DNA of 64,000 bases, taken from contig JAJEKV010000035.1 in NCBI GenBank assembly GCA_021234155.1, positions 5,222,224-5,286,223 of the forward strand, written 5' to 3'. Below, in pieces: positions 1-64,000 of this stretch. A program made the translations under genes and the position numbers. This DNA comes from Isoetes taiwanensis (Eukaryota > Streptophyta > Lycopodiopsida > Isoetales > Isoetaceae). The notes below the pieces were generated by a model. That model was given only the letters and a program-made list of their open reading frames with translations. It was not told where the DNA came from and ran no database searches. Numbering within the stretch: position 1 is the stretch's first letter; each line of letters begins with the position of its first letter.

Positions 1-1728
1 CTTTTAGATTATCTGCTAGATTAAGAGGCATTCCCAGTAGCTTAATAGTCTTTGAGGCGGCTATTACATGATAGTTCCATGCCCTAACCCTGGCATCGGC
101 AGCCCCATCAAAAGGCCATATAATAGCACACTTGGCTGGGTTGATTCCTATTCCGGCGATAGAGAAAAAGGAATCCAATGCATTCTGGAAGGCTTCGAAG
201 CTCTCATCATCGTATCTTAAGAAAAGGAAAGTATCATCCGCATACTGCATTATTGTCAACCTTCTGTCTGATCCAGGGAGAATTAAGCCATTTACCGTAC
301 CTCTTGCCTCCAAATTCTTGACCATGCAAGTTAGAAGATTTGCCATAATCAGAAATAAGTATGGGGCGAGAGGGCAGCCCTGTCTAATTCCTTTCCTGAG
401 GTCAAAGAGACTAGTGGATTGACCATTCACTAGCACTGATGCAGATGCCATCTTATTCAACCCCATGACTAGATTTATGAAGTCCGTTTCAAAGCCCATT
501 TGTGCCATAACATCCTCTAATCCACACCATCTTAGTGAGTCATAGGCCCGGCGAAAGTCAAGTTTAAGCATGACACACTTTTGGCTTGAGTGCTTACACC
601 AGTGAAGCCCCTCCCTGGCAGCCAAGTAATTGTCCAGGATGTTCCTATTTGGAAGAAATGCTGATTGCTCATACCCTATTACACGGTCCAAGATTGGCTT
701 AATTCGGGTAGCTATTACCTTCATGATTACTTTGTACAGAACATTGGTCAATGCTATCGGTCTCCATTCATTGATAACCTGAGGCCTACTTACTTTTGGA
801 ATGAGTGCAATGAATCCAGCTGCCAAGGTTGGATGGAGATATCTAACAGCCCAGGCTCCTTTGACTGCAGCGGCAAAGAAGGGACCCAAGATATCCCAGA
901 ATTCCACATAGAACTCTGGTGGGAACCCATCTGGCTCTGGGGATTTCCCAGAGGCTAGAGAACTTAACGCCTTGCAGATTTCTGCATCACCTGGTTCCTG
1001 AAGCAATAGTCTGTTCTCCTCATCACTTATTGAAAGGTCTTGACGGATGGAAGATAGCCATTTTGAGCATTGGGAGGAATAATCCTTTGGAAGAGGATCT
1101 TCCTTGAAAAGCCCCTCGTAGCTATTTCTGAAAAATGATCTTATTTCGGCTTCACCTTTTATGACTTCATGCTGGTCATCAATTACTGAAGTAATGCTGT
1201 TCTCAGCCAACCTGGATCCAGCTAATCTAAAGAAACACTTAGAGTTTTCATGATCCACTTCGGCGTACCACTTAGTCCTAGATCTCATGGCTGCCCCATG
1301 TGCTTCTTCTTCCTCTATTGCTTTGACTTTGATGCTTAATTCTTCCTCAAGATTCTGATGTACAGAGTTAAATGGGTCGGAGACTAAATCTTGTTTCACT
1401 TGTCGGATTTGATTGTACAAATCAGCTTTGGTTCTTTGGAATTCCTGGGCCCGCTCTCTGCCCCATTTCTTTATCCAATCCTTTATTAGTGCACTTTTTC
1501 TAATCCATGCTTTCATAGTAGGAAGCTCATCTTCCCTTGGTTGTGTCGTAATGAATTCTCTGAACGGGGTGCAGAATGCTTCCTTTCCTAAGAGGCCAGT
1601 ATTGAATTTAAAGGGAACATTGCCCCTTCTTCTTGCAGTGGGAAGCTCCTCAAGTATTAGTTTTTGTGGCACATGGTCAGACTGCGAGAAGGCAAGGTCT
1701 CCTTCCACATAACATTTATCCATGAATG
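1..1728 (-). mobile_element. LINE (plant L1 type) ORF2 fragment, open to the window edge
   Basis: The minus strand reads as one open frame from about 1723 to the left edge. It starts inside the endonuclease C-terminus (YVEGDLAFSQSDHVPQKL), passes a linker, and covers the reverse transcriptase fingers and palm: KSPEPDGFPPEFYVEFWD, EWRPIALTNVLYKVIMK, DFRRAYDSLRW, GIRQGCPLAPYLF and the catalytic box QYADDTFLFL. It is closely similar to the long ORF2 at 53271-56735 and clearly the same family. It is 5'-truncated: ORF1 and most of the endonuclease are missing. Its 5' end abuts the 5' end of the oppositely oriented LINE at 1745. The fingers motif has E in place of the usual G (KSPEPDG). No stop was seen in the visible part, so it looks young, but the 3' half lies outside the window. 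Confidence 0.88.
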
Positions 1729-1744
1729 GGGAAGGAAACTAGAT

Positions 1745-4700
1745 GAGTGAAGAGAAAAAACAGCTGTACTTTTAAGGTCACAATGAATTTTAAAGTCCTG
1801 AGCTGGAATATCAGAGGGGTGAAGTCCTTGAAATTTAAGAGTAACAGACTCTCACTAGCAACAAGAAAAATGAATCCAGATATCATATGCTTTTAGGAAC
1901 ACAAGTGTAAGAAGGAAGAAGTTGATGCTCTATTTAAAATAATAGGGAATGAATATGTTGGAATAGTCTCAGCAAAGGAAAAATCTAGTCCAGGCATATT
2001 AATTGCATGGAAGAATACTTTTGAGGTGGTATCCTCTATGGTAGACAAATTTTGGAAGGTGGTCCATCATTGTCTGGCAACAAAGAAACCAATCATAGGG
2101 GATCTTGAATGTGGATGCACATAACAACCCTAGGAAAGAGGGGCACTATGGGCCACCCTCAGACATAAAATCAAAAGTCTCGGTAAACATATAACATGGT
2201 TAATGTTGGGCGACTTTAATATGGTGGAGGCAATTGAGGACAGACGAGGGGTAACATCTGATATTGTCAAAGATTTTGAAAAAATAGCAATGGCGGGAGC
2301 TATTACATGAGGGTGGATTTACAGAGCTAGAGGGGGGTAAAGGTTTTATATGGTGCAAGGGATGGATAGGGCAGGATAGAGCTTATGCATGACATGATAG
2401 ATGCTATATGGATTACAAGACACTTCTCCTTTCCCCAACTCTTCACAGAGTAAATTGCACTGATAATGCTATATCTGATCATAATCTTCAAGTAATCTCA
2501 TGTCAAGAAGCAGGAAAACAGTTTCCAGAACTGTCTTTAAAATGAACTCTCAGGCATGAATGCCTTAATGGCAGCACTAATAAATATTAAGCAATTTGCC
2601 AAACTATGGGGTAGAGCAAAAGCGCAAGGGGAGCGGGCAGTTTTGGATAAGTTATATAGTCATCTGACTACCCTAAGAGTTTTGGGCCCTAATGATGGTG
2701 TAGAAGAGAGAAATCTACTCGCAGAGATTAAAAACTCGGAGAAGACAAAATCTGCTGAGTACAAGAGCAAGGCATGTTTAACATGGCTTAGGCAAGAAGA
2801 TAAGTACTCTAAGTTCTTTTGTAAGGCATCCAAACGAAAAGATATGGTCAACGACATCATCTACTATTACATTTGAAGATGGATCAACATTAAAAAGCGG
2901 GGACGGTCTTCATAAGTTCCTTCATGATCACTTTCAAAGCTTCTTTGAAGAGAAGAGAATGCCATTCCAAGATGAGTTTGAAGATTTAGTGGTGTCTAAG
3001 GTGTCTCCAGTCATAACAAATGAGCAACATCAGATGTTGAATCGGCCACTATCTTTAGAAGATTTGCATCAAGCAACTATTGCTGTTGACAAGAAGTGTT
3101 CATGGATGGATGGGATTCCAATAGAATTTTTGCAAACTTAATGAAAATTGATAAAAGTGGATTTGTTCTCTGCCTATACAGACTTGCAACAAGCAGATCA
3201 TCTTCATCCCAGATTAAATACATGATGTATTACTTTGATTCCAAAGAGTAAAGATCCATGTACTATCAATGACTGGAGACCTATCACATTGCTTTCGACA
3301 TTCTCTAACATAATAGCTATGGCAGAGAAAATAAAGCCTATACTAGCAAAAACCACTTCCCCGGTTCATTCATGATTCCTCCCTGGAAAGAACATTTTGC
3401 ATAATGTAATAGCTGCTTTTGAAGGTATGTATTGGGCTAAAAGCACAATTCAAAAAGCGGCATACATTAAATTGGATTTTTTAAAAGTATATGATAGTAT
3501 CAGATGAAATTTCTTGTTAAAAATGATGCTTAAATTGGGTTGTGGAGAATTTTTTACTGGAATTGTTAAAAATTTACTTCAATCTGCACGTGCCTCAGTT
3601 TTGGTCAATGGGGATTCCTCCCCTATTTTTGAAATTGAAAGAGGCATTAGACAGGGATGCCCATTAGCCCCAGTCTTATTTAGCATGGCAGCAGAAGCAT
3701 TCTCACAGCTATTTTTACAGACGTCAAGAGATGATTTGTTAAAAGGTCTTCATATGGGGGATGGATCTCAACAGGTATGTAATACGCGGATGACTCTTTT
3801 CTATTTCTCATAGTTGAAGAGAGCAATATAAAGATGGCTAGTCAATTGTTAGCTATTTTTTCTTTGGCATCAGGGTGTCTCATTAACTGGAAAAAATGTT
3901 CTTCACAATGGACCAGACAAGGGTCGCATCCTAGTTGTTTAGAGCGCCTCCCATGGAAAATCATACCAGAAGGTGAATATTCTAATCTTCTAGGAATTCC
4001 AATGGAAAATTAACGTACCCACAATGAAAGTATGGGATCAGATGATATTAGGATTACAAAACATCTGAACTGGTGGAAAGTCGTAAAATTATCAATGGCT
4101 GGAAGGATTGTTGTAGCGAAACATGTGTTCTGGAGCACCTACATCTATGTTTCATCGCTTCTTATAGCTCCATCAGAGAAATTAAAAGAAACGAAAGAGG
4201 CAATAAGGAACTTCATGTGGGGAGGCAACGAAGAAGGAGCACTAGTAAAAATAGCATGGTGGAAATGTAAAAGAGATAAAGAAGAGGAAGGGGGATAGAC
4301 ATGATTGATTTACCTTACAAAGCAAGATACTAGTTTCTAGAGGGAAAAATGAGGTCACTAGGCCTTCAACTCATAATACAGGCTTTATTATTTTCTTGCA
4401 GACATTCTAAAGCATCAGCACAAGCTTCTCTTCCATGGTCTGTCTTTTATTGTCCAACCATATATTGAAGCCTCCCCATTCTTAAGAGGACTCATTTCAG
4501 TGTGGAATATGGTGAAAAGGCTGTTTACATTAGATATTAATAACTGTGCTGCGAGTATTACTCCGCCGTAGTGGATTCCAGTCAATTACCGCAAGAAAAA
4601 TGGACCTTTGACTTTATTGGCTGACGCTAGAGTGGTAAGAAGGTGGATTGGTCGTGGCATAGATTCATATGCGAGGTAAACAGAATGGATAGTCTTCAGG

Positions 4701-5545
4701 TAGAACTTTGGCCTTCAAAGTAAGGATAAATCAATGTGAAAATGTATTGCAGTGACTCTACCAAACCTCTTAAATAGCACGAGCAAAAAACCTTAGGTCC
4801 TTGACCAGTCCTTACAGGTGGGATCATTTGTGAAATCAGCTTATAAATGTCTGAAAATAAAAGGTACTATACCATTGTCAGAGAAGTGGAATGTGCAAGT
4901 TGTAGACACACAATTGAAAGAAATCTGGAGAGGTGCATGGATGACACTTCTCCCTCCTAGAGTGAACTCATTCTTATGGCAAGTGGTTCGCAGGGCCCTA
5001 ATGGTAAATAGCAGGGTATCAAAATTCAAACTTGACGTGAGCCCACTTTGTCCACTCTGCAAAATTGATGAAGAGTCTTTGGAACACTGCCTAGTAGAGT
5101 GCACTGACCTACAAGTTGTGTGGGAATGGTGTATGGATATGTTCAATATTGGCGATCTCCTTCTAGGTATGTATTCAGCAGAGTAATCAGTCTCAAAATG
5201 CACCGCTTTTTATATTGTCAGATCATGGGCATTATGGGTTATTTGGAATGGACGTAATACTTTTACTCTAGGCAAAGATGTATACACCACAGGTTCACAG
5301 GTACTGCACATACTCATAAATAAGTTGAGAAATTTCAAGTCTGTGTTTGAGGGTGATGTTTCCCTTCAATTGTTAGTCTGGGAAACATTCATCAAGCTAC
5401 CACCATAAGAAGCCACCTACATGTCTCACTATAAAAGGGCTTTGTAGCTACCCCCTCTTCAAACTTGTTCAAGAGGGTGTCCATCTGCTATAGGGCATTG
5501 TAAAAGTGTACTATGGATGAAAATTCTTTATCCTTAAAAAAAAGG
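1745..5545 (+). mobile_element. Degenerate LINE (L1 type), ORF2 only
   Basis: The endonuclease starts at 1783 (MNFKVLSWNIRGVKSL), with LGDFNMVEA near 2210 and SDHNLQVIS near 2475. Linker and RT follow: 2959-3141 (DQ..LNRPLSLEDLHQA), WRPITLLSTFSN near 3275, GIRQGCPLAPVLF at about 3640 and YADDSFLFLIVEE from 3783. A zf-RVT-like end follows at 4818-5186 (PPRVNSFLWQVVRRALMVNS, CPLCKIDEESLEHCLVEC). The element ends in A8 near 5545. Many stops and frameshifts break it; several fit C-to-T decay of CAG, CGA or TGG codons, for example the TAG in ICF*EHK near 1895. The YADD box sits in a different frame from the text just before it. No target duplication was recognised. Its 3' end lies inside the decayed HMA gene at 5549. 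Confidence 0.85.
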
Positions 5546-5548
5546 GGG

Positions 5549-6459
5549 TGTAAGAGTTATTATAATTTTTCTCTCGCAAACAATAGAGAATTGGGCAACA
5601 TCCTTTGGGGGCAATCGTTAACAAATTGATACATGTAAAATATGTTTGGGTATTCAGTGTTTTCTATTACTTTGCAAGTTGCCTTTTCGTTTTCTATTGG
5701 CCATGGTTCGAGACCCGTACCCAATTCTTTGATTTCTTCAACGCATTTATCCTGGCCAACATCGCTCCCCTTTATAGTCACTCTCTTGTATCCATATCCA
5801 CCTCCACATCCTCCACTACCGAAACACAAAAAATATATCAATGTAGAATAATTGGACATATAATCAATTTTCATTAAAAATTTCTAATCAAAACATGCCT
5901 TTCAAAGTCTTTGCATGACTCACACATGCTACATATTCTAAACGAGGTGCACCCTAGACTACCACAGCCGTCGGATTCGTCGATCCTACGACCCAAATCG
6001 TATGTTGGGGCCTCTGGCACCTCTCATTTCGCTTATAGTCATTTATGATTGGAGGCGCCTATGATTTTGAAATATGAAATACGATTTCCTCTAAGGTTTT
6101 GAGGGAATATATAACCTCTATACGACTTTGCCTAAGATTTTAGAATATGAAATATGGGGGTTCGAACCTCTACCAAAATAACTCAATGTCCTAATAAGAC
6201 TACTTTAACCAATGTACCCAGTGAGCTAATGCGATTATTTTTTATATTGAATCTATGTTTTTTTTTTTTATAACAACCTATTCAATTGTTTTAGGGATAT
6301 ATAGTCTATGGTTTGAGGAATTATTATTTTTACATCCATATCAAAACCCCCTGGAATTGCTACATATTCTACCTTAAGAATGATCTCATTATTGTTCCTT
6401 TTTTTGGAGCAATTGTGAGAGCAAGAGCATTCACAACAACCCTTGAATATGCAGGTCAT
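5549..6459 (-). pseudogene. HMA-domain (metallochaperone-like) pseudogene
   Basis: This is a broken paralogue of the two-exon HMA gene at 46850-47392. Exon 1 starts at ATG 6459 and gives MTCIFKGCCECSCSHNCSKK then NEIILKVE, where it is cut by a SINE (5935-6365). The rest of exon 1 lies at about 5897-5930 and keeps CESCK, but codons between CESCK and TLK are deleted, which removes most of the HMA helix. An intron with a GC donor (AAAG/GCATG) leads to exon 2 near 5825, which gives KRVTIKGSDVGQDKCVEEIKEL followed by EPWPIENEKATCKVIENTEY. The LINE at 1745-5545 interrupts the 3' end. The deletion, SINE and LINE make it non-functional. Confidence 0.8.
5935..6365 (-). mobile_element. tRNA-like SINE copy inside HMA exon 1
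   Basis: About 430 bp with no counterpart in the HMA gene at 46850-47392. On the minus strand it contains a tRNA-like core: an A-box-like TTAGCTCACTGGGTA and a B-box GAGGTTCGAACCCC, then a 3' part ending in GTGCACCTCGTTTAGAATATGTAG. The word CTACATATTCTA occurs at both edges. It may be a target duplication or the element's own shared terminus, because other copies carry a similar junction. Related copies lie at 32640-33120 and 45293-45775 (same orientation) and in the array at 47944-49080 (opposite orientation). Confidence 0.7.
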
Positions 6460-6477
6460 TCTGCTGAAAAGGAAAAA

Positions 6478-7045
6478 AAATCTGAAATTTGTGGACGATG
6501 AAGGACACATTCAAAGGCTTTTATATAGGAAGGGAATGGAACATCCTCGAAAATGGTATCAAGACCTGACTAAACCACTTACACACTACTAGGAAAGAAC
6601 CCTATTCAAGGCCCACCCAATACCAAAAGCCCTAGAATTTGGTATATGTGACCTGGGTCCACACGGAAGAGTTCCTTTAGGTCATTCATAAGAAAGTTTC
6701 ATCCCATTTTAATCGTTTGTGTGACCCGATTGGTCTCCGTGGACGATAAAAGAATCTTCCTTCCTTCCTCCATAGGGATCACGCATTTTGTGTGGTTGGC
6801 AATTTCTTGCAAGCACTATTTTCCTTCAACACATTTGCGTAGTCGGCAATTTCTTGCTACCACTATTTTCCTTCAATTCGCATTCTAAAGATCTTACCTT
6901 TGCAGTACAAGAATGTAGCCTCATATATATTCACATACCAAAGCAAGTAAAATATTGCTAAGTAAAATTGACTCAATAAATTAGCAACATTTCTATATTA
7001 AATAGATATAGGGCATGGTGCACTAGTATAACTCCAATTTATGTG
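6478..7045. repeat. HMA 5'-flank repeat, copy 1
   Basis: The sequence upstream of the HMA pseudogene (through 'tttatataggaagggaatggaac' and the 'cccacccaataccaaaagccct' block) recurs at 9455-9965 and, more diverged, at 47430-47920 next to the second HMA gene. The pair 6478-7045 and 9455-9965 forms direct repeats flanking the block at 7080-9440. That layout suggests unequal exchange or a duplicated promoter region. No coding sequence was seen. Confidence 0.75.
6728..6768 (+). mobile_element. Ultra-short retroelement 3'-tail insertion with (TTCC)n
   Basis: A piece of about 40 bp, GATTGGTCTCCGTGGACGAT followed by AAAAGAATC and TTCCTTCCTTCC. It is absent from the matching place in the duplicate at 9683-9690, where GACCC is followed directly by TCCATAGGG. 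The core GTGGACGATAAAA is the shared 3' tail seen at 23846, 34500 and 49330, and in diverged form at 20530 and 16180. Confidence 0.7.
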
Positions 7046-7079
7046 CACGCTATCAACATAGATATAGTTATGCATGCTA

Positions 7080-9440
7080 AATAAGACACGTCTTATTTAG
7101 GCTAGTGGAAAACAACTTTTGCCTATTGACTTAGGTGTGCCACTCAAATACCTAAAAAAATGAGACACTATGTGGTGGGAAAAGGGCCTAATCCACCAAC
7201 ATAGATATAGTTATGCACGCTATCAAAAGATATAGGATGTACTTTTGTTGCAAGTGTGGATCAATAAAGCTTCACGTCCTTAAGAACCTAATAATAAAAA
7301 GTAATAGGACATCCTAAGGTAACTTCTTGTTATTTTCTCGATCTATTCCGAAGGTTGTTATTCTCTCGATATACCGGATAAAAAAGGTGAAGTTGCAAAA
7401 GCCAGTGGTTAACATGGTGTACGTGCAAAAGCAACGTGTCCAAATGACAACTTTAGAAAAAGGAGGATACTAAGATATGGGTCCTATAAGGCTACATCAC
7501 AATGTGTATGTGTTTGAATATGATGGGCCAAGTCAAGCCCCTTTTGCATGAAGCTTCCATAACCCAGTTCATGGCACACTATTGGCGCCAATCCGAGCCG
7601 TCGGATCGTTTGTTTTTCTCTTTGATTTACCCTCAACACAATCTTTAAATATTATATAACACATTCTGGTCTCTAGAATGCAAGAAAGACATAGGTGTCC
7701 TCACAGTAAACTTTTGTTGCAAAAATGGTACATGAAAGCGATGAAGGCCTTCGACAAATTTTTTTTTTTTTTTTGAAGGACGTCAAACTTTATTAATAAC
7801 ACTCCATCATAATACATAATACAATGCAAAGACGGGAATAAAAAACCCAGTGGACAATCAGATCCAACTGAGCAGGGCCACCCATCTAAGCATGACAGTA
7901 TACTGCAGTTTACACTATTTTCCTCTCCTACAAAGAGAAGAATAACATATAATCATATTTATAGAAAAGTTACTTTAACCAGGTCGAACTTCCACATCCA
8001 TAGAATCATTAACAGCAACTTGATCTGCTCCCTGGTGTCTCAATGCCACTGAATCAGGGGCATCCACTGTGACAATCGTAGCAGATACTGGCGCTACAGA
8101 GTGAACTAACGTAGATTGAGGAGCCGAGCTATTTTTGCGACGTGCAAGCTTCTTCAAGCGTGGAGTAGACCATCCTTCTTCCGATAATTCTTGCTTGTGA
8201 GCAGTGTCCAGAAGACGAGAGTGGTGATCCTCATTAAGAGGGTCTACTGATATAGACTGAGACGGAGATGCACTCAAAGAAGGTGGTGGTGCAGAAATAG
8301 CTAGAGAAGAAGGCACACGAGCTGGTAATACTGACGGATTAACTAGTGCAGAGGCAGATGGGGAAGAAGATGATACAACACGATACTCGAGTGAAGTGGT
8401 TGCTATGTGACAGGGGATAGGAGCAATTGGGGAGGTAGAGACAAAAGTATGCCTAGACCTGTAAGTAGCGAAAGCCTCAACATTGGGAAACATCTTGGCA
8501 AGCTCAGGTCCATTAAGCAGACGCAGTTTGTACTTGAAAAAAAGTGGGCCACTTTTGACCACTACTGACTGGGGAATAGAGACACAAGTAGGAAGAGATA
8601 CACAAATTCGAGGACCATTAACAATAGAATGGGCAAGATGCATACCCAATCCATTGGCAATAGCAATCATAAAATCAGACACTTGAAGTTCTAGTGGAAA
8701 ATCCTCTAAGGCCTTCAACAAATTGGGAGGCAAGAAAACACAACATCATTTTGATCCTCCGTATACAGGAATGGCAATCTACTTGCCACTGTAGCTTGGA
8801 AGACACTTAAGTAGCATTTTGTAGTAGGTAAAAACCTTCGAAATGCAGGGTAAGTTCTTGGAATGCTGGGTAAACAAGGCAGAATGCGGGGTAAATCCTC
8901 AAGGATGCAAGTAGAAGCTCCTCGCTGCTCCATCGCTGCTGCTCCATCACTGCTCTGTGCTCAAGAAATTTTTTATTTATTTGAAAGAGTGCCACCTGGC
9001 ACGGCGTTACTAGCGACGCAGAAGAATGCTTCCTAAGTGTTTTTTCCGAAGCCTCCTATTCCCTTTTCTTCTTCTTTCTTGAAGTTGATTTTAATGACAA
9101 AGTTGAGCCATCCAAGAAGATGGTGAAGAGAAGATGGACACGGAAAAATGCTAGGAAAATTTAGTGGTTATGGATATTTAGAAGGATACCCTAGCTCATA
9201 CTATAGAAATATGTTCTATGAAGTCGGGACAATTATGCACGTTATTTAATGAGCACCAACCTATATAAGTAGATAATTCTATTTTTTGGTGGTGTACACT
9301 TTGTACGTAGATAGTTTAGGATGATATGGGATAGGATATTGAGAGCAATATGATGTATTGCAAGTTCTTGCAAGTTCTAGAATGCTCTTACATAGACAAA
9401 CAAGAGAATTGAATTGCTTTACTGTTCACGAAGACCAAAC
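7080..9440. repeat. Duplicate block A (interrupted by a LINE at 7761-8707)
   Basis: 7080-7760 and 8708-9440 together match 14999-16635. Shared landmarks include CTTATTTAGGCTAGTG, GCTTCACGTCCTTAAGAACC, the ATGGGTCCTATAAGGCTACA block and GAGCCGTCGGATCG. Block B lacks the LINE and so is the empty site for it. The block has no convincing gene. Confidence 0.8.
7761..8707 (-). mobile_element. 5'-truncated LINE insertion carrying ORF1 but no ORF2
   Basis: Target duplication AAGGCCTTCGACAAATT at 7744-7760 and 8708-8724 (one mismatch), with the uninterrupted site in block B near 15740. The minus-strand 3' end is a poly(A) run (plus-strand T run from 7759) preceded by an AATAAA signal. An open frame (stop at 7975) enters from the flank and gives EDFPLELQVSDFMIAIANGL then RICVSLPTCVSIPQSVVVKS, which resembles the C-terminal part of the DUF4283-like domain of plant LINE ORF1. 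A Ser/Pro-rich tail follows. ORF1 is followed by only about 200 bp of UTR and the A-tail, with no endonuclease or RT. Either an ORF2-deleted or spliced RNA was copied, or this is a non-autonomous ORF1-only family. Confidence 0.75.
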
Positions 9441-9454
9441 ATTTATACCAAACG

Positions 9455-9965
9455 TTTCTGAAATTTGTGGATGACGATGGACACATTCAAAGGTATTTAT
9501 ATAGGAAGGGAATGGAACATTCCTCGAAAATGGTATCAAGACCTGACTAAACCACTTACACACTACTAGGAAAGAACCCTATTCAAGGCCCACCCAATAC
9601 CAAAAGCCCTAGAATTTGGTATATGTGACCTGGGTCCACACGGAAGAATTCCTTTAGGTCATCCATTTTAATCGTTTGTGTGACCCTCCATAGGGATCAC
9701 GCATTTTGTGTGGTCGGCAATTTCTTGCAATCACTATTTTCCTTCAACACATTTGTGTAGTCGGCAATTTCTTGCTACCACTTTTTTCCTTCAATTCACA
9801 TTCTAAAGATCTTATCTTTGCATTACAAGAATGTAGCCTCATATATATTCATATACCAAAGCAAGTAAAATATTGCTAAGTAAAATTGACTCAATAAATT
9901 AGCAACATTTCTATATTAAATAGATACATGGCATGGTGCACTAGTATAACTCCAATTTATATGTG
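9455..9965. repeat. HMA 5'-flank repeat, copy 2
   Basis: Near-identical to 6478-7045 but without the tail insertion at 6728-6768, so it serves as the empty site for that insertion. No gene follows it; the HMA exons are absent here. Confidence 0.75.
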
Positions 9966-9969
9966 TGGG

Positions 9970-11100
9970 AGTGACTCAAAACATTGGCAACATTCCTAAA
10001 ATGAAATAGCTTCTAGCATAAGATCCTGCGGCTAGGTACTGGATTGGCTTCCATGTGATATGTAGAATGTGATGTAGATACTGTATTCATGATGTGATGG
10101 TGAAAAGATTGATGTCCTTCAAAAATAAGAAAAAAAAAAAAGGAAGGAAAGAAAAAGAAAAAGAAAATTGGATATATAACATCTTCTGGAATAATTTATT
10201 GGCCTCCAAAATGCACGTCATTAATGCATGCGTAGATGCATTCTCCCTTGTTCAAAGTGATGATTCGATTGTCCGAGTCGATACCATCTTGACAAATATT
10301 ATTGATGACGGTCAAAAACCTGTGAACAATGCGTTCAAACATATGGTTAGACCACGAAGATTTTATGAGCGATATAAATTGAAGTTGAGCTAAAAAAATG
10401 GCGTCGACTTGAAGTAGAGAGTATGTACTTGCAGGTAGAATCTGATATTGAGATGAAGTCAATTTTGGGAAATTAAAAGTTAAACTTAGGGTTTTCATCT
10501 ATGATTGGATTATTGTTCGTCAACTATTCATGGGCTTGAATTATAGTGATCATTATGAAGTTGATTATCAAAATTTGGGTTTAAGTGTTGGCTTAAGGTG
10601 TGAGAATTATCAACAATTAGACTTTTCCCATACGGCTCTTTATTTTAGGCAACGACATTATGGATCCTACTGATGATGACTTGAAGATGCATATGTTGTT
10701 ATGCACCTATAGGCGAGGCAACATTATTTCTCATTGTGAGGAGTACTAAACCCATGGACAATTGATATTTATCGGGGGAGCATCTAGTGAAGGCGGGCTC
10801 ACTTCACCTGAGAGCCCGTTACCTCAAGTAAATGGGCGAGCCCACCTAAGTTGGATTATATCATACACATCTACAAGCACATCAAGATTATCACACCCAC
10901 AGCAATTGGCACCCATGCTAAGATTATCACACCCCGAACAAGATTATTGATACCCACAACTGAAATGGAAGCAAGTCCAATTGCTGAACGGGATTCGGGA
11001 TTGGGGTGGAGTCGATTTTGGCCTTTCGTAGAGTTGGAACCAATGTTGGAGATGGATTGGATCAAAATCCTGGCCGTTAAGGTAAACTATATATGCCTCA
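9970..11100. other. Spacer without a recognisable gene
   Basis: AT-rich. It contains a purine-rich run near 10125-10165 and a few short open frames with no family signature. 10900-10950 repeats the word 'agattatcacacc'. Nothing else can be supported. Confidence 0.5.
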
Positions 11101-11117
11101 TCAAATCACCAATATAT

Positions 11118-14076
11118 TTTTTTGTTTTTTATGGACGAAAGCCAAAAAGTTTATTAATCAGATAAAAAGTGCAAAATTTACATGTCTCATCTAACTGTGC
11201 AAGTACAAAAAAGATGCCACAGGAGCACGAGCTTGGAGCACAATGTGCTTACTCCAGAAAGGGAGACTAACGATAAGAATCAATTCGAAGATACTGAATC
11301 CAGATGCGTTCCATCATTTCTGAATCAAGAGAGGAGCACTCCTAGACTGTCAGTGTTTTTTTCTGGGCCACCGTAATAATACCATGTGCAGATGAATAAA
11401 TGTCTTGGAAGATGTGTTGTCTGCGGCGCTCCCATATCGACCATAGGAGCCAACCAGAACCAAGATGGAATGCCCTCTGTTTAGCTGAGGGCAATGCATT
11501 AGGATAGGACACCGAGAGGATGCATCGACCATCCAATGTACTGTTAAACAAACCTTGTAGCTAGGACCACGCTGGTTAAACCTCTGGACAATAAAAAAGA
11601 CAATGCTCAAGAGTCTCCACGGCTGAAAGGCAGAGCGAGCATACTGTAGATATGCGAGGATCATAGCAATGTCAAAAGGCATTAAAGCGCAGGCACCTGT
11701 GGATAACCTGCCACCATAGTATAGAGACTTTAGGGTGGAGCAACCTATCCCAAAGCCATCGCCATGTACGACACAAAGTATGATATGGAACCTATAAGGC
11801 CACCTATCTGGTAACTGGAGGGGCTGTGGTGCTAAAAGAAGGCGATATACTGATCTGAAAAAATGCTTGCCTTTGCGAATATTTTCATGACAGTACCATG
11901 ACACTCTTTCAGCAACACCAACTTGCACTACAAGAGGCAAATTTTCTGCGATCTTCTCCCATAGAGACACATCCCAACGAGAGAGTAGGAACTTTGCCTG
12001 AAATTCAAGCCAAGATAGTAGGGGACCCGATTCATACCATGCTTGAATAGAGACAACACCTGCCAGAATCCATCGTTTCTGTCTAAGGGGATGAACTGAT
12101 GCTGTGAGTAGAGGTGTTGAGGGGTCTGGAGGCAGTGGTGCCCACCACCATGGAGTCGCCAATAGGGTGTGGATGGAGGGGCATGGCCAGAAAAGATGTT
12201 TGACTGCCTCCCATGCTGTCAACAAGCCACGCAAAAATGGAGAAGCACTTGAAAAAGGCTGCAGAGCCTGAAATAATGCCCAAGGTAGGACTGGTTTGAC
12301 AACCTTTTTGCCTAGAGGGATACAGTGACCAAGAGCTTGTTTAAGAAGGCGTAAATCAGGAGAATCATCTTCATTATTCAGGCGTCTCCAAATGAACTTT
12401 GAAATAAGGACTTTGCTCTGCAGTAAGAAGTCCATCATACCTAGACCACCTGCCCATTTGGGAAGGATGCACTTCGACTGCGCTACTTTAATCACAGCAC
12501 CTTCCTCAGTACCCGCCCATTAAAGTTTCGAACTATTGCAAAAAGCTCACGTACTTTGATCTGTGGGGCTCGCAGTAAGGATGCCATATAAACATGGGTA
12601 CTACTAAGGACTGACTTGGCCACTGTAATGCGACCCGCAAGAGACAACTTTGCGGTGGACCACCAGAACAAGTGCTTCTCCAGCCCCTTAATGATCTCCT
12701 CCCATGCAGTTCCCATAGTAACATGGATGCCATCTGGAATCCCCAACAACTTGATGGCATGCTCATGTGCAAGTAATTTCCATGGATAATCATAAACACA
12801 TGCCGGAGTCGGAGTATCCAATTTCCATAAAGCTGTACACTTTTGCCACCCCACAAGGACATCGGAAGCCAGTGAAAAAGTGTCTAAAAGCAATTTGACA
12901 ACTGCAAGATTCTCAGCATTAGCGACTAGAAAGAGGAACGTATCGTCTGCATATTGATTGCAAACCTCTTGTGTGCCATCCTCCATTGCAAGACCATGTA
13001 GAAGTCCCTCTGTGGTTGCGACGGTGAATAACTGTGACAAAGCCTCTGCGACAATTGTGAAAAGCAGTGGTGCTAAAGGGCATCCTGGCGAATACCATGA
13101 CCGAGTGAGAAGGCATCTGATGGCTCACCATGGAATATAACAGTCGCCCGAGCAGAGACATGCAGCTTCATAATATCTTATGTGAATTCTTCCCCAAATT
13201 CCAGTCTTAGTATACAACGACGCATGAATTCCCAGCTAACACTGTCATAAGCCTTTGCAAAGTCAAGCTTAAGGTATACAACTAGAAGGTTTTGCTTACG
13301 CGCCCAATAAATTCCCTCGTAAGCAGCAGCAACATTGTTCAGAATGCATCATTTTAGAAGAAAACCTGATTGGGTTGTTGAGATGGACTCTGCCAAGATG
13401 TCCTTCATCCGGTCTACAAAAGCCTTGGCAAAGATCTTTTATACAAATGACAATAAGGTGATGGGCCGCCAGTCTGAAATAGTATGAGGATCCTTGACCT
13501 TGGGGATGAGTGAGAGGCACCTGTGTTTAGAATTCTATCCAAAGCAGTGGACCGCCGAAAGTCACAGAAAGCTGGCTCCAGCCATTCCCAATACTCCTAG
13601 AAGAACTCAATTGGCAAACCATCTAAACCTGGGCATTTGCCTCTTTTCAGTTCAAAGACTGCCTAACCTAAATCATGAGCTTTCATAGTCGCCTCTATCG
13701 ACACGCGCCACTCGTCAGAGATGATGGGGAAAATCCTAGACAAAGTAGCATCTCGCAGGTTTGATTGAAAGGGAAGATGTTTCTCAGCGAAAAAAATCTG
13801 AAAGTCGCTATGCAGGTATTGCTTGAGTTCGGTTAGCTCTGTTAGCATCGAACCATTCGGCAAAAAAAATGAGGACATGGTTGACGTCATGCGACGCCTC
13901 TTAGTCGCACGAAAAAAGAAGCCTGTACAATGGTCTCCATCACGAAACCACTGCAAACCTGCCTTCGTCTTTGCCTGCTGGATTTGCTCCTCCTCCAATG
14001 CTTGGATCTGTGCCAAAATATCTCGATCATGAATACCTGGATGGAGTCCCTGTCGAGAATGGAGCAGGTCCTGATA
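11118..14076 (-). mobile_element. 5'-truncated LINE (L1 type) with 16-bp target duplication
   Basis: The duplication CAAATCACCAATATAT is exact at 11102-11117 and 14077-14092. The minus-strand 3' end (11118-11160) is A/T-rich with AATAAA, next to the first copy. ORF2 is read in pieces: linker at 13663-14060 (LQWFRDGDHCTGFFFRATKR), RT at 12492-13040 with NQYADDTFLFLVANAENL, then KLSLAGRITVAKSVL, and a C-terminal part at 11350-12495 (ILPKWAGGLGMMDFLLQSKV). Frameshifts separate the pieces (around 12492 and 13050) and stops occur between 13050 and 13660. The endonuclease and ORF1 are missing. It looks moderately old. Confidence 0.88.
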
Positions 14077-14409
14077 CAAATCACCAATATATGTAATCAT
14101 ATTATATCTTACATATTATTATTACTGTAGATAATGCATATTGACTTAATTGAATTGAAATATTTTAACATCATCGACGACTCCTGGAGCCCTATGACTA
14201 ACAATACAAGGTGCGTGCACTGCTTCAAACACGCGAGATTTACATTGTTTGTTTTGGGGGCGCCTGGCCGAACAGTCTCTGATTTAAGGAGCGGATGAAA
14301 AAAACCCACCCATCACAGTGTGAGTGGGAAAAAATCACCCTGCTCTCCTTTGTTCACCCGGTATGATGACATCTTCATCTTGGAAGACGTCATCGGTCCT
14401 CTAAATCGC

Positions 14410-14994
14410 TTAATTAAGTTCTTTGTATCTACATGCATGTTCCTCCAAATTTTTGCTTAATGTTGCTGCCATCCAGACTGCTTTCCCCGCATCTCTTATC
14501 CCGTTGTCCACCGATAGTACCCAGCCCACTTGCTCCCATTTCCTTCTTATTCCAGTATAAGCAGGGCATTTGTTCCATATGTGCCTCTCATCTTCAATTT
14601 CCTCCATGCCACAAAGCCTGCTTCCCCTCGGTATCATGGCTTTTCCCATCTCCCTTAATGTAGAGGAATTTTGACAATCAGTTTTGCAATACAAATCCCT
14701 GTGTATATCGATCCCTAAATCTTTTTTGATAGCTGCAAGTAAAGATTTATCAATTGCCAAATGATACAATTCCTCAAACTTCTTCAGAGGATTTTTTGTC
14801 AAAAACGAGTGAGAATCATCAGCAAGATAGTCATTTTTTGTTTGTGGGTCATAAGCATAGCATGAAACGGTGCTTGAAGTTTCCATACAACGCTTGAAAT
14901 CCCATGGCCAATGATAGTGATTGACCCTGGGGCGTTGTCTTATTTTGTGGCGAGAATCCCAGAGAAGAAATGTGACAAAGATTGTGGAGCCCAA
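14410..14994 (-). pseudogene. LINE ORF2 C-terminal fragment (zinc-finger tail)
   Basis: One 194-codon open frame. Near its end it reads MIPRGSRLCGMEEIEDERHI then WNKCPAYTGIRRKWEQVGW, which matches the tail of the LINE at 20527-23770 (IPRHERLCQCCHMQIAEDEH). This C..C..H..C zinc-finger-like tail follows the RT/thumb region in several LINE clades. Here the second Cys of the first CxxC pair is absent. The upstream part (HWPWDFKRCMETSSTVSCYA) is not assigned. It stops at the edge of block B. An ordinary host gene is possible but less likely. Confidence 0.5.
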
Positions 14995-14998
14995 TAAG

Positions 14999-16635
14999 CT
15001 ACATCTTATTTAGGCTAGTGAAAACAACTTTTGCCTATTGACTTAGGTGTGCCAATCAAATATCTAAGAAAATGAGACACCATGTGGTGGGAAAAGGGCC
15101 TAATCCACCAACATAGATATAGTTATGCACGCTATCAAAAGTAAACCATGCTAGGCCCGACACACAATATATTTTATTATTTTCCTTTCAAGTCATTGAT
15201 GTACTTTTGCGGCAAGTGTGGATCAATAAAGCTTCACGTCCTTAAGAACCTAATAAAAAGTAATAGGACATCCCAAAGGTAACTTCTTGTTATTTTCTCG
15301 ATATATGGGCTGCAAAAGCATAAGACATTCTAAAAGTAAGTTGTTCTATTCCCAAGGTTGTTATTCTCTCGATATACCGGATAAAAAAGGTGAAGTTGCA
15401 AAAGCCAGTGGTTAACATGGTGTACGTGCAAAAGCAACGTGTCCAAATAACAACTTTAGAAAAAGGAGGATACTAAGATATGGGTCCTATAAGGCTACAT
15501 CACAATGTGTATGTGTTTGGGGCCAAGTCAAGCCCCTTTTGCATGAAGCTTCCATAACCCAGTTCATGGCACGCTATTGGCGCCAATCCGAGCCGTCGGA
15601 TCGGGTGCCTTTCTCTTTGTTTACCCTCAACACAATCTTTAAATATTATATAACACATTCTGGTATCTAGAATGCAAGAAAGACATAGGTGTCCTCACAG
15701 TAAACTTTTGTTGCAAAAATGGAACATGAAAGTGATGAAGGCCTTCGACAAATTGAGGGGCAAGAAAACACAACATCATTTTGATCCTTCATATACAGGA
15801 ATGGCAATCTACTTGCCACTGTAACTTGGAAGACACTTAGGAAGCATTCTGTAGCAGGAAAGCCTTCGGAATGCAGGGTAAGTCCTTGGAATGCTGGCAG
15901 AATGCGGGGTAAATCCTTAAGAATGCAAGCAGAAGCTCCTTGCTGCTCCATCGCTGCTGCTCCGCCGCTGCTCTGTGCTCAACAATTTTTTTATTTACAT
16001 TCTTTATTTGAAACAGTGCCACATGGCACGACGTTACTGGCGGACGCGGAAGAATGCTTCCTAAGTGTTTTTTATGAAGCCTCCTATTCCCTTTTCTTCT
16101 TCTTTCTTGAAGTTGATTTTACTGACAGAGTTGAGCCATCTAAGAAGATGGTGAAGATAAGATAAGATAAGATAAGATAAGAATTTTTACGTCCACGGGA
16201 ACCCAACGGGTTATGGGACAGCACATGCAAGGGCAACAACCCATCTAAAACCCGAGGACTATGCCCCATCACCAAATACAATAACCAAATATTAAAAGGC
16301 TACCAAGAATAAGAGAAGATGGACACAGAAAAATGTTAGGACAATTTAGTGGTTATGGATATTTAGAAGGATACCCTAGCTCATACTATAGACATATGTT
16401 CTATGAAGCCGGGTCAATTATGCACGTTATTTAATGAGCATCAACCTATATAAGTAGATAATTCTATTTTTGGTGGTGTACACTTCGTACATAGATATTT
16501 CAGGATGATATGGGATAGATATTGAGAGCAATATGATATATTGCAAGTTCTTGAAAGTTCTAGAATGTTCTTACATAGACAAATAAGAGAATTGAATTGC
16601 TTTATTGTTCATGAAGACCAAACGTTTATACCCAG
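14999..16635. repeat. Duplicate block B
   Basis: Partner of 7080-9440. It lacks the ORF1-only LINE but carries its own tail-element insertion at 16150-16312. Local indels, for example 15143-15205 versus 7228-7238, show independent decay. Confidence 0.8.
16150..16312 (-). mobile_element. Retroelement 3'-end insertion with (TTATC)n tail
   Basis: About 160 bp inserted between GGTGAAGA and GAGAAGATGG relative to block A (9120-9135 has GGTGAAGAGAAGATGG). On the minus strand it ends in CCCGTGGACGTAAAAATTC followed by about five TTATC units. It is a diverged relative of the 3' tails at 20530 and 23846. It has no coding capacity. Confidence 0.7.
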
Positions 16636-16639
16636 GCGA

Positions 16640-17283
16640 GAGAATTGGGTTGAATTAAATATTTTATAGTCCATAGAGATCAAATAGTATCTACATGTGA
16701 TGCCTTGTTGTGATGCCTTGTGCTCAACATAGGAGATCAAATAGTATCTACATGTTGATGCCTTGTGCTCAAAAAGGTTGATCTAGAAACTGGTAAAATT
16801 TATTTGTTTTGTGTGGTTGTTTTGTGTGGTACCATGGAGTGGGTCTTCGTTTGAAGTGAGAATATGGCCCCCTAGGGCCCATTAAATTGAATACTTGGTT
16901 CTCATGTTTTCTAGATTAAATGTTTGAAACTGGTGTACCGGCAGGTCGGTTTGTTCCATTCTCATTCTCCGAAGACCAATTCAAGGTCTTTTGCGTAGTC
17001 CACACGAAATAAGAAGGCACCTTGCCTTGCATATCAAACTCGAATTCCAGCTTCTATTTGGGGATCTCTGATCGGTTTTTCTGTCCAAGGTTTCTTAATT
17101 TGGGCATCAAATCCTTCTGCTATCCATCTCTGTGTCGAATTTTTCTATTTCTCTGTCGAAATTTTATCCATTTCTCTGTCCAATTGAAGGGCGGATTTGT
17201 CGAATTTGGGCATCAAAATCTGTTGCTGATGTTTTCTCGGAGCATCTTAATTCTCTGTTGAATTTGGCCTCTGCTCTTTCGCC
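16640..17283. promoter_or_regulatory. Upstream region and probable 5' leader of the HIPP gene
   Basis: No coding sequence. From about 17020 the DNA becomes pyrimidine-rich (repeats of 'ttctctgtcgaatttt' and 'cttaatttgggcatcaaa'), which suits a plant 5' untranslated leader. No confident TATA box was picked. 16685-16770 repeats 'gatcaaatagtatctacatg'. Confidence 0.35.
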
Positions 17284-18271
17284 ATGGCTCCTGAACACCA
17301 TTGCTGCTGTCATTGCGACTGTAAATGTTCTGAGAAGAAAAAAACAGAGGCCGTTCTTAAGGCCAACATCACATGCCCGCACTGCCGGAAAAAGATCGAG
17401 AAAGCTCTCAAATCCCTAAAAGGTACGCAATTGTTTACAATTGGCTTTGAATTGGCTCCGCTTCAAACTGTTTGCAGGGCACAAATCTCAAATTCTTAGT
17501 ATGCGCATGCATGCGGGACGAATTGTTCAATTCTGACATCTGTGTTCATCCCAAAAATCTGACAGGCCCTCTTTCCAATAGCTAGGCGCCACATCACCCA
17601 TGTTGATTTTTTTTAGCCTCAGCTTTTAGAAATAAGAATCTTAAGTTACACCCTTTACAATGTTCATGCAATTGTGTGCTGGTTGTGGTGTGGTTTAATT
17701 TTCAGTTGGTTCTCTAAATTTTTCATTGATTCTGAATTTTAGCTGTTGGCTATATGATAACACACTTTATATTGATCCCATTGCTCATATATTAGGAGTT
17801 GAAACTGTGGCTTTTGACGTGGGCAAGCACATGATTACTGTGAATGGTGGTGACTTTGAGGGAAAAGATTGCTTGAAGAAAGTGGTGGGAACGGGCAAAG
17901 GCGCGATTCTATGGCCGGAGGATGATTTGAAGAAAATGAAGGAGGCAGCAAAGAAGAAAAAAGAGGAGGAAGAGAAGAAGAAGAAGGAAAAAGAGGAGGA
18001 AGAGAAGAAGAAGAAGGAGAAAGAGGAAAAGAAAAAGAAGAAAGCAGAAGAGGCTAAGAAGAAGGAAGAGGAGGAGAAGAAGAAGAAGGAAGAGGAGGAA
18101 AAGAAAAAGAAGGAAGGGGGTGAGAAGAAGGAGGTAAAGCAGCCAGAAGTCCATGTTATTTACAGATATGTGGATCCTCCATATTTCTACAATTATCCTC
18201 CAGAGTGTTATGGCCATGATCAATATCAATATCAATATCAATGTCCCAGCAACAATTGTGCGCTAATGTAA
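17284..18271 (+). CDS. Heavy-metal-associated isoprenylated plant protein (HIPP type), two exons
   Basis: The CDS is join(17284..17422, 17796..18271), 204 residues. The intron is GT-AG, phase 1 (AAAG/GTACGC ... ATATTAG/GAGTT). The N-terminus is Cys-rich (HHCCCHCDCKC, residues 5-15). It is followed by an HMA fold with the metal-binding pair CPHC (31-34), KKIEKALKSLKG, VETVAFDVGKHMITVNG and GKDCLKKVVGTG. Residues 92 to 160 are almost all Lys and Glu, a probable charged helix. The C-terminus is Tyr/Pro-rich (PPYFYNYPPECYGHDQYQYQ) and ends in CALM, a CaaX box expected to be farnesylated. HIPPs are known to bind transition metals and attach to membranes or the nucleus; the role here is inferred. 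All key residues are present and the reading is clean, so the gene is probably active. The closest relative in the window, at 46850-47392, lacks the CaaX box. Confidence 0.9.
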
Positions 18272-18499
18272 CTATCATGACCACCAGGATCGATTCAAGT
18301 TCTCCATCACCATATGTTGAAGACATGATTTTAAGTCGGTATGATTTTTGGATTTCCGTGGTTTGCTGATGCATATTGACTACCAGATCCTATCTGTATA
18401 TGTATTATTTTGAATTTATTTATATATTCATGAGAGGATCTCCTATTATTTGTGGCCTATATGGATATTATTTTAAAATACTTGTATGACCAAGTTTAA

Positions 18500-18556
18500 A
18501 TAGATAGAATAGAATAGAATAGAATAGAATAGAATAGAATAGAATAGAATAGAATA
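18500..18556. repeat. (AATAG)n microsatellite
   Basis: About eleven AATAG units downstream of the HIPP gene. A second run, (AATAA)n, lies at 18592-18618. No retroelement tail is attached to it. Confidence 0.9.
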
Positions 18557-18756
18557 GGATGCCATTTGTAAGATTCGATTACTTCGTTCCATAATAAATA
18601 AAATAAAATAAGATAAAATATCCAAGCACTAAAACAATTGTGATACATGATTTCTACATGTTCAGCTACTATCCCAGATTTGTTGGCATGAGATAATCTT
18701 TTTGTGTTCTAGATAGACACATGTTTTTCAATTAATCCCTTCTATTAGAGGCGTGT

Positions 18757-18863
18757 TTTAGGTTAGATGCATGTTTTTTGGCTTCTAATATTCTAATATA
18801 GCGACCATGTTTTAGGTTAGATGCATGTTTTTTGGCTTCTAATATTCTAATATAGCGACCATG
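18757..18863. repeat. Tandem duplication, about 54 bp, two copies
   Basis: The block from GTTTTAGGTTAGATGCATG to 'aatatagcgaccat' occurs twice in succession with almost no change. No gene is involved. Confidence 0.9.
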
Positions 18864-20182
18864 TGTAATATGCAGCATTATAAAATGCTCATTAATGAAC
18901 TAACAGTGTTTTCCACATCCACATTTACTACAAGATCAACAATTATTGTAAAACTAGAAAAAGAGCCCAGTGTTGTTTCCATCAGGAAGCAATTGCATAA
19001 AGATATCTCACTATCCTTTGAATAGATATAACCTATATCCATACTCCATATTTGAAACCTACCATTGAATGTGAAGGCATAGCATCATTTTTATACAACA
19101 TATTTGCCAAATGGGTAAATGTCTTAGAATGAGGTATTCATATTCACATGGAATATAGCCTAATTCTGCAAGCTTCTAGCTACAGGAAATACACTAATAC
19201 AATGATGAGTTTTAACGTGGCAATTGCATATCTAAAAGAGTTTTAGCATGGGAAATGCATATTTGTCATGCATATCTAGTCTACTTGTATAATATAAAAT
19301 AACTATGCATCGCTACGCCATCTCTTAGATTTGCCATGAATGATATATGGTAGCACACATGACAAGTTTGTAAATAATAGTCATGCATGGCAATGTAAAC
19401 TTTTTAACCATGCACAAGCAATTAAGTGGTTTGCCAAGAGAACAATTTTTGGTAGCCCAAATTTGGTGGCTTGATGAATATGTGCCAAGAGAACATTATA
19501 GTCCAATTTGGTTCTTTGATGAAGATGTGCCAAGAGAACAATTGTAGCCCAATTTGGTTGTTTGATGAAGATGGCCCAACTAAAATAACTAAGTTTTCGA
19601 TAACATAGTCAATATCTTCATAATAATTATTATATAGTGGCAAAGCTTTGCAAAATTATGATGTTGTAATATTAACACAGTTATGTACGTGGGAGGAGAA
19701 GTATGGCCTGTCTTTTTCATGCAGCTTGTAAAGTTGCACCAGGTGATTCCATACCTTTCAAACCTGGATCCAAGGATGGATTGGAAAAGTTTTATAAGAT
19801 CTGTATTCTCACAATCTAGAAAAACAGATGGTTGTAGAATGTTTATGCTTCAAATTTATGTTGCCGAGTGAAAAACATCATGTTTTTTTATATTTTCGTT
19901 GAGCATTTACTTTAGCCACCATACCATTTCTTTTTGAAGACAAAGGTGGTTAAAACCTGGGCAACATTTGAAGGCATACTTGCAAGCACTATAATGATAT
20001 TATGAAACACTATCTATTCAAACCTAGCAGTAGAATACCTTATGGACATACATTATATAACTCTCTTGGACCACCAAATGCTCCCAGTCTGCAAATGGAA
20101 AACTTTTTATTCGCAAATGGAAATATGGCGGCACATGAAGACAATGAAAATGAATGGAAAATTCATATTGAGAAAATAATAG
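18864..20182. other. Spacer with a three-unit tandem repeat
   Basis: No gene is supported. 19430-19575 holds three imperfect units of about 46-55 bp, each starting TGCCAAGAGAACA and ending TTTGATGAAGATG. The rest is AT-rich. Confidence 0.6.
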
Positions 20183-20526
20183 AAGGAAGGAAGGAAGGAA
20201 GGAAGGAAGGCAGGAAGGAAGGAAGGAAGGAAGGAAGGAAGGAAGGAAGGAAGGAAGGAAGGAAGGAAGGGAGGAAGGAAGGAAGGAAGGAAGGAAGGAA
20301 GGAAGGAAGGAAGGAAGGAAGGAAGGAAGGAAGGAAGGGGAAGGAAGGAAGGAAGGAAGGAAGGAAGGAAGGAAGGAAGGAAGGAAGGAAGGAAGGAAGG
20401 AAGGAAGGAAGGAAGGAAGGAAGGAAGGAAGGGAAGGAAGGAAGGAAGGAAGGAAGGAAGGAAGGAAGGAAGGAAGGAAGGAAGGAAGGAAGGAAGGAAG
20501 GAAGGAAGGAAGGAAGGAAGGAAGGA
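20183..20526. repeat. (GGAA)n microsatellite, about 340 bp
   Basis: Nearly pure GGAA repeat with only four small interruptions (GGCAGG near 20210, GGGAGG near 20270, GGGGAAGG near 20338, GGGAAGG near 20431). It starts at 'ataatagaaggaagg' and ends where the LINE 3' end begins (GGAAGGATATTTTAACGTCC). Read on the minus strand, it is the (TTCC)n tail of that LINE. The Glu-Gly-Arg-Lys reading of this DNA is not a protein gene. Confidence 0.97.
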
Positions 20527-23500
20527 TATTTTAACGTCCACGGAGGCCAACTGGCCTATGAGACGGTCACAATACAATATATCAAATAGTATCCAAACAG
20601 AAAAGAAAACCACAAAAGCCCTATATAATGTATCTCTACCACTAGGATGAAAAAACCCCCCATGTGGGAGGAAAAACCATTGTAGTAGGCGTTCAAATTC
20701 CCTATCTGGGCACTCAAATGCCCTGTGCTGTGAGGGACTCTCTGACGGTGGAGACTTGCAGAATGTAGGATGCGAGACGTGCAACCATGGGCGAAGCCAG
20801 CAATTGATGAATTGCTATCTCAGAGCATCTGAGATCGGCATGAGCTACTCGGATGTGTGCCTATGCCAGACACTCCTGTAGAGCATGGTGTTCATCTTCT
20901 GCTATCTGCATGTGGCAACACTGGCATAATCTCTCATGCCGGGGGATTCTCTGCCCTCCATCTGTACCCCAGCGGCCTGTCTCAATTCTGAGATGGTGGG
21001 ACCCTGTCCTCATTGCAGCTATGGCTCTTCGTTTCTTGGTAGAGATGTGTGCCTTCAAATATTGGTGTGGGTCATGTTACAGCGACGGATTAACCTGCGT
21101 GTGGTAGTGCTCTGTTTTGGGCTTCTCAAGAGTGAGCACATCCCACAGAGAGGCAACAAAGCGCTCATTCAAATGCACCTCCTGTTCGCCGCTATCCTGC
21201 ATAGCCATAATTTGTTGATAGTCCATGGACCATCTTGCGAACCACCCCTTACAATGCTCCTGCCATACTCTCTTCAGTCGTTGTGGTCCTTGTGCCAATA
21301 ACAGAGCCCGGGGAGGGAGACGTTGTGCATCCATTCCGTCAACCTTATGGAAATACGCAAGGTGCCTGCTCATAGCAGAATGTTGCAGGGGCCAAAAACC
21401 AGTCTCATACAGCAAAATCGGATAAGGCACCGTGTCCTTGGCGCCCTAGGGTCATGTGTCGAAGGCCTTCGCCCTCTCTAGCTTATCCCAGGTGCTGTTG
21501 CTAAATGCTGGACCCCAGACCTCTACCCCATACAACAATACTGGTTCAACGAGTGCTCTGAATAGGTGCGCTTTGCGTGCCCAATCGCAGAGATCTATTC
21601 TGTAACAGTTATTCTGCATTGCATATAGGGCTTTCCATCCCGCACTGACCCTGCTTTCTACACAGTCATCCCATAGCATGTTAGCAGAAAAATCGATTCC
21701 CAGATACTTAAAGGTCCTTACAACCTCCATCCTTTGTCCTCTATAATAGAAGTATGGGATATCATGCTGCGCGGACAGGATTGCCAACAACTTGGTTTTA
21801 TGTTGGTTCACGGTCATTCCTGCTATGTCACAGAATCTACTGAAAGCGTCCAAATGTTTCTGCATACTCCTAGATGTATGGCATGGAACAATAAGCCCAC
21901 ATCGTCTGCATAGAGCAACTACCTCTGGCAACTGTGGGCCACCACCTCCATGTTCTTGCATCCAGGTCTCCAACTTGTCAATATAGAGTCCAAAAAGTGT
22001 TGGAGATAACGGACATCCCTGTTTAACACTTATGGTGCTGCTCACCCGATGATCTGACACAGGCAAAGTAACATATATTCTGTCATGAAGCCTATAGATG
22101 GCATTCTGCAAATCCTGTGGGACATGTAGCTCCTGCAAGCACTGCCACAACAGGTCTCGAGGGACCATATCATATGCCATCTTAAAATCCACGAAACAGC
22201 AATACAAGTGACGTCTTGTATTGCGGCTGGCTTCCATAAGAATTCTGAGAGTAAAAATATGGTCAATCGTGGAGTGGGGAAGGCAAAAACCTGTCTGGCC
22301 AACTACACGTACTCCAGCTTCCTCAGCCCACTGCGTTAACTTCTTCTCCAACACACCTGCCAGAAGTTTTGCGAGTAATGGGCTCACCATGATCATACGG
22401 TAGTTAGTGGAGTCATCTCTACTTCCCGTCTTATGAATAGGGGTGACCTTGCTAACCATCCATTCCTGTGGGAGGCCCTCTCTAATGGCCTGATTGATTC
22501 ACTATCAAAGGCCCTAGCAAAGCTGGCCCACCCATTTCAACAGCTCGGCCTGAAGTCCCTGCAAGTCCTTTGCTTTACCATTAGCAAGATGTCTAAGACC
22601 CTGGTGGATGTCCTCTGAAAACTGTAGCGGTTCTCCTAGCTGATCTAGTACCTCAACGATTGCTCCTGGGGGGTCATACAACTCCTCCAGCCATTGTCTC
22701 CACTGGTCTGAGGTAGTATTGCTGGGTGGTCGATGCCTCTTATACAACACTCTACGCCAAAAGGCTTTTGACTCAGTCATCAGCAGATCAAACATGCACT
22801 GCTGATTTTCTACAATATACCGATGCTTTTTGGATTTTAGCAATGCCTTATAGTCCCTAATGGCCTGTTGCCAGAGCTGTGGGTCTAAAATGTGGCGTAG
22901 CTGGCTCTTTAGAGCCTTACATTTGGCATCAAACCAGGGGTTCCGAGGGAATTGCGCAGTGTCCCTTCGCGGGGGCTTTCTTGCTACCTAGCATTCACTG
23001 GCTGCTGCAATTAAGGCCTTCACCAACCACTCACACTTATCATGCAATGTATAGAGGGCATCAATCCCCTACAGCTCACTTTCAAGCACACCCTCATATT
23101 CTGCTTGCTTCCGATAGTTCGGGGTGTATCCCAAACCCCGAGGGCGACTATCTTGTGGCCACGCCACTGAGTATCTCCAATCCAAAATGACATAAAGTGG
23201 ATAATGGTCTGACAAAGTCTCTTCATCTCTTGTTTTTGTGCCTGTCGCGAAATCTCTAACCATATCAAGTTCTGGCACTGGAGCTAGGAGATAGTCCACC
23301 ACGCTGGCTCCACCATCGCATCTGTCGCTTCTGCAAGTAAAGCCCCCTGATCGCCGCCATCTGAGCATACTATTACAGATCACCATGACAAAGATCTGGC
23401 AGAGCTGGACCAACTCTTTTCCAAAGGCTCTAGAGACTGTATCCTGGGACCGTCTTGCATGCTGGGACGCACTTGTTTCTAGCCAAAGCAGGCTGGAGCC

Positions 23501-23770
23501 AGCATTTTCCTGGAAGGTGACCGACTGCTACTGTGCCGTACATGCATTGAAATCTCCTAATAAAAACACATGACCCTCCTGGCGATACTGCTCTATGTCA
23601 TCATACAATTCCCTATAGGGCATATGCACATCTATATCTGTCTGATGTACCCTGTAGAACTTAGAAGTTTCATAGGGTATATAACATCCTGCAATAAACA
23701 GTGGGCGACGATGAGGCTGCAGCACTCGTATCCATAGGTAGCGGTTGAGTCTATCAGCCTTTTGGAGCGA
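20527..23770 (-). mobile_element. LINE of a second clade, with microsatellite tail
   Basis: In minus-strand order: an endonuclease in pieces (23528-23725, FIAGCYIPYETSKFYRVHQT and GHVFLLGDFNACTAQ; 23069-23413, VDYLLAPVPELDMVRDF and LSDHYPLYVILDW), a pre-RT domain (22514-22843, AFWRRVLYKRHRPPSN, LKWVGQL), and RT at 21452-22459 (KVTPIHKTGSRDDSTNYR, GQTGFCLPHSTIDHIFTLR, YCCFVDFKMAYDMVPRDLLW, VKQGCPLSPTLFGLYIDKLE). Next come FKYLGIDFSANMLW and a Cys/His tail (20861-21058, RHERLCQCCHMQIAEDEHHA). The motifs differ from the L1-type copies elsewhere in the window. The catalytic YADD is out of frame. The 3' end (CGTCTCATAGGCCAGTTGGC then CTCCGTGGACGTTAAAATA) leads straight into the (TTCC)n run. No target duplication could be defined because the repeat masks it. 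Confidence 0.87.
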
Positions 23771-23828
23771 GACTATGGAAATACTATAACAATTTCAATC
23801 ATTAGCATAACTTTTATCATGGTAGTGA

Positions 23829-23990
23829 GTAAGAATAGAATAGAATAAATTTTTTATCGTCCACGAAGACCAATTGGCCTATGGGACCCAAATAGGAGGC
23901 ACAGCAAGCGTATTACTGTCCAGGTTAAAAAACCCCCTCCCGCCCCGAAGGGTTATTTTGGGAAAAACCCGTGATAGGAATAGAGAAGGC
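23829..23990 (-). mobile_element. Second 3'-tail copy of the same LINE/SINE group with (TATTC)n
   Basis: On the minus strand the sequence TTTGGGTCCCATAGGCCAAT then TGGTCTTCGTGGACGATAAA ends in A/T and TATTC repeats at 23829-23845. It sits directly upstream of the 5'-truncated end of the LINE at 20527-23770. The interior has a C-rich and G-rich pair (CCCCCTCCCGCCCCGAAGGG). It is non-coding. Confidence 0.7.
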
Positions 23991-23999
23991 AATTGTAGA

Positions 24000-24577
24000 C
24001 TTAGGTCTGCTAATTGCAAAACTAATCTTGCAACTTGGTTTAGGAGATGCTTATGGAGATAATTTGATATATAGGTCGGGAAACCACTGTTAACACCTAG
24101 TACTCTCAATAATTTTTATATATCAACCCTTTTAATTTGGGATTTTTCGGTCTGGAGGAAAAAAAATTCGATTTTTTGTTTAAGTGCTTTTCCTAAGGTT
24201 TTGGGGTTTCTGTATGCCAAAAAAGAATCTGGTGTTCCAAAAATTAGGAAATGTTATTTAGGTATGATTTAGGTTACCATTTTTCCCTTTCGAATCTCGG
24301 GCAAATCGAGTTGCCTCGTTCGATTTGCCCCCTTTCATTTTTCCTATGATTTCAGATTGGCACCAGAAACAACTCTGATACTCCAAAAATCGAAAAATCA
24401 CCTTGTACTATGATGTGAAAGTTTGAGATTTCATTTAACTCCACTGGGTTCATCGGTGGAAAATCGTTTTCTGACCTCCTCGATTTAAAATTAGTCTCTG
24501 GCCTCCTCGGTTTTAAGAAGAATTTATGTTTTAGACCCCTAATGTTTACCAAAATCCTTCCGAACACAGCGACAACA
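24000..24577. other. Spacer, nothing recognised
   Basis: AT-rich, with repeated phrases ('cctcgatttaaaattagtctctggcctcctcgg'). No open frame of note and no repeat partner elsewhere in the window. Confidence 0.4.
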
Positions 24578-25844
24578 CTTGCTAGCTTAACCGGCTCTGC
24601 TTCCTCTTCGAGATTGTTCAAGGTCCGGCATATCTCCTGAAGCAGCATGATTACTTCCGGATACATCAACCAGGTAAGGAAACAATTTTGTTTCATTAGT
24701 CTGCCAGACCGTCCGAATAAGTTTCTCTGGAGAAACTATCTTTTTTTCCATGCATGCGCACACCCTCTTAATGTTTGGCTTTAGTCCTGTAACAAACTGC
24801 AAGTCCAATGCATGGATTGCAAAGCTTTGATATGATTGTTAAATTTCTTCTTGTATATAGCTAAGAAGTATGTGGATAGAACTATGCTTGCATCTATGTA
24901 GAATTACATATCAAACAATAATATGAATGAAGGGGCAATCTTTTACATACGTTTGCATATCTTTGCATTGGGAACTTTGCACATCTGTCCGGAGTTTGTT
25001 TGGAGATGTACTAAATTTTCCCCCTGTGCTTACATGCCAGGATCACCAGATGGATATGCCTGGATATTATTGCACTAGATGGTGCCAAACCATAAGCAGA
25101 GAATGCGATGGAAGGTAGGCCATGCTTCCTTTCTTGAGTTTGTTCTTAATTATTGCTTTGGGGTTTCCTATAATAAGCTGTTTAGATGGAATACATTTTA
25201 GACAATGTTGTGCACTATTTTCAAACATGAAACTGGCATTTCTGCAGGTGGAAGCAATTCAAATTATTTCTTGCTGGGTTAAAATGTGAGCTTAGATCCA
25301 ACTGTGAGTCTTCATCTTCCTTTTGGGAGTAAGATATTTTGCTACAAGGTATTTTATATTCCAATTAGGTCTGTTTCTCAAATCTATTCATATACAGGAC
25401 TATTTTTACACACACAAGTGAATTGCAAGACTGTGTTTTATGATGAGCCACAGTGCCTAGGCTAGAGATGTAATCTGCAATAATGTAAATACTTTGCACT
25501 TTAATTGATGATCTTGACTGTGTTAGATGAAGATTGTAAGAGTTACAAATGACTAGATTTATGTATATATACTATCTCAATTGAGATGCGTGTCAACTTT
25601 TAACATTATTAGACTCTTTTTTCCCCTTGCGATTTTGGATTGACAACATGGATTGTTGTGGCACTTGGTGATTATGTTTCAAAACCAACCAAGTTCTTTT
25701 GTGCATGAACTCTAGCTTGAAAGGCATGTCCAACGCGGCAAACATGAAACTTTAGCATCTGATATGCCTAAGTTACCATTGATATCTTGCCAAGATATTG
25801 CCATCCTCGAGATTGCATATGATTGTATTGAAGATGGAATTCAG
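24578..25844 (+). other. Candidate exons of an unidentified gene or pseudogene
   Basis: Four segments look like exons with plausible splice sites. 24586-24673 follows TAG and ends CAG/GTAAGG; it reads LNRLCFLFEIVQGPAYLLKQ then HDYFRIHQP. A segment ending at 25114 (GGAAG/GTAGGC) reads LNFPPVLTCQDHQMDMPGYY then CTRWCQTISRECDG. 25248-25303 follows CTGCAG and ends AACT/GTGAGT; it reads RWKQFKLFLAGLKCELRSN and joins the previous one in frame. 25716-25844 follows CTCTAG and ends CAG/GTCAGG; it reads LERHVQRGKHETLASDMPKL then PLISCQDIAILEIAYDCIED. The last cannot follow the third directly, because phase 1 splicing creates a stop. I do not recognise the family. It may be a decayed gene or chance open frames. 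Confidence 0.3.
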
Positions 25845-25849
25845 GTCAG

Positions 25850-28800
25850 GACATCTTCATCTCAAATAACTTTTTTCAAGCATTAGTCTTTTCCATAATA
25901 GATTTTCTACAGGTATTTAAAGGTCACATTTATTTGGGACCTTTTTTAGAGCTTGACTACATGTAACAATATGTTAGGTCCTCAGACCACATTTACTTAT
26001 TCATTTCTTTAGTGGGCTTGTAGTAACACTTAATGTACCTGAAGCAAGATATAAATGGCAGAACTTGACAAACCGACCTCCAAAGCCTCTAAGCTTAAAC
26101 ACGTTGCATTAAAAGGTTTAGTGACATACAGAGGCAATTCAACTATCATTTCATCTGCTTTGGCAGGGCGCAATCTTTGCATTAAAAGGCTTCTTTGCAT
26201 TAAAAGATTTAGTGATGTACAGAAGCAATTCAACTATCATTTCATCTGCTTTGGCAGGGTGCAATCTCTTAATCTAGACTTGCCTCACTAATTCATAATA
26301 AAATAGAATACTACTAGCATGATTGATGCAGGAACAACAAGCTTAAAGCACAAAGTAGCTATTTTGTTTGATAACTTTTCATCTCACAGGATAATTGTCT
26401 GCGAGGATTTCGAGGTGTTTGCAGATTCTCATAGATATTTGCAAAAAGACAACTGAGGACATGAATACATGTTGCTGCTGCAATGCCATTTCTACGCAGT
26501 TCAGTTTGTTGAATTTCTGTCACGCCTTTAGAAGCAATGGGCTCTCAGCTAAAACATCACAGTAATTCGTAAAATAAGACTGCCTAGAAATCATATTCAG
26601 ACTACAGCATTTAGGTGAGCATTCAATGTACTGCTTTATTATAGGGAAATTTTATTTGCGCTTTATTTTCTAGCTTTCTTAAGTTCTATTATTATACATA
26701 ACATGATTTTCTGTTTTTAGAGCCACATACACTCTGTTGATGCCACATGGAACGTTAGCTACATAATGGTGAACTAGATGTTTATGTGTTCAACATCCAT
26801 CGCCTCATCACATGCTAGCAATAGGTTCTCAGATTTTAGAAAGTTTGTACAGTTACTCTTTTTTGTTCAAGTCATAGTCCTTCCAATATCTACATACCAG
26901 AAGCAAACCAGAAGATGGTAAAAGTTCTTGAATGATCTGCTTATATATTGTTGAAAAGAAGGAATTGAATTTCTTTTTAATTCTTTATCTAGTTTTTGTA
27001 CATTGCACAGACCTCCATGTTCTATAAGGTCACTGCATATTTGCAAAAATTTAAACAGTATTTGTGTGATGGCTCAATTTTGCAAGGAGCCTTAGACCAT
27101 GAATTGTGCAACACAAAAGTAATTTGAGCTAGAGCTTTTGCCTTTACACCTTGGTAAGCGATTTCTTGCAACACTTTCTTTCAAATGTATTGCTCATGCA
27201 TTAGATCATTGCTTAAAATCTATGCTCTTATCTGTTGTACTTTTGCAAAATTGAAAAAATATGTCTATCAATGAGTCAGTACCTAAACAGCCCATCTAGA
27301 AAATGTAGGCTTTGTCCTTGGATCTTTCTCATTATGCAAGTTAGTTTGGAAGTGCTGGTTTGAATCTGGAAGCATGTGGGATAGGGTTTGTATTATATAG
27401 AACAATTTAGAGTCAAAGTTTAATATTGTCAATTTGTGTATTGGTTGAATCCATCAGACTGGAAAAAGCTCCTACATGTCCTTTAAGACAAAAGCTATCA
27501 TTTTTCCTTTGAATGATCCTGTCTTTAAAATTCTTAACCAAACTTTGTGCAATGACTGGTTCATGCTGTAAAAATAATGGAAATTATTAAGCACTGACAG
27601 CTTCAGGTTGACAAAAGCAGCTGAACTCATCTCTATTGGTGTTTATTTCCGAGCAGTTAGTAGATAGCAATTGGCAAATTACTTCAATTGTGCCACTAAG
27701 AGCCTTACAACAGTGGTTTGTAGAAGAGCTTCATATATTTTGTCTTTTATCTATTTATACAAACTATATTCTGCTCACAAGTACTATTTTTTCTATTATT
27801 CTAAATGTGCCAACTTGAATGACAGGATGAAGTCCCTACTCCCAACATGCCTCATGATATGTTGTTGCTAGAATGCAGGTAAAATCATGAGGCTTCAATA
27901 TGTTGTTTTCGATGGTACTTTACATTTGTTGTTTCATCGCATTGTCTTCCATCATATAAGCAATTTCCCTCATTGGCAATGCAAAAGCAATAGTCATGAT
28001 TAGAACATTAGGTGTATGCAGAGGTATCTGCAAAGATAAAAATTGTTGGCCAAAAAATTTGATAATCCAATCCTTGAACTTGAAAACTGCCAGATGACAA
28101 AGTTGTTTCAATGTAATGAGAAGTTTGTTTGGCCACATGCTTCTTAGGCTGTGCTTAAAATCAGAACAGGTAAGGATTCTTAAATAACTGATAGATGTTT
28201 GTTAAGTTGCAGTTCTTTCTTTTTGATGAATAATATGCCATAACGTTGCAGAGAAATTTCCAGGTCAGAGCTTGATGTTGGTATTTGAGATAATGTGTTT
28301 AGGTGGCATGAAGGTCCTCAAACACATAAGAAACTAAATAAACTATAATATGAAATTTTACTAAGAAACTAAGAAACTAAGAAACTATAATATGGAATTT
28401 CATATGCCCCACATTTTGGACTTATAAGTTTCCGTGGCATCTTTCTGCGGACTATAATGCACGTACAAGTTAGTATGTTGTAAAAGCATTTCACATTTGC
28501 TTCTCCCGTCTGAATCTTCTATCGCAGGTTAAGGAGAGGTGGGTCGTTCTTGGATGCAATATATCCATGTTTCTAACTTTATTCCTATTAGTTTCTGCCC
28601 ATATTTTGGGTATGCCTATCTGCATGCTCCTTTGTTCTGGCAAACAAACTGAAGAAAAGACGAATGCACACGACTTCTTTGTCTTACTGCACTTAAACAA
28701 AGGTATCAAGTCGACTTTTTGCAAAAAATTGAAACCTAGGTTTTTCAAACACTGCCCGGCTAGCTCCACAAAAGAGAATAATGATATTGGAGCAGTCAGA

Positions 28801-29897
28801 TGCCATGAATGTTTAGGTTTTGAATTTATAACATATCAATCTCCTGTTGTATATTTGTAGTGCAACAACCATATCTTCTGTCGAGAAATGATAAAACCTT
28901 TAGGACTTGTTTTGAATACATATTCTAACAATATCTATGTGTTAACTAAACGTTATCCAGCAACAAAAGCCACACCATATCTGAAATCTATTGTTAAAAT
29001 AACACTTCCAATCTATTATAAGTTAGCATGTGCTCTTGGATGATGTGCTTTTAGGTATCATGTGATTTCATGTAACTTTGCACATAATGCAACAACCTTA
29101 ATGACTGATATCCTAAAATCTATGGAGGATAAGGAATACTCTCTCTTCAATCCAACTTTAGTTTTAGTGTATTTCCTTCTACAAGTGCCACAAAAAAGTA
29201 CCAATAAAATAAAATTGGCTCAAGAACCTTGGTGCATACGCATTACAAGGCACGTGTATTCATCTAATCATTCCATGGCATAAAAGCCATACTCCCGACT
29301 CCAATATATTTGTGTGCAACTTCCATCCATGGACTTGAAGTGAACAACCACATTGAATATAAGTGTAGACACAACCATCATGTTACATATACATTTCACT
29401 AAGACATGAGACAACCATGATGGTGCATGTACATGTAACAAGATATGAGCATTCAAATTTAATGATTAGAGTATATTGTCAAGGCCTCAATACCCCAAAG
29501 TTAATGCACCTCTTCTCAAGTTTCTCTTGGGAACATAGAAAGTACTATCGACCTACCTCATTTATAAGATTGGACTATATCATTTTATAACATAGAAACT
29601 ACTATCGACCTACCTCATTTATAAGATTGGACTATATCATTTTATTACCCACCCCTACACAGTGTGAAATTGAACCCATAGGACACCTACAATAAAAATC
29701 AACTAATCATTCAAATGCAACCGGAGGCAACACCATTTATAAATGCAATGAAGTAAGTCCAATTCCTACAATGAAATCGTATTTATGCCCGGCAACACCG
29801 GGCACTCATTACTAGTTGATATTGATATACACTTTAGTAGTCATTGAATACGAGCACCAAATTATATGAAACCTATATGTAAAATGCGTATAAATAT
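25850..29897. other. Long AT-rich spacer, possibly introns of a decayed gene
   Basis: No family was recognised. 26111-26275 has a tandem duplication of about 75 bp (GCAATTCAACTATCATTTCA then TCTGCTTTGGCAGGG twice). 28355-28395 repeats AAGAAACTA several times. 29535-29645 has a direct repeat of about 55 bp (CTACTATCGACCTACCTCAT). Acceptor-like TTGCAG and CTGCAG sites are scattered, but no consistent exon chain could be built. Confidence 0.4.
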
Positions 29898-30656
29898 TGA
29901 TACGATTCATGCATATTTGGGAAGTTGCAATAACATAGAATCATAGAATCCACAATGAAATAATAGAGCACCGGATTAAAGAAACTTTAGTCATGCACAA
30001 TTGATATGGCAGCACCATTAACCACCCAACTGGATCCACTGGGTTATGGCAAAACACAAGTGCTATGGCAAAAACAAGGCTCTGGCATCTGGCTTATTGG
30101 CCTTCCAGACTAATCTAGCTACTCCAAGTAGCCACACATCATAAAAACAATTTCAAATCTGTGAAGTCGCTATGGCAGTGATCTGTGACCCCTTGTCACA
30201 CTTTTCGGCCATTACTCCCCCATACGGATGAACTAGAATATGTGCCACCACAATTCGGAAACTAGACTCCGAGCCGGTTCCAATCGCTTCAATCGGAGCT
30301 CTGGTTGTGGAGATATGTCCAACTAAAGTTTCGGTTCTATTTATAGAGCTCTCTGCGACTTTAGCCTTTTTTAGCATGCAGTTGCCTTTTTCTCAAAATA
30401 TCTCCTTGCCTTTAATTAGATTATATGACTTATCATATGGATATTATCTATGATCGTTTTCTCAACCAATAACCATCCCAATGATAGTGCCTCGACCCCT
30501 TCCATAAAGTTCAATGGTTCTTCACACCCACATGCTATGTTATCCTATGCCCCTTTATACTATAAGGTGACCTTAGGAATAACATTTACATAGTATTTGC
30601 CATAATTCCAATAACCCATTCGCCGTGGACCACTCCCCCGTGCTTGCTCCATATCA

Positions 30657-31165
30657 ATCCATCCCTTCTCAAGATAGATCGTCCGCGATTGTCCAAGATA
30701 CGCTCAATTTCAGTCCATCCCTTCTCAATAAGGTTCACCCCGCGATCATCCAAGATACGCTCCATTTCAATCCATCCCTTCTCAAGATGGATTTTCCATG
30801 GTCATCACCAGTCTGAAAGTTTTATAATCCCTGCAAAACTCCAGAAGTAGTTACGGATATCCGTGTACTTCCACAGTACAATATATCCCTTGTACCTCCG
30901 TGGTACATTATTATCTTTCGTACCTCCGCGGTACTACTTGATTGTATCGCCACCACGATACAAAGTATCTCCAAGGTACAGATGTAACTTTGTCAAGCCA
31001 ATTGTGTTGCAATCACAATTACTAATCTTCCAAAGGTTTACATCTTATGCTCTCTTGTTCAAGCCGATTGTGCTGCAGTCACAACCACTAATCTACCAAG
31101 AGGCATTCACATCTAGTATACCATGTCAAGCCGGCTACGTTGCAATCATAGTCACTAATCTACCA
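30657..31165. repeat. Tandem repeats in the LTR element's internal region
   Basis: 30657-30790 has about 2.3 units of 56 bp, each with TCCATCCCTTCTCAA and ATCCAAGATACGCTC. 30870-30990 has repeated GTACCTCCGYGGTAC-like words. 30996-31165 has three units of about 65 bp with CAAGCCGATTGTGCTGCA and ACTAATCTACCA. These replace the pol genes expected at this position. Confidence 0.8.
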
Positions 31166-31476
31166 TGGGTATACACAATAAAAGTAACTATTCTTTATTC
31201 CAAATAAAGAAATTCAACTTAGGAACTTTACCCATAAGTCTGTCCCATAGGAAACAATTTGAGATTCCGCATCCAAATTTTTACCGTCCACATCCTTGGC
31301 AGCTTCTACGTAAAGTGTCCTCCCCAATGCTTAACACTAAGCAAACCTGCAAATAAGGTCAAGTGTTAATATAGATGACCTCCCAAGTCAAATATTTATA
31401 TAAATGACCCCCACGGCCAATCAGTCTCTCAGATCACCACGATCTGACTCTACAATCCCAAGCAAGATGCTCTTAT

Positions 31477-31698
31477 TTATTCCATAATCCCCCAAAGGAT
31501 CATAGGAATTTCCCCAATAGTCCGAACTCGTTCACAACAAGTCGGTTCATATACTTCGAGCATTCTCCACGAAAGCACCGAGCCCTTTTTTTTTTGTTTT
31601 TTCCCTGCTACTGATGCTCCAGCTTCACTTGCAGCAGTAGTCGTCAAATCCTCCTTATACTTGGACTCCACGTTCCAAGGATTTGCCAGTTCACTCAT
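31477..31698 (-). CDS. Small gag-position open frame in the LTR element
   Basis: 73 codons, beginning about 200 bp downstream of the primer-binding site in the element's own sense, which is where gag would start. It reads MSELANPWNVESKYKEDLTT, then a basic patch (KKQKKKG). No zinc knuckle or capsid motif is visible. It could be a gag remnant or chance; confidence in a real product is low. Confidence 0.25.
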   Translation of the reverse strand: MSELANPWNVESKYKEDLTTTAASEAGASVAGKKQKKKGSVLSWRMLEVYEPTCCERVRTIGEIPMILWGIME

Positions 31699-32639
31699 AT
31701 ACTTGACCCCAACACACTTTTTTGACGAAGTTCAACCCAACTGTACTTGCAACACCAACTTGTAAGATTCTTGGTGTGTCATAGCCTTAGAGTATAATAC
31801 CACCACTAGTTCCATCTTCTTTGATTCAAATCAAAAGTAGGAATTCAAATCCCGGTGATTCCATAGCCCATAGATTCCCAGAAGAATCGCAACTTCGCTC
31901 TGATACCACTTGATACGATTCATGCATATTTGGAAAGTATCCACAATGAAATAATAGAGCACCAGACTAAAGAAATTTTATTCATGCACAATTGATATGG
32001 CAACACCATTAACCACCCAACCAGATCCACTGTGCTATGGCAAATAAAAGGCTCTGGCATCTAGCGTATTGGCCTTCCAGACTAATCTAGCTACTCCAAG
32101 TAGCCACAGATCATAAAAACAATTTCAAATCTGTGAAGTCGCTATGGCAGTGATCCGTGATCCCTTGTCACTCTTTTCGGCCATTACTCCCCCATACGGA
32201 TGAACTAGAATATGTGCCACCACAATTCGAAAACTAGACTCCGAGCCGGTTCCAAAGAGGTAAAGGTCGCTTCAATCGGAGCTCTGGTTGCGGAGATATG
32301 GCCAACTGAAGTTTCGGTTCTATTTATAGAGCTCTCTGCGACTTTAGCCTTTTTTAGCATGCAGTTGCCTTTTCTCAAAATATCTCATTGCCTTTAATTA
32401 GATTATATGACTTATCATATGGATATTATCTATGATCTCTTTCTCAACCAATAACCATCCCAATGATAGTGCCTCGACCCCTTCCATAAAGTTCAATGGT
32501 TCTTCACACCCACATGCTATGTTATCCTATGCCCCTTTATACTATTAGGTGACCTTACATTTACATAGTATTTGCCATAATTCCAATAACCCATTCGCCG
32601 TGGACCACTCCTCCGTGCTTGTTCCATATCAAATATACA

Positions 32640-33120
32640 GTTGGAACCCCCTGTTATTGTGCTAGATATTCCAAATGAGGTGCACTCTGGACTACCACAG
32701 CTGTCAGATCTGTCGATCCTATGGTCCAGATCGTATGTTGGAGCCTCTGATACCTCTCGTTTCGCTTATGGTCATTTATGATTGGGGGCGCCTATGATTT
32801 TGAAATATAAAATACGTGTTTGCCTAAGGTTTTGATGGAATATTGAGCCTCTATATGACTTTGCCTAAGATTTTAGAACATGAAATACGGGGGCTCGAAC
32901 CTCTGCCAAAATAGCTCAATGTCTTAATAAAACTACTTTGACCAATATAACCAGTAAGCTAACGTAATTATTTTTTTATCTTAAATCTGTGTCTTTTTTT
33001 TTTTATAACAACCCATTAAATTGTTTTGGGGATATGGTCTATGGTTTCAGAAATTGTTATTTTTACATCCATGTCAAATCTCCCTGGAACCCCCTGTTAT
33101 TGTGCTACGTATTCGATTAT
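32640..33120 (-). mobile_element. tRNA-like SINE copy
   Basis: Same family as 5935-6365. The B-box GAGGTTCGAGCCCC lies near 32890-32905 on the minus strand. Both ends carry the word GGAACCCCCTGTTATTGTGC followed by TA (32643-32664 and 33088-33109), so the copy is bounded by two versions of the same terminus. It lies just outside the LTR element. An almost identical copy at 45293-45775 comes from the tandem duplication. Confidence 0.75.
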
Positions 33121-34190
33121 TTATTTATCTATATATCTATCTAGCTATCAAATTGCTAGTACTTTGATAGTTGTATGATAGCATTTATGATAGGCTACAT
33201 AAACCTTTACTTCTAGACATTCTTGCTTTTTTTGTACTTAAAAGAACGAGCAAATGCTATGAAAAATAAAAATAAAGTTGAATTGAAATGAAGAATTATA
33301 AATAAAAAATCTTCATATTTTACAGAAGATATTATAGCATGAAAAACAAAATGAATTGAAAACCTTCATTTGACAAAAGGTGTTATCACTTGATAAATGT
33401 GACTTCTTATGGTGGTAGCATTGAAATGTCTTATACATTTATGTCTTTCCATACCCTCTACTCTATTCTCTTTTATTTAGACTACGTTTTAAATGTGGCA
33501 TCTACCTTAGGAACATTCACTAAATTTAAAAGTATTCTATTTCGGCCATTCCATTCCATTTCTTATATTTATCTCTATTCTATTTTGTTTGCTTCCATTC
33601 CATTTCCTTAGTTTCCAATCAAGTCTTTGTTGTGGAAAAGTTGACTTGTCCTACAATCTACACTTGTTTGTTGTCTTATGCACTTTGTCATTCTATGGTC
33701 TAGGTATTGTGTTTCCATGGTTTGTGACATGAGATCAAATCTCCTCCTCCTCCTCATCATCATCATCACTATGATTCTATTCCATTCAATAGGTAACCAT
33801 CAATTCTTGTTTGGAGAATCATAGATAATATCTTACTTCTAATTACTATTGTTGGATAGTTGTATGGTAGCACTTATGATAGGCTGCTTCTTGAAGTTCT
33901 CACTCTTTGTCCTTCAAGATAGATAGTAGAAAGGAATAAAAGAAAAAAATAATGAGTAACAACAAAATAAAATGGAATGGAATTGAATGAAGAAGAAGAA
34001 TTATGAATCACAAATCTTTCTCATGTTAAAAAACTCGATTTTTACAAAAAGATATTATCTCATGAAAATGCCTTATGATTAACACTTTCGTTTATGTAGA
34101 GCCATTTTCTCAAAGATGAGGATAAACAAAGGCCATGAAGAAACTGACAAAATTATCCTTGTTAGGAGGAAACCTAGCTATCGAACAAGG
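33121..34190. other. Spacer of the duplicated unit
   Basis: AT-rich and almost identical to 45776-46850. It contains short simple repeats (TCC, ATC). The open frames at 33390-33611 and 46043-46264 show no family signature. Confidence 0.5.
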
Positions 34191-34300
34191 AGACCTAACC
34201 ATAATGGCTGTAAGAGTTATAATAATAATAATAACAACAATTCTCTCGCAAACAATAGCGAGTTGGGCAACAACCATTGGGGCAGCCGTTGGCAAATTGA
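34190..34300 (-). pseudogene. Remnant of HMA exon 2 (3' end only)
   Basis: Identical or nearly so to the last part of exon 2 of the HMA gene at 46850-47392: it keeps the codons for FANGCPNGCCPTRYCLREN and the ATT/ATA-type poly-Tyr run. Exon 1 and the HMA domain are deleted. The break falls at AAATTGAT/TACATGAG. Confidence 0.85.
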
Positions 34301-34464
34301 TTACATGAGCATGACTCCACTTTATATGTGTAGCGGAGGTTAGAGTTTTTAGGTACAGTGTTCTATTATAATACTGACATATATGAAGTCATGTCTTTCT
34401 ATGAATCAAGCAACTTTTCTATTCTATTCTATTTCAATTTCAAGGATACGTTCTCAATTGCGCT

Positions 34465-34545
34465 CCCTTTTTGGGTCCCACAAGCCAATTGGCCTCAGTG
34501 GACGATAAAAATCGTTCATACATTCATTCATTCTATTCTCTTTGG
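34465..34545 (+). mobile_element. Retroelement 3' tail with (ATTC)n, unit 1 copy
   Basis: TTTGGGTCCCACAAGCCAAT then TGGCCTCAGTGGACGATAAA is followed by AATCG and ATTC repeats (TTCATACATTCATTCATTC). This matches the minus-strand tail at 23846-23900 over about 43 bp but in the opposite orientation and with a different simple repeat. The duplicated copy is at 49305-49375. Confidence 0.7.
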
Positions 34546-34904
34546 TGACAAGAAGATATTAGTGACTTGTAATCCAACGAGAGCTGTTGGATAGGCATAT
34601 TCATCCCTTATTCTTTAATCTACACCGTACACAAAGTTCCTCGTTTGTGGGGTATGGATGTACAGAATTTGTTATACTGTATAACAAGATTTGCAAAATA
34701 CTATAAGATTTCAGACAATATACTATTTGGTGTTAATTTCGTACGTGCAAAACGTAATTATAAGGGCTCTCGCTGCCCTACGTCACCCCCCGTGTGAATA
34801 TGCACCCAAACAAAAGGGGGTTTAAGGGGGAATTTAATTTTTAGGCGTGTAATGTAATGGTTTTTGTTATAGGTTAAAAAAAAATTTTGCCCCTTCGGGA
34901 ACAA

Positions 34905-35230
34905 ACAACGTTACATCACACTTGGATGAGTTGATGTTATGTTGTGTAATTAATAATATGTCGTAGAAACATCTAATAGGCCTGATGGCCCCGTAGGTGG
35001 AAATAAACAACTACTTTATTAGCAATCTAATGTTGATGTTATGTTGTGCATCACACTTGGATGAGTTGATGTTATGTTATGTAATTAATAATATGTCGTA
35101 GAAACATCTAATAGGCCTGATGGCCCCGTAGGTGGAAATAAACAACTACTTTATTAGCAATCTAATGTTGATGTTATGTTGTGTAATTAATAATATGTCG
35201 TAACAACTACTTTATTAGCAATCTAATATT
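34905..35230. repeat. Tandem repeat of about 135 bp, 2.3 copies
   Basis: Units start ACATCACACTTGGATGAG or GCATCACACTTGG, run through GGCCTGATGGCCCCGTAGGT and end GCAATCTAATGTTGATG. The third copy is partial. The GGCC...GTAGGTGGAAATAAAC stretch resembles a retroelement 3' tail, so an inserted tail may have been amplified. Confidence 0.85.
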
Positions 35231-38026
35231 GGCTTATAGCAACATGCAAGGATTGGTTGGCATAGTGAGATAACAAAAATAAAAGAGTAAAAAATGCAAG
35301 GCCAAAAATGTTACTTTCACATACAAGGCCATAAGAGGATCTTCTTGCAGAGATAGATTCCCTATCAACATTGCTTGGAAATGCAGGAGCAGTTTATTAT
35401 TTAAAAACAACCTTGTTGAAAATAAACTACTTGAGTCGGACGTGGAAAGCCTTGACCTTAACACCAGCATAAGATGACTAAGTTGTGCCAAAAGCTCGAT
35501 GGTTAAATTTGATACTAAGCATGTGCAAACAAAAAAACATCACATAGAACCTAGAAGCAAGCATTCCATTTAAATTACCCAAATTTATGTATGCAACCAA
35601 GTATGTCAGAAACCTTGGCACTAAAGACACCGTGGATCAGTTGATCCGATATGATTTGGAATATTAATATACATCACAGACATGGCTGATTCCAAGTTAG
35701 TTTCCCACCAAGATGATATACATCACAGACATAGCTGATTCCAAGTTAGCTTCCCACCAAGATAAAGATCATGCAATACCCAGGGTATTTGAATATTCAC
35801 TTATATAAAGTGACACATGCTGTTGGTCACCGTAGGGTCTCGTCCCATCATCTTGAAATTGAAGCTGATCGTGCTACTAGACCTAAGGTCAATCGTTGAA
35901 GAGGATCTGCAAACTGTGCTATATGAACATAATTGAGTTGCAGGCCCAAAACAGTGTGTTTGGGTATAGGCATACCTGCTGCTGCATCATGTTTGAGGAC
36001 ATGATTGCCTGGTGCAACCACACTTGGTTGCTCAGTCCTTAGCAATCTCTGGCGATAACAACAAAATGGACATTCTAACTTGAACAAAATTGTACGTAAA
36101 AAAAAAATGCACCCACGATGAAAATATCTAACATTATAAAGTGCCCTACCCGGATGAATCACGGGGAGTATCAGCCCATGCTCAATCGCAAGATGTGTTC
36201 CGCGAGCGGGGTCCCGCTGAAGCTCAAGTCGTATTAAGGGAGTTCATCTTTGCATGGAACACCACAAACTGCTGCAAATGGGAGGGGATTACCTGCAGCA
36301 AAGCAGGGCATGTAATCGACCTTCTGCTAAAAACAAGATAGAACATGCTTAACCAAAGATAGATCATGTTTCACAAGGAAGCATATGCTGACAATGCAAT
36401 AATTTATTTATAAAAATACCTGCAATTCATCTGAGCTTATATGCCACAACACCATTATCACATTTATTTATAAAATGTGCACTGCCACTTATGTCTTACA
36501 TGCTCGGGGGTTCTCCTCGCCAATTTTGCATCTTTTGCATAACCATGTAAGTTAACCAAAGAGCAAATTGAAGAGTGCAGATTTGGAAATGAGTTATTAC
36601 CTGCCTTGGATGGGCAACAAACCAGACATGACAATCATGATGTTGGGCAAACCTCTTAATCTTTGTTAGTATCGATCGACGATTACGTTTACGTCACCGT
36701 AAGGGGATCACCAATTGATCCACTAAAAACCTCGGGAATGTTAAAAACAGGTTGGTTGTATTCTTCGGTTACTAGGACGCCGTGATCAAGTTCATTATAT
36801 GGGTCAACCACCAAACCCACGAATCCCATGCCTCAATATCTGCCGCTTTTAGCACGTTCCAAAATCCACTCCAATCAAGGAAGCTCTTCATCTTCGCACC
36901 TACATAACCCAAGTGAAATTGACATTAAAAAATGAGAAAATGGTACAAGAACTTTGACAACTCCCAACCTAATCAATACAAAGTTTGCAAAGCCCATAGA
37001 CAAGATACATCTTAAAAAACAAATTGTAGCAACAAAAGTAAAAGCTTTTGTTATGATCCTACCAGTCCTCAATGAAGACTGATCAGATTTTCTTGAAGGC
37101 TAACTATAAGCCGCATATGTTTGCATGGAAGGCTTTTACATTGCCGGCCGCATAAACCGGACCAGGACCTAAAGTGCACTTGCCACTTCCAACAAAAAAG
37201 CACTTACCGTAAGTGCGGACCAATAAGTCGCGAAGATAATCCCCACAACCTAGCCTATTTAACTATTGATGAATCATACCTTGTGGTTCCGCAAAGGTCC
37301 CTGAATAAACTTCCAAGCTGCTTTAAAATTCACCTCTGCCAAGCAGTGGCGTCAGAACTGATGAACAAGTGGACTAATACTGTGTTGGTGATGTGCGTTA
37401 AATGGCGGGCATGAAAAATCAAAGGTAGAAGGAATGTTTTGTAATAACCCCATGCACTGTAGCTTTGGGATCCGAAGTGGGCCAAGCTTTAAGCCCGTTT
37501 TCAGCACCAAACAGTCATAGAGTAGTCGCTTCAATCAAACACAAGTGCCTGAACAAATGATAACATGCACAATGAAGTATCAACTTCAAGCTTCATTTCT
37601 TCCTTTGATCCAATCACAATCATCCCCTGCAACCAAACTCCTAGCACTAGGCTAGCTGCCAAAAGCCCGTGTTGCACGAAATCAATTCGCCCAATAACAG
37701 ACTTCCAGCTGATTAAGGCCAAAGGCACAAGAAAGAGATACGACATGGGCAGAACAAAACCCTAAGTTGAAGGGTCTCGAGCCTTGCATGTAAAGCAATG
37801 AAAAAATATTTTTTGTTAGTATAGAACCTTAAATTATAAAAAATATATATTAAAATTTATGGATTCAACCATTGGAAAGTGTCACGAAAATTAAAGTGAG
37901 CGTATGTGCACTCTAGATGTACCAATTAGTACGTCTCATGGAATACTATCATCAAATCATATAAAAACCTTTGGAAAAAAAGTACAAAAATACAAAAACA
38001 ACCCCCTGTTATAATGCTAGATATTA
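35231..38026. other. Block unique to unit 1, mostly non-coding
   Basis: Apart from the LRR fragment at 36190-36341, no gene is recognised. 35655-35765 has a direct repeat of about 55 bp (GATATACATCACAGACAT). 37995-38026 carries the isolated SINE-type terminus ACCCCCTGTTATAATGCTAG at the block edge. Confidence 0.45.
36190..36341 (+). pseudogene. LRR receptor N-terminal cap (LRRNT) fragment
   Basis: The frame reads EAQVVLREFIFAWNTTNCCK then WEGITCSKAGHVIDLLLKTR. The pattern W-N-x-T-x-C-C-x-W-x-G-I-T-C followed by G-x-V-x-x-L-x-L is the conserved start of plant leucine-rich-repeat receptor-like proteins. No leucine-rich repeats, transmembrane segment or kinase follow before the stop at 36339. 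It is an isolated exon fragment, absent from unit 2. Confidence 0.7.
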
Positions 38027-38360
38027 GAATTACATTGTCTCCATGATATTGAGCAAAATGAAAAAAATCATGAGCAATAAACCATGTAAAATACAACATT
38101 TGCTATTGGTAATTTATTTCATGCATGCTCTACAAACCCTCATTAGTTGACAACTAATTACTTGATATGCTTTACATAAATCACAAACTTTGGAATATCA
38201 TAACGTCAAGGTGAACCTCATCTTCAAGGTCATGCCCATTTAAATGAAATGCGGAAACTACAATGAAGACTACAAGTGGTCATACCAAACTAAGGACCTC
38301 ATACTACTTCAATCTCATCACAAACATCCATTTAGAACTTCATTTACACTCATTATCAAT

Positions 38361-39006
38361 GAAAATGCATCTTCAACGAATATCAGTTGAAATGCATCAC
38401 AAATAAAATAATTAAGTTAAGTTAGCTGCACCTAATTTGTCTATGGAGAAGGCGATTGTGCTCACCGCCCTACGCATTACTTTGGCAACACTATAGGCAT
38501 TACAAAGTTTGCCCCCTTTTAATCCCCCCCACAAAAAATCATCCCTTACAAAGTTTCACTATTTTTTATTGCATGCATGCTCATCCTCCTAAGAATATCG
38601 ATTTGATGCTCGAGTCCGAGCTGCTATGATAGATTGTTTTGATACTAGACCATGTCTAGAAGGACTTTTGAATCTAACACGGATAAAGTAGGCTGGGGCA
38701 AATATTGGAGAGAATTAGAGAACAGAAAAAGAAAGAAATTTGTTTAGGGTTTTTTCGTATGAATTAAGCTTGTTATCCAAGTTTGGACTCAAAGATGTTC
38801 AAATTAAGTGGTACTAGTTATGGTGCCCGACGTTGCAGGGCTTTAGTACAATTTGAAAGGGTGGTTGTTTGTTTGCTAGGTAGAATAAGGAATATGGCAA
38901 TTTTGTGGACATGAATGTGAGTGCGAGTGTGGGTGTGACTGTGAGTGTGAGTGTGAGGGAGATTACTGTATGCTTTGAGTTGAAAATATCAATTGTGAAT
39001 CTATTC

Positions 39007-39068
<62 letters not shown>

Positions 39069-39467
39069 GTAGATAGGTAGATAGGTAGATAGGTAGATAG
39101 GTACGATGAAGCTTACAAACCATGAAGCTCTCAATGTATAGTGCTCTTTGTATTTAATGCATTCTGCTATTCAATATAGCAAGTTTATAGAGATGTGCCA
39201 GATTTACAATACTTGGATTTTTCAATACAATATCACAAACCATTCTCATTTCTTGCTAAGATGGAGCATAGTTATTGCTTGTCATAAGTATCTTGTTCAT
39301 TTGAGTTATTAGGACGAATGTTTTGAGTGTCTTATCAGGTTCGTCGGAAATAAGTCCAGCTTATATGATTTTCGAAGCGGAAAAATCTTATCCCTTTTTA
39401 ACAACTTGATTGCCAAAGTAGAAATGTTTTGTGTAGTCTGCCCTGGCAACATGTGGAAATTAGCAAT
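38361..39467. other. Block missing from unit 2, with (GATA)n microsatellite
   Basis: No gene. 39008-39100 is GATA repeat passing into GGTAGATA variants. 38905-38955 is a GTGAGT-type repeat. The block is bordered by CAAT on both sides (38357-38360 and 39464-39467), and a single CAAT remains at the unit 2 junction (49751-49754). Confidence 0.8.
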
Positions 39468-39699
39468 CCAGTAATAAGTAATATCATCATTTTGTTAGTG
39501 GCAGGAATTTCATGCTTTGAATAATTGTGAAAGTGAGATTCAAAGGACATCAAGCCCTGCACATAGAAGAATGGCTATTCACAATGAAGCAATTATTGAT
39601 GAAGAGACTACAATTGATGCCAACCCACTTAGGGAGTAGATGCGATGTTTATCTCCTCTTTTGTAAGGTGGATAGTAGGAAAACTCCACATTGTCATAG

Positions 39700-39939
39700 C
39701 TAATTCTTTAGTAATAGTAACTTCCATCGCACCGCATTTCTTATTCTCACTAAGACTTGAACCTTGTCATGGAGATGGGCATAGATGATGAAAGTTCGAC
39801 ACATATAAGGAGGTCCAAATCCCCGCAACAAAACGAGACTTGGAATGTTTAATGGCCCTGCAACTCCAAAGGCAAAACTGTTGTATAAATGTGAGCAGTT
39901 CCTATTCATTTTAAGCTTACCACACATTGTGTTTTGCAA
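39700..39939 (-). CDS. Hypothetical open frame, unit 1 copy
   Basis: 79 codons (LNIPSLVLLRGFGPPYMCRT, FIIYAHLHDKVQVLVRIRNA). No family recognised. The unit 2 copy at 49987-50226 differs by one residue in the part compared. It could be part of an old transposon or chance. Confidence 0.2.
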   Translation of the reverse strand: MQNTMCGKLKMNRNCSHLYNSFAFGVAGPLNIPSLVLLRGFGPPYMCRTFIIYAHLHDKVQVLVRIRNAVRWKLLLLKN

Positions 39940-40138
39940 TACATTATTGTGCAGTCACAGTGTTTGTCTTGAAAGTGGCTTACTTTTGGTAATTATAATG
40001 TCATGTTGTTTATGTGAAACCTCGACCTTGGCATAAATTGTGAGTAGCTAGAGGTTCTATTAGGCGCCATCTTTTTCATGAGCAAGTTTTCAATGCAACT
40101 TGGATTTGAACTGTTGGAGGGTAAAGGCTGGAGGCTCA

Positions 40139-40429
40139 TTAGAACTGAAAAAGCCTTTGTAAGTTCAGTTTTGTTTGCAAAAAAACAATCTTATACACAT
40201 TTGGAGTTTCGCATGTATAAGCTTGCAGCACATTGACCCACTCTTCATTTTCAAGTGTCTTCATGCTTTGTTGCTGTGTTTTTTGTAGAATAAAAGTGGA
40301 CTGGCACTCTTTTCTATAGATTTGCCTGAGTTGAAAGGCCATGAGAGTGGCCATTATTCTAAAATCATGCATACCAACATCTGTATCTTCTTGTAAGCAT
40401 GCAAGCAAATCGCCCGTTAGATGAGGCAC
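40139..40429 (-). CDS. Hypothetical open frame, unit 1 copy
   Basis: 96 codons (HLTGDLLACLQEDTDVGMHD, FRIMATLMAFQLRQIYRKEC). The frame stays open a little further upstream (HIRWHAHNFIERFV) before meeting stops. The unit 2 copy at 50426-50713 has an in-frame 3-bp loss (EDTDVGMHD to EGTDGMHD) plus single substitutions. Family unknown. Confidence 0.25.
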   Translation of the reverse strand: MPHLTGDLLACLQEDTDVGMHDFRIMATLMAFQLRQIYRKECQSTFILQKTQQQSMKTLENEEWVNVLQAYTCETPNVYKIVFLQTKLNLQRLFQF

Positions 40430-41234
40430 AAATCTTTCTATAAAATTATGGGCATGCCATCTTATATGGTTCAGAAGCTCAGAAGGAATTACAATAAAGC
40501 TTTAAAATCGTCGAGAGAATAGGACTTGAGCTTTCCCTGGAAAATTTTCAATGAGTCTATTGAGCTTCAAATTGCCCTTCCCTCCTCCCGTAGATCTCGA
40601 GCTTCTCTCGTTGCTCAAATCTTTATTGGAGCTATGTGATTTGTTATCACCTTGTCTGGGTGAGCTTTTCTAGTCTGCAAAATATGGGCTTAGTAGGAGT
40701 TGTTATATTTAGGGGTAGCGTTGTTGATGTGCCCAACATGCCAAGCATGAGAAGTTGTGCATATCAAGGCAGACTTCTTAGATTAACCTTTGATTTCTAA
40801 TTAGTAAATGTTCTAGTGGGGCCTTTTTTTTCCTAATACCTTGGGTTAGTGTTCTATTCTAAGAAGATATTGTATTATTGAAAATATTATGAATTTGTCA
40901 AACAACGTTTAATCCATTATTGAAAATATTCCGTCCTAATCTATGAATTTGTCACACAACTATTATTCCAATGACATCCAACTTCATATGTCAATTTCAT
41001 ATGACAAAGTCAATTATTAAATGTGTCACCATGTTTTCTACTCCAGATACACTTGCCTTCACTTGTCAAAGGCAAATAGCAAACGTAGAGGGAAACTAGG
41101 AATGCTATTCGTTGCTTTGCAGAAGTATGCAAGTCAATCTCATATTTTAATATCGACGTATATATAACTGCAATAATCTTGCAACAATCAAATTTGGTAT
41201 TTTTGTAACATATGATTTATTAAGGTTAATAGGT

Positions 41235-41264
41235 GGTATTCGTATACCAAACCGTATGAATACC
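41235..41264. other. Inverted repeat at the left side of the Rep-bearing segment
   Basis: GGTATTCGTA (41235-41244) pairs with TATGAATACC (41255-41264) with one G-T wobble and a 10-nt loop. It is followed by GAGGGTTCTAACGCCTC (41273-41289), which can form a short T-arm-like hairpin. Confidence 0.6.
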
Positions 41265-41639
41265 CGAAAGACGAGGGTTCTAACGCCTCTGAGATCCATT
41301 TTTTTCCCTAGGTCGGGGGGAGGCGCGTCCTTCCCGGGCGCTCCAGCACTTGGCGCTGCTTGCTAAATCGGGAGGATGGGCGGGGAAAGGGATCGGCATG
41401 TTGGGTTATCTTCCTGCGAGGGCTTACAGTTTCGATTTCGTCTTCCTGCAGGTGAGTTAGCGCCTGGTCTGTGTGTTTTACCTCTTTCGGTTCTGTTGCT
41501 TGAGATGTCTTTAAGAAGGGAGGCCAGGAGGGCAAGGGCTGGGCATGCAAATCTTCCATCCGGTTCGGCGGCCTCTATGGCACGCTCATCTCACCTGAGG
41601 CTAGATTCTATCCCTTTGCGGATACTAGCCCGAGAAATG

Positions 41640-42500
41640 GGATTCAATTGATGTTTACATTACTTTAGGCCTTTCACGGACAAGATGTTCCCAAATCTTT
41701 CTATGATGCCCTTGTCGATTTTGTGACTCCAAATGTCTAGCGAGGCGAGCCTTGGAAAGGGGCTCCTCGGTGATCACTTACATGTTCGGGGGTGTTTTGA
41801 GAGGTCGATTGAAAGTCCTAAGGCCTTGAATGATGCTATCAAAAAGACTTCAATCGGTCTCCCAAGCTTCTTTGGCGTGGTGTTGGTCTGCAAAGCTTTG
41901 AAAAATAATAGGCTGCATTGTTTTGAGGGAATGGTAGGATATTGTATGAAAGATTTTGGAAAAGTTCACTATAGTTGTCATATGCACAATATCTCTGAAT
42001 CTATGATTGAAAAAGGTAAGGATCTTTATTTAAGGTGGGGTGCAGGTGATACTAAAGGGTTGTGTGTCTTGGATAATAGGAATCTTTTAAATAAGGCATG
42101 CCATTACGTGATGTATCATGGGAGTCGACCTTTACTTTGTGCAGGATGTTGAGGTCTGGAAAATACACATTAAGTAGTTCTTGGATTATTCCTCATAATT
42201 CTGCCCATGTGAATGAACACAGAGTGCGGGCAGCATGGAGAGTGTTGCTTAATCCTGCTGGCTGCCTGCCTTCTGACATAAGAACTATTATCTTTGGTTA
42301 TCCTTCAGGGTTTGTTCCTGTTGAGAGGAATGGGCCTGGTAGAAGGCGCTATTGGGATGATGCCATTCCAGCAGACGAACAGGACTCAAACTTTGAGGAT
42401 CTGCATGAGAGAACCTTTAGCTCTGAGGCGGATATCCCTGATGTTGGTGCAGACTATATCCCTGTGTACACAGGGGACCACACCATGGCAGTGGGTTGAT
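41640..42500 (+). pseudogene. HUH-endonuclease Rep-like gene (replitron/CRESS type), frameshifted
   Basis: In the frame from 41733, residues 14-23 read DHLHVRGCFE. HLH at 41775-41783 matches the HUH (motif II) metal site of Rep proteins. Residues 66-74 read GMVGYCMKD, which matches motif III with catalytic Tyr (41940-41942) and Lys three positions on. Between them is SPKALNDAIKKTSIGLPSFF. The frame ends at 42150, and the protein continues in another frame from about 42135 (RMLRSGKYTLSSSWIIPHNS, HVNEHRVRAAWRVLLNP). Upstream, DSIDVYITLGLS at 41641 may be motif I in a third frame. At least two frameshifts and stops make it inactive. HUH enzymes nick single strands and become covalently joined to DNA through the tyrosine. 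The local sequence is GC-richer than its surroundings. No helicase domain is seen. Confidence 0.6.
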
Positions 42501-42609
42501 TTCTTTCATGTGGTTCCTTCTTGTACAGTGTATAGTCTTTTGTATTTATCTGCTGTTGTATTTCTCTGGTTTATGGTTGGTACAGATTTGTGCAGGGTCT
42601 TCTTGAGAA

Positions 42610-43143
42610 ATGGATGGAAATGGCGACACCATGGATGAGACCCCACCTGTGGTTGTTAGTATTGGTCCTGATATCATCAGTTCTACCATTGATGATTCTC
42701 ATCCAAACCCGCATGCTTATCCTCCTGAAAGTGAGGAAGTCTTTACTGCTGAGGAATTTGTGACTAGCATTGTGCAGGTTGGTACGGAGGCGCACAGGAT
42801 TGCAGCCTCATTGAGGATCCTGAGAAGGCAGATAGGAAGCTTCTATGTTGCTATAAATTCTGCCTTATCTGCTGTGCAATGGGACCGTCTTGGTGTGCCG
42901 GAATCAGAGCTGCATGTGTTGCGCTCACACATGAGCTTGGCAAGGGCTCTCCTGACACAGGAGATACGCCCGGCTTCGATCATCCATCGCATGCTAGCTC
43001 TGGGCCGACCAGGAATTGAGAAGCTTTGTGTTGAACTTGCATCTGGTTATCTGGTTATGTGTGATGAACTTATATGTTGTTGTGATCTGAACTATTTCTG
43101 CCATGTGGCTTCTGTATGCTGGTATTTCAATGTAAATATTTGA
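42610..43143 (+). CDS. Unidentified 177-codon open frame beside the Rep-like gene
   Basis: Opens MDGNGDTMDETPPVVVSIGP, then an acidic/proline-rich stretch and a helical body (EEFVTSIVQVGTEAHRIAAS, LRILRRQIGSFYVAINSALS, RSHMSLARALLTQEIRPASI). The first ~155 codons lack stops and have the same GC-rich character as the Rep-like gene 110 bp upstream; the last part (CCCDLNYFCHVASVCWYFNV) looks like read-through. It is a candidate second protein of the same mobile element. Family unknown. Confidence 0.4.
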   Translation: MDGNGDTMDETPPVVVSIGPDIISSTIDDSHPNPHAYPPESEEVFTAEEFVTSIVQVGTEAHRIAASLRILRRQIGSFYVAINSALSAVQWDRLGVPESELHVLRSHMSLARALLTQEIRPASIIHRMLALGRPGIEKLCVELASGYLVMCDELICCCDLNYFCHVASVCWYFNVNI

Positions 43144-43225
43144 CATTTGTTTGCTTGATAATTGGACACCTGTTTCCTGTTTATATTTCTGACAGTGTTT
43201 ATTCCAGTGGGGCATTGGCCCCCTT

Positions 43226-43262
43226 GCATAAGGGAGCTCCATTAGTTGGAGCTCTCTTATGC
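43226..43262. other. Strong hairpin, 16-bp stem
   Basis: GCATAAGGGAGCTCCA (43226-43241) pairs with TGGAGCTCTCTTATGC (43247-43262) with one wobble. The loop is TTAGT. It lies about 80 bp after the second open frame. Confidence 0.9.
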
Positions 43263-43266
43263 TCGG

Positions 43267-43309
43267 CTGAGCTGTGGTTACTTGCTGGGGTTCGATTCCC
43301 CAGGCTCAG
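43267..43309 (+). other. tRNA-like T-arm plus acceptor-like stem
   Basis: CTGGGG-TTCGATT-CCCCAG (43285-43303) is a canonical T-arm with the TTCGA loop. It is enclosed by CTGAGC (43267-43272) pairing with GCTCAG (43304-43309). The D-arm and anticodon arm are absent, so it is not a tRNA gene. It directly follows the 16-bp hairpin. Confidence 0.75.
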
Positions 43310-43319
43310 GCCTGATATT

Positions 43320-43856
43320 TGATCTGCAGGTATAACAGTATTCTTTGGAGAATACGCCATGGTTTTATTTATAGTTGCATGTATTTTTGTTCAAGTCAAA
43401 CAAGCCAGGTATGACTTGTAAAGGACTTGAAATGGAGGGCAGGGATGCTCTTAGAGAGCATCTTGACTTTTGGACCATTGTCTTTTTTTTTTAAATGGCT
43501 GTCATCTGACGGCCCAAAATCCATAATCCATAATAGTAACAATGCCCATCAATGGTTTGGTTGATCTTTTGGGAGAGAATGTCTTATTCCTAGATAATGT
43601 CGTTAGTTGAATGCTTTGAATCATTAGATATGAAGGCATTTATTGTTGGAATAGGGACATTGTGTTTACCAAGCTGTAACAACTCGAAATTGAAAAGTAA
43701 CTGCAAACATGATGTTTGCAATGCATGAATATAAAGACTTTGAATGAAGGATTTATTATTTCTGGATAGAAAATATAACGAATATACAACATGAGTTTGA
43801 TACTGGCCCTCATAGCTCACTGATTCCAGATTACCCTGCACAAAGTTTGTGGTTAG
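43320..43856. other. Spacer after the Rep-bearing segment
   Basis: AT-rich, with no recognisable gene or repeat partner in the window. It ends where the sequence shared with unit 2 resumes (43857). Confidence 0.4.
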
Positions 43857-44530
43857 ACTATGGGCAAATTTTTGTGGGGACAAACATTGAAACAATAGAC
43901 AATACATAATGCAACAACAATAGACTCTTCAACTACTTACCGGTTTTACATGATCAGCAACTGTAGCGCCCATGCTCTCATTCAAAAGTATTTGTGGTGC
44001 AGGTTGCACTTTAATGCTGAAATGTCCAAGGTCCCGGCAATGGAACCAAAAATGTTAAAGAGGATTTCCCTCCCTTTAACACAAAACTCTTAGAAACCTT
44101 GGACCTTGGCCCTTCATTGAGGCAAATAAGAGAGTAATAATAATGAGCTATTTCCTTTTGCTTTACCATGTTACCGCACTGCATCAAATTGGTTTTTGGT
44201 CTTATCAGTCTGAAAATTGACTAAAACTTCTATCTGCAGCTGAAGTTCCGCTATACAGAAGCATACAAAACAGTAAAGCTCCAGGCAATATGAATGTAAA
44301 GCTCAAGGACAATCATGACTTGCTAGTAAATGTCCAAATAATTTACTCTCTATCTATCTGATATTTGAAACTATAGTGGCTTCACAGTTGAAGATATCAA
44401 GCTTATTATGAGAAGCATCCAATGTTTTGACATTTCCCCGATAAAATGAGGTGAAAGTGCCTGTTACAAATTTCCAGAAAAATTTCAAATCGGTTAATAG
44501 AGACAAGATTAAGCCTAGATAATTTTGGAC

Positions 44531-45284
44531 GATACGATTCATGCATATTTGGGAAGTTGCAATAACATAGAATCATAGAATCCACAATGAAATAATAGAG
44601 CACCAGACTAAAGAAATTTTATTCATGCACAATTGATATAGCAACACCATTAACCACCCAACCGGATCCACTGGGTTATGGCAAAACACAAGTGCTATGG
44701 CAAATAAAAGGCTCTGGCATCTATCTTATTGGCTTTCCAGACTAATCTAGCTACTCCAAGTAGCCACACATCATAAAAACAATTTCAAATCTGTGAAGTC
44801 GCTATGGCAGTGATCTGTGACCTCTTGTCACACTTTTCAACCATTACTCCCTCATACGAATGAACTAGGATATGTGCCGCTCCAATTCGGAAACTAGACT
44901 CCGAGCCGGTTCCAAAGAGGTAAAGGTCGCTTCAATCGGAGCTCTGGTTGCAGAGATATGGCCAACTGAAGTTTCGGTTCTATTTATAGAGCTCTCTGCG
45001 ACTTTAGCCTTTTTTAGCATGCAGTTGCCTTTTTCTCAAAATATCTCATTGCCTTTAATTAGATTATATGACTTATCATATGGATATTATCTATGATCTT
45101 TTTCTCAACCAATAACCATCCCAATGATAGTGCCTCGACCCCTTCCATAAAGTTCAATGGTGCTATGTTATCCTATGCCCCTTTATACTATTAGGTGACC
45201 TTAGGAATAACATTTACATAGTATTTGCCATAATTCCAATAACCCATTCGTCGTGGACCACTCCTCCGTGCTTGCTCCATATCA
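44531..45284 (-). mobile_element. Solo LTR of the non-autonomous LTR element
   Basis: Matches the LTRs at 29898-30656 and 31911-32631. Its left part keeps the 'gttgcaataacatagaatcatagaat' segment and 'aacacaagtgctatgg' found only in the left LTR. Its right part has AAGAGGTAAAGGTC found only in the right LTR. A left/right hybrid is the expected product of LTR-LTR recombination. The right flank AATATACAG equals the flank of the full element. The left flank does not, because the duplication junction falls at base 2 of the LTR. Confidence 0.85.
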
Positions 45285-45292
45285 AATATACA

Positions 45293-45775
45293 GTTGGAAC
45301 CCCCTGTTATTGTGCTAGATATTCCAAATGAGGTGCACTCTGGACTACCACAGCTGTCAGATCTGTCGATCCTATGGTCCAGATCATACGTTGGAGCCTC
45401 TGATACCTCTCGTTTCGCTTATGATTATTTATGATTGGGGGCGCCTATGATTTTGAAATATAAAATACGTGTTTGCCTAAGGTTTTGATGGAATATTGAG
45501 CCTCTATATGACTTTGCCTAAGATTTTAGAACATGAAATACGGGGGCTCGAACCTCTGCCAAAATAGCTCAATGTCTTAATAAAACTACTTTGATCAATA
45601 TAACCAGTAAGCTAACGTAATTATTTTTTTATCTTAAATCTGTGTCTTTTTTTTTTTATAACAACCCATTAAATTGTTTTGGGGATATGGTCTATGGTTT
45701 CAGAAATTGTTATTTTTACATCCATGTCAAATCTCCCTGGAACCCCCTGTTATTGTGCTACATATTCGATTATTT
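45293..45775 (-). mobile_element. tRNA-like SINE copy (duplicate of 32640-33120)
   Basis: Same structure and flanks as 32640-33120, with only scattered substitutions. It was copied as part of the tandem duplication, not by a new insertion. Confidence 0.8.
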
Positions 45776-46849
45776 ATTTATCTATATATCTATCTAGCTA
45801 TCAAATTGCTAGTACTTTGATAGTTGTATGATAGCATTTATGATAGGCTACATAAACCTTTACTTCTAGACATTCTTGCTTTTTTTGTACTTAAAAGAAC
45901 GAGCAAATGCTATGAAAAACAAAAATAAAGTTGAATTGAAATGAAGAATTATAAATAAAAAATCTTCATATTTTACAGAAGATATTATAGCATGAAAAAC
46001 AAAATGAATTGAAAACCTTCATTTGACAAAAGGTGTTATCACTTGATAAATGTGACTTCTTATGGTGGTAGCATTGAAATGTCTTATACATTTATGACTT
46101 TCCATACCCTCTACTCTATTCTCTTTTATTTAGACTACGTTTTAAATGTGGCATCTACCTTAGGAACATTCACTAAATTTAAAAGTATTCTATTTCGGCC
46201 ATTCCATTCCATTTCTTATATTTATCTCTATTCTATTTTGTTTGCTTCCATTCCATTTCCTTAGTTTCCAATCAAGTCTTTGTTGTGGAAAAGTTGACTT
46301 GTCCTACAATCTACACTTGTTTGTTGTCTTATGCACTTTGTCATTCTATGGTCTAGGCATTGTGTTTCCATGGTTTGTGACATGAGATCAAATCTCCTCC
46401 TCCTCCTCATCATCATCATCATCACTATGATTCTATTCCATTCAAGAGGTAACCATCAATTCTTGTTTGGAGAATCATAGATAATATCTTACTTCTAATT
46501 ACTATTGTTGGATAGTTGTATGGTAGCACTTATGATAGGCTGCTTCTTGAAGTTCTCACTCTTTGTCCTTCAAGGTAGATAGTAGAAAGGAATAAAAGAA
46601 AAAAATAATGAGTAACAACAAAATAAAATGTAATGGAATTGATTGAAGAAGAAGAATTATGAATCACAAATCTTTCTCATGTTAAAAAACTCGATTTTTA
46701 CAAAAGATATTATCTCGTGAAAATGTCTTATGATTAACACTTTCGTTTATGTAGAGCCATTTTCTCAAAGATGAGGATAAACAAAGGCCATGAAGAAACT
46801 GACAAAATTATCCTTGTTAGGAGGAAACCTAGCTATCGAACAAGGAGAC

Positions 46850-47392
46850 CTAACCATAATGGCTGTAAGAGTTATAATAATAATAATAACAACAATTCTC
46901 TCGCAAACAATAGCGAGTTGGGCAACAACCATTGGGGCAGCCGTTGGCAAATTGATATATGTAAACTATGTCTGGGTATTCAATGTTTTCTATAGCTTTG
47001 TGAGTTGCCTTTTCTGGCCATGGTTCGACAATCTTACCCAATTCTTTGATTTTTTCAATGCATTTATCCTGGGCAACATCTTTCCCCTTTATAGTCACTT
47101 TTTTTGTATCCATATCCACCTCCACATCCTCCACTTCTGAAACACAAAACCTTTATCAAATGCAGAATAATTGGACAAATTACATGATACACATCATCAT
47201 TGAATTCAGAACAACAAATACGATCAAATCATGCTTGCCTTTCAAAGTCTTCAAAGCATCGATGATTTTTTTCTTGCATGATTCGCACATGTTTTCTACC
47301 TTAACAACGATCTCATTCTTGTTCCTCTTTTTGGAGCAATTGTGACAGCAAGAGCATTCACAACAGCAGCAACACTTGAATGTGCAAGCCAT
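46850..47392 (-). CDS. Small Cys-rich HMA-domain protein, two exons
   Basis: The CDS is complement(join(46850..47136, 47239..47392)), 146 residues. The N-terminus has a metallothionein-like cluster (MACTFKCCCCCECSCCHNC), then the HMA domain: NEIVVKVENMCESCKKKIID with metal pair CESC (36-39), ALKTLK, and exon 2 EVEDVEVDMDTKKVTIKGKD then DKCIEKIKELGKIVEPWP. The intron uses a GC donor (AAAG/GCAAGC) with acceptor TTTCAG. The same GC donor occurs in the pseudogene at 5549-6459. The C-terminus (NGCCPTRYCLREN, then a poly-Tyr run encoded by an ATT-type trinucleotide repeat) lacks a CaaX box, unlike the HIPP at 17284. It may be a functional soluble metal-binding protein or a gene whose tail has decayed. 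Confidence 0.6.
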
Positions 47393-47943
47393 TTTGGTGC
47401 AAAGAAAAAAAAAAAACTGGAACTTATGGATGATGAAAAAGGACGCGTTCAAAGGCATTTATATACGAAGGAAATGGAATGTTCCTCGAAAATGCTATCA
47501 AGACTGATTAAACTACTTACACACTACTAGGAAATAACCTTTTCAAGGCCCACCCAATACCAACCTTGACTATGCCCTAGAACTTGGAATTTATGTCATT
47601 GAATATTTGTAAGAGGGGATGTCACATGTTTGTGGTTGCACATGGAAGAATAACTTTGGGCCATTCATGCTTAACCTAGAAATTTTTAGCACTTTATTAT
47701 CCTTTATGTCACCCTCATTAAAAATCACGCGCTTTGCTCCTGATAGAGATGTTACAACGATTTTAATGGCACTTGAAAACTTTACATCTTATTTTAAAGA
47801 TGTTAGCTTTGCATTACAAGAACATAACCTCCATTATTTTCCCTTATAAAAAGCTTAGGTTAGTAAAGAATTGCTAAGTAAAATTGATTCAATAAATTAG
47901 CAACATTTCTAAATTTAATAAACACATAGCATTGTGCATTAAT
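47393..47943. promoter_or_regulatory. 5' flank of the small HMA gene
   Basis: A diverged copy of the flank repeats at 6478-7045 and 9455-9965. It contains TTTATATACGAAGG (TATA-like on the plus strand), the CCCACCCAATACCA block and, later, GCAACATTTCTA. No coding sequence. Confidence 0.4.
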
Positions 47944-49080
47944 ATGTAGCATAATAACAGGGGGTTTTAGGGGGATTTGATATGGATGTAAAAATAACAA
48001 TTTCTAAAACCATAGGCTATATATCCCTAAAACAATTGAATGGATTGTTAAAAAAAAGGGGAGGAATTCAAGATAGAAGATAATCACATTAGCCTGGGTA
48101 TATTGCTTATAGTCTTCTTATTAAGACATTGCGTTATTTATTTTGATAGAGGTTCGAGCCCCTGTATTTCATATTCTAAAATCTTGGGGATTTGATATGG
48201 ATGTAAAAATAACAACTCATAAAACCATAGACCATATATCCCTAAAACAATTGAATGGATTAATATAAAAATTTTTTTTTGACTCAAGATAGAAAATAAT
48301 TACATTAGCTCATTGGGTATATTGATTATAGTCGTCTTATTAAGACATTGAGTTGTTTTAGTAGATGTTCGAGCCCCTATATTTCATATTCTAAAACCTT
48401 AGGCAAAGCCGTATAAAGGTTCAATATTCCCTCAAAACCTTAGGCGAACTCGTATTTCATATTTCAAAATCATAGGCATCTCCAATCATAAATGACTATA
48501 AGCGAAACGAGAGGTGCCCAGAGGCCCCAACATACGATCTGGGTCGTAGGATCGACGGGTGTGGTAGTCCAGGTGCACCTCATTTAGAATAATATGTAGC
48601 ATAATAACAGGGGGTTCCAAGGGGATTTAATATGGATGTCAAAATAACAATTCCTAAAACCATAGGCCATGTATCCCTAAAATAATTGAATGGATTGTTA
48701 TAAAAAAAAAACATAGATTCAAAATAAAAAATAATCACATTAGCTTGTTGGGTACATTGGTTATAGTCGTCTTATTAAGACATTGAGTTATCTTGGTAGA
48801 GGTTCGAGCCCTTTACTTCATATTCTAAATTCTTAGGCAAAGCCGTATAGAGGTTCAATATTCCCTCAAAACCTGTATTTCATACATCAAAATCATAGGC
48901 ACCTCCAATCATAAATGACCATAAGCGAAACGAGAGGTGCCTAGAGGCCCCAACATACGATCTGGGTGATAGGATCGACGGTTCCGATGACTATGGTAGT
49001 CCAGGGTGCACCTCGTTTAGAATATACAGTATAATAACAGAGGGGGTTCCAAGGGGATTTTATATGGATGCACCTCGTTT
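47944..49080 (+). mobile_element. Tandem array of tRNA-like SINEs
   Basis: Three main copies and a fourth start: about 47944-48180, 48182-48586, 48587-49018 and 49019-49080. Each begins near AATAACAGGGGGTT, followed by GGGGATTTGATATGGATGTA. The A-box-like TTAGCTYRTTGGGTA and B-box AGGTTCGAGCC (48149, 48366 and 48799 areas) lie about 50 bp apart. The copies end GGTGCACCTCRTTTAGAATA. The first copy lacks its 3' half. The array sits 0.5 kb upstream of the HMA gene start. Confidence 0.75.
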
Positions 49081-49304
49081 ATATGTATGGGAGTGACTCA
49101 TGAAATTAGCAGCATTCCTAAAATGAAATAAAAACATGGCAGGCGATATTAATTACATGAGCATGAATCCACTTTATATGTGTAGCGGAGGTTAGAGTTT
49201 TTAGGTATAGTGTTCTATTATAATACTGACATATATGAAGTCATGTCTTTCTATGAATCAAGCAACTTTTCAATTTGAAGGATACGTTCTCAATTGCGCT
49301 CCCT

Positions 49305-49375
49305 CTTTGGGTCCCACAAGCCAATTGGCCTAAGTGGAAGATAAAAATCGTTCATACATTCATTCATTCTATTCT
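49305..49375 (+). mobile_element. Retroelement 3' tail with (ATTC)n, unit 2 copy
   Basis: Duplicate of 34465-34545. Here the core reads GTGGAAGATAAAAATCG, one base away from GTGGACGATAAAA. Confidence 0.65.
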
Positions 49376-49986
49376 CTTTGGTGACAAAAAGATATTAGTG
49401 ACTTGTAATCCAAAGTCATAGAATTACATTGTCTCCACGATATTGAGCAAAATGAAAAAAATCATGAGCAATAAACCATGTAAAATACAACATTTGCTAT
49501 TGGTAATTTATTTCATGCATGCTCTACAAACCCTCATTAGCTGATAACTAATTACTTGATATGCTTTACATAAATCACAAACTTTGGAATATCATAACGT
49601 CAAGGTGAACCTCATCTTCAAGGTCATGCCCATTTAAATGAAATGCGGAAACTACAATGAAGACTACAAGTGGCCATACCAAACTAAGGACCTCATACTA
49701 CTTCAATCTCATCACAAACATCCATTTAGAACTTCATTTACACTCATTATCAATCCAGTAATAAGTAATATCATCATTTTGTTAGTGGCAGGAATTTCAT
49801 GCTTTGAATAATTGTGAAAGTGAGATTCAAAGGACATCAAGCCATGCACATAGAAGAATGGCTATTCACAATGAAGCAATTATTGATGAAGAGACTACAA
49901 TTGATGCCAACCCACTTAGGGAGTAGATGCGATGTTTATCTCCTCGTTTGTAAGGTGGATAGTAGGAAAACTCCACATTGTCATAG

Positions 49987-50226
49987 CTAATTCTTTAGTA
50001 ATAGTAACTTCCATCGCACCGCATTTCTTATTCTCACTAAGACTTGAACCTTGTCATGGAGATGGGCATAGATGATGAAAGTTCGACACATATAAGGAGG
50101 TCCAAATCCCCGCAACAAAACGAGACTTGGAATGTTTAATGGCCCTGCAACTCCAAAGGCAGAACTGTTGTATAAATGTGAGCAGTTCCTATTCATTTTA
50201 AGCTTACCACACATTGTGTTTTGCAA
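49987..50226 (-). CDS. Hypothetical open frame, unit 2 copy
   Basis: Duplicate of 39700-39939 with one Phe-to-Ser change. No family recognised. Confidence 0.2.
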   Translation of the reverse strand: MQNTMCGKLKMNRNCSHLYNSSAFGVAGPLNIPSLVLLRGFGPPYMCRTFIIYAHLHDKVQVLVRIRNAVRWKLLLLKN

Positions 50227-50425
50227 TACATTATTGTGCAGTCACAGTGTTTGTCTTGAAAGTGGCTTACTTTTGGTAATTATAATGTCATGTTGTTTAT
50301 GTGAAACCTCGACCTTGGCATAAATTGTGAGTAGCTAGAGGTTCTATTAGGCGCCATCTTTTTCATGAGCAAGTTTTCAATGCAACTTGGATTTGAACTG
50401 TTGGAGGGTAAAGGCTGGAGGCTCA

Positions 50426-50713
50426 TTAGAACTGAAAAAGCCTTTGTAAGTTCAGTTTTGTTTGCAAAAAAACAATCTTATACACATTTGGAGTTTCGCA
50501 TGTATAAGCTTGCAGCACATTGACCCACTCTTCATTTTCAAGTATCTTCATGCTTTGTTGCTGTGTTTTTTGTAGAATAAAAGTGGACTGGCACTCTTTT
50601 CTATAGATTTGCCTGAGTTGAAAGGCCATGAGAGTGGCCATTATTCTAAAATCATGCATACCATCTGTACCTTCTTGTAAGCATGCAAGCAGATCGCCTG
50701 TTAGATGAGGCAC
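50426..50713 (-). CDS. Hypothetical open frame, unit 2 copy
   Basis: Duplicate of 40139-40429. It has lost one codon relative to unit 1 with the frame kept. No family recognised. Confidence 0.25.
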   Translation of the reverse strand: MPHLTGDLLACLQEGTDGMHDFRIMATLMAFQLRQIYRKECQSTFILQKTQQQSMKILENEEWVNVLQAYTCETPNVYKIVFLQTKLNLQRLFQF

Positions 50714-51948
50714 AAATCTTTCTATAAAATTATGGGCATGCCATCTTATATGGTTCAGAAGCTCAAAAGGAACAATAAAGCTTTAAAATCGTCGAGAGAA
50801 TAGGACTTGAGCTTTCCCTGGAAAATTTTCAATGAGTCTATTGAGCTTCAAATTGCCCTTCCCTCCTCCCGTAGATCTCGAGCTTCTCTCGTTGCTCAAA
50901 TGTTTATTGGAGCTATGTGATTTGTTATCACCTTGTCTGGGTGAGCTTTTCTGGTCTGCAAAATATGGGCTTAATAGGAATTGTTAGAGATTTTTTGGTC
51001 TGCAAAATATGGGCTTAGTAGGAGTTGTTATATTTAGGGGTAGCGTTGTTGATGTGCCCAACATGCCAAGCATGAGAAGTTGTGCAACTATGGGCAAAAT
51101 GTTTGTGGGGACAAACATTGAAACAATAGACAATACATAATGCAACAACAATAGACTCTTCAACTACTTACCGGTTTTACATGATCAGCAACTGTAGCGC
51201 CCATGCTCTCATTCAAAAGTATTTGTGGTGCAGGTTGCACTTTAATGCTGAAATGTCCAAGGTCCCGGCAATGGAACCAAAAATGTTAAAGAGGATTTCC
51301 CTCCCTTTAACACAAAACTCTTAGAAACCTTGGACCTTGGCCCTTCATTGAGGCAAATAAGAGAGTAATAATAATGAGCTATTTCCTTTTGCTTTACCAT
51401 GTTACCGCACTGCATCAAATTGGTTTTTGGTCTTATCAGTCTGAAAATTGACTAAAACTTCTATCTGCAGCAGAAGTTCCGCTATACAGAAGCATACAAA
51501 ACAGTAAAGCTCCAGGCAATATGAATGTAAAGCTCAAGGACAATCATGACTTGCTAGTAAATGTCCAAATAATTTACTCTCTATCTATCTGATATTTGAA
51601 ACTATAGTGGCTTCACAGTTGAAGATATCAAGCTTATTATGAGAAGCATCCAATGTTTTGACATTTCCCCGATAAAATGAGGTGGAAGTGCCTGTTACAA
51701 ATTTCCAGAAAAATTTCAGATCGGTTAATAGAGACAAGATTAAGCCTAGATAATTTTGGACGTATCATGCAGATCATTTGAAGAAATTAATGATAAAAAA
51801 TTAGTGTTGAGCCTTTCTCCTTGGTTCATGCCACAACCTTTAAGCAGTCTTGCAAACGAACTATCCCTGTTCTTTTCCATTTCGCTACCCGTGCCCCAGT
51901 CCTTGGTTTTTTCTACGCAGCAACACTTATCTCCAATTCTTTGTGAAC

Positions 51949-52143
51949 TTCCCAAGAGCATCTTCATTATCAGAAATATCTCAGCCATATAATTTTGCTT
52001 CAGACATCTTGTGACATTCCAATTTCATGAATATTTGTCATGCAGAAGCATCTTCAATCAACTCTTATAATAGATTCAAAAGCCAATTTTTCCACTTTCT
52101 AAAAATGCCTAAAACTATTCTCCATACCCTCAGATCCTGGAAT
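51949..52143 (-). pseudogene. Degraded duplicate of the PPR gene 3' part
   Basis: Diverged repeat of 52309-52520. Shared phrases include 'ttcattatcag', 'ttgtcat', 'gaagcatctt', 'agattcaaa' and TTTTTCCACTTTCTA, in the same order. It lies just downstream of the PPR coding remnant and is full of indels. It is either an intragenic duplication or a second, older PPR copy. Confidence 0.6.
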
Positions 52144-52299
52144 CTGATAGGCTTGTTTGCAGCCTACAGATTATATGCACTCTTTGTCTGTTAATGGGAA
52201 GAAATGATCCTTCTGCAACTTTTCTACAGGTCCTAGTTCTCTATGCATTGCACAAGGAGAATTTTATGGATGTATGCTTACTTTTGAATCCCCACCGTT

Positions 52300-53166
52300 A
52301 TAGCTGGCTTCCTAAGATCCTTTTCATTATCAGAGGAATACCTCAGTGCTTCAGAAACCTTGTAGTATTCCAGTTTTATAAATATTTGTCATTAACATAT
52401 ATGCTGAAGCATCTTTATAATCATGTCTTAAAACAGATTCAAATGCATGCTTTCCAAGCACCACATTTTTCCACTTTCTACAAGCACCCAAAACTGCTTT
52501 CCATATCAACAGATCTGGTTCAAAAGGCATGTTCTTTATTACTTCTACTGCATCATCCAAATAATTGGACCGACCAAAGAGATCAACAATACAAGTATAA
52601 TGCTCTATACTAGGGGTGAGCATATAATGCGCATGCATCAACCAGTTGTCAACAAGACCAGCATGGTTGCAAGCATTAAGAATGGAGAGAAAGGTGATAC
52701 TGTCTGCTTGTAAACATCTCTTCTGCATTATTTTAAAGAGATCAAAGACGCGTTGGGCATCTCCATGGTAAGCGTATCCTGCTAGCAGTGGATTCTATAT
52801 TACCAAAGTCTTCCCACTCATTGAATCGAAAACTTGCTCAGCATCAGCCATGCTTCCACATTTACCGTAGAATCCAACCAGACATCCTGCTACAAATGGC
52901 TCATTCTGGAGTCCAGCACTGCAAATTTGAATATGGATCTTTTTTCCGGTTTCCAGGGCCACTAGACTGCCGCACGCCTTCAGTGCAGCAACATATGTTT
53001 GGGCATCTGGCACAAAACCTTCGCCTTGCATGCACAAGAAGAATTCCAAAGCCAAAATGCTCTCCTCACCCTCAGCATATCCAGATATCATAGCATTCCA
53101 CGACACTAAATCATGATGTAGCATCTCCTCAAAGACCCCACGAGCATGTATCATGCTTCCACAGTT
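52300..53166 (-). pseudogene. PPR protein pseudogene (PLS class), downstream part
   Basis: From the LINE junction it reads MIHARGVFEEMLHHDLVSWN, AMISGYAEGEESILALEFFL, PDAQTYVAALKACGSLVALE, then a premature TAG at 52797-52795 where VIWNPLLAGYA is expected (TGG to TAG). In the same frame come FDLFKIMQKRCLQADSITFL, CNHAGLVDNW and an E-motif-like PDLLIWKAVLGACRKWKNVV. The frame ends at 52351, and the usual LRKPAITVGIQK-like continuation lies in another frame. PPR proteins bind organellar RNA, and the PLS/E class is usually linked to C-to-U editing. The nonsense codon, the frameshift and the 6.36-kb LINE mean this copy is dead. Confidence 0.88.
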
Positions 53167-53270
53167 TTTTTTTTTTTTTTGATGGTAAGAGTATGATATA
53201 TTAATTAATATAGTAAATATTTGTACAATGTACCCCTACATGGGGATAGATAGTTGCGGACGTAATACTG

Positions 53271-56200
53271 TCAATCATGGAGAGGCCTTTGTAAATCCCG
53301 ACTATTATCGTCTTCAGCAAACCAATGACACTTGAAGAATATGTAAAATCCTTGAATTCTGCCAATCCTGTCGAGAGCTTTATTGTAGTGGCGACCGAAT
53401 TTTCGATGATGGGCTAAAGCCATTAGGGCCACCTCCATATTGAAAATGTTTTTCAGCTTATTCAGAGAAAGCTCTTGTCGGCCCAAAGCAATGTCACATC
53501 TATGTTTCCATATAGCCCACATGGCTATGTTGACAAGAGATGCCGAAATAATTTTCCCATCTGATACCATCAATATTCCTGGCCATTGTAACATATCAAT
53601 ACCTATAAGAGGACATACCCAATCCCAGAAGTTCTGTACTTTGGGACAAAAGAATAAGTGTGCGAGGGTTTCTGTGCTATTGCAACCAAGAGGGCACCTA
53701 TTGGTAAGAAGGATCCCCCTTTGAAAAAGCCAATCCATAGTGCTGAGTCCCCCTTGCAATGTTAACCATCTAAAGAACTGCAACCTCTTAGAGCATAGTG
53801 TATTCCATGAATTGGCTAGTAATTTTCTAGCTTGAATAATTCCTACTCCTAGTCTGTCAGCAGCCTTTTCAGGGGATCCTGGACAAAGAAGACTGTAGAG
53901 AGTACTGACAACATATTTTTCTTTCTGCTCACAACTCCGTCGGTCATTGGGGCCATCCTTACCTGAGAGGACCTCTAAAGTACACCGAATATCCCGAAAG
54001 ATCTTTCTGTCTCCCTCGCCTGCATTATGCACCTTGTTCCTAAAGCGGGACCAGGAGAGCCATCTGTCACCATCCCATAAATGCCCCACCTTAGTGACTC
54101 CTGATTGCCTCCATTTAGTGAAAATTTGGGGGTGTGTAAGAGCAAGGGGTAGGCCATTTCTCGACCATATCTTCGTATTCCAAAAAATACTCAGCTTACC
54201 AGCTTCCTTGGGTGCATCCATAGGCTCGAATAGTTTTTGAACTTCCAACCAGGCTTCAAGTAGCTTTCGCATAATCGGAGATGTGCCTGGGGCTATTTTA
54301 TAGCTAAAGAAAAAGGAACCAATTTCATCACGGGGTAATGATGGCTTACCTTTTAGTGTACAACGCTGGAGCCAATACATGACAAAGTGCAAAGCGAGGG
54401 AGGTGATACCATGTAATGCTCTCCAGACAAACTTTCCAGCAAGTACCTGTGCTTGGGTTGTCAAATTTTTGCATCCCATTCCGCCATCACTCTTGTCAAG
54501 ACACATTTCCGTCCAGGCCACTTTATGCCTACCACCCTTCCATATAAATTTCCTGATAATGGTTTGGATTTGATTGTAGACACCCTTCTGAGCAACAATA
54601 GCTGAAGAGTAATAGACATGGGAAGCAGCTAGAATAGCCTTAGCAACTGCTATCCTTCCAGCAACGGAGAGACCTTTGGCTGACCATAGGTTGATTTTTT
54701 TCCTTAGATGATCCAGGATGGGTGTCCATATACCTTTTAAGTTTTCAGAGAGGAATAAGGGCAAACCAAGCAGCTTCGTAGCCTTATCCTTCAGAACTTG
54801 AAAGCCCAAGTTTTTCACCCTAGGATCAATGTCGGTCTCAAAGGGCCATACAACAGCACACTTGGATACATTGAGCTCTATCCCCGATATCTTTCCAAAT
54901 GTACCTAGCACTTCATGGAAGGACTCAAAGCTGGAATCATCAAATCTAAGAAGAATGAAAGTATCATCTGCATATTGCATAAGTGTGAGCTTGTCCTGGG
55001 ATTCTGGAAGCTGAAGACCAGAGAGAGTGCCCTCGGAAACTTTAAATTCCACCATTCTGGAAAGTAAATTGGCAATGATTAAGAAAAGATAGGGAGCCAG
55101 GGGGCAACCTTGTCTAATTCCTTTTCTTAGCTCAAACAGGCCGTATATCGTCCCATTGATAAGAACTGAAGCTGAAGCAAGCTTGTTCATACCCAAAGAG
55201 AGCTCCACAAATGAGGTACTAAAACCCATATGGAGCATAATATCTTGAAGACCCCTCCAACGAAGGGTATCATAAGCTTTACGGAAATCCATCTTAACAA
55301 AAACACAATTTTGTTTAGAAAGCTTACACCAGTGCAGGCCCTCTCTAACTGCAATGAAGTTATCCAGAATATGTCTCCCTGGTAAGAAAGCCGTTTGTTC
55401 ATTCCCAATAACCTTACCGAGGATAGGCTTTAGTCGGTTGGCAATTATTTTCATAATAACCTTGTAGAGTACATTTGTCAAGGCAATGGGCCTCCATTCA
55501 TTCAGCTTCTGTGGCCGGGCAACCTTAGGAATCAAGGAAATAAAACCTGTCGATAGAGCAGGGTGCAGATAGCGGGCTTCCCATGCCCCCCTTACTGCCT
55601 TAATGAATGCTGGCCCAAGTAGATCCCAGAATTCAACATAGAACTCTGGAGGGAGACCATCAGGACCAGGGGACTTACCTGAAGCAAGAGAGGAGAGAGT
55701 CCTGAAGATTTCATCATCCCCTAAATCACACATTAAATTCGTATTGTCAGCGTGCGAGACTTTGGTCCTCCAATGTATCTTTGTCAACCAGTTTTGGAGT
55801 ACTGATTCATAATCATTTGGGAGAGGGTTCTCCTTGAACATTTTCTGAAAGCTTTCCCTAACATATGAACCAATCCCATCAATAGAATCAAACTTATTCT
55901 GTTGGTCATCAGTAATAGATGTGATACTATTCTCAGCCAAACGGGCTCCTGCAAGCCTGAAGAAGTGTTTGGAATTTTCATGATCTGCTTCTGTATACCA
56001 CTTAGTTTTGGATCTTACTGCAGCCCCTCTAGCTTCTTCTTCTTCAATAGCTTTTGCTTTGCTCTCAAGATCAGCTTCCAAAAAGTGGAGGGTAACATTG
56101 AAGGGGTCCATTAGGAAATCTTGTTTGGTGATTCTAAGCTGATCATAAATATCATTTTTGGCTTTTCTGAACACCTGAGCCCTATCCTGCCCCCATTTTT

Positions 56201-57084
56201 TAACCCAAACCTTGATGTCTTTAATCTCCTGAATCCAGGCCTTCATGCTAGGCACCCCATCCACTTGATGTCGGTTAGCAAGAAAGACCCGAAAAGAGTC
56301 ACAGAATGAGGACTTTCCGAGTAATGAAGTGTTAAATTTGAACGGCACGTTTCCACTTCTCCGGACCGAGGGAGCATCTTCAAATATGAGTTTTTGTGGG
56401 ACGTGATCTGATTGGGTGAAGGCCAAGTCCCCTTCAACAAAGCATCTATCCAAGAATCTAGCTGTTCTGTTAGCTAGATAGAATCTGTCTAGTAAACAAT
56501 AAACACGATCATGCCCTTTCTGCTTATTGGACCAGGAGAATGAGGTATTTGAAGGAGGGATCAAAGTAAATCCCACACTATCAAGTAGAGAGTTCCATGC
56601 TGCATCCTCCTCTGCAGAGAGATTTCTATGAAGTCCAACCTTCTGGTCCCATATATCGGTCATGTTCAAGTCCCCCCCCATAAGCCAGTTTTCAACCTCC
56701 TGCCGGGCGATCCAAATTTCGATCTCTTTCCACAAAATGGCCCTTTCTGCAGGTTTATTAGAAGCATAAATATTGAGAAGGCCCCATCTACAATCCTCTG
56801 TTTCGAGAACAATGGCCTGCCACCTACCATTTGTACCTTTATGCTGGAATTTTACTTTTTATCCTTTCCAGAGTAGAGCAGTACCACCCTTTGTACCTAA
56901 AGCTGGGCAGGTAAATGAGTCGTATTGCCCCCCTACCCAAGTACCAAGGGAACTAGCCTCGAAATCTGGTAGTCTGTGCTCTTGAATGAGGATGATGTCT
57001 GCAGCCATAGACCTTATTGCCAAGGACTCTGGCACGTTTTAGTGTCCCCTTGATCCCCCTTAGATTCCAAGATATCACTTTCAT
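53271..57084 (-). pseudogene. LINE ORF2: endonuclease, reverse transcriptase, zf-RVT
   Basis: Start ATG at 57084 (MKVISWNLRGIKG). Endonuclease words follow: ADIILIQEHRL, the GGDLN box at about 56675 and TQSDHVPQKL. The uninterrupted frame 56735-53271 (1154 codons) carries the linker, RT (KSPGPDGLPPEFYVEFWD, DFRKAYDTLRW, GIRQGCPLAPYLF, MQYADDTFILL), the KGLSVAGRIAVAKAIL thumb and a C-terminal zf-RVT region (LQFFRWLTLQGGLSTMDWLF, CPLGCNSTETLAHLFFC). Two faults lie in the endonuclease part: an in-frame TAA at 56861-56859 and a frameshift near 57030. RT itself looks intact, so the copy is young but cannot make a full ORF2 product. Confidence 0.93.
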
Positions 57085-57782
57085 TTTAATTTACCTTTTG
57101 TGCCTCTGTCAAGCACGAGACCATCTCTATCCCATTCCCCACCTCAATGTTGCTATAGTTGGGTAGGTGTAATTTGCCAAATAGCATTAAAAGCCCTATC
57201 CCATTGAAAGTTCTCCCACCGAGTTCTTCCCCATTTTATGGCCCCCCCATTGTTGCTATAGTAGAGTAAGTAGTGATGCATAGTGTAAGTGTTGTGCAAA
57301 ATAATATTGTATATGTAATCCCAAAAATTACTTTCAAAACCCTTCTTGATGTTGCTAAGGTTGAATTGTGTGATGTATTTGCTTTGTCGAATAACCTTGT
57401 ATGGAACCCTTAATTTCCTTCCTAAGCGTGAAAAGGCACACCAATGATAGGAATAAAGATACGTATTTAGCTTATACATGCCGCAAAAAGTAGAGTATCA
57501 AGCCATCAGGTGACGGCGATTTGAAGAACTAGGGGATATCATCCACACCTAGTATAATACAGCCATAACAGACCTTGTTGCACTTACATTTTGTGCATAA
57601 GCACAATACATGTCCTGTTTTGTTTTAACATTCCAAAGAGATGTACTAACGAACTAGTTGGAGCATATGTGGCAAACTTTCAGAACCAAAAACTAACCTC
57701 AACCATTGCAGTTCCTCTAGAATTAGGCAGATCCTCTTGCGAAATGCCATCTTCAGAGAACCGAGTATGCATGCCATAAGAA
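57085..57782 (-). other. Inter-ORF region of the LINE
   Basis: About 700 bp between ORF1 and ORF2 with no open frame of note, long for this element type. The word GTTGCTATAG recurs at 57151 and 57252, and AGTTCTTCCCC, GCCCCCCCATT and similar words lie between. A small nested insertion is possible but cannot be shown. Confidence 0.4.
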
Positions 57783-59526
57783 TCATAGATCAAAAACAAC
57801 CAACCTCTGGTTCCTCAGGATTTTTTGTCCTGATTTGTTGCGAGTCTCTACCCCGCCAATATTCTCGTAAGGTTTCCCATCCACCAGCCTTCTTCCCTTT
57901 TTCTTGGTTAACATAGGTGTAGATGCCTGAACAGGCCCAGCTTCCTCTTTGTCTGTCTTCTCCACAATCATGGAATCCTCATGAGTATTAGCTGCAAGCT
58001 TTATGTAGCTGGCTGAGGTATCACATTCCAGCTCAGAATCCATTGTTTCACAAGTAGTTACAACAGTAGAGATAGGCCCCAAAATGACATTGGCTTTGCA
58101 GTAAGATTGACTCTGCTGCACCACTGCTGCTTGGGAGTTATCAGCTGTCCAAGAATCATTTGCCACTCCATCCGATCTATGTAGCTTGTGGGCTGGTCCT
58201 TTTGGTAGCAGATCCTTAAGAATAGGCTGTAGCAACAAGTGATCATGGCAATCAAGAGATGTATTGGCCTGCTCAGCCCTGCCTTGCTTATCTTCCCCAA
58301 CAATATCAATGGAGGAGCGAGAAGCATCCTCCCGGGTAGAATTTTTGAAAGCATCTGTTTGATCAAGAGCTGATTGTGTTTGAGTAGGCAAGATGGCTTC
58401 CACTTCATTAAGTTTAGGAGCTGCAACATTAGCCGAAAGATGTGTAGCCACATAAGGAATGGGTCTAGCCTGAGTTGAATCCACCTGAGAAGAATGAGAG
58501 GAGCCCATGGCGATATGGATTGGCTCGCCTGCTGGGCCAGATGCTGACAGGGGTTCAGTGGACAAGCTGGCGTCCACCTCATTAAGCCCATGAGCCAAAT
58601 CCGCCTGATAGGTGACTGTGTTATGATTCCTGCAGATAGGAGCAGCTGGCTTATCCATCAGATCACTTGCTGGGCCAGATGCTGACTGGGGTTCAGTGGA
58701 CAAGCTGACGTCCACCTCATTAGGCCCATGAGCCACGTCACTAGGCCTATGAGCCATTTCAGTAATGGGGTCTATGTCAGGGACCACATCATTGTGTTGA
58801 CAAGTCAAAGAAGCAGGGACTTGAGTGCCAAAATCTAGAGATAGATTTGAAATCCTTGACTGATCAGGAATCTTTGACTGGTCAAAGATTGAAGCAGAAA
58901 GGGGCCCTTCAAGGACAACGTTTTTCACATGTTGGTCAGCTATCTCAGAATGACCAACCATGTTTTCCCCACTTTGGAGAGAGATTGGCAGAGAAGATGA
59001 AAGAGGATCAATAATTTTCATAGGCTTTTCATGCTGGTCAATCATATCCATTCGTCCAGACTTCGAACATTCTCCCTTTTCGTATGGGAGACAAGGGGGG
59101 TCTGTCAGACCAGAGAATTCCCTACAACTAACTGCAGCTATGCAGTTTTGCTTTTTAACTTGGGATCCAGGGATGTGGCCAAGATCCACTGGCCCTGCAC
59201 CTATTGCCATATCAACAACTGAATAACCAGTAAAACAGTTGGTCCCAGCATGCAAACGAACACCACATGCAGCACATGGAATGGGCAGACCTGTAGCCAC
59301 AATTTGGAAGTTGATATCCTCATTAAAATAGCCAGAGAAATGAATGAACTCAGGTATTGGCTTGAGGAGGTCCACCGAGATGCAGATCTTGGGGGCTTCA
59401 TCCAGCCTACTATCCATGCATACATATTCCCCAAGTCTAGAAGCAATAAGTTTGAATGACTGGACATTCCAGTATTCCGGGCTAAGATCGGACAGAGAGA
59501 TCCAAATTGGGTAATAGAGGGCATCG
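57783..59526 (-). CDS. LINE ORF1 (DUF4283-like domain, CCHC zinc knuckle), 5'-truncated
   Basis: The frame is open from the insertion edge (WKPDALYYPIWISLSDLSPE, YWNVQSFKLIASRLGEY) through an internal Met at 59417. It continues ICISVDLLKPIPEFIHFSGY, then the knuckle CAACGVRLHAGTNC (C-x2-C-x4-H-x4-C), and a long Ser/Pro/Asp-rich tail with two near-identical blocks (HGLNEVDASLSTEPLSASGP and HGPNEVDVSLSTEPQSASGP). It ends KKGRRLVDGKPYENIGG and RNQRLVVFDL. ORF1 proteins bind element RNA. The first part of the domain is missing because of 5' truncation. No stop interrupts the remaining ~580 codons. Confidence 0.88.
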
Positions 59527-59527
59527 G

Positions 59528-59630
59528 GCTTCCACAGTTAGCATACATATCTACCATTGTATTGGCTACAAAAATGTCTGACTTATACCCATTCTTTGCA
59601 AGTTGAGAGTGAAGAGCCATGCCCTTCTCT
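59528..59630 (-). pseudogene. PPR protein pseudogene, upstream part
   Basis: Reads EKGMALHSQLAKNGYKSDIF then VANTMVDMYANCGS, the standard end of one PPR repeat and start of the next. The last four codons form the LINE target duplication (AAC TGT GGA AGC), after which the protein resumes at 53154 with MIHARGVFEEM. Upstream of EKGMALHS the sequence switches abruptly to copia RT (59631), so the gene's 5' half is missing from the window or was removed by rearrangement. Confidence 0.85.
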
Positions 59631-61210
59631 AAGTTTCATAGCATTAGCTAGTGCCAAAATAATTTTTATACTTGTCAATTTCACAATTGGAGAATATGTT
59701 TCATCATAATCTACTCCTTTCTTTTGAGAGAACCCTTGAGTGACTAATCTTGCTTTATACCTTTTTGATCCATCAGCATTTGTTTTACTTCTATAAATCC
59801 ATTTATTCCCAACTAGATTTTTACCTATTGGACACTCCACTAGCTCATACGTACCAGTTTCTTTAAACGATTCCATTTCCTCTTCCATTGCTTTCTCCCA
59901 TTCCTGTCTCTTTTCTGAATTCACAGCATCTTCAAAAGATTTAGGCATGTCAGGTTCAAATACAGCCATTAAAGATGGATATCTAACTGGAGGCTTTCCT
60001 AATCTTCTGGTTTTTCCTGTGCCATACCTTCCATATAATTCTGGATTGTAATCTATACCTGTGTCCCTGAGCTTTTCTACCTCCGATCTCCTTTTTCGTT
60101 GCCTTGTAGGTACTGTTTCTGAAGGCAGTGTTTCATCGTCCCCTCCTTCTCCGACATCCTTATCAATTTTTCGTTATCTTCATCTGAGTCTGTATCAATA
60201 AAGTCAACTTTCTCTGGTCCATTAGTAATACTTATGTTGTCATGCTTATTACTAGGTTTTGCAACCTCATGCCTATCTTTATAGAATTTAGTCTCGTCAA
60301 ATATGACATCTCGACTAACTATTACCTTTCTAGTTTCAGGTATAAAGATTCTATATCCTTTTGATTCCTCGTCATAACCAACGAGAAACTCTATTTTTGC
60401 CATACCACCACAATTATAACAAGTCATTTCTTTGTTTAATTTTGGACAGTCTACTTTTAGACGTCCCATTTCGTGACAGTAATAACATGGACCGGCAATT
60501 TTTTCCATATAGTCCCTTTTATCTTTTCCCTTAGGTTTCCCCATAAACAAAATGTCAGAACTCTCTTCTACTTCACTTACCAAGGGTCAAAGCATAGAGC
60601 TGGGGGACATTTTTACGCCAGCCAAGCACCCCTTAAGCACCTAATGCTAAAAATTTTACTTATTTTTATCTTTTTTTCTATAACTCTGGTGAAGCTGAAA
60701 TTTTGTTTTCTAAGGCGTAATATGAATGCGTTTCGGGGAAAAAATCAAAAAAATAAAAGAAAAATATTTTTTAAAAATACAAACAAAATAGCCTCACAAA
60801 GCACCCCCTAAGCACCATGTGTCGCTGACACAGAAAGTGTCCCCCACCTCCATGCTTTGACCCTCAAGCTCTGTCCTTACCAATCTTTCAGCATCATCCC
60901 GATTTTTGGTGGTGGTTCTAATCAAGGTTGACAACATATCATAGCTTGAAAAAGCACGAGCTATTGCTAGAACCTGAAATTCATCACTCAACCTAGCTCT
61001 TGCAGCATCTAGATCAGCAAAAATATTATCCAACTTTGAGAAAAAATCTGTAATATTATCATTTTCCCCATATCTGAGCATTCTTAACTCTCTGTCTAAA
61101 ACATCTAGCTGAGATGATGATTTTCGTTCATATTTATTGATCAAATAGGTCCACATTTGTTGAGGATTCATTCCTCGCATTCTCGATCCTTTACACGTAA
61201 TTTTCAATGC
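59631..61210 (-). mobile_element. Rearranged Ty1-copia fragment (gag joined to pol linker and RT start)
   Basis: In minus order: gag (61207-60884, MRGMNPQQMWTYLINKYERK, LRYGENDNITDFFSKLDNIF, RDDAERLV), the MITE, gag again (SEVEESSDILFMGKPKGKDK, zinc knuckle CYYCHEMGRLKVDC with Arg at the His position, then CYNCGG). It then jumps at 60404 straight to MAKIEFLVGYDEESKGYRIF of the integrase C-terminal linker, and on to RT (MAVFEPDMPKSFEDAVNSEK, NKWIYRSKTNADGSKRYKAR, GVDYDETYSPIVKLTSIKII), which stops after ALANAMKL at 59631. Protease and the integrase core are deleted. 59631-60404 matches 62562-63335 without indels. The left end joins PPR sequence and is not an LTR end. Confidence 0.88.
60584..60875. 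mobile_element. 292-bp MITE inserted in copia gag
   Basis: The 8-bp target duplication CTTACCAA at 60576-60583 and 60876-60883 restores the gag frame when one copy is removed (RLV-SEVEE). Imperfect terminal inverted repeats of 26 bp lie at 60584-60609 (GGGTCAAAGCATAGAGC...) and 60838-60863. The right side has 12 extra bases outside the repeat. The AT-rich interior has no coding capacity. An 8-bp duplication suggests an hAT-like helper, which is an inference. Confidence 0.85.
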
Positions 61211-61322
61211 CCTTAAAAAACCAATGGTCTAGTATTCTTTAATGGGTACAAAGTTCTTTTAGTATTCTTTCATGGTACTAAGTTGCTTCATCCCCTTTAT
61301 ATGGCATGATCATCCATCAACA
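61211..61322 (-). repeat. Partial 3' LTR of the copia element
   Basis: After the RNase H stop, the polypurine tract AGGGGAAG (61330-61323) is followed by TGTTGATGGATGATCATGCC and a TATA-like CATATAAAGGGG. Only about 110 bp is present before gag of the neighbouring fragment begins, so the LTR is truncated. It contains an imperfect repeat of 'agtattctttaatgg' and 'agtattctttcatgg'. Confidence 0.65.
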
Positions 61323-61339
61323 CTTCCCCTCATGCCATA

Positions 61340-64000
61340 TTAGTGAATGCCAAGGATTTCTTTGAACAACGTTAGCTTTCGTTCTGTCATCGCTTTAGTG
61401 AATAGATCTGCTGCTTGATATGATGTCTCCACATATTGCATAACAATTTCATTTTTCCCAATAAGATCTCGTATAAAGTGAATATGTAATTCAATATGCT
61501 TAGTTCTCTCATGATGCACTGGATTTTTTGCTATAGCAATACAACTTAAACTATCGGTTAAAATAACTGTAAGATTGATTTGTGGTATGTCTATCTCTGT
61601 TAGCAATCTTCTTACCCAAATAATTTCTTTGGCGGCTAATGAAGATGCTGAATATTCTGGTTCTGCTGATGACATGACAACCGCTGACTGTTTTTTGCTT
61701 CTCCATGATATTGTGCCTCCTGCAAGAAGCAAAGCATAACCTGAAGTACATATTTTAGCATCAAGATCTCCTGCCCAGTCTGCATCTGAGTATGCAAATA
61801 CATTTAGGTTATTTGAGTTGAACGTAATCCCCTAATCCTTAGTGCCTTTTAAATACCTTAGGATTCTTTTAGCTGCAATCCAGTGTGCTTTTCCTGGATT
61901 GTTATTATATCTGCTTAACAAATTTACTACATATGAAATATCTGGACGAGTGCAGTTTGCTACATAAAGAAGACAACCAATCAGTTCTCTGTATGGATTA
62001 TTTTCCATTTCTTCTTTTTCATATTCTGATGATGGACATAGGCCAGCTGAAATCTTATATCCTGCCACAATAGGAGTTTTCTAGCCCAAATTTCTTTATC
62101 ATGCTGTCTATGTTTTTTGTTTGACAGAGTTTGAGTTTTTTACTTTCTTTATCTCTGTCCATTTCAATCCCTAGGAATAGTTTCAATTCTCCAAGATCAG
62201 TCATTTTAAGCCTTCGCCTTAGAATTTCCTTGCATTTTTCTAAATACTGCATACAGTTTGTTGTCATAATGCAATCATCTACTACAATCATCTACTATAG
62301 CGCAATAATGCAAAATTTGCCTTCATTTTTCATTATGTATATGTTCTCGTCATTATTAAGCCTTTCAAACCCTTGCTCTCTTAAATACTTATCTATGCAT
62401 CTGTACCATTCTCTAGGTGCTTGCTTTAAGCCATAAACTGCTCATTTTAGCTTCCAAACCATGTTTTCTCCTTCTTCAAACCCTGGAGCTTGTCTCATGT
62501 AAATTTCTTCTTGCAAGCCAGCATTCAAAAATGCAGTCTTTACATCCATATGGTGCACATCAAGTTTCATAGCATTAGCTAGTGCCAAAATAATTTTTAT
62601 ACTTGTCAATTTCACAATTGGAGAATATGTTTCATCATAATCTACTCCTTTCTTTTGAGAGAACCCTTGAGTGACTAATCTTGCTTTATACCTTTTTGAT
62701 CCATCAGCATTTGTTTTACTTCTATAAATCCATTTATTCCCAACTAGATTTTTACCTATTGGACACTCCACTAGCTCATACGTACCAGTTTCTTTAAACG
62801 ATTCCATTTCCTCTTCCATTGCTTTCTCCCATTCCTGTCTCTTTTCTGAATTCACAGCATCTTCAAAAGATTTAGGCATGTCAGGTTCAAATACAGCCAT
62901 TAAAGATGGATATCTAACTGGAGGCTTTCCTAATCTTCTGGTTTTTCCTGTGCCATACCTTCCATATAATTCTGGATTGTAATCTATACCTGTGTCCTTG
63001 AGCTTTTCTACCTCCGATCTCCTTTTTCGTTGCCTTGTAGGTACTGTTTCTGAAGGCAGTGTTTCATCGTCCCCTCCTTCTCCGACATCCTTATCAATTT
63101 TTCGTTATCTTCATCTGAGTCTGTATCAATAAAGTCAACTTTCTCTGGTCCATTAATAATACTTATGTTGTCATGCTTATTACTAGGTTTTGCAACCTCA
63201 TGCCTATCTTTATAGAATTTAGTCTCGTCAAATATGACATCTCGACTAACTATTACCTTTCTAGTTTCAGGTATAAAGATTCTATATCCTTTTGATTCCT
63301 CGTCATAACCAACGAGAAACTCTATTTCTGCCATATCATCCAGCTTAAGCCTTAATTCTTTAGGTACATCAACATATGCTACACACCCATAGGATTTAAA
63401 ATAATCATATGCAACCTCCGATTTACTAGTTGACAGAAGTACCTCAGGTATGTTACCATTGAGACTGCTAGTTGGTAGCTTATTTTGTATAAAAAATACC
63501 GTTTTGACTGCTTCCTCCCAAAGATAATTAGGAAGACCTGCAAATTTTAGCATTGATCTTACAACATCTAGAACAATTCTATTTTTCCTTTCTGCAACAC
63601 CATTTTGCTGTGGAGAATATCTACATGTTAGCTGCCTTCTTATTCCATGTTCAAAACAAAAACATTTAAATCTGCTTGCCAGATATTCACCCCCTCTATC
63701 TGACCTAATACATTTAAGCCTACGCCATATTTGCCTTTCCATTTCATTCACATATTGCTTAAAGGCATCAAGTGCTTTATCTTTAGAGGAAAGTAAGTAA
63801 CATTTACCCATTCTACTAAAATCATCAATGAATGATATATAATATTTCTTGCCTGTTCTTCCTTCTATATTCAACGGTCCACAAAGATCTGTATGAACAA
63901 GGTCAAGAGGACCTGCAGCTATTTTCTTTGATTTGCTAAAGGGTAATCTAGTCAACTTTCCTAACAAGCAACCTGGGCAAATAAACTTTTCACCTGTGTC
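61340..64000 (-). pseudogene. Ty1-copia pol: integrase, reverse transcriptase, RNase H (defective)
   Basis: In minus order: the end of the integrase zinc finger at the window edge, the integrase core (63967-63008: GPLDLVHTDLCGPLNIEGRT, YYISFIDDFSRMGKCYLLSS, RSDRGGEYLASRFKCFC, YSPQQNGVAERKNR, with D, D and E of the DDE triad in view), the linker, RT (62900-62442: MDVKTAFLNAGLQEEIYMRQ; 62291-62055: MTDLGELKLFLGIEMDRDKE; 62068-61832: YVANCTRPDISYVVNLLSRY) and RNase H (61732-61340: SWRSKKQSAVVMSSAEPEYS, FTKAMTERKLTLFKEILGIH). Defects are a frameshift in the linker near 63115, WKLK-stop near 62443, a 13-bp duplication over the YVDD box at 62274-62299, a frameshift near 62060 and a stop at 61832. 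Confidence 0.9.

Follow-up and report, generated by a model that had tools for sequence, protein, structure and literature searches.

Within the window, i.e. the whole stretch of 64,000 nucleotides from the quillwort Isoetes taiwanensis that was analysed, positions 41173–43534 of the + strand hold a whole, decayed replitron copy, the last base being uncertain by 2–3 positions. It belongs to a Replitron family that encodes two proteins and is present in many copies in this plant, the assembly of which is put at 1658.30 Mb, with 204 scaffolds plus 909 unplaced contigs (PMC8566536). From 5′ to 3′, the copy carries a pseudogene of the replitron transposase (Rep), a companion gene (ORF2) and a folded 3′ module. 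The GC-richer island described in an earlier note on this DNA, which was made from the sequence alone, is real, with GC contents of 0.445 and 0.459 in the 2 kb of 41001–43000 against 0.370 before and 0.386 after. Elsewhere in the window, an open frame of 1195 aa (53271–56858, − strand), in which reverse transcriptase and zf-RVT domains are recognised, represents a LINE-type element and is adjoined by a frame with PPR repeats (52351–52794); a long GAAG tandem array of about 86 units occupies 20182–20526, and 47971–49070 contains nested tandem repeats (215 and 435 bp) that also match near 5.9, 32.6 and 45.3 kb.

Rep gene, element borders and related copies

The Rep pseudogene (41505–42499, +) has kept its HUH and single-tyrosine motifs amid stops and frameshifts. 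The motifs DHLHV (from 41772) and GYCMKD (from 41937), taken in the earlier note for the HUH site and the catalytic-tyrosine motif of a Rep-like protein, do share one open frame (41727–42152, +), which matches the Pfam domain Replitron_HUH (PF21859) with an E-value of 2.6e-9 and 37.9 bits, above the curated cut-off of 28.5. GYCMKD holds one tyrosine; in an alignment of 11 Reps (A2), this residue (Y169) and K172 are invariant and predicted to be catalytic. The C-terminal half lies in a second open part (42095–42499, +) with a weak match to Replitron_C (PF21860; E 0.027, 15.3 bits, below the cut-off of 27). A frameshift near 42150 separates the two frames and stops lie farther upstream, the N-terminal part being spread over other, stop-containing frames, so that the decay by frameshifts proposed earlier is confirmed; the 57-aa N-terminal piece has no Pfam match. 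Among the A2 Reps, PF21859 is matched at E ≤1 by all 11 (best E 5.2e-22) and PF21860 by nine, weakly and under the cut-off (best E 0.0098). Since no helicase family was found in Pfam at E ≤1 in any of the 11, the element is assigned to replitrons rather than to CRESS elements, and the earlier reading as a helicase-free member of the single-tyrosine replitron/CRESS group is thereby narrowed down, through PF21859, to replitrons, an assignment that we regard as virtually certain. The presence of such a copy in a land plant is no novelty, although the earlier note had thought that possible, since replitrons are already recorded in lycophytes by a 2023 review (PMC10741241).

Querying the genome with Rep gave at least 150 matches (150 scored of 3014 first-look candidates). 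Twenty Rep-selected loci were taken out, one being the window copy itself; of the 19 others, 13 match it at about 88–94% over the same stretch, from 41173 to ~43530, and begin and end alike, while the remaining six are more distant. The 5′ end reads ATAATC in the window subfamily (41173–41178, +) and ATAATG in the other subfamilies displayed, and the exact 42-bp 5′ end is found at 35 places in the genome (none for the reversed control). At the 3′ ends of the copies, short units containing CATAATAC or a similar motif occur singly or several times; in the window, copy comparison places there two direct repeats of ATAAT (43523–43534, +), the same as the ATAAT of the 5′ end. Both ends of the element thus carry an ATAAT direct repeat, and there are no terminal inverted repeats.

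The unoccupied state of the site is preserved in five paralogues, in which the flanks 40762–41172 and 43540–43856 are separated by 7 bp and the element is absent (in one of the five, the left flank was matched only in part). The join reads ACTACA-ATGGTAA-CAATG in all five; the filled site reads ACTGCA, then ATAATC to CCATAAT, then AGTAACAATG. Comparison of empty and filled sites shows an insertion, with either a 2-bp AT target duplication or none, both being compatible with the five empty sites; for replitrons in general, the review gives target duplications of 2–8 bp (PMC10741241). The limits of the element are set by the five empty sites together with the 35 exact 5′ ends. They had previously been placed at 41230–43320: an element is indeed present, but it extends farther, from 41173 to about 43534.

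Two further arrangements were noted. Segment 39459–44531 of the window is duplicated at 49746–51762 with about 95–99% identity, the second copy lacking 40762–43856; its sequence corresponds to 39459–40761 plus 43857–44531, joined without a target duplication. This copy was considered as an empty site and rejected as such; because 40762–41172 adjoins 43540–43856 without the element in the five other paralogues, the missing part was probably lost by deletion. In the genome, at C1018 of G000 (about 40.007–40.012 Mb), two close replitron copies adjoin each other in opposite orientation (loci L022 and L025).

The folded 3′ module

Of the hairpins that the earlier note had placed near both sides of the element, those on the 3′ side are well supported and the one on the 5′ side is not: folded as DNA, region 43205–43320 reaches −34.1 kcal/mol (z −7.4, none of 200 shuffles as good), whereas 41173–41290 is not beyond chance (z −0.17). 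The module (+ strand) comprises two hairpins within 43209–43262, namely 43209–43222 and a long one at 43226–43262, followed by a tRNA-like unit (43267–43309). The outer stem of this unit has 7 pairs and its linker 12 nt, and its 5-bp arm (43286–43302) is closed by the loop TTCGATT. Farther on, still on the + strand, DNA folding yields an 8-bp hairpin (43444–43462) and a near-terminal hairpin (43497–43514), the region 43440–43540 having a z of −2.45 with 6 of 200 shuffles as good.

The module was detected by nhmmer in 51 of 60 distinct loci, L048 having it in part, and a second T-arm unit occurs farther on in many copies. It was not found by this search in the other nine (L013, L018, L055, L058, L061, L065, L068, L069 and L070). 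Among these, L055, L058, L061, L065, L069 and L070 form a subfamily without the tRNA-like unit that has other strong hairpins instead (z −5.6 at that place in L065), and several of its copies show a comparable near-terminal hairpin, GCCGTC..GACGGC, ahead of the element end. That the unit is part of the element follows from its placement in the genome: an exact 25-mer of it occurs at 13 places (the reversed control at none), 12 of which have an exact replitron 5′ end 1.45–2.15 kb upstream in the same orientation. Two copies with short spacing between 5′ end and unit, at 1.53 and 1.45 kb (C90:622826-624377 and C1079:5986109-5987582 of G000), suggest internally deleted, non-autonomous forms.

Conservation of the fold was assessed by covariation, for a structure named by hand from single-sequence folds and then counted on those same sequences. 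Counted on the plain alignment, the structure scores 0.135 for covariation against 0.091 for shuffled alignments (0/500 as high), the best slid version of the structure giving 0.088. Alignment cells with double changes number 47 against 22.8 expected from shuffles (0/500); the corresponding count of pairs is weaker (13 versus 9.3, 21/500), and further pair types are not above shuffles (233/500). After realignment to the model, a procedure biased toward the structure, the score is 0.227 versus 0.123, and both sides change in 11 of the 16 pairs of the long hairpin. In the outer stem of the tRNA-like unit, the outermost pair fails in 31 of 46 sequences and the innermost in 37 of 46, so that this stem has 5 pairs in most copies. 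An RNAalifold structure of alignment A3 (17 pairs, −8.35 kcal/mol) is different and weak, the stems of unequal length being misaligned there, and was not retained.

The conserved folded 3′ element may be tRNA-like. Judged from sequence and predicted fold, it is quite possible, and is tentatively proposed, that the module acts as RNA. A competing explanation, in which it acts as single-stranded DNA, as a structure for Rep recognition or replication, is also possible, if slightly less likely. The module folds well as DNA, covariation does not discriminate DNA from RNA, and some of the nine loci without the module have other strong hairpins in its place. A function as DNA would also fit the results of tRNA searches: ARAGORN found no tRNA gene (window 43100–43500 and 27 loci), nor did Rfam at gathering scores, the best tRNA-like Rfam match of the unit being mascRNA with 17.6 bits for a cut-off of 42.5, which is therefore not called. 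However, the T-loop form TTCRANY is kept in 43 of the 45 rows of A3, which a DNA hairpin does not require, and the stem lengths of the window unit, 7 and 5, are those of tRNA.

The companion gene ORF2 and a splice-like layout

ORF2 (42610–43019, +) belongs to no known family and is frameshifted near its C-terminus in the window, where its open frame over-runs to 43143. The C-terminus of its relatives (SGxxxN and a stop) sits in another frame, ending at 43019. Because of this frameshift, the window frame of 178 aa is too long compared with the 130–140 aa of intact relatives, and its last part is a decay artefact. The earlier proposal that this second frame belongs to the Rep element thus holds for the gene but not for the tail to 43143.

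Linkage was examined from both genes. Starting from Rep (20 loci from the Rep query and 20 chosen for a long Rep frame, i.e. 36 distinct copies after removal of 4 repeats), a downstream ORF2 match on the same strand was found in 33 of the 36; in L068, one of the three copies without a match, the start of ORF2 is present and then gives way to other sequence. Starting from ORF2, the query of which gave at least 152 matches in the genome (150 scored of 1535 first-look candidates), Rep lies upstream in 30 of 30 selected loci, six of which are also in the Rep-selected set. Replitron copies share ancestry, and such counts are accordingly non-independent. The search for linked copies suggested in the earlier note thus finds Rep recurrently accompanied by the second frame as well as by the folded region on the 3′ side. 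With the PF21859 match above its cut-off, neither of the two outcomes that this note had named as refuting it was observed.

Intact ORF2 proteins are acidic (pI 4.7–5.4); in three copies that were inspected, the negative charge is concentrated N-terminally, within residues 1–45. The median dN/dS is 0.21 for ORF2 (17 intact sequences, of which L034 and L035 are identical; 37 of 136 pairs with dS of 0.05–1.5) and 0.12 for Rep (ten intact Reps; 11 of 45 pairs), values biased downwards by the choice of sequences with open frames; as judged from these ratios, ORF2 is under purifying selection. Additionally, Rep and ORF2 distances are correlated across 12 copies (r 0.85, with 0/2000 permutations as high). 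Database searches with ORF2 returned nothing better than E 0.16 for 17 members in Pfam and, for three members, nothing better than 0.17 in PHROGs and 0.06 in NCBIfam. The best PDB profile match, to RecA fusions (E 0.0043, 24 residues), is taken as chance since no stretch is significant by itself. The ORF2 protein may be new; among the literature matches listed, which do not include the founding description (Craig 2023), neither titles nor abstract openings mention a second ORF in replitrons.

ORF2 is a real companion gene, and very probably a working part of the replitron family. That it could instead be a hitch-hiker captured from the host or a foreign source, with no role in transposition, appears improbable: the absence of a significant family match would suit such an origin, as would the three of 36 copies without an ORF2 match, which suggest that some copies may manage without it, but selection on ORF2, its divergence in step with Rep across distant subfamilies and the adjoining Rep at every ORF2-selected locus all speak against it.

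Signals resembling splice sites surround Rep. In the window, a putative 5′ splice donor, GCAG/GTGAGT (41452–41453, +), lies 53 nt upstream of the Rep start, and a putative 3′ splice acceptor, TTGTGCAG (42594–42595, +), lies 14 nt upstream of the ORF2 start. In 36 of 49 copies, the sequence TGCAG is present no more than 25 nt upstream of the ORF2 start (controls: 54 of 1421 windows). Likewise, 18 of 26 Rep starts have GTRAG no more than 80 nt upstream (controls: 59 of 312 windows within Rep), the donor being missing before the other eight. From these counts, in which related copies are non-independent, 12 of 70 loci were excluded beforehand (ten duplicate places and two near-identical loci), and further loci missing from them are those without a recognisable start. 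As the donor signal recurs at 35 to 71 nt and the acceptor signal mostly at 5 to 14 nt in different subfamilies, the layout suggests that Rep is located within an intron, the removal of which would permit translation of ORF2. We give even chances to a splice switch between Rep and ORF2 of the kind predicted from these signals.

Comparison with known systems and proposed mechanism

The family agrees with replitrons (PF21859, PF21860) in its HUH Rep with one catalytic tyrosine and no helicase, in having short direct repeats, and no inverted ones, at its termini and in its lycophyte host. As to copy-and-paste movement, another replitron trait, the relevant observation is the high copy number. Set against Pfam and the review rather than the founding description, the family adds a conserved second gene, a splice-like layout and a 3′ folded module. 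Helitrons, too, have a rolling-circle HUH transposase, no terminal inverted repeats and a 3′ hairpin, but their Rep is fused to a helicase and has two tyrosines, whereas the present family has no helicase (11 members) and one motif tyrosine. Reps of CRESS DNA viruses and plasmids share the HUH and single-tyrosine YxxK motifs and possess a superfamily 3 helicase domain, absent here from the 11 members. The chance that the element is an integrated CRESS DNA virus or plasmid relative instead of a transposon is negligible, in that the resemblance of the YCxKD motif to CRESS Reps is outweighed by the Pfam assignment to Replitron_HUH, the transposon ends, empty sites and genomic copies (at least 150), and the lack of any relative in IMG/VR or a phage collection (the latter not of plant viruses). 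Searches for viral and prokaryotic relatives gave none; the best PHROG match of Rep is to an unknown family over 36 residues (E 0.003). As concerns the 3′ unit, mascRNA/menRNA (RF01684) likewise consists of an outer stem and a T-arm without an anticodon arm (Rfam alignment); in contrast, the present unit falls short of the Rfam cut-off and is carried by a transposon, just downstream of a long hairpin, and its processing is putative.

The explanation preferred for the whole, which is held as fairly probable, is a two-protein replitron with cutting at terminal repeats, a splice switch, ORF2 as a helper and a 3′ module acting on the transcript. Rep, a single-tyrosine nickase, would cut the terminal ATAAT direct repeats, aided by the near-terminal hairpin, and would copy the element via single-stranded DNA into an AT-containing target. 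Rep and ORF2 would share one promoter; the unspliced transcript would yield Rep, and splicing between the donor in the leader and the acceptor immediately upstream of ORF2 would remove Rep and lead to ORF2. The small acidic ORF2 protein would most likely help Rep, as an oligomer or as a single-strand or host-factor adaptor, judging from its size, charge and linkage, and the 3′ module would most likely work on the 3′ part of the transcript. A more elaborate version, with Rep encoded in an intron, a splice switch from transposase to accessory protein and a transcript 3′ end shaped by tRNA-processing enzymes at the tRNA-like unit, is considered unlikely.

By its Rep and its ends, the element in the window falls within a kind of transposon that was described recently, in a host group already known for it. 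What would set the quillwort replitron apart as a variant of that kind is its companion gene, together with its splice-like layout and 3′ module. To our knowledge, little is known of what a replitron needs beyond Rep; with a selected companion gene of no known family, nearly always beside Rep, these needs become testable.
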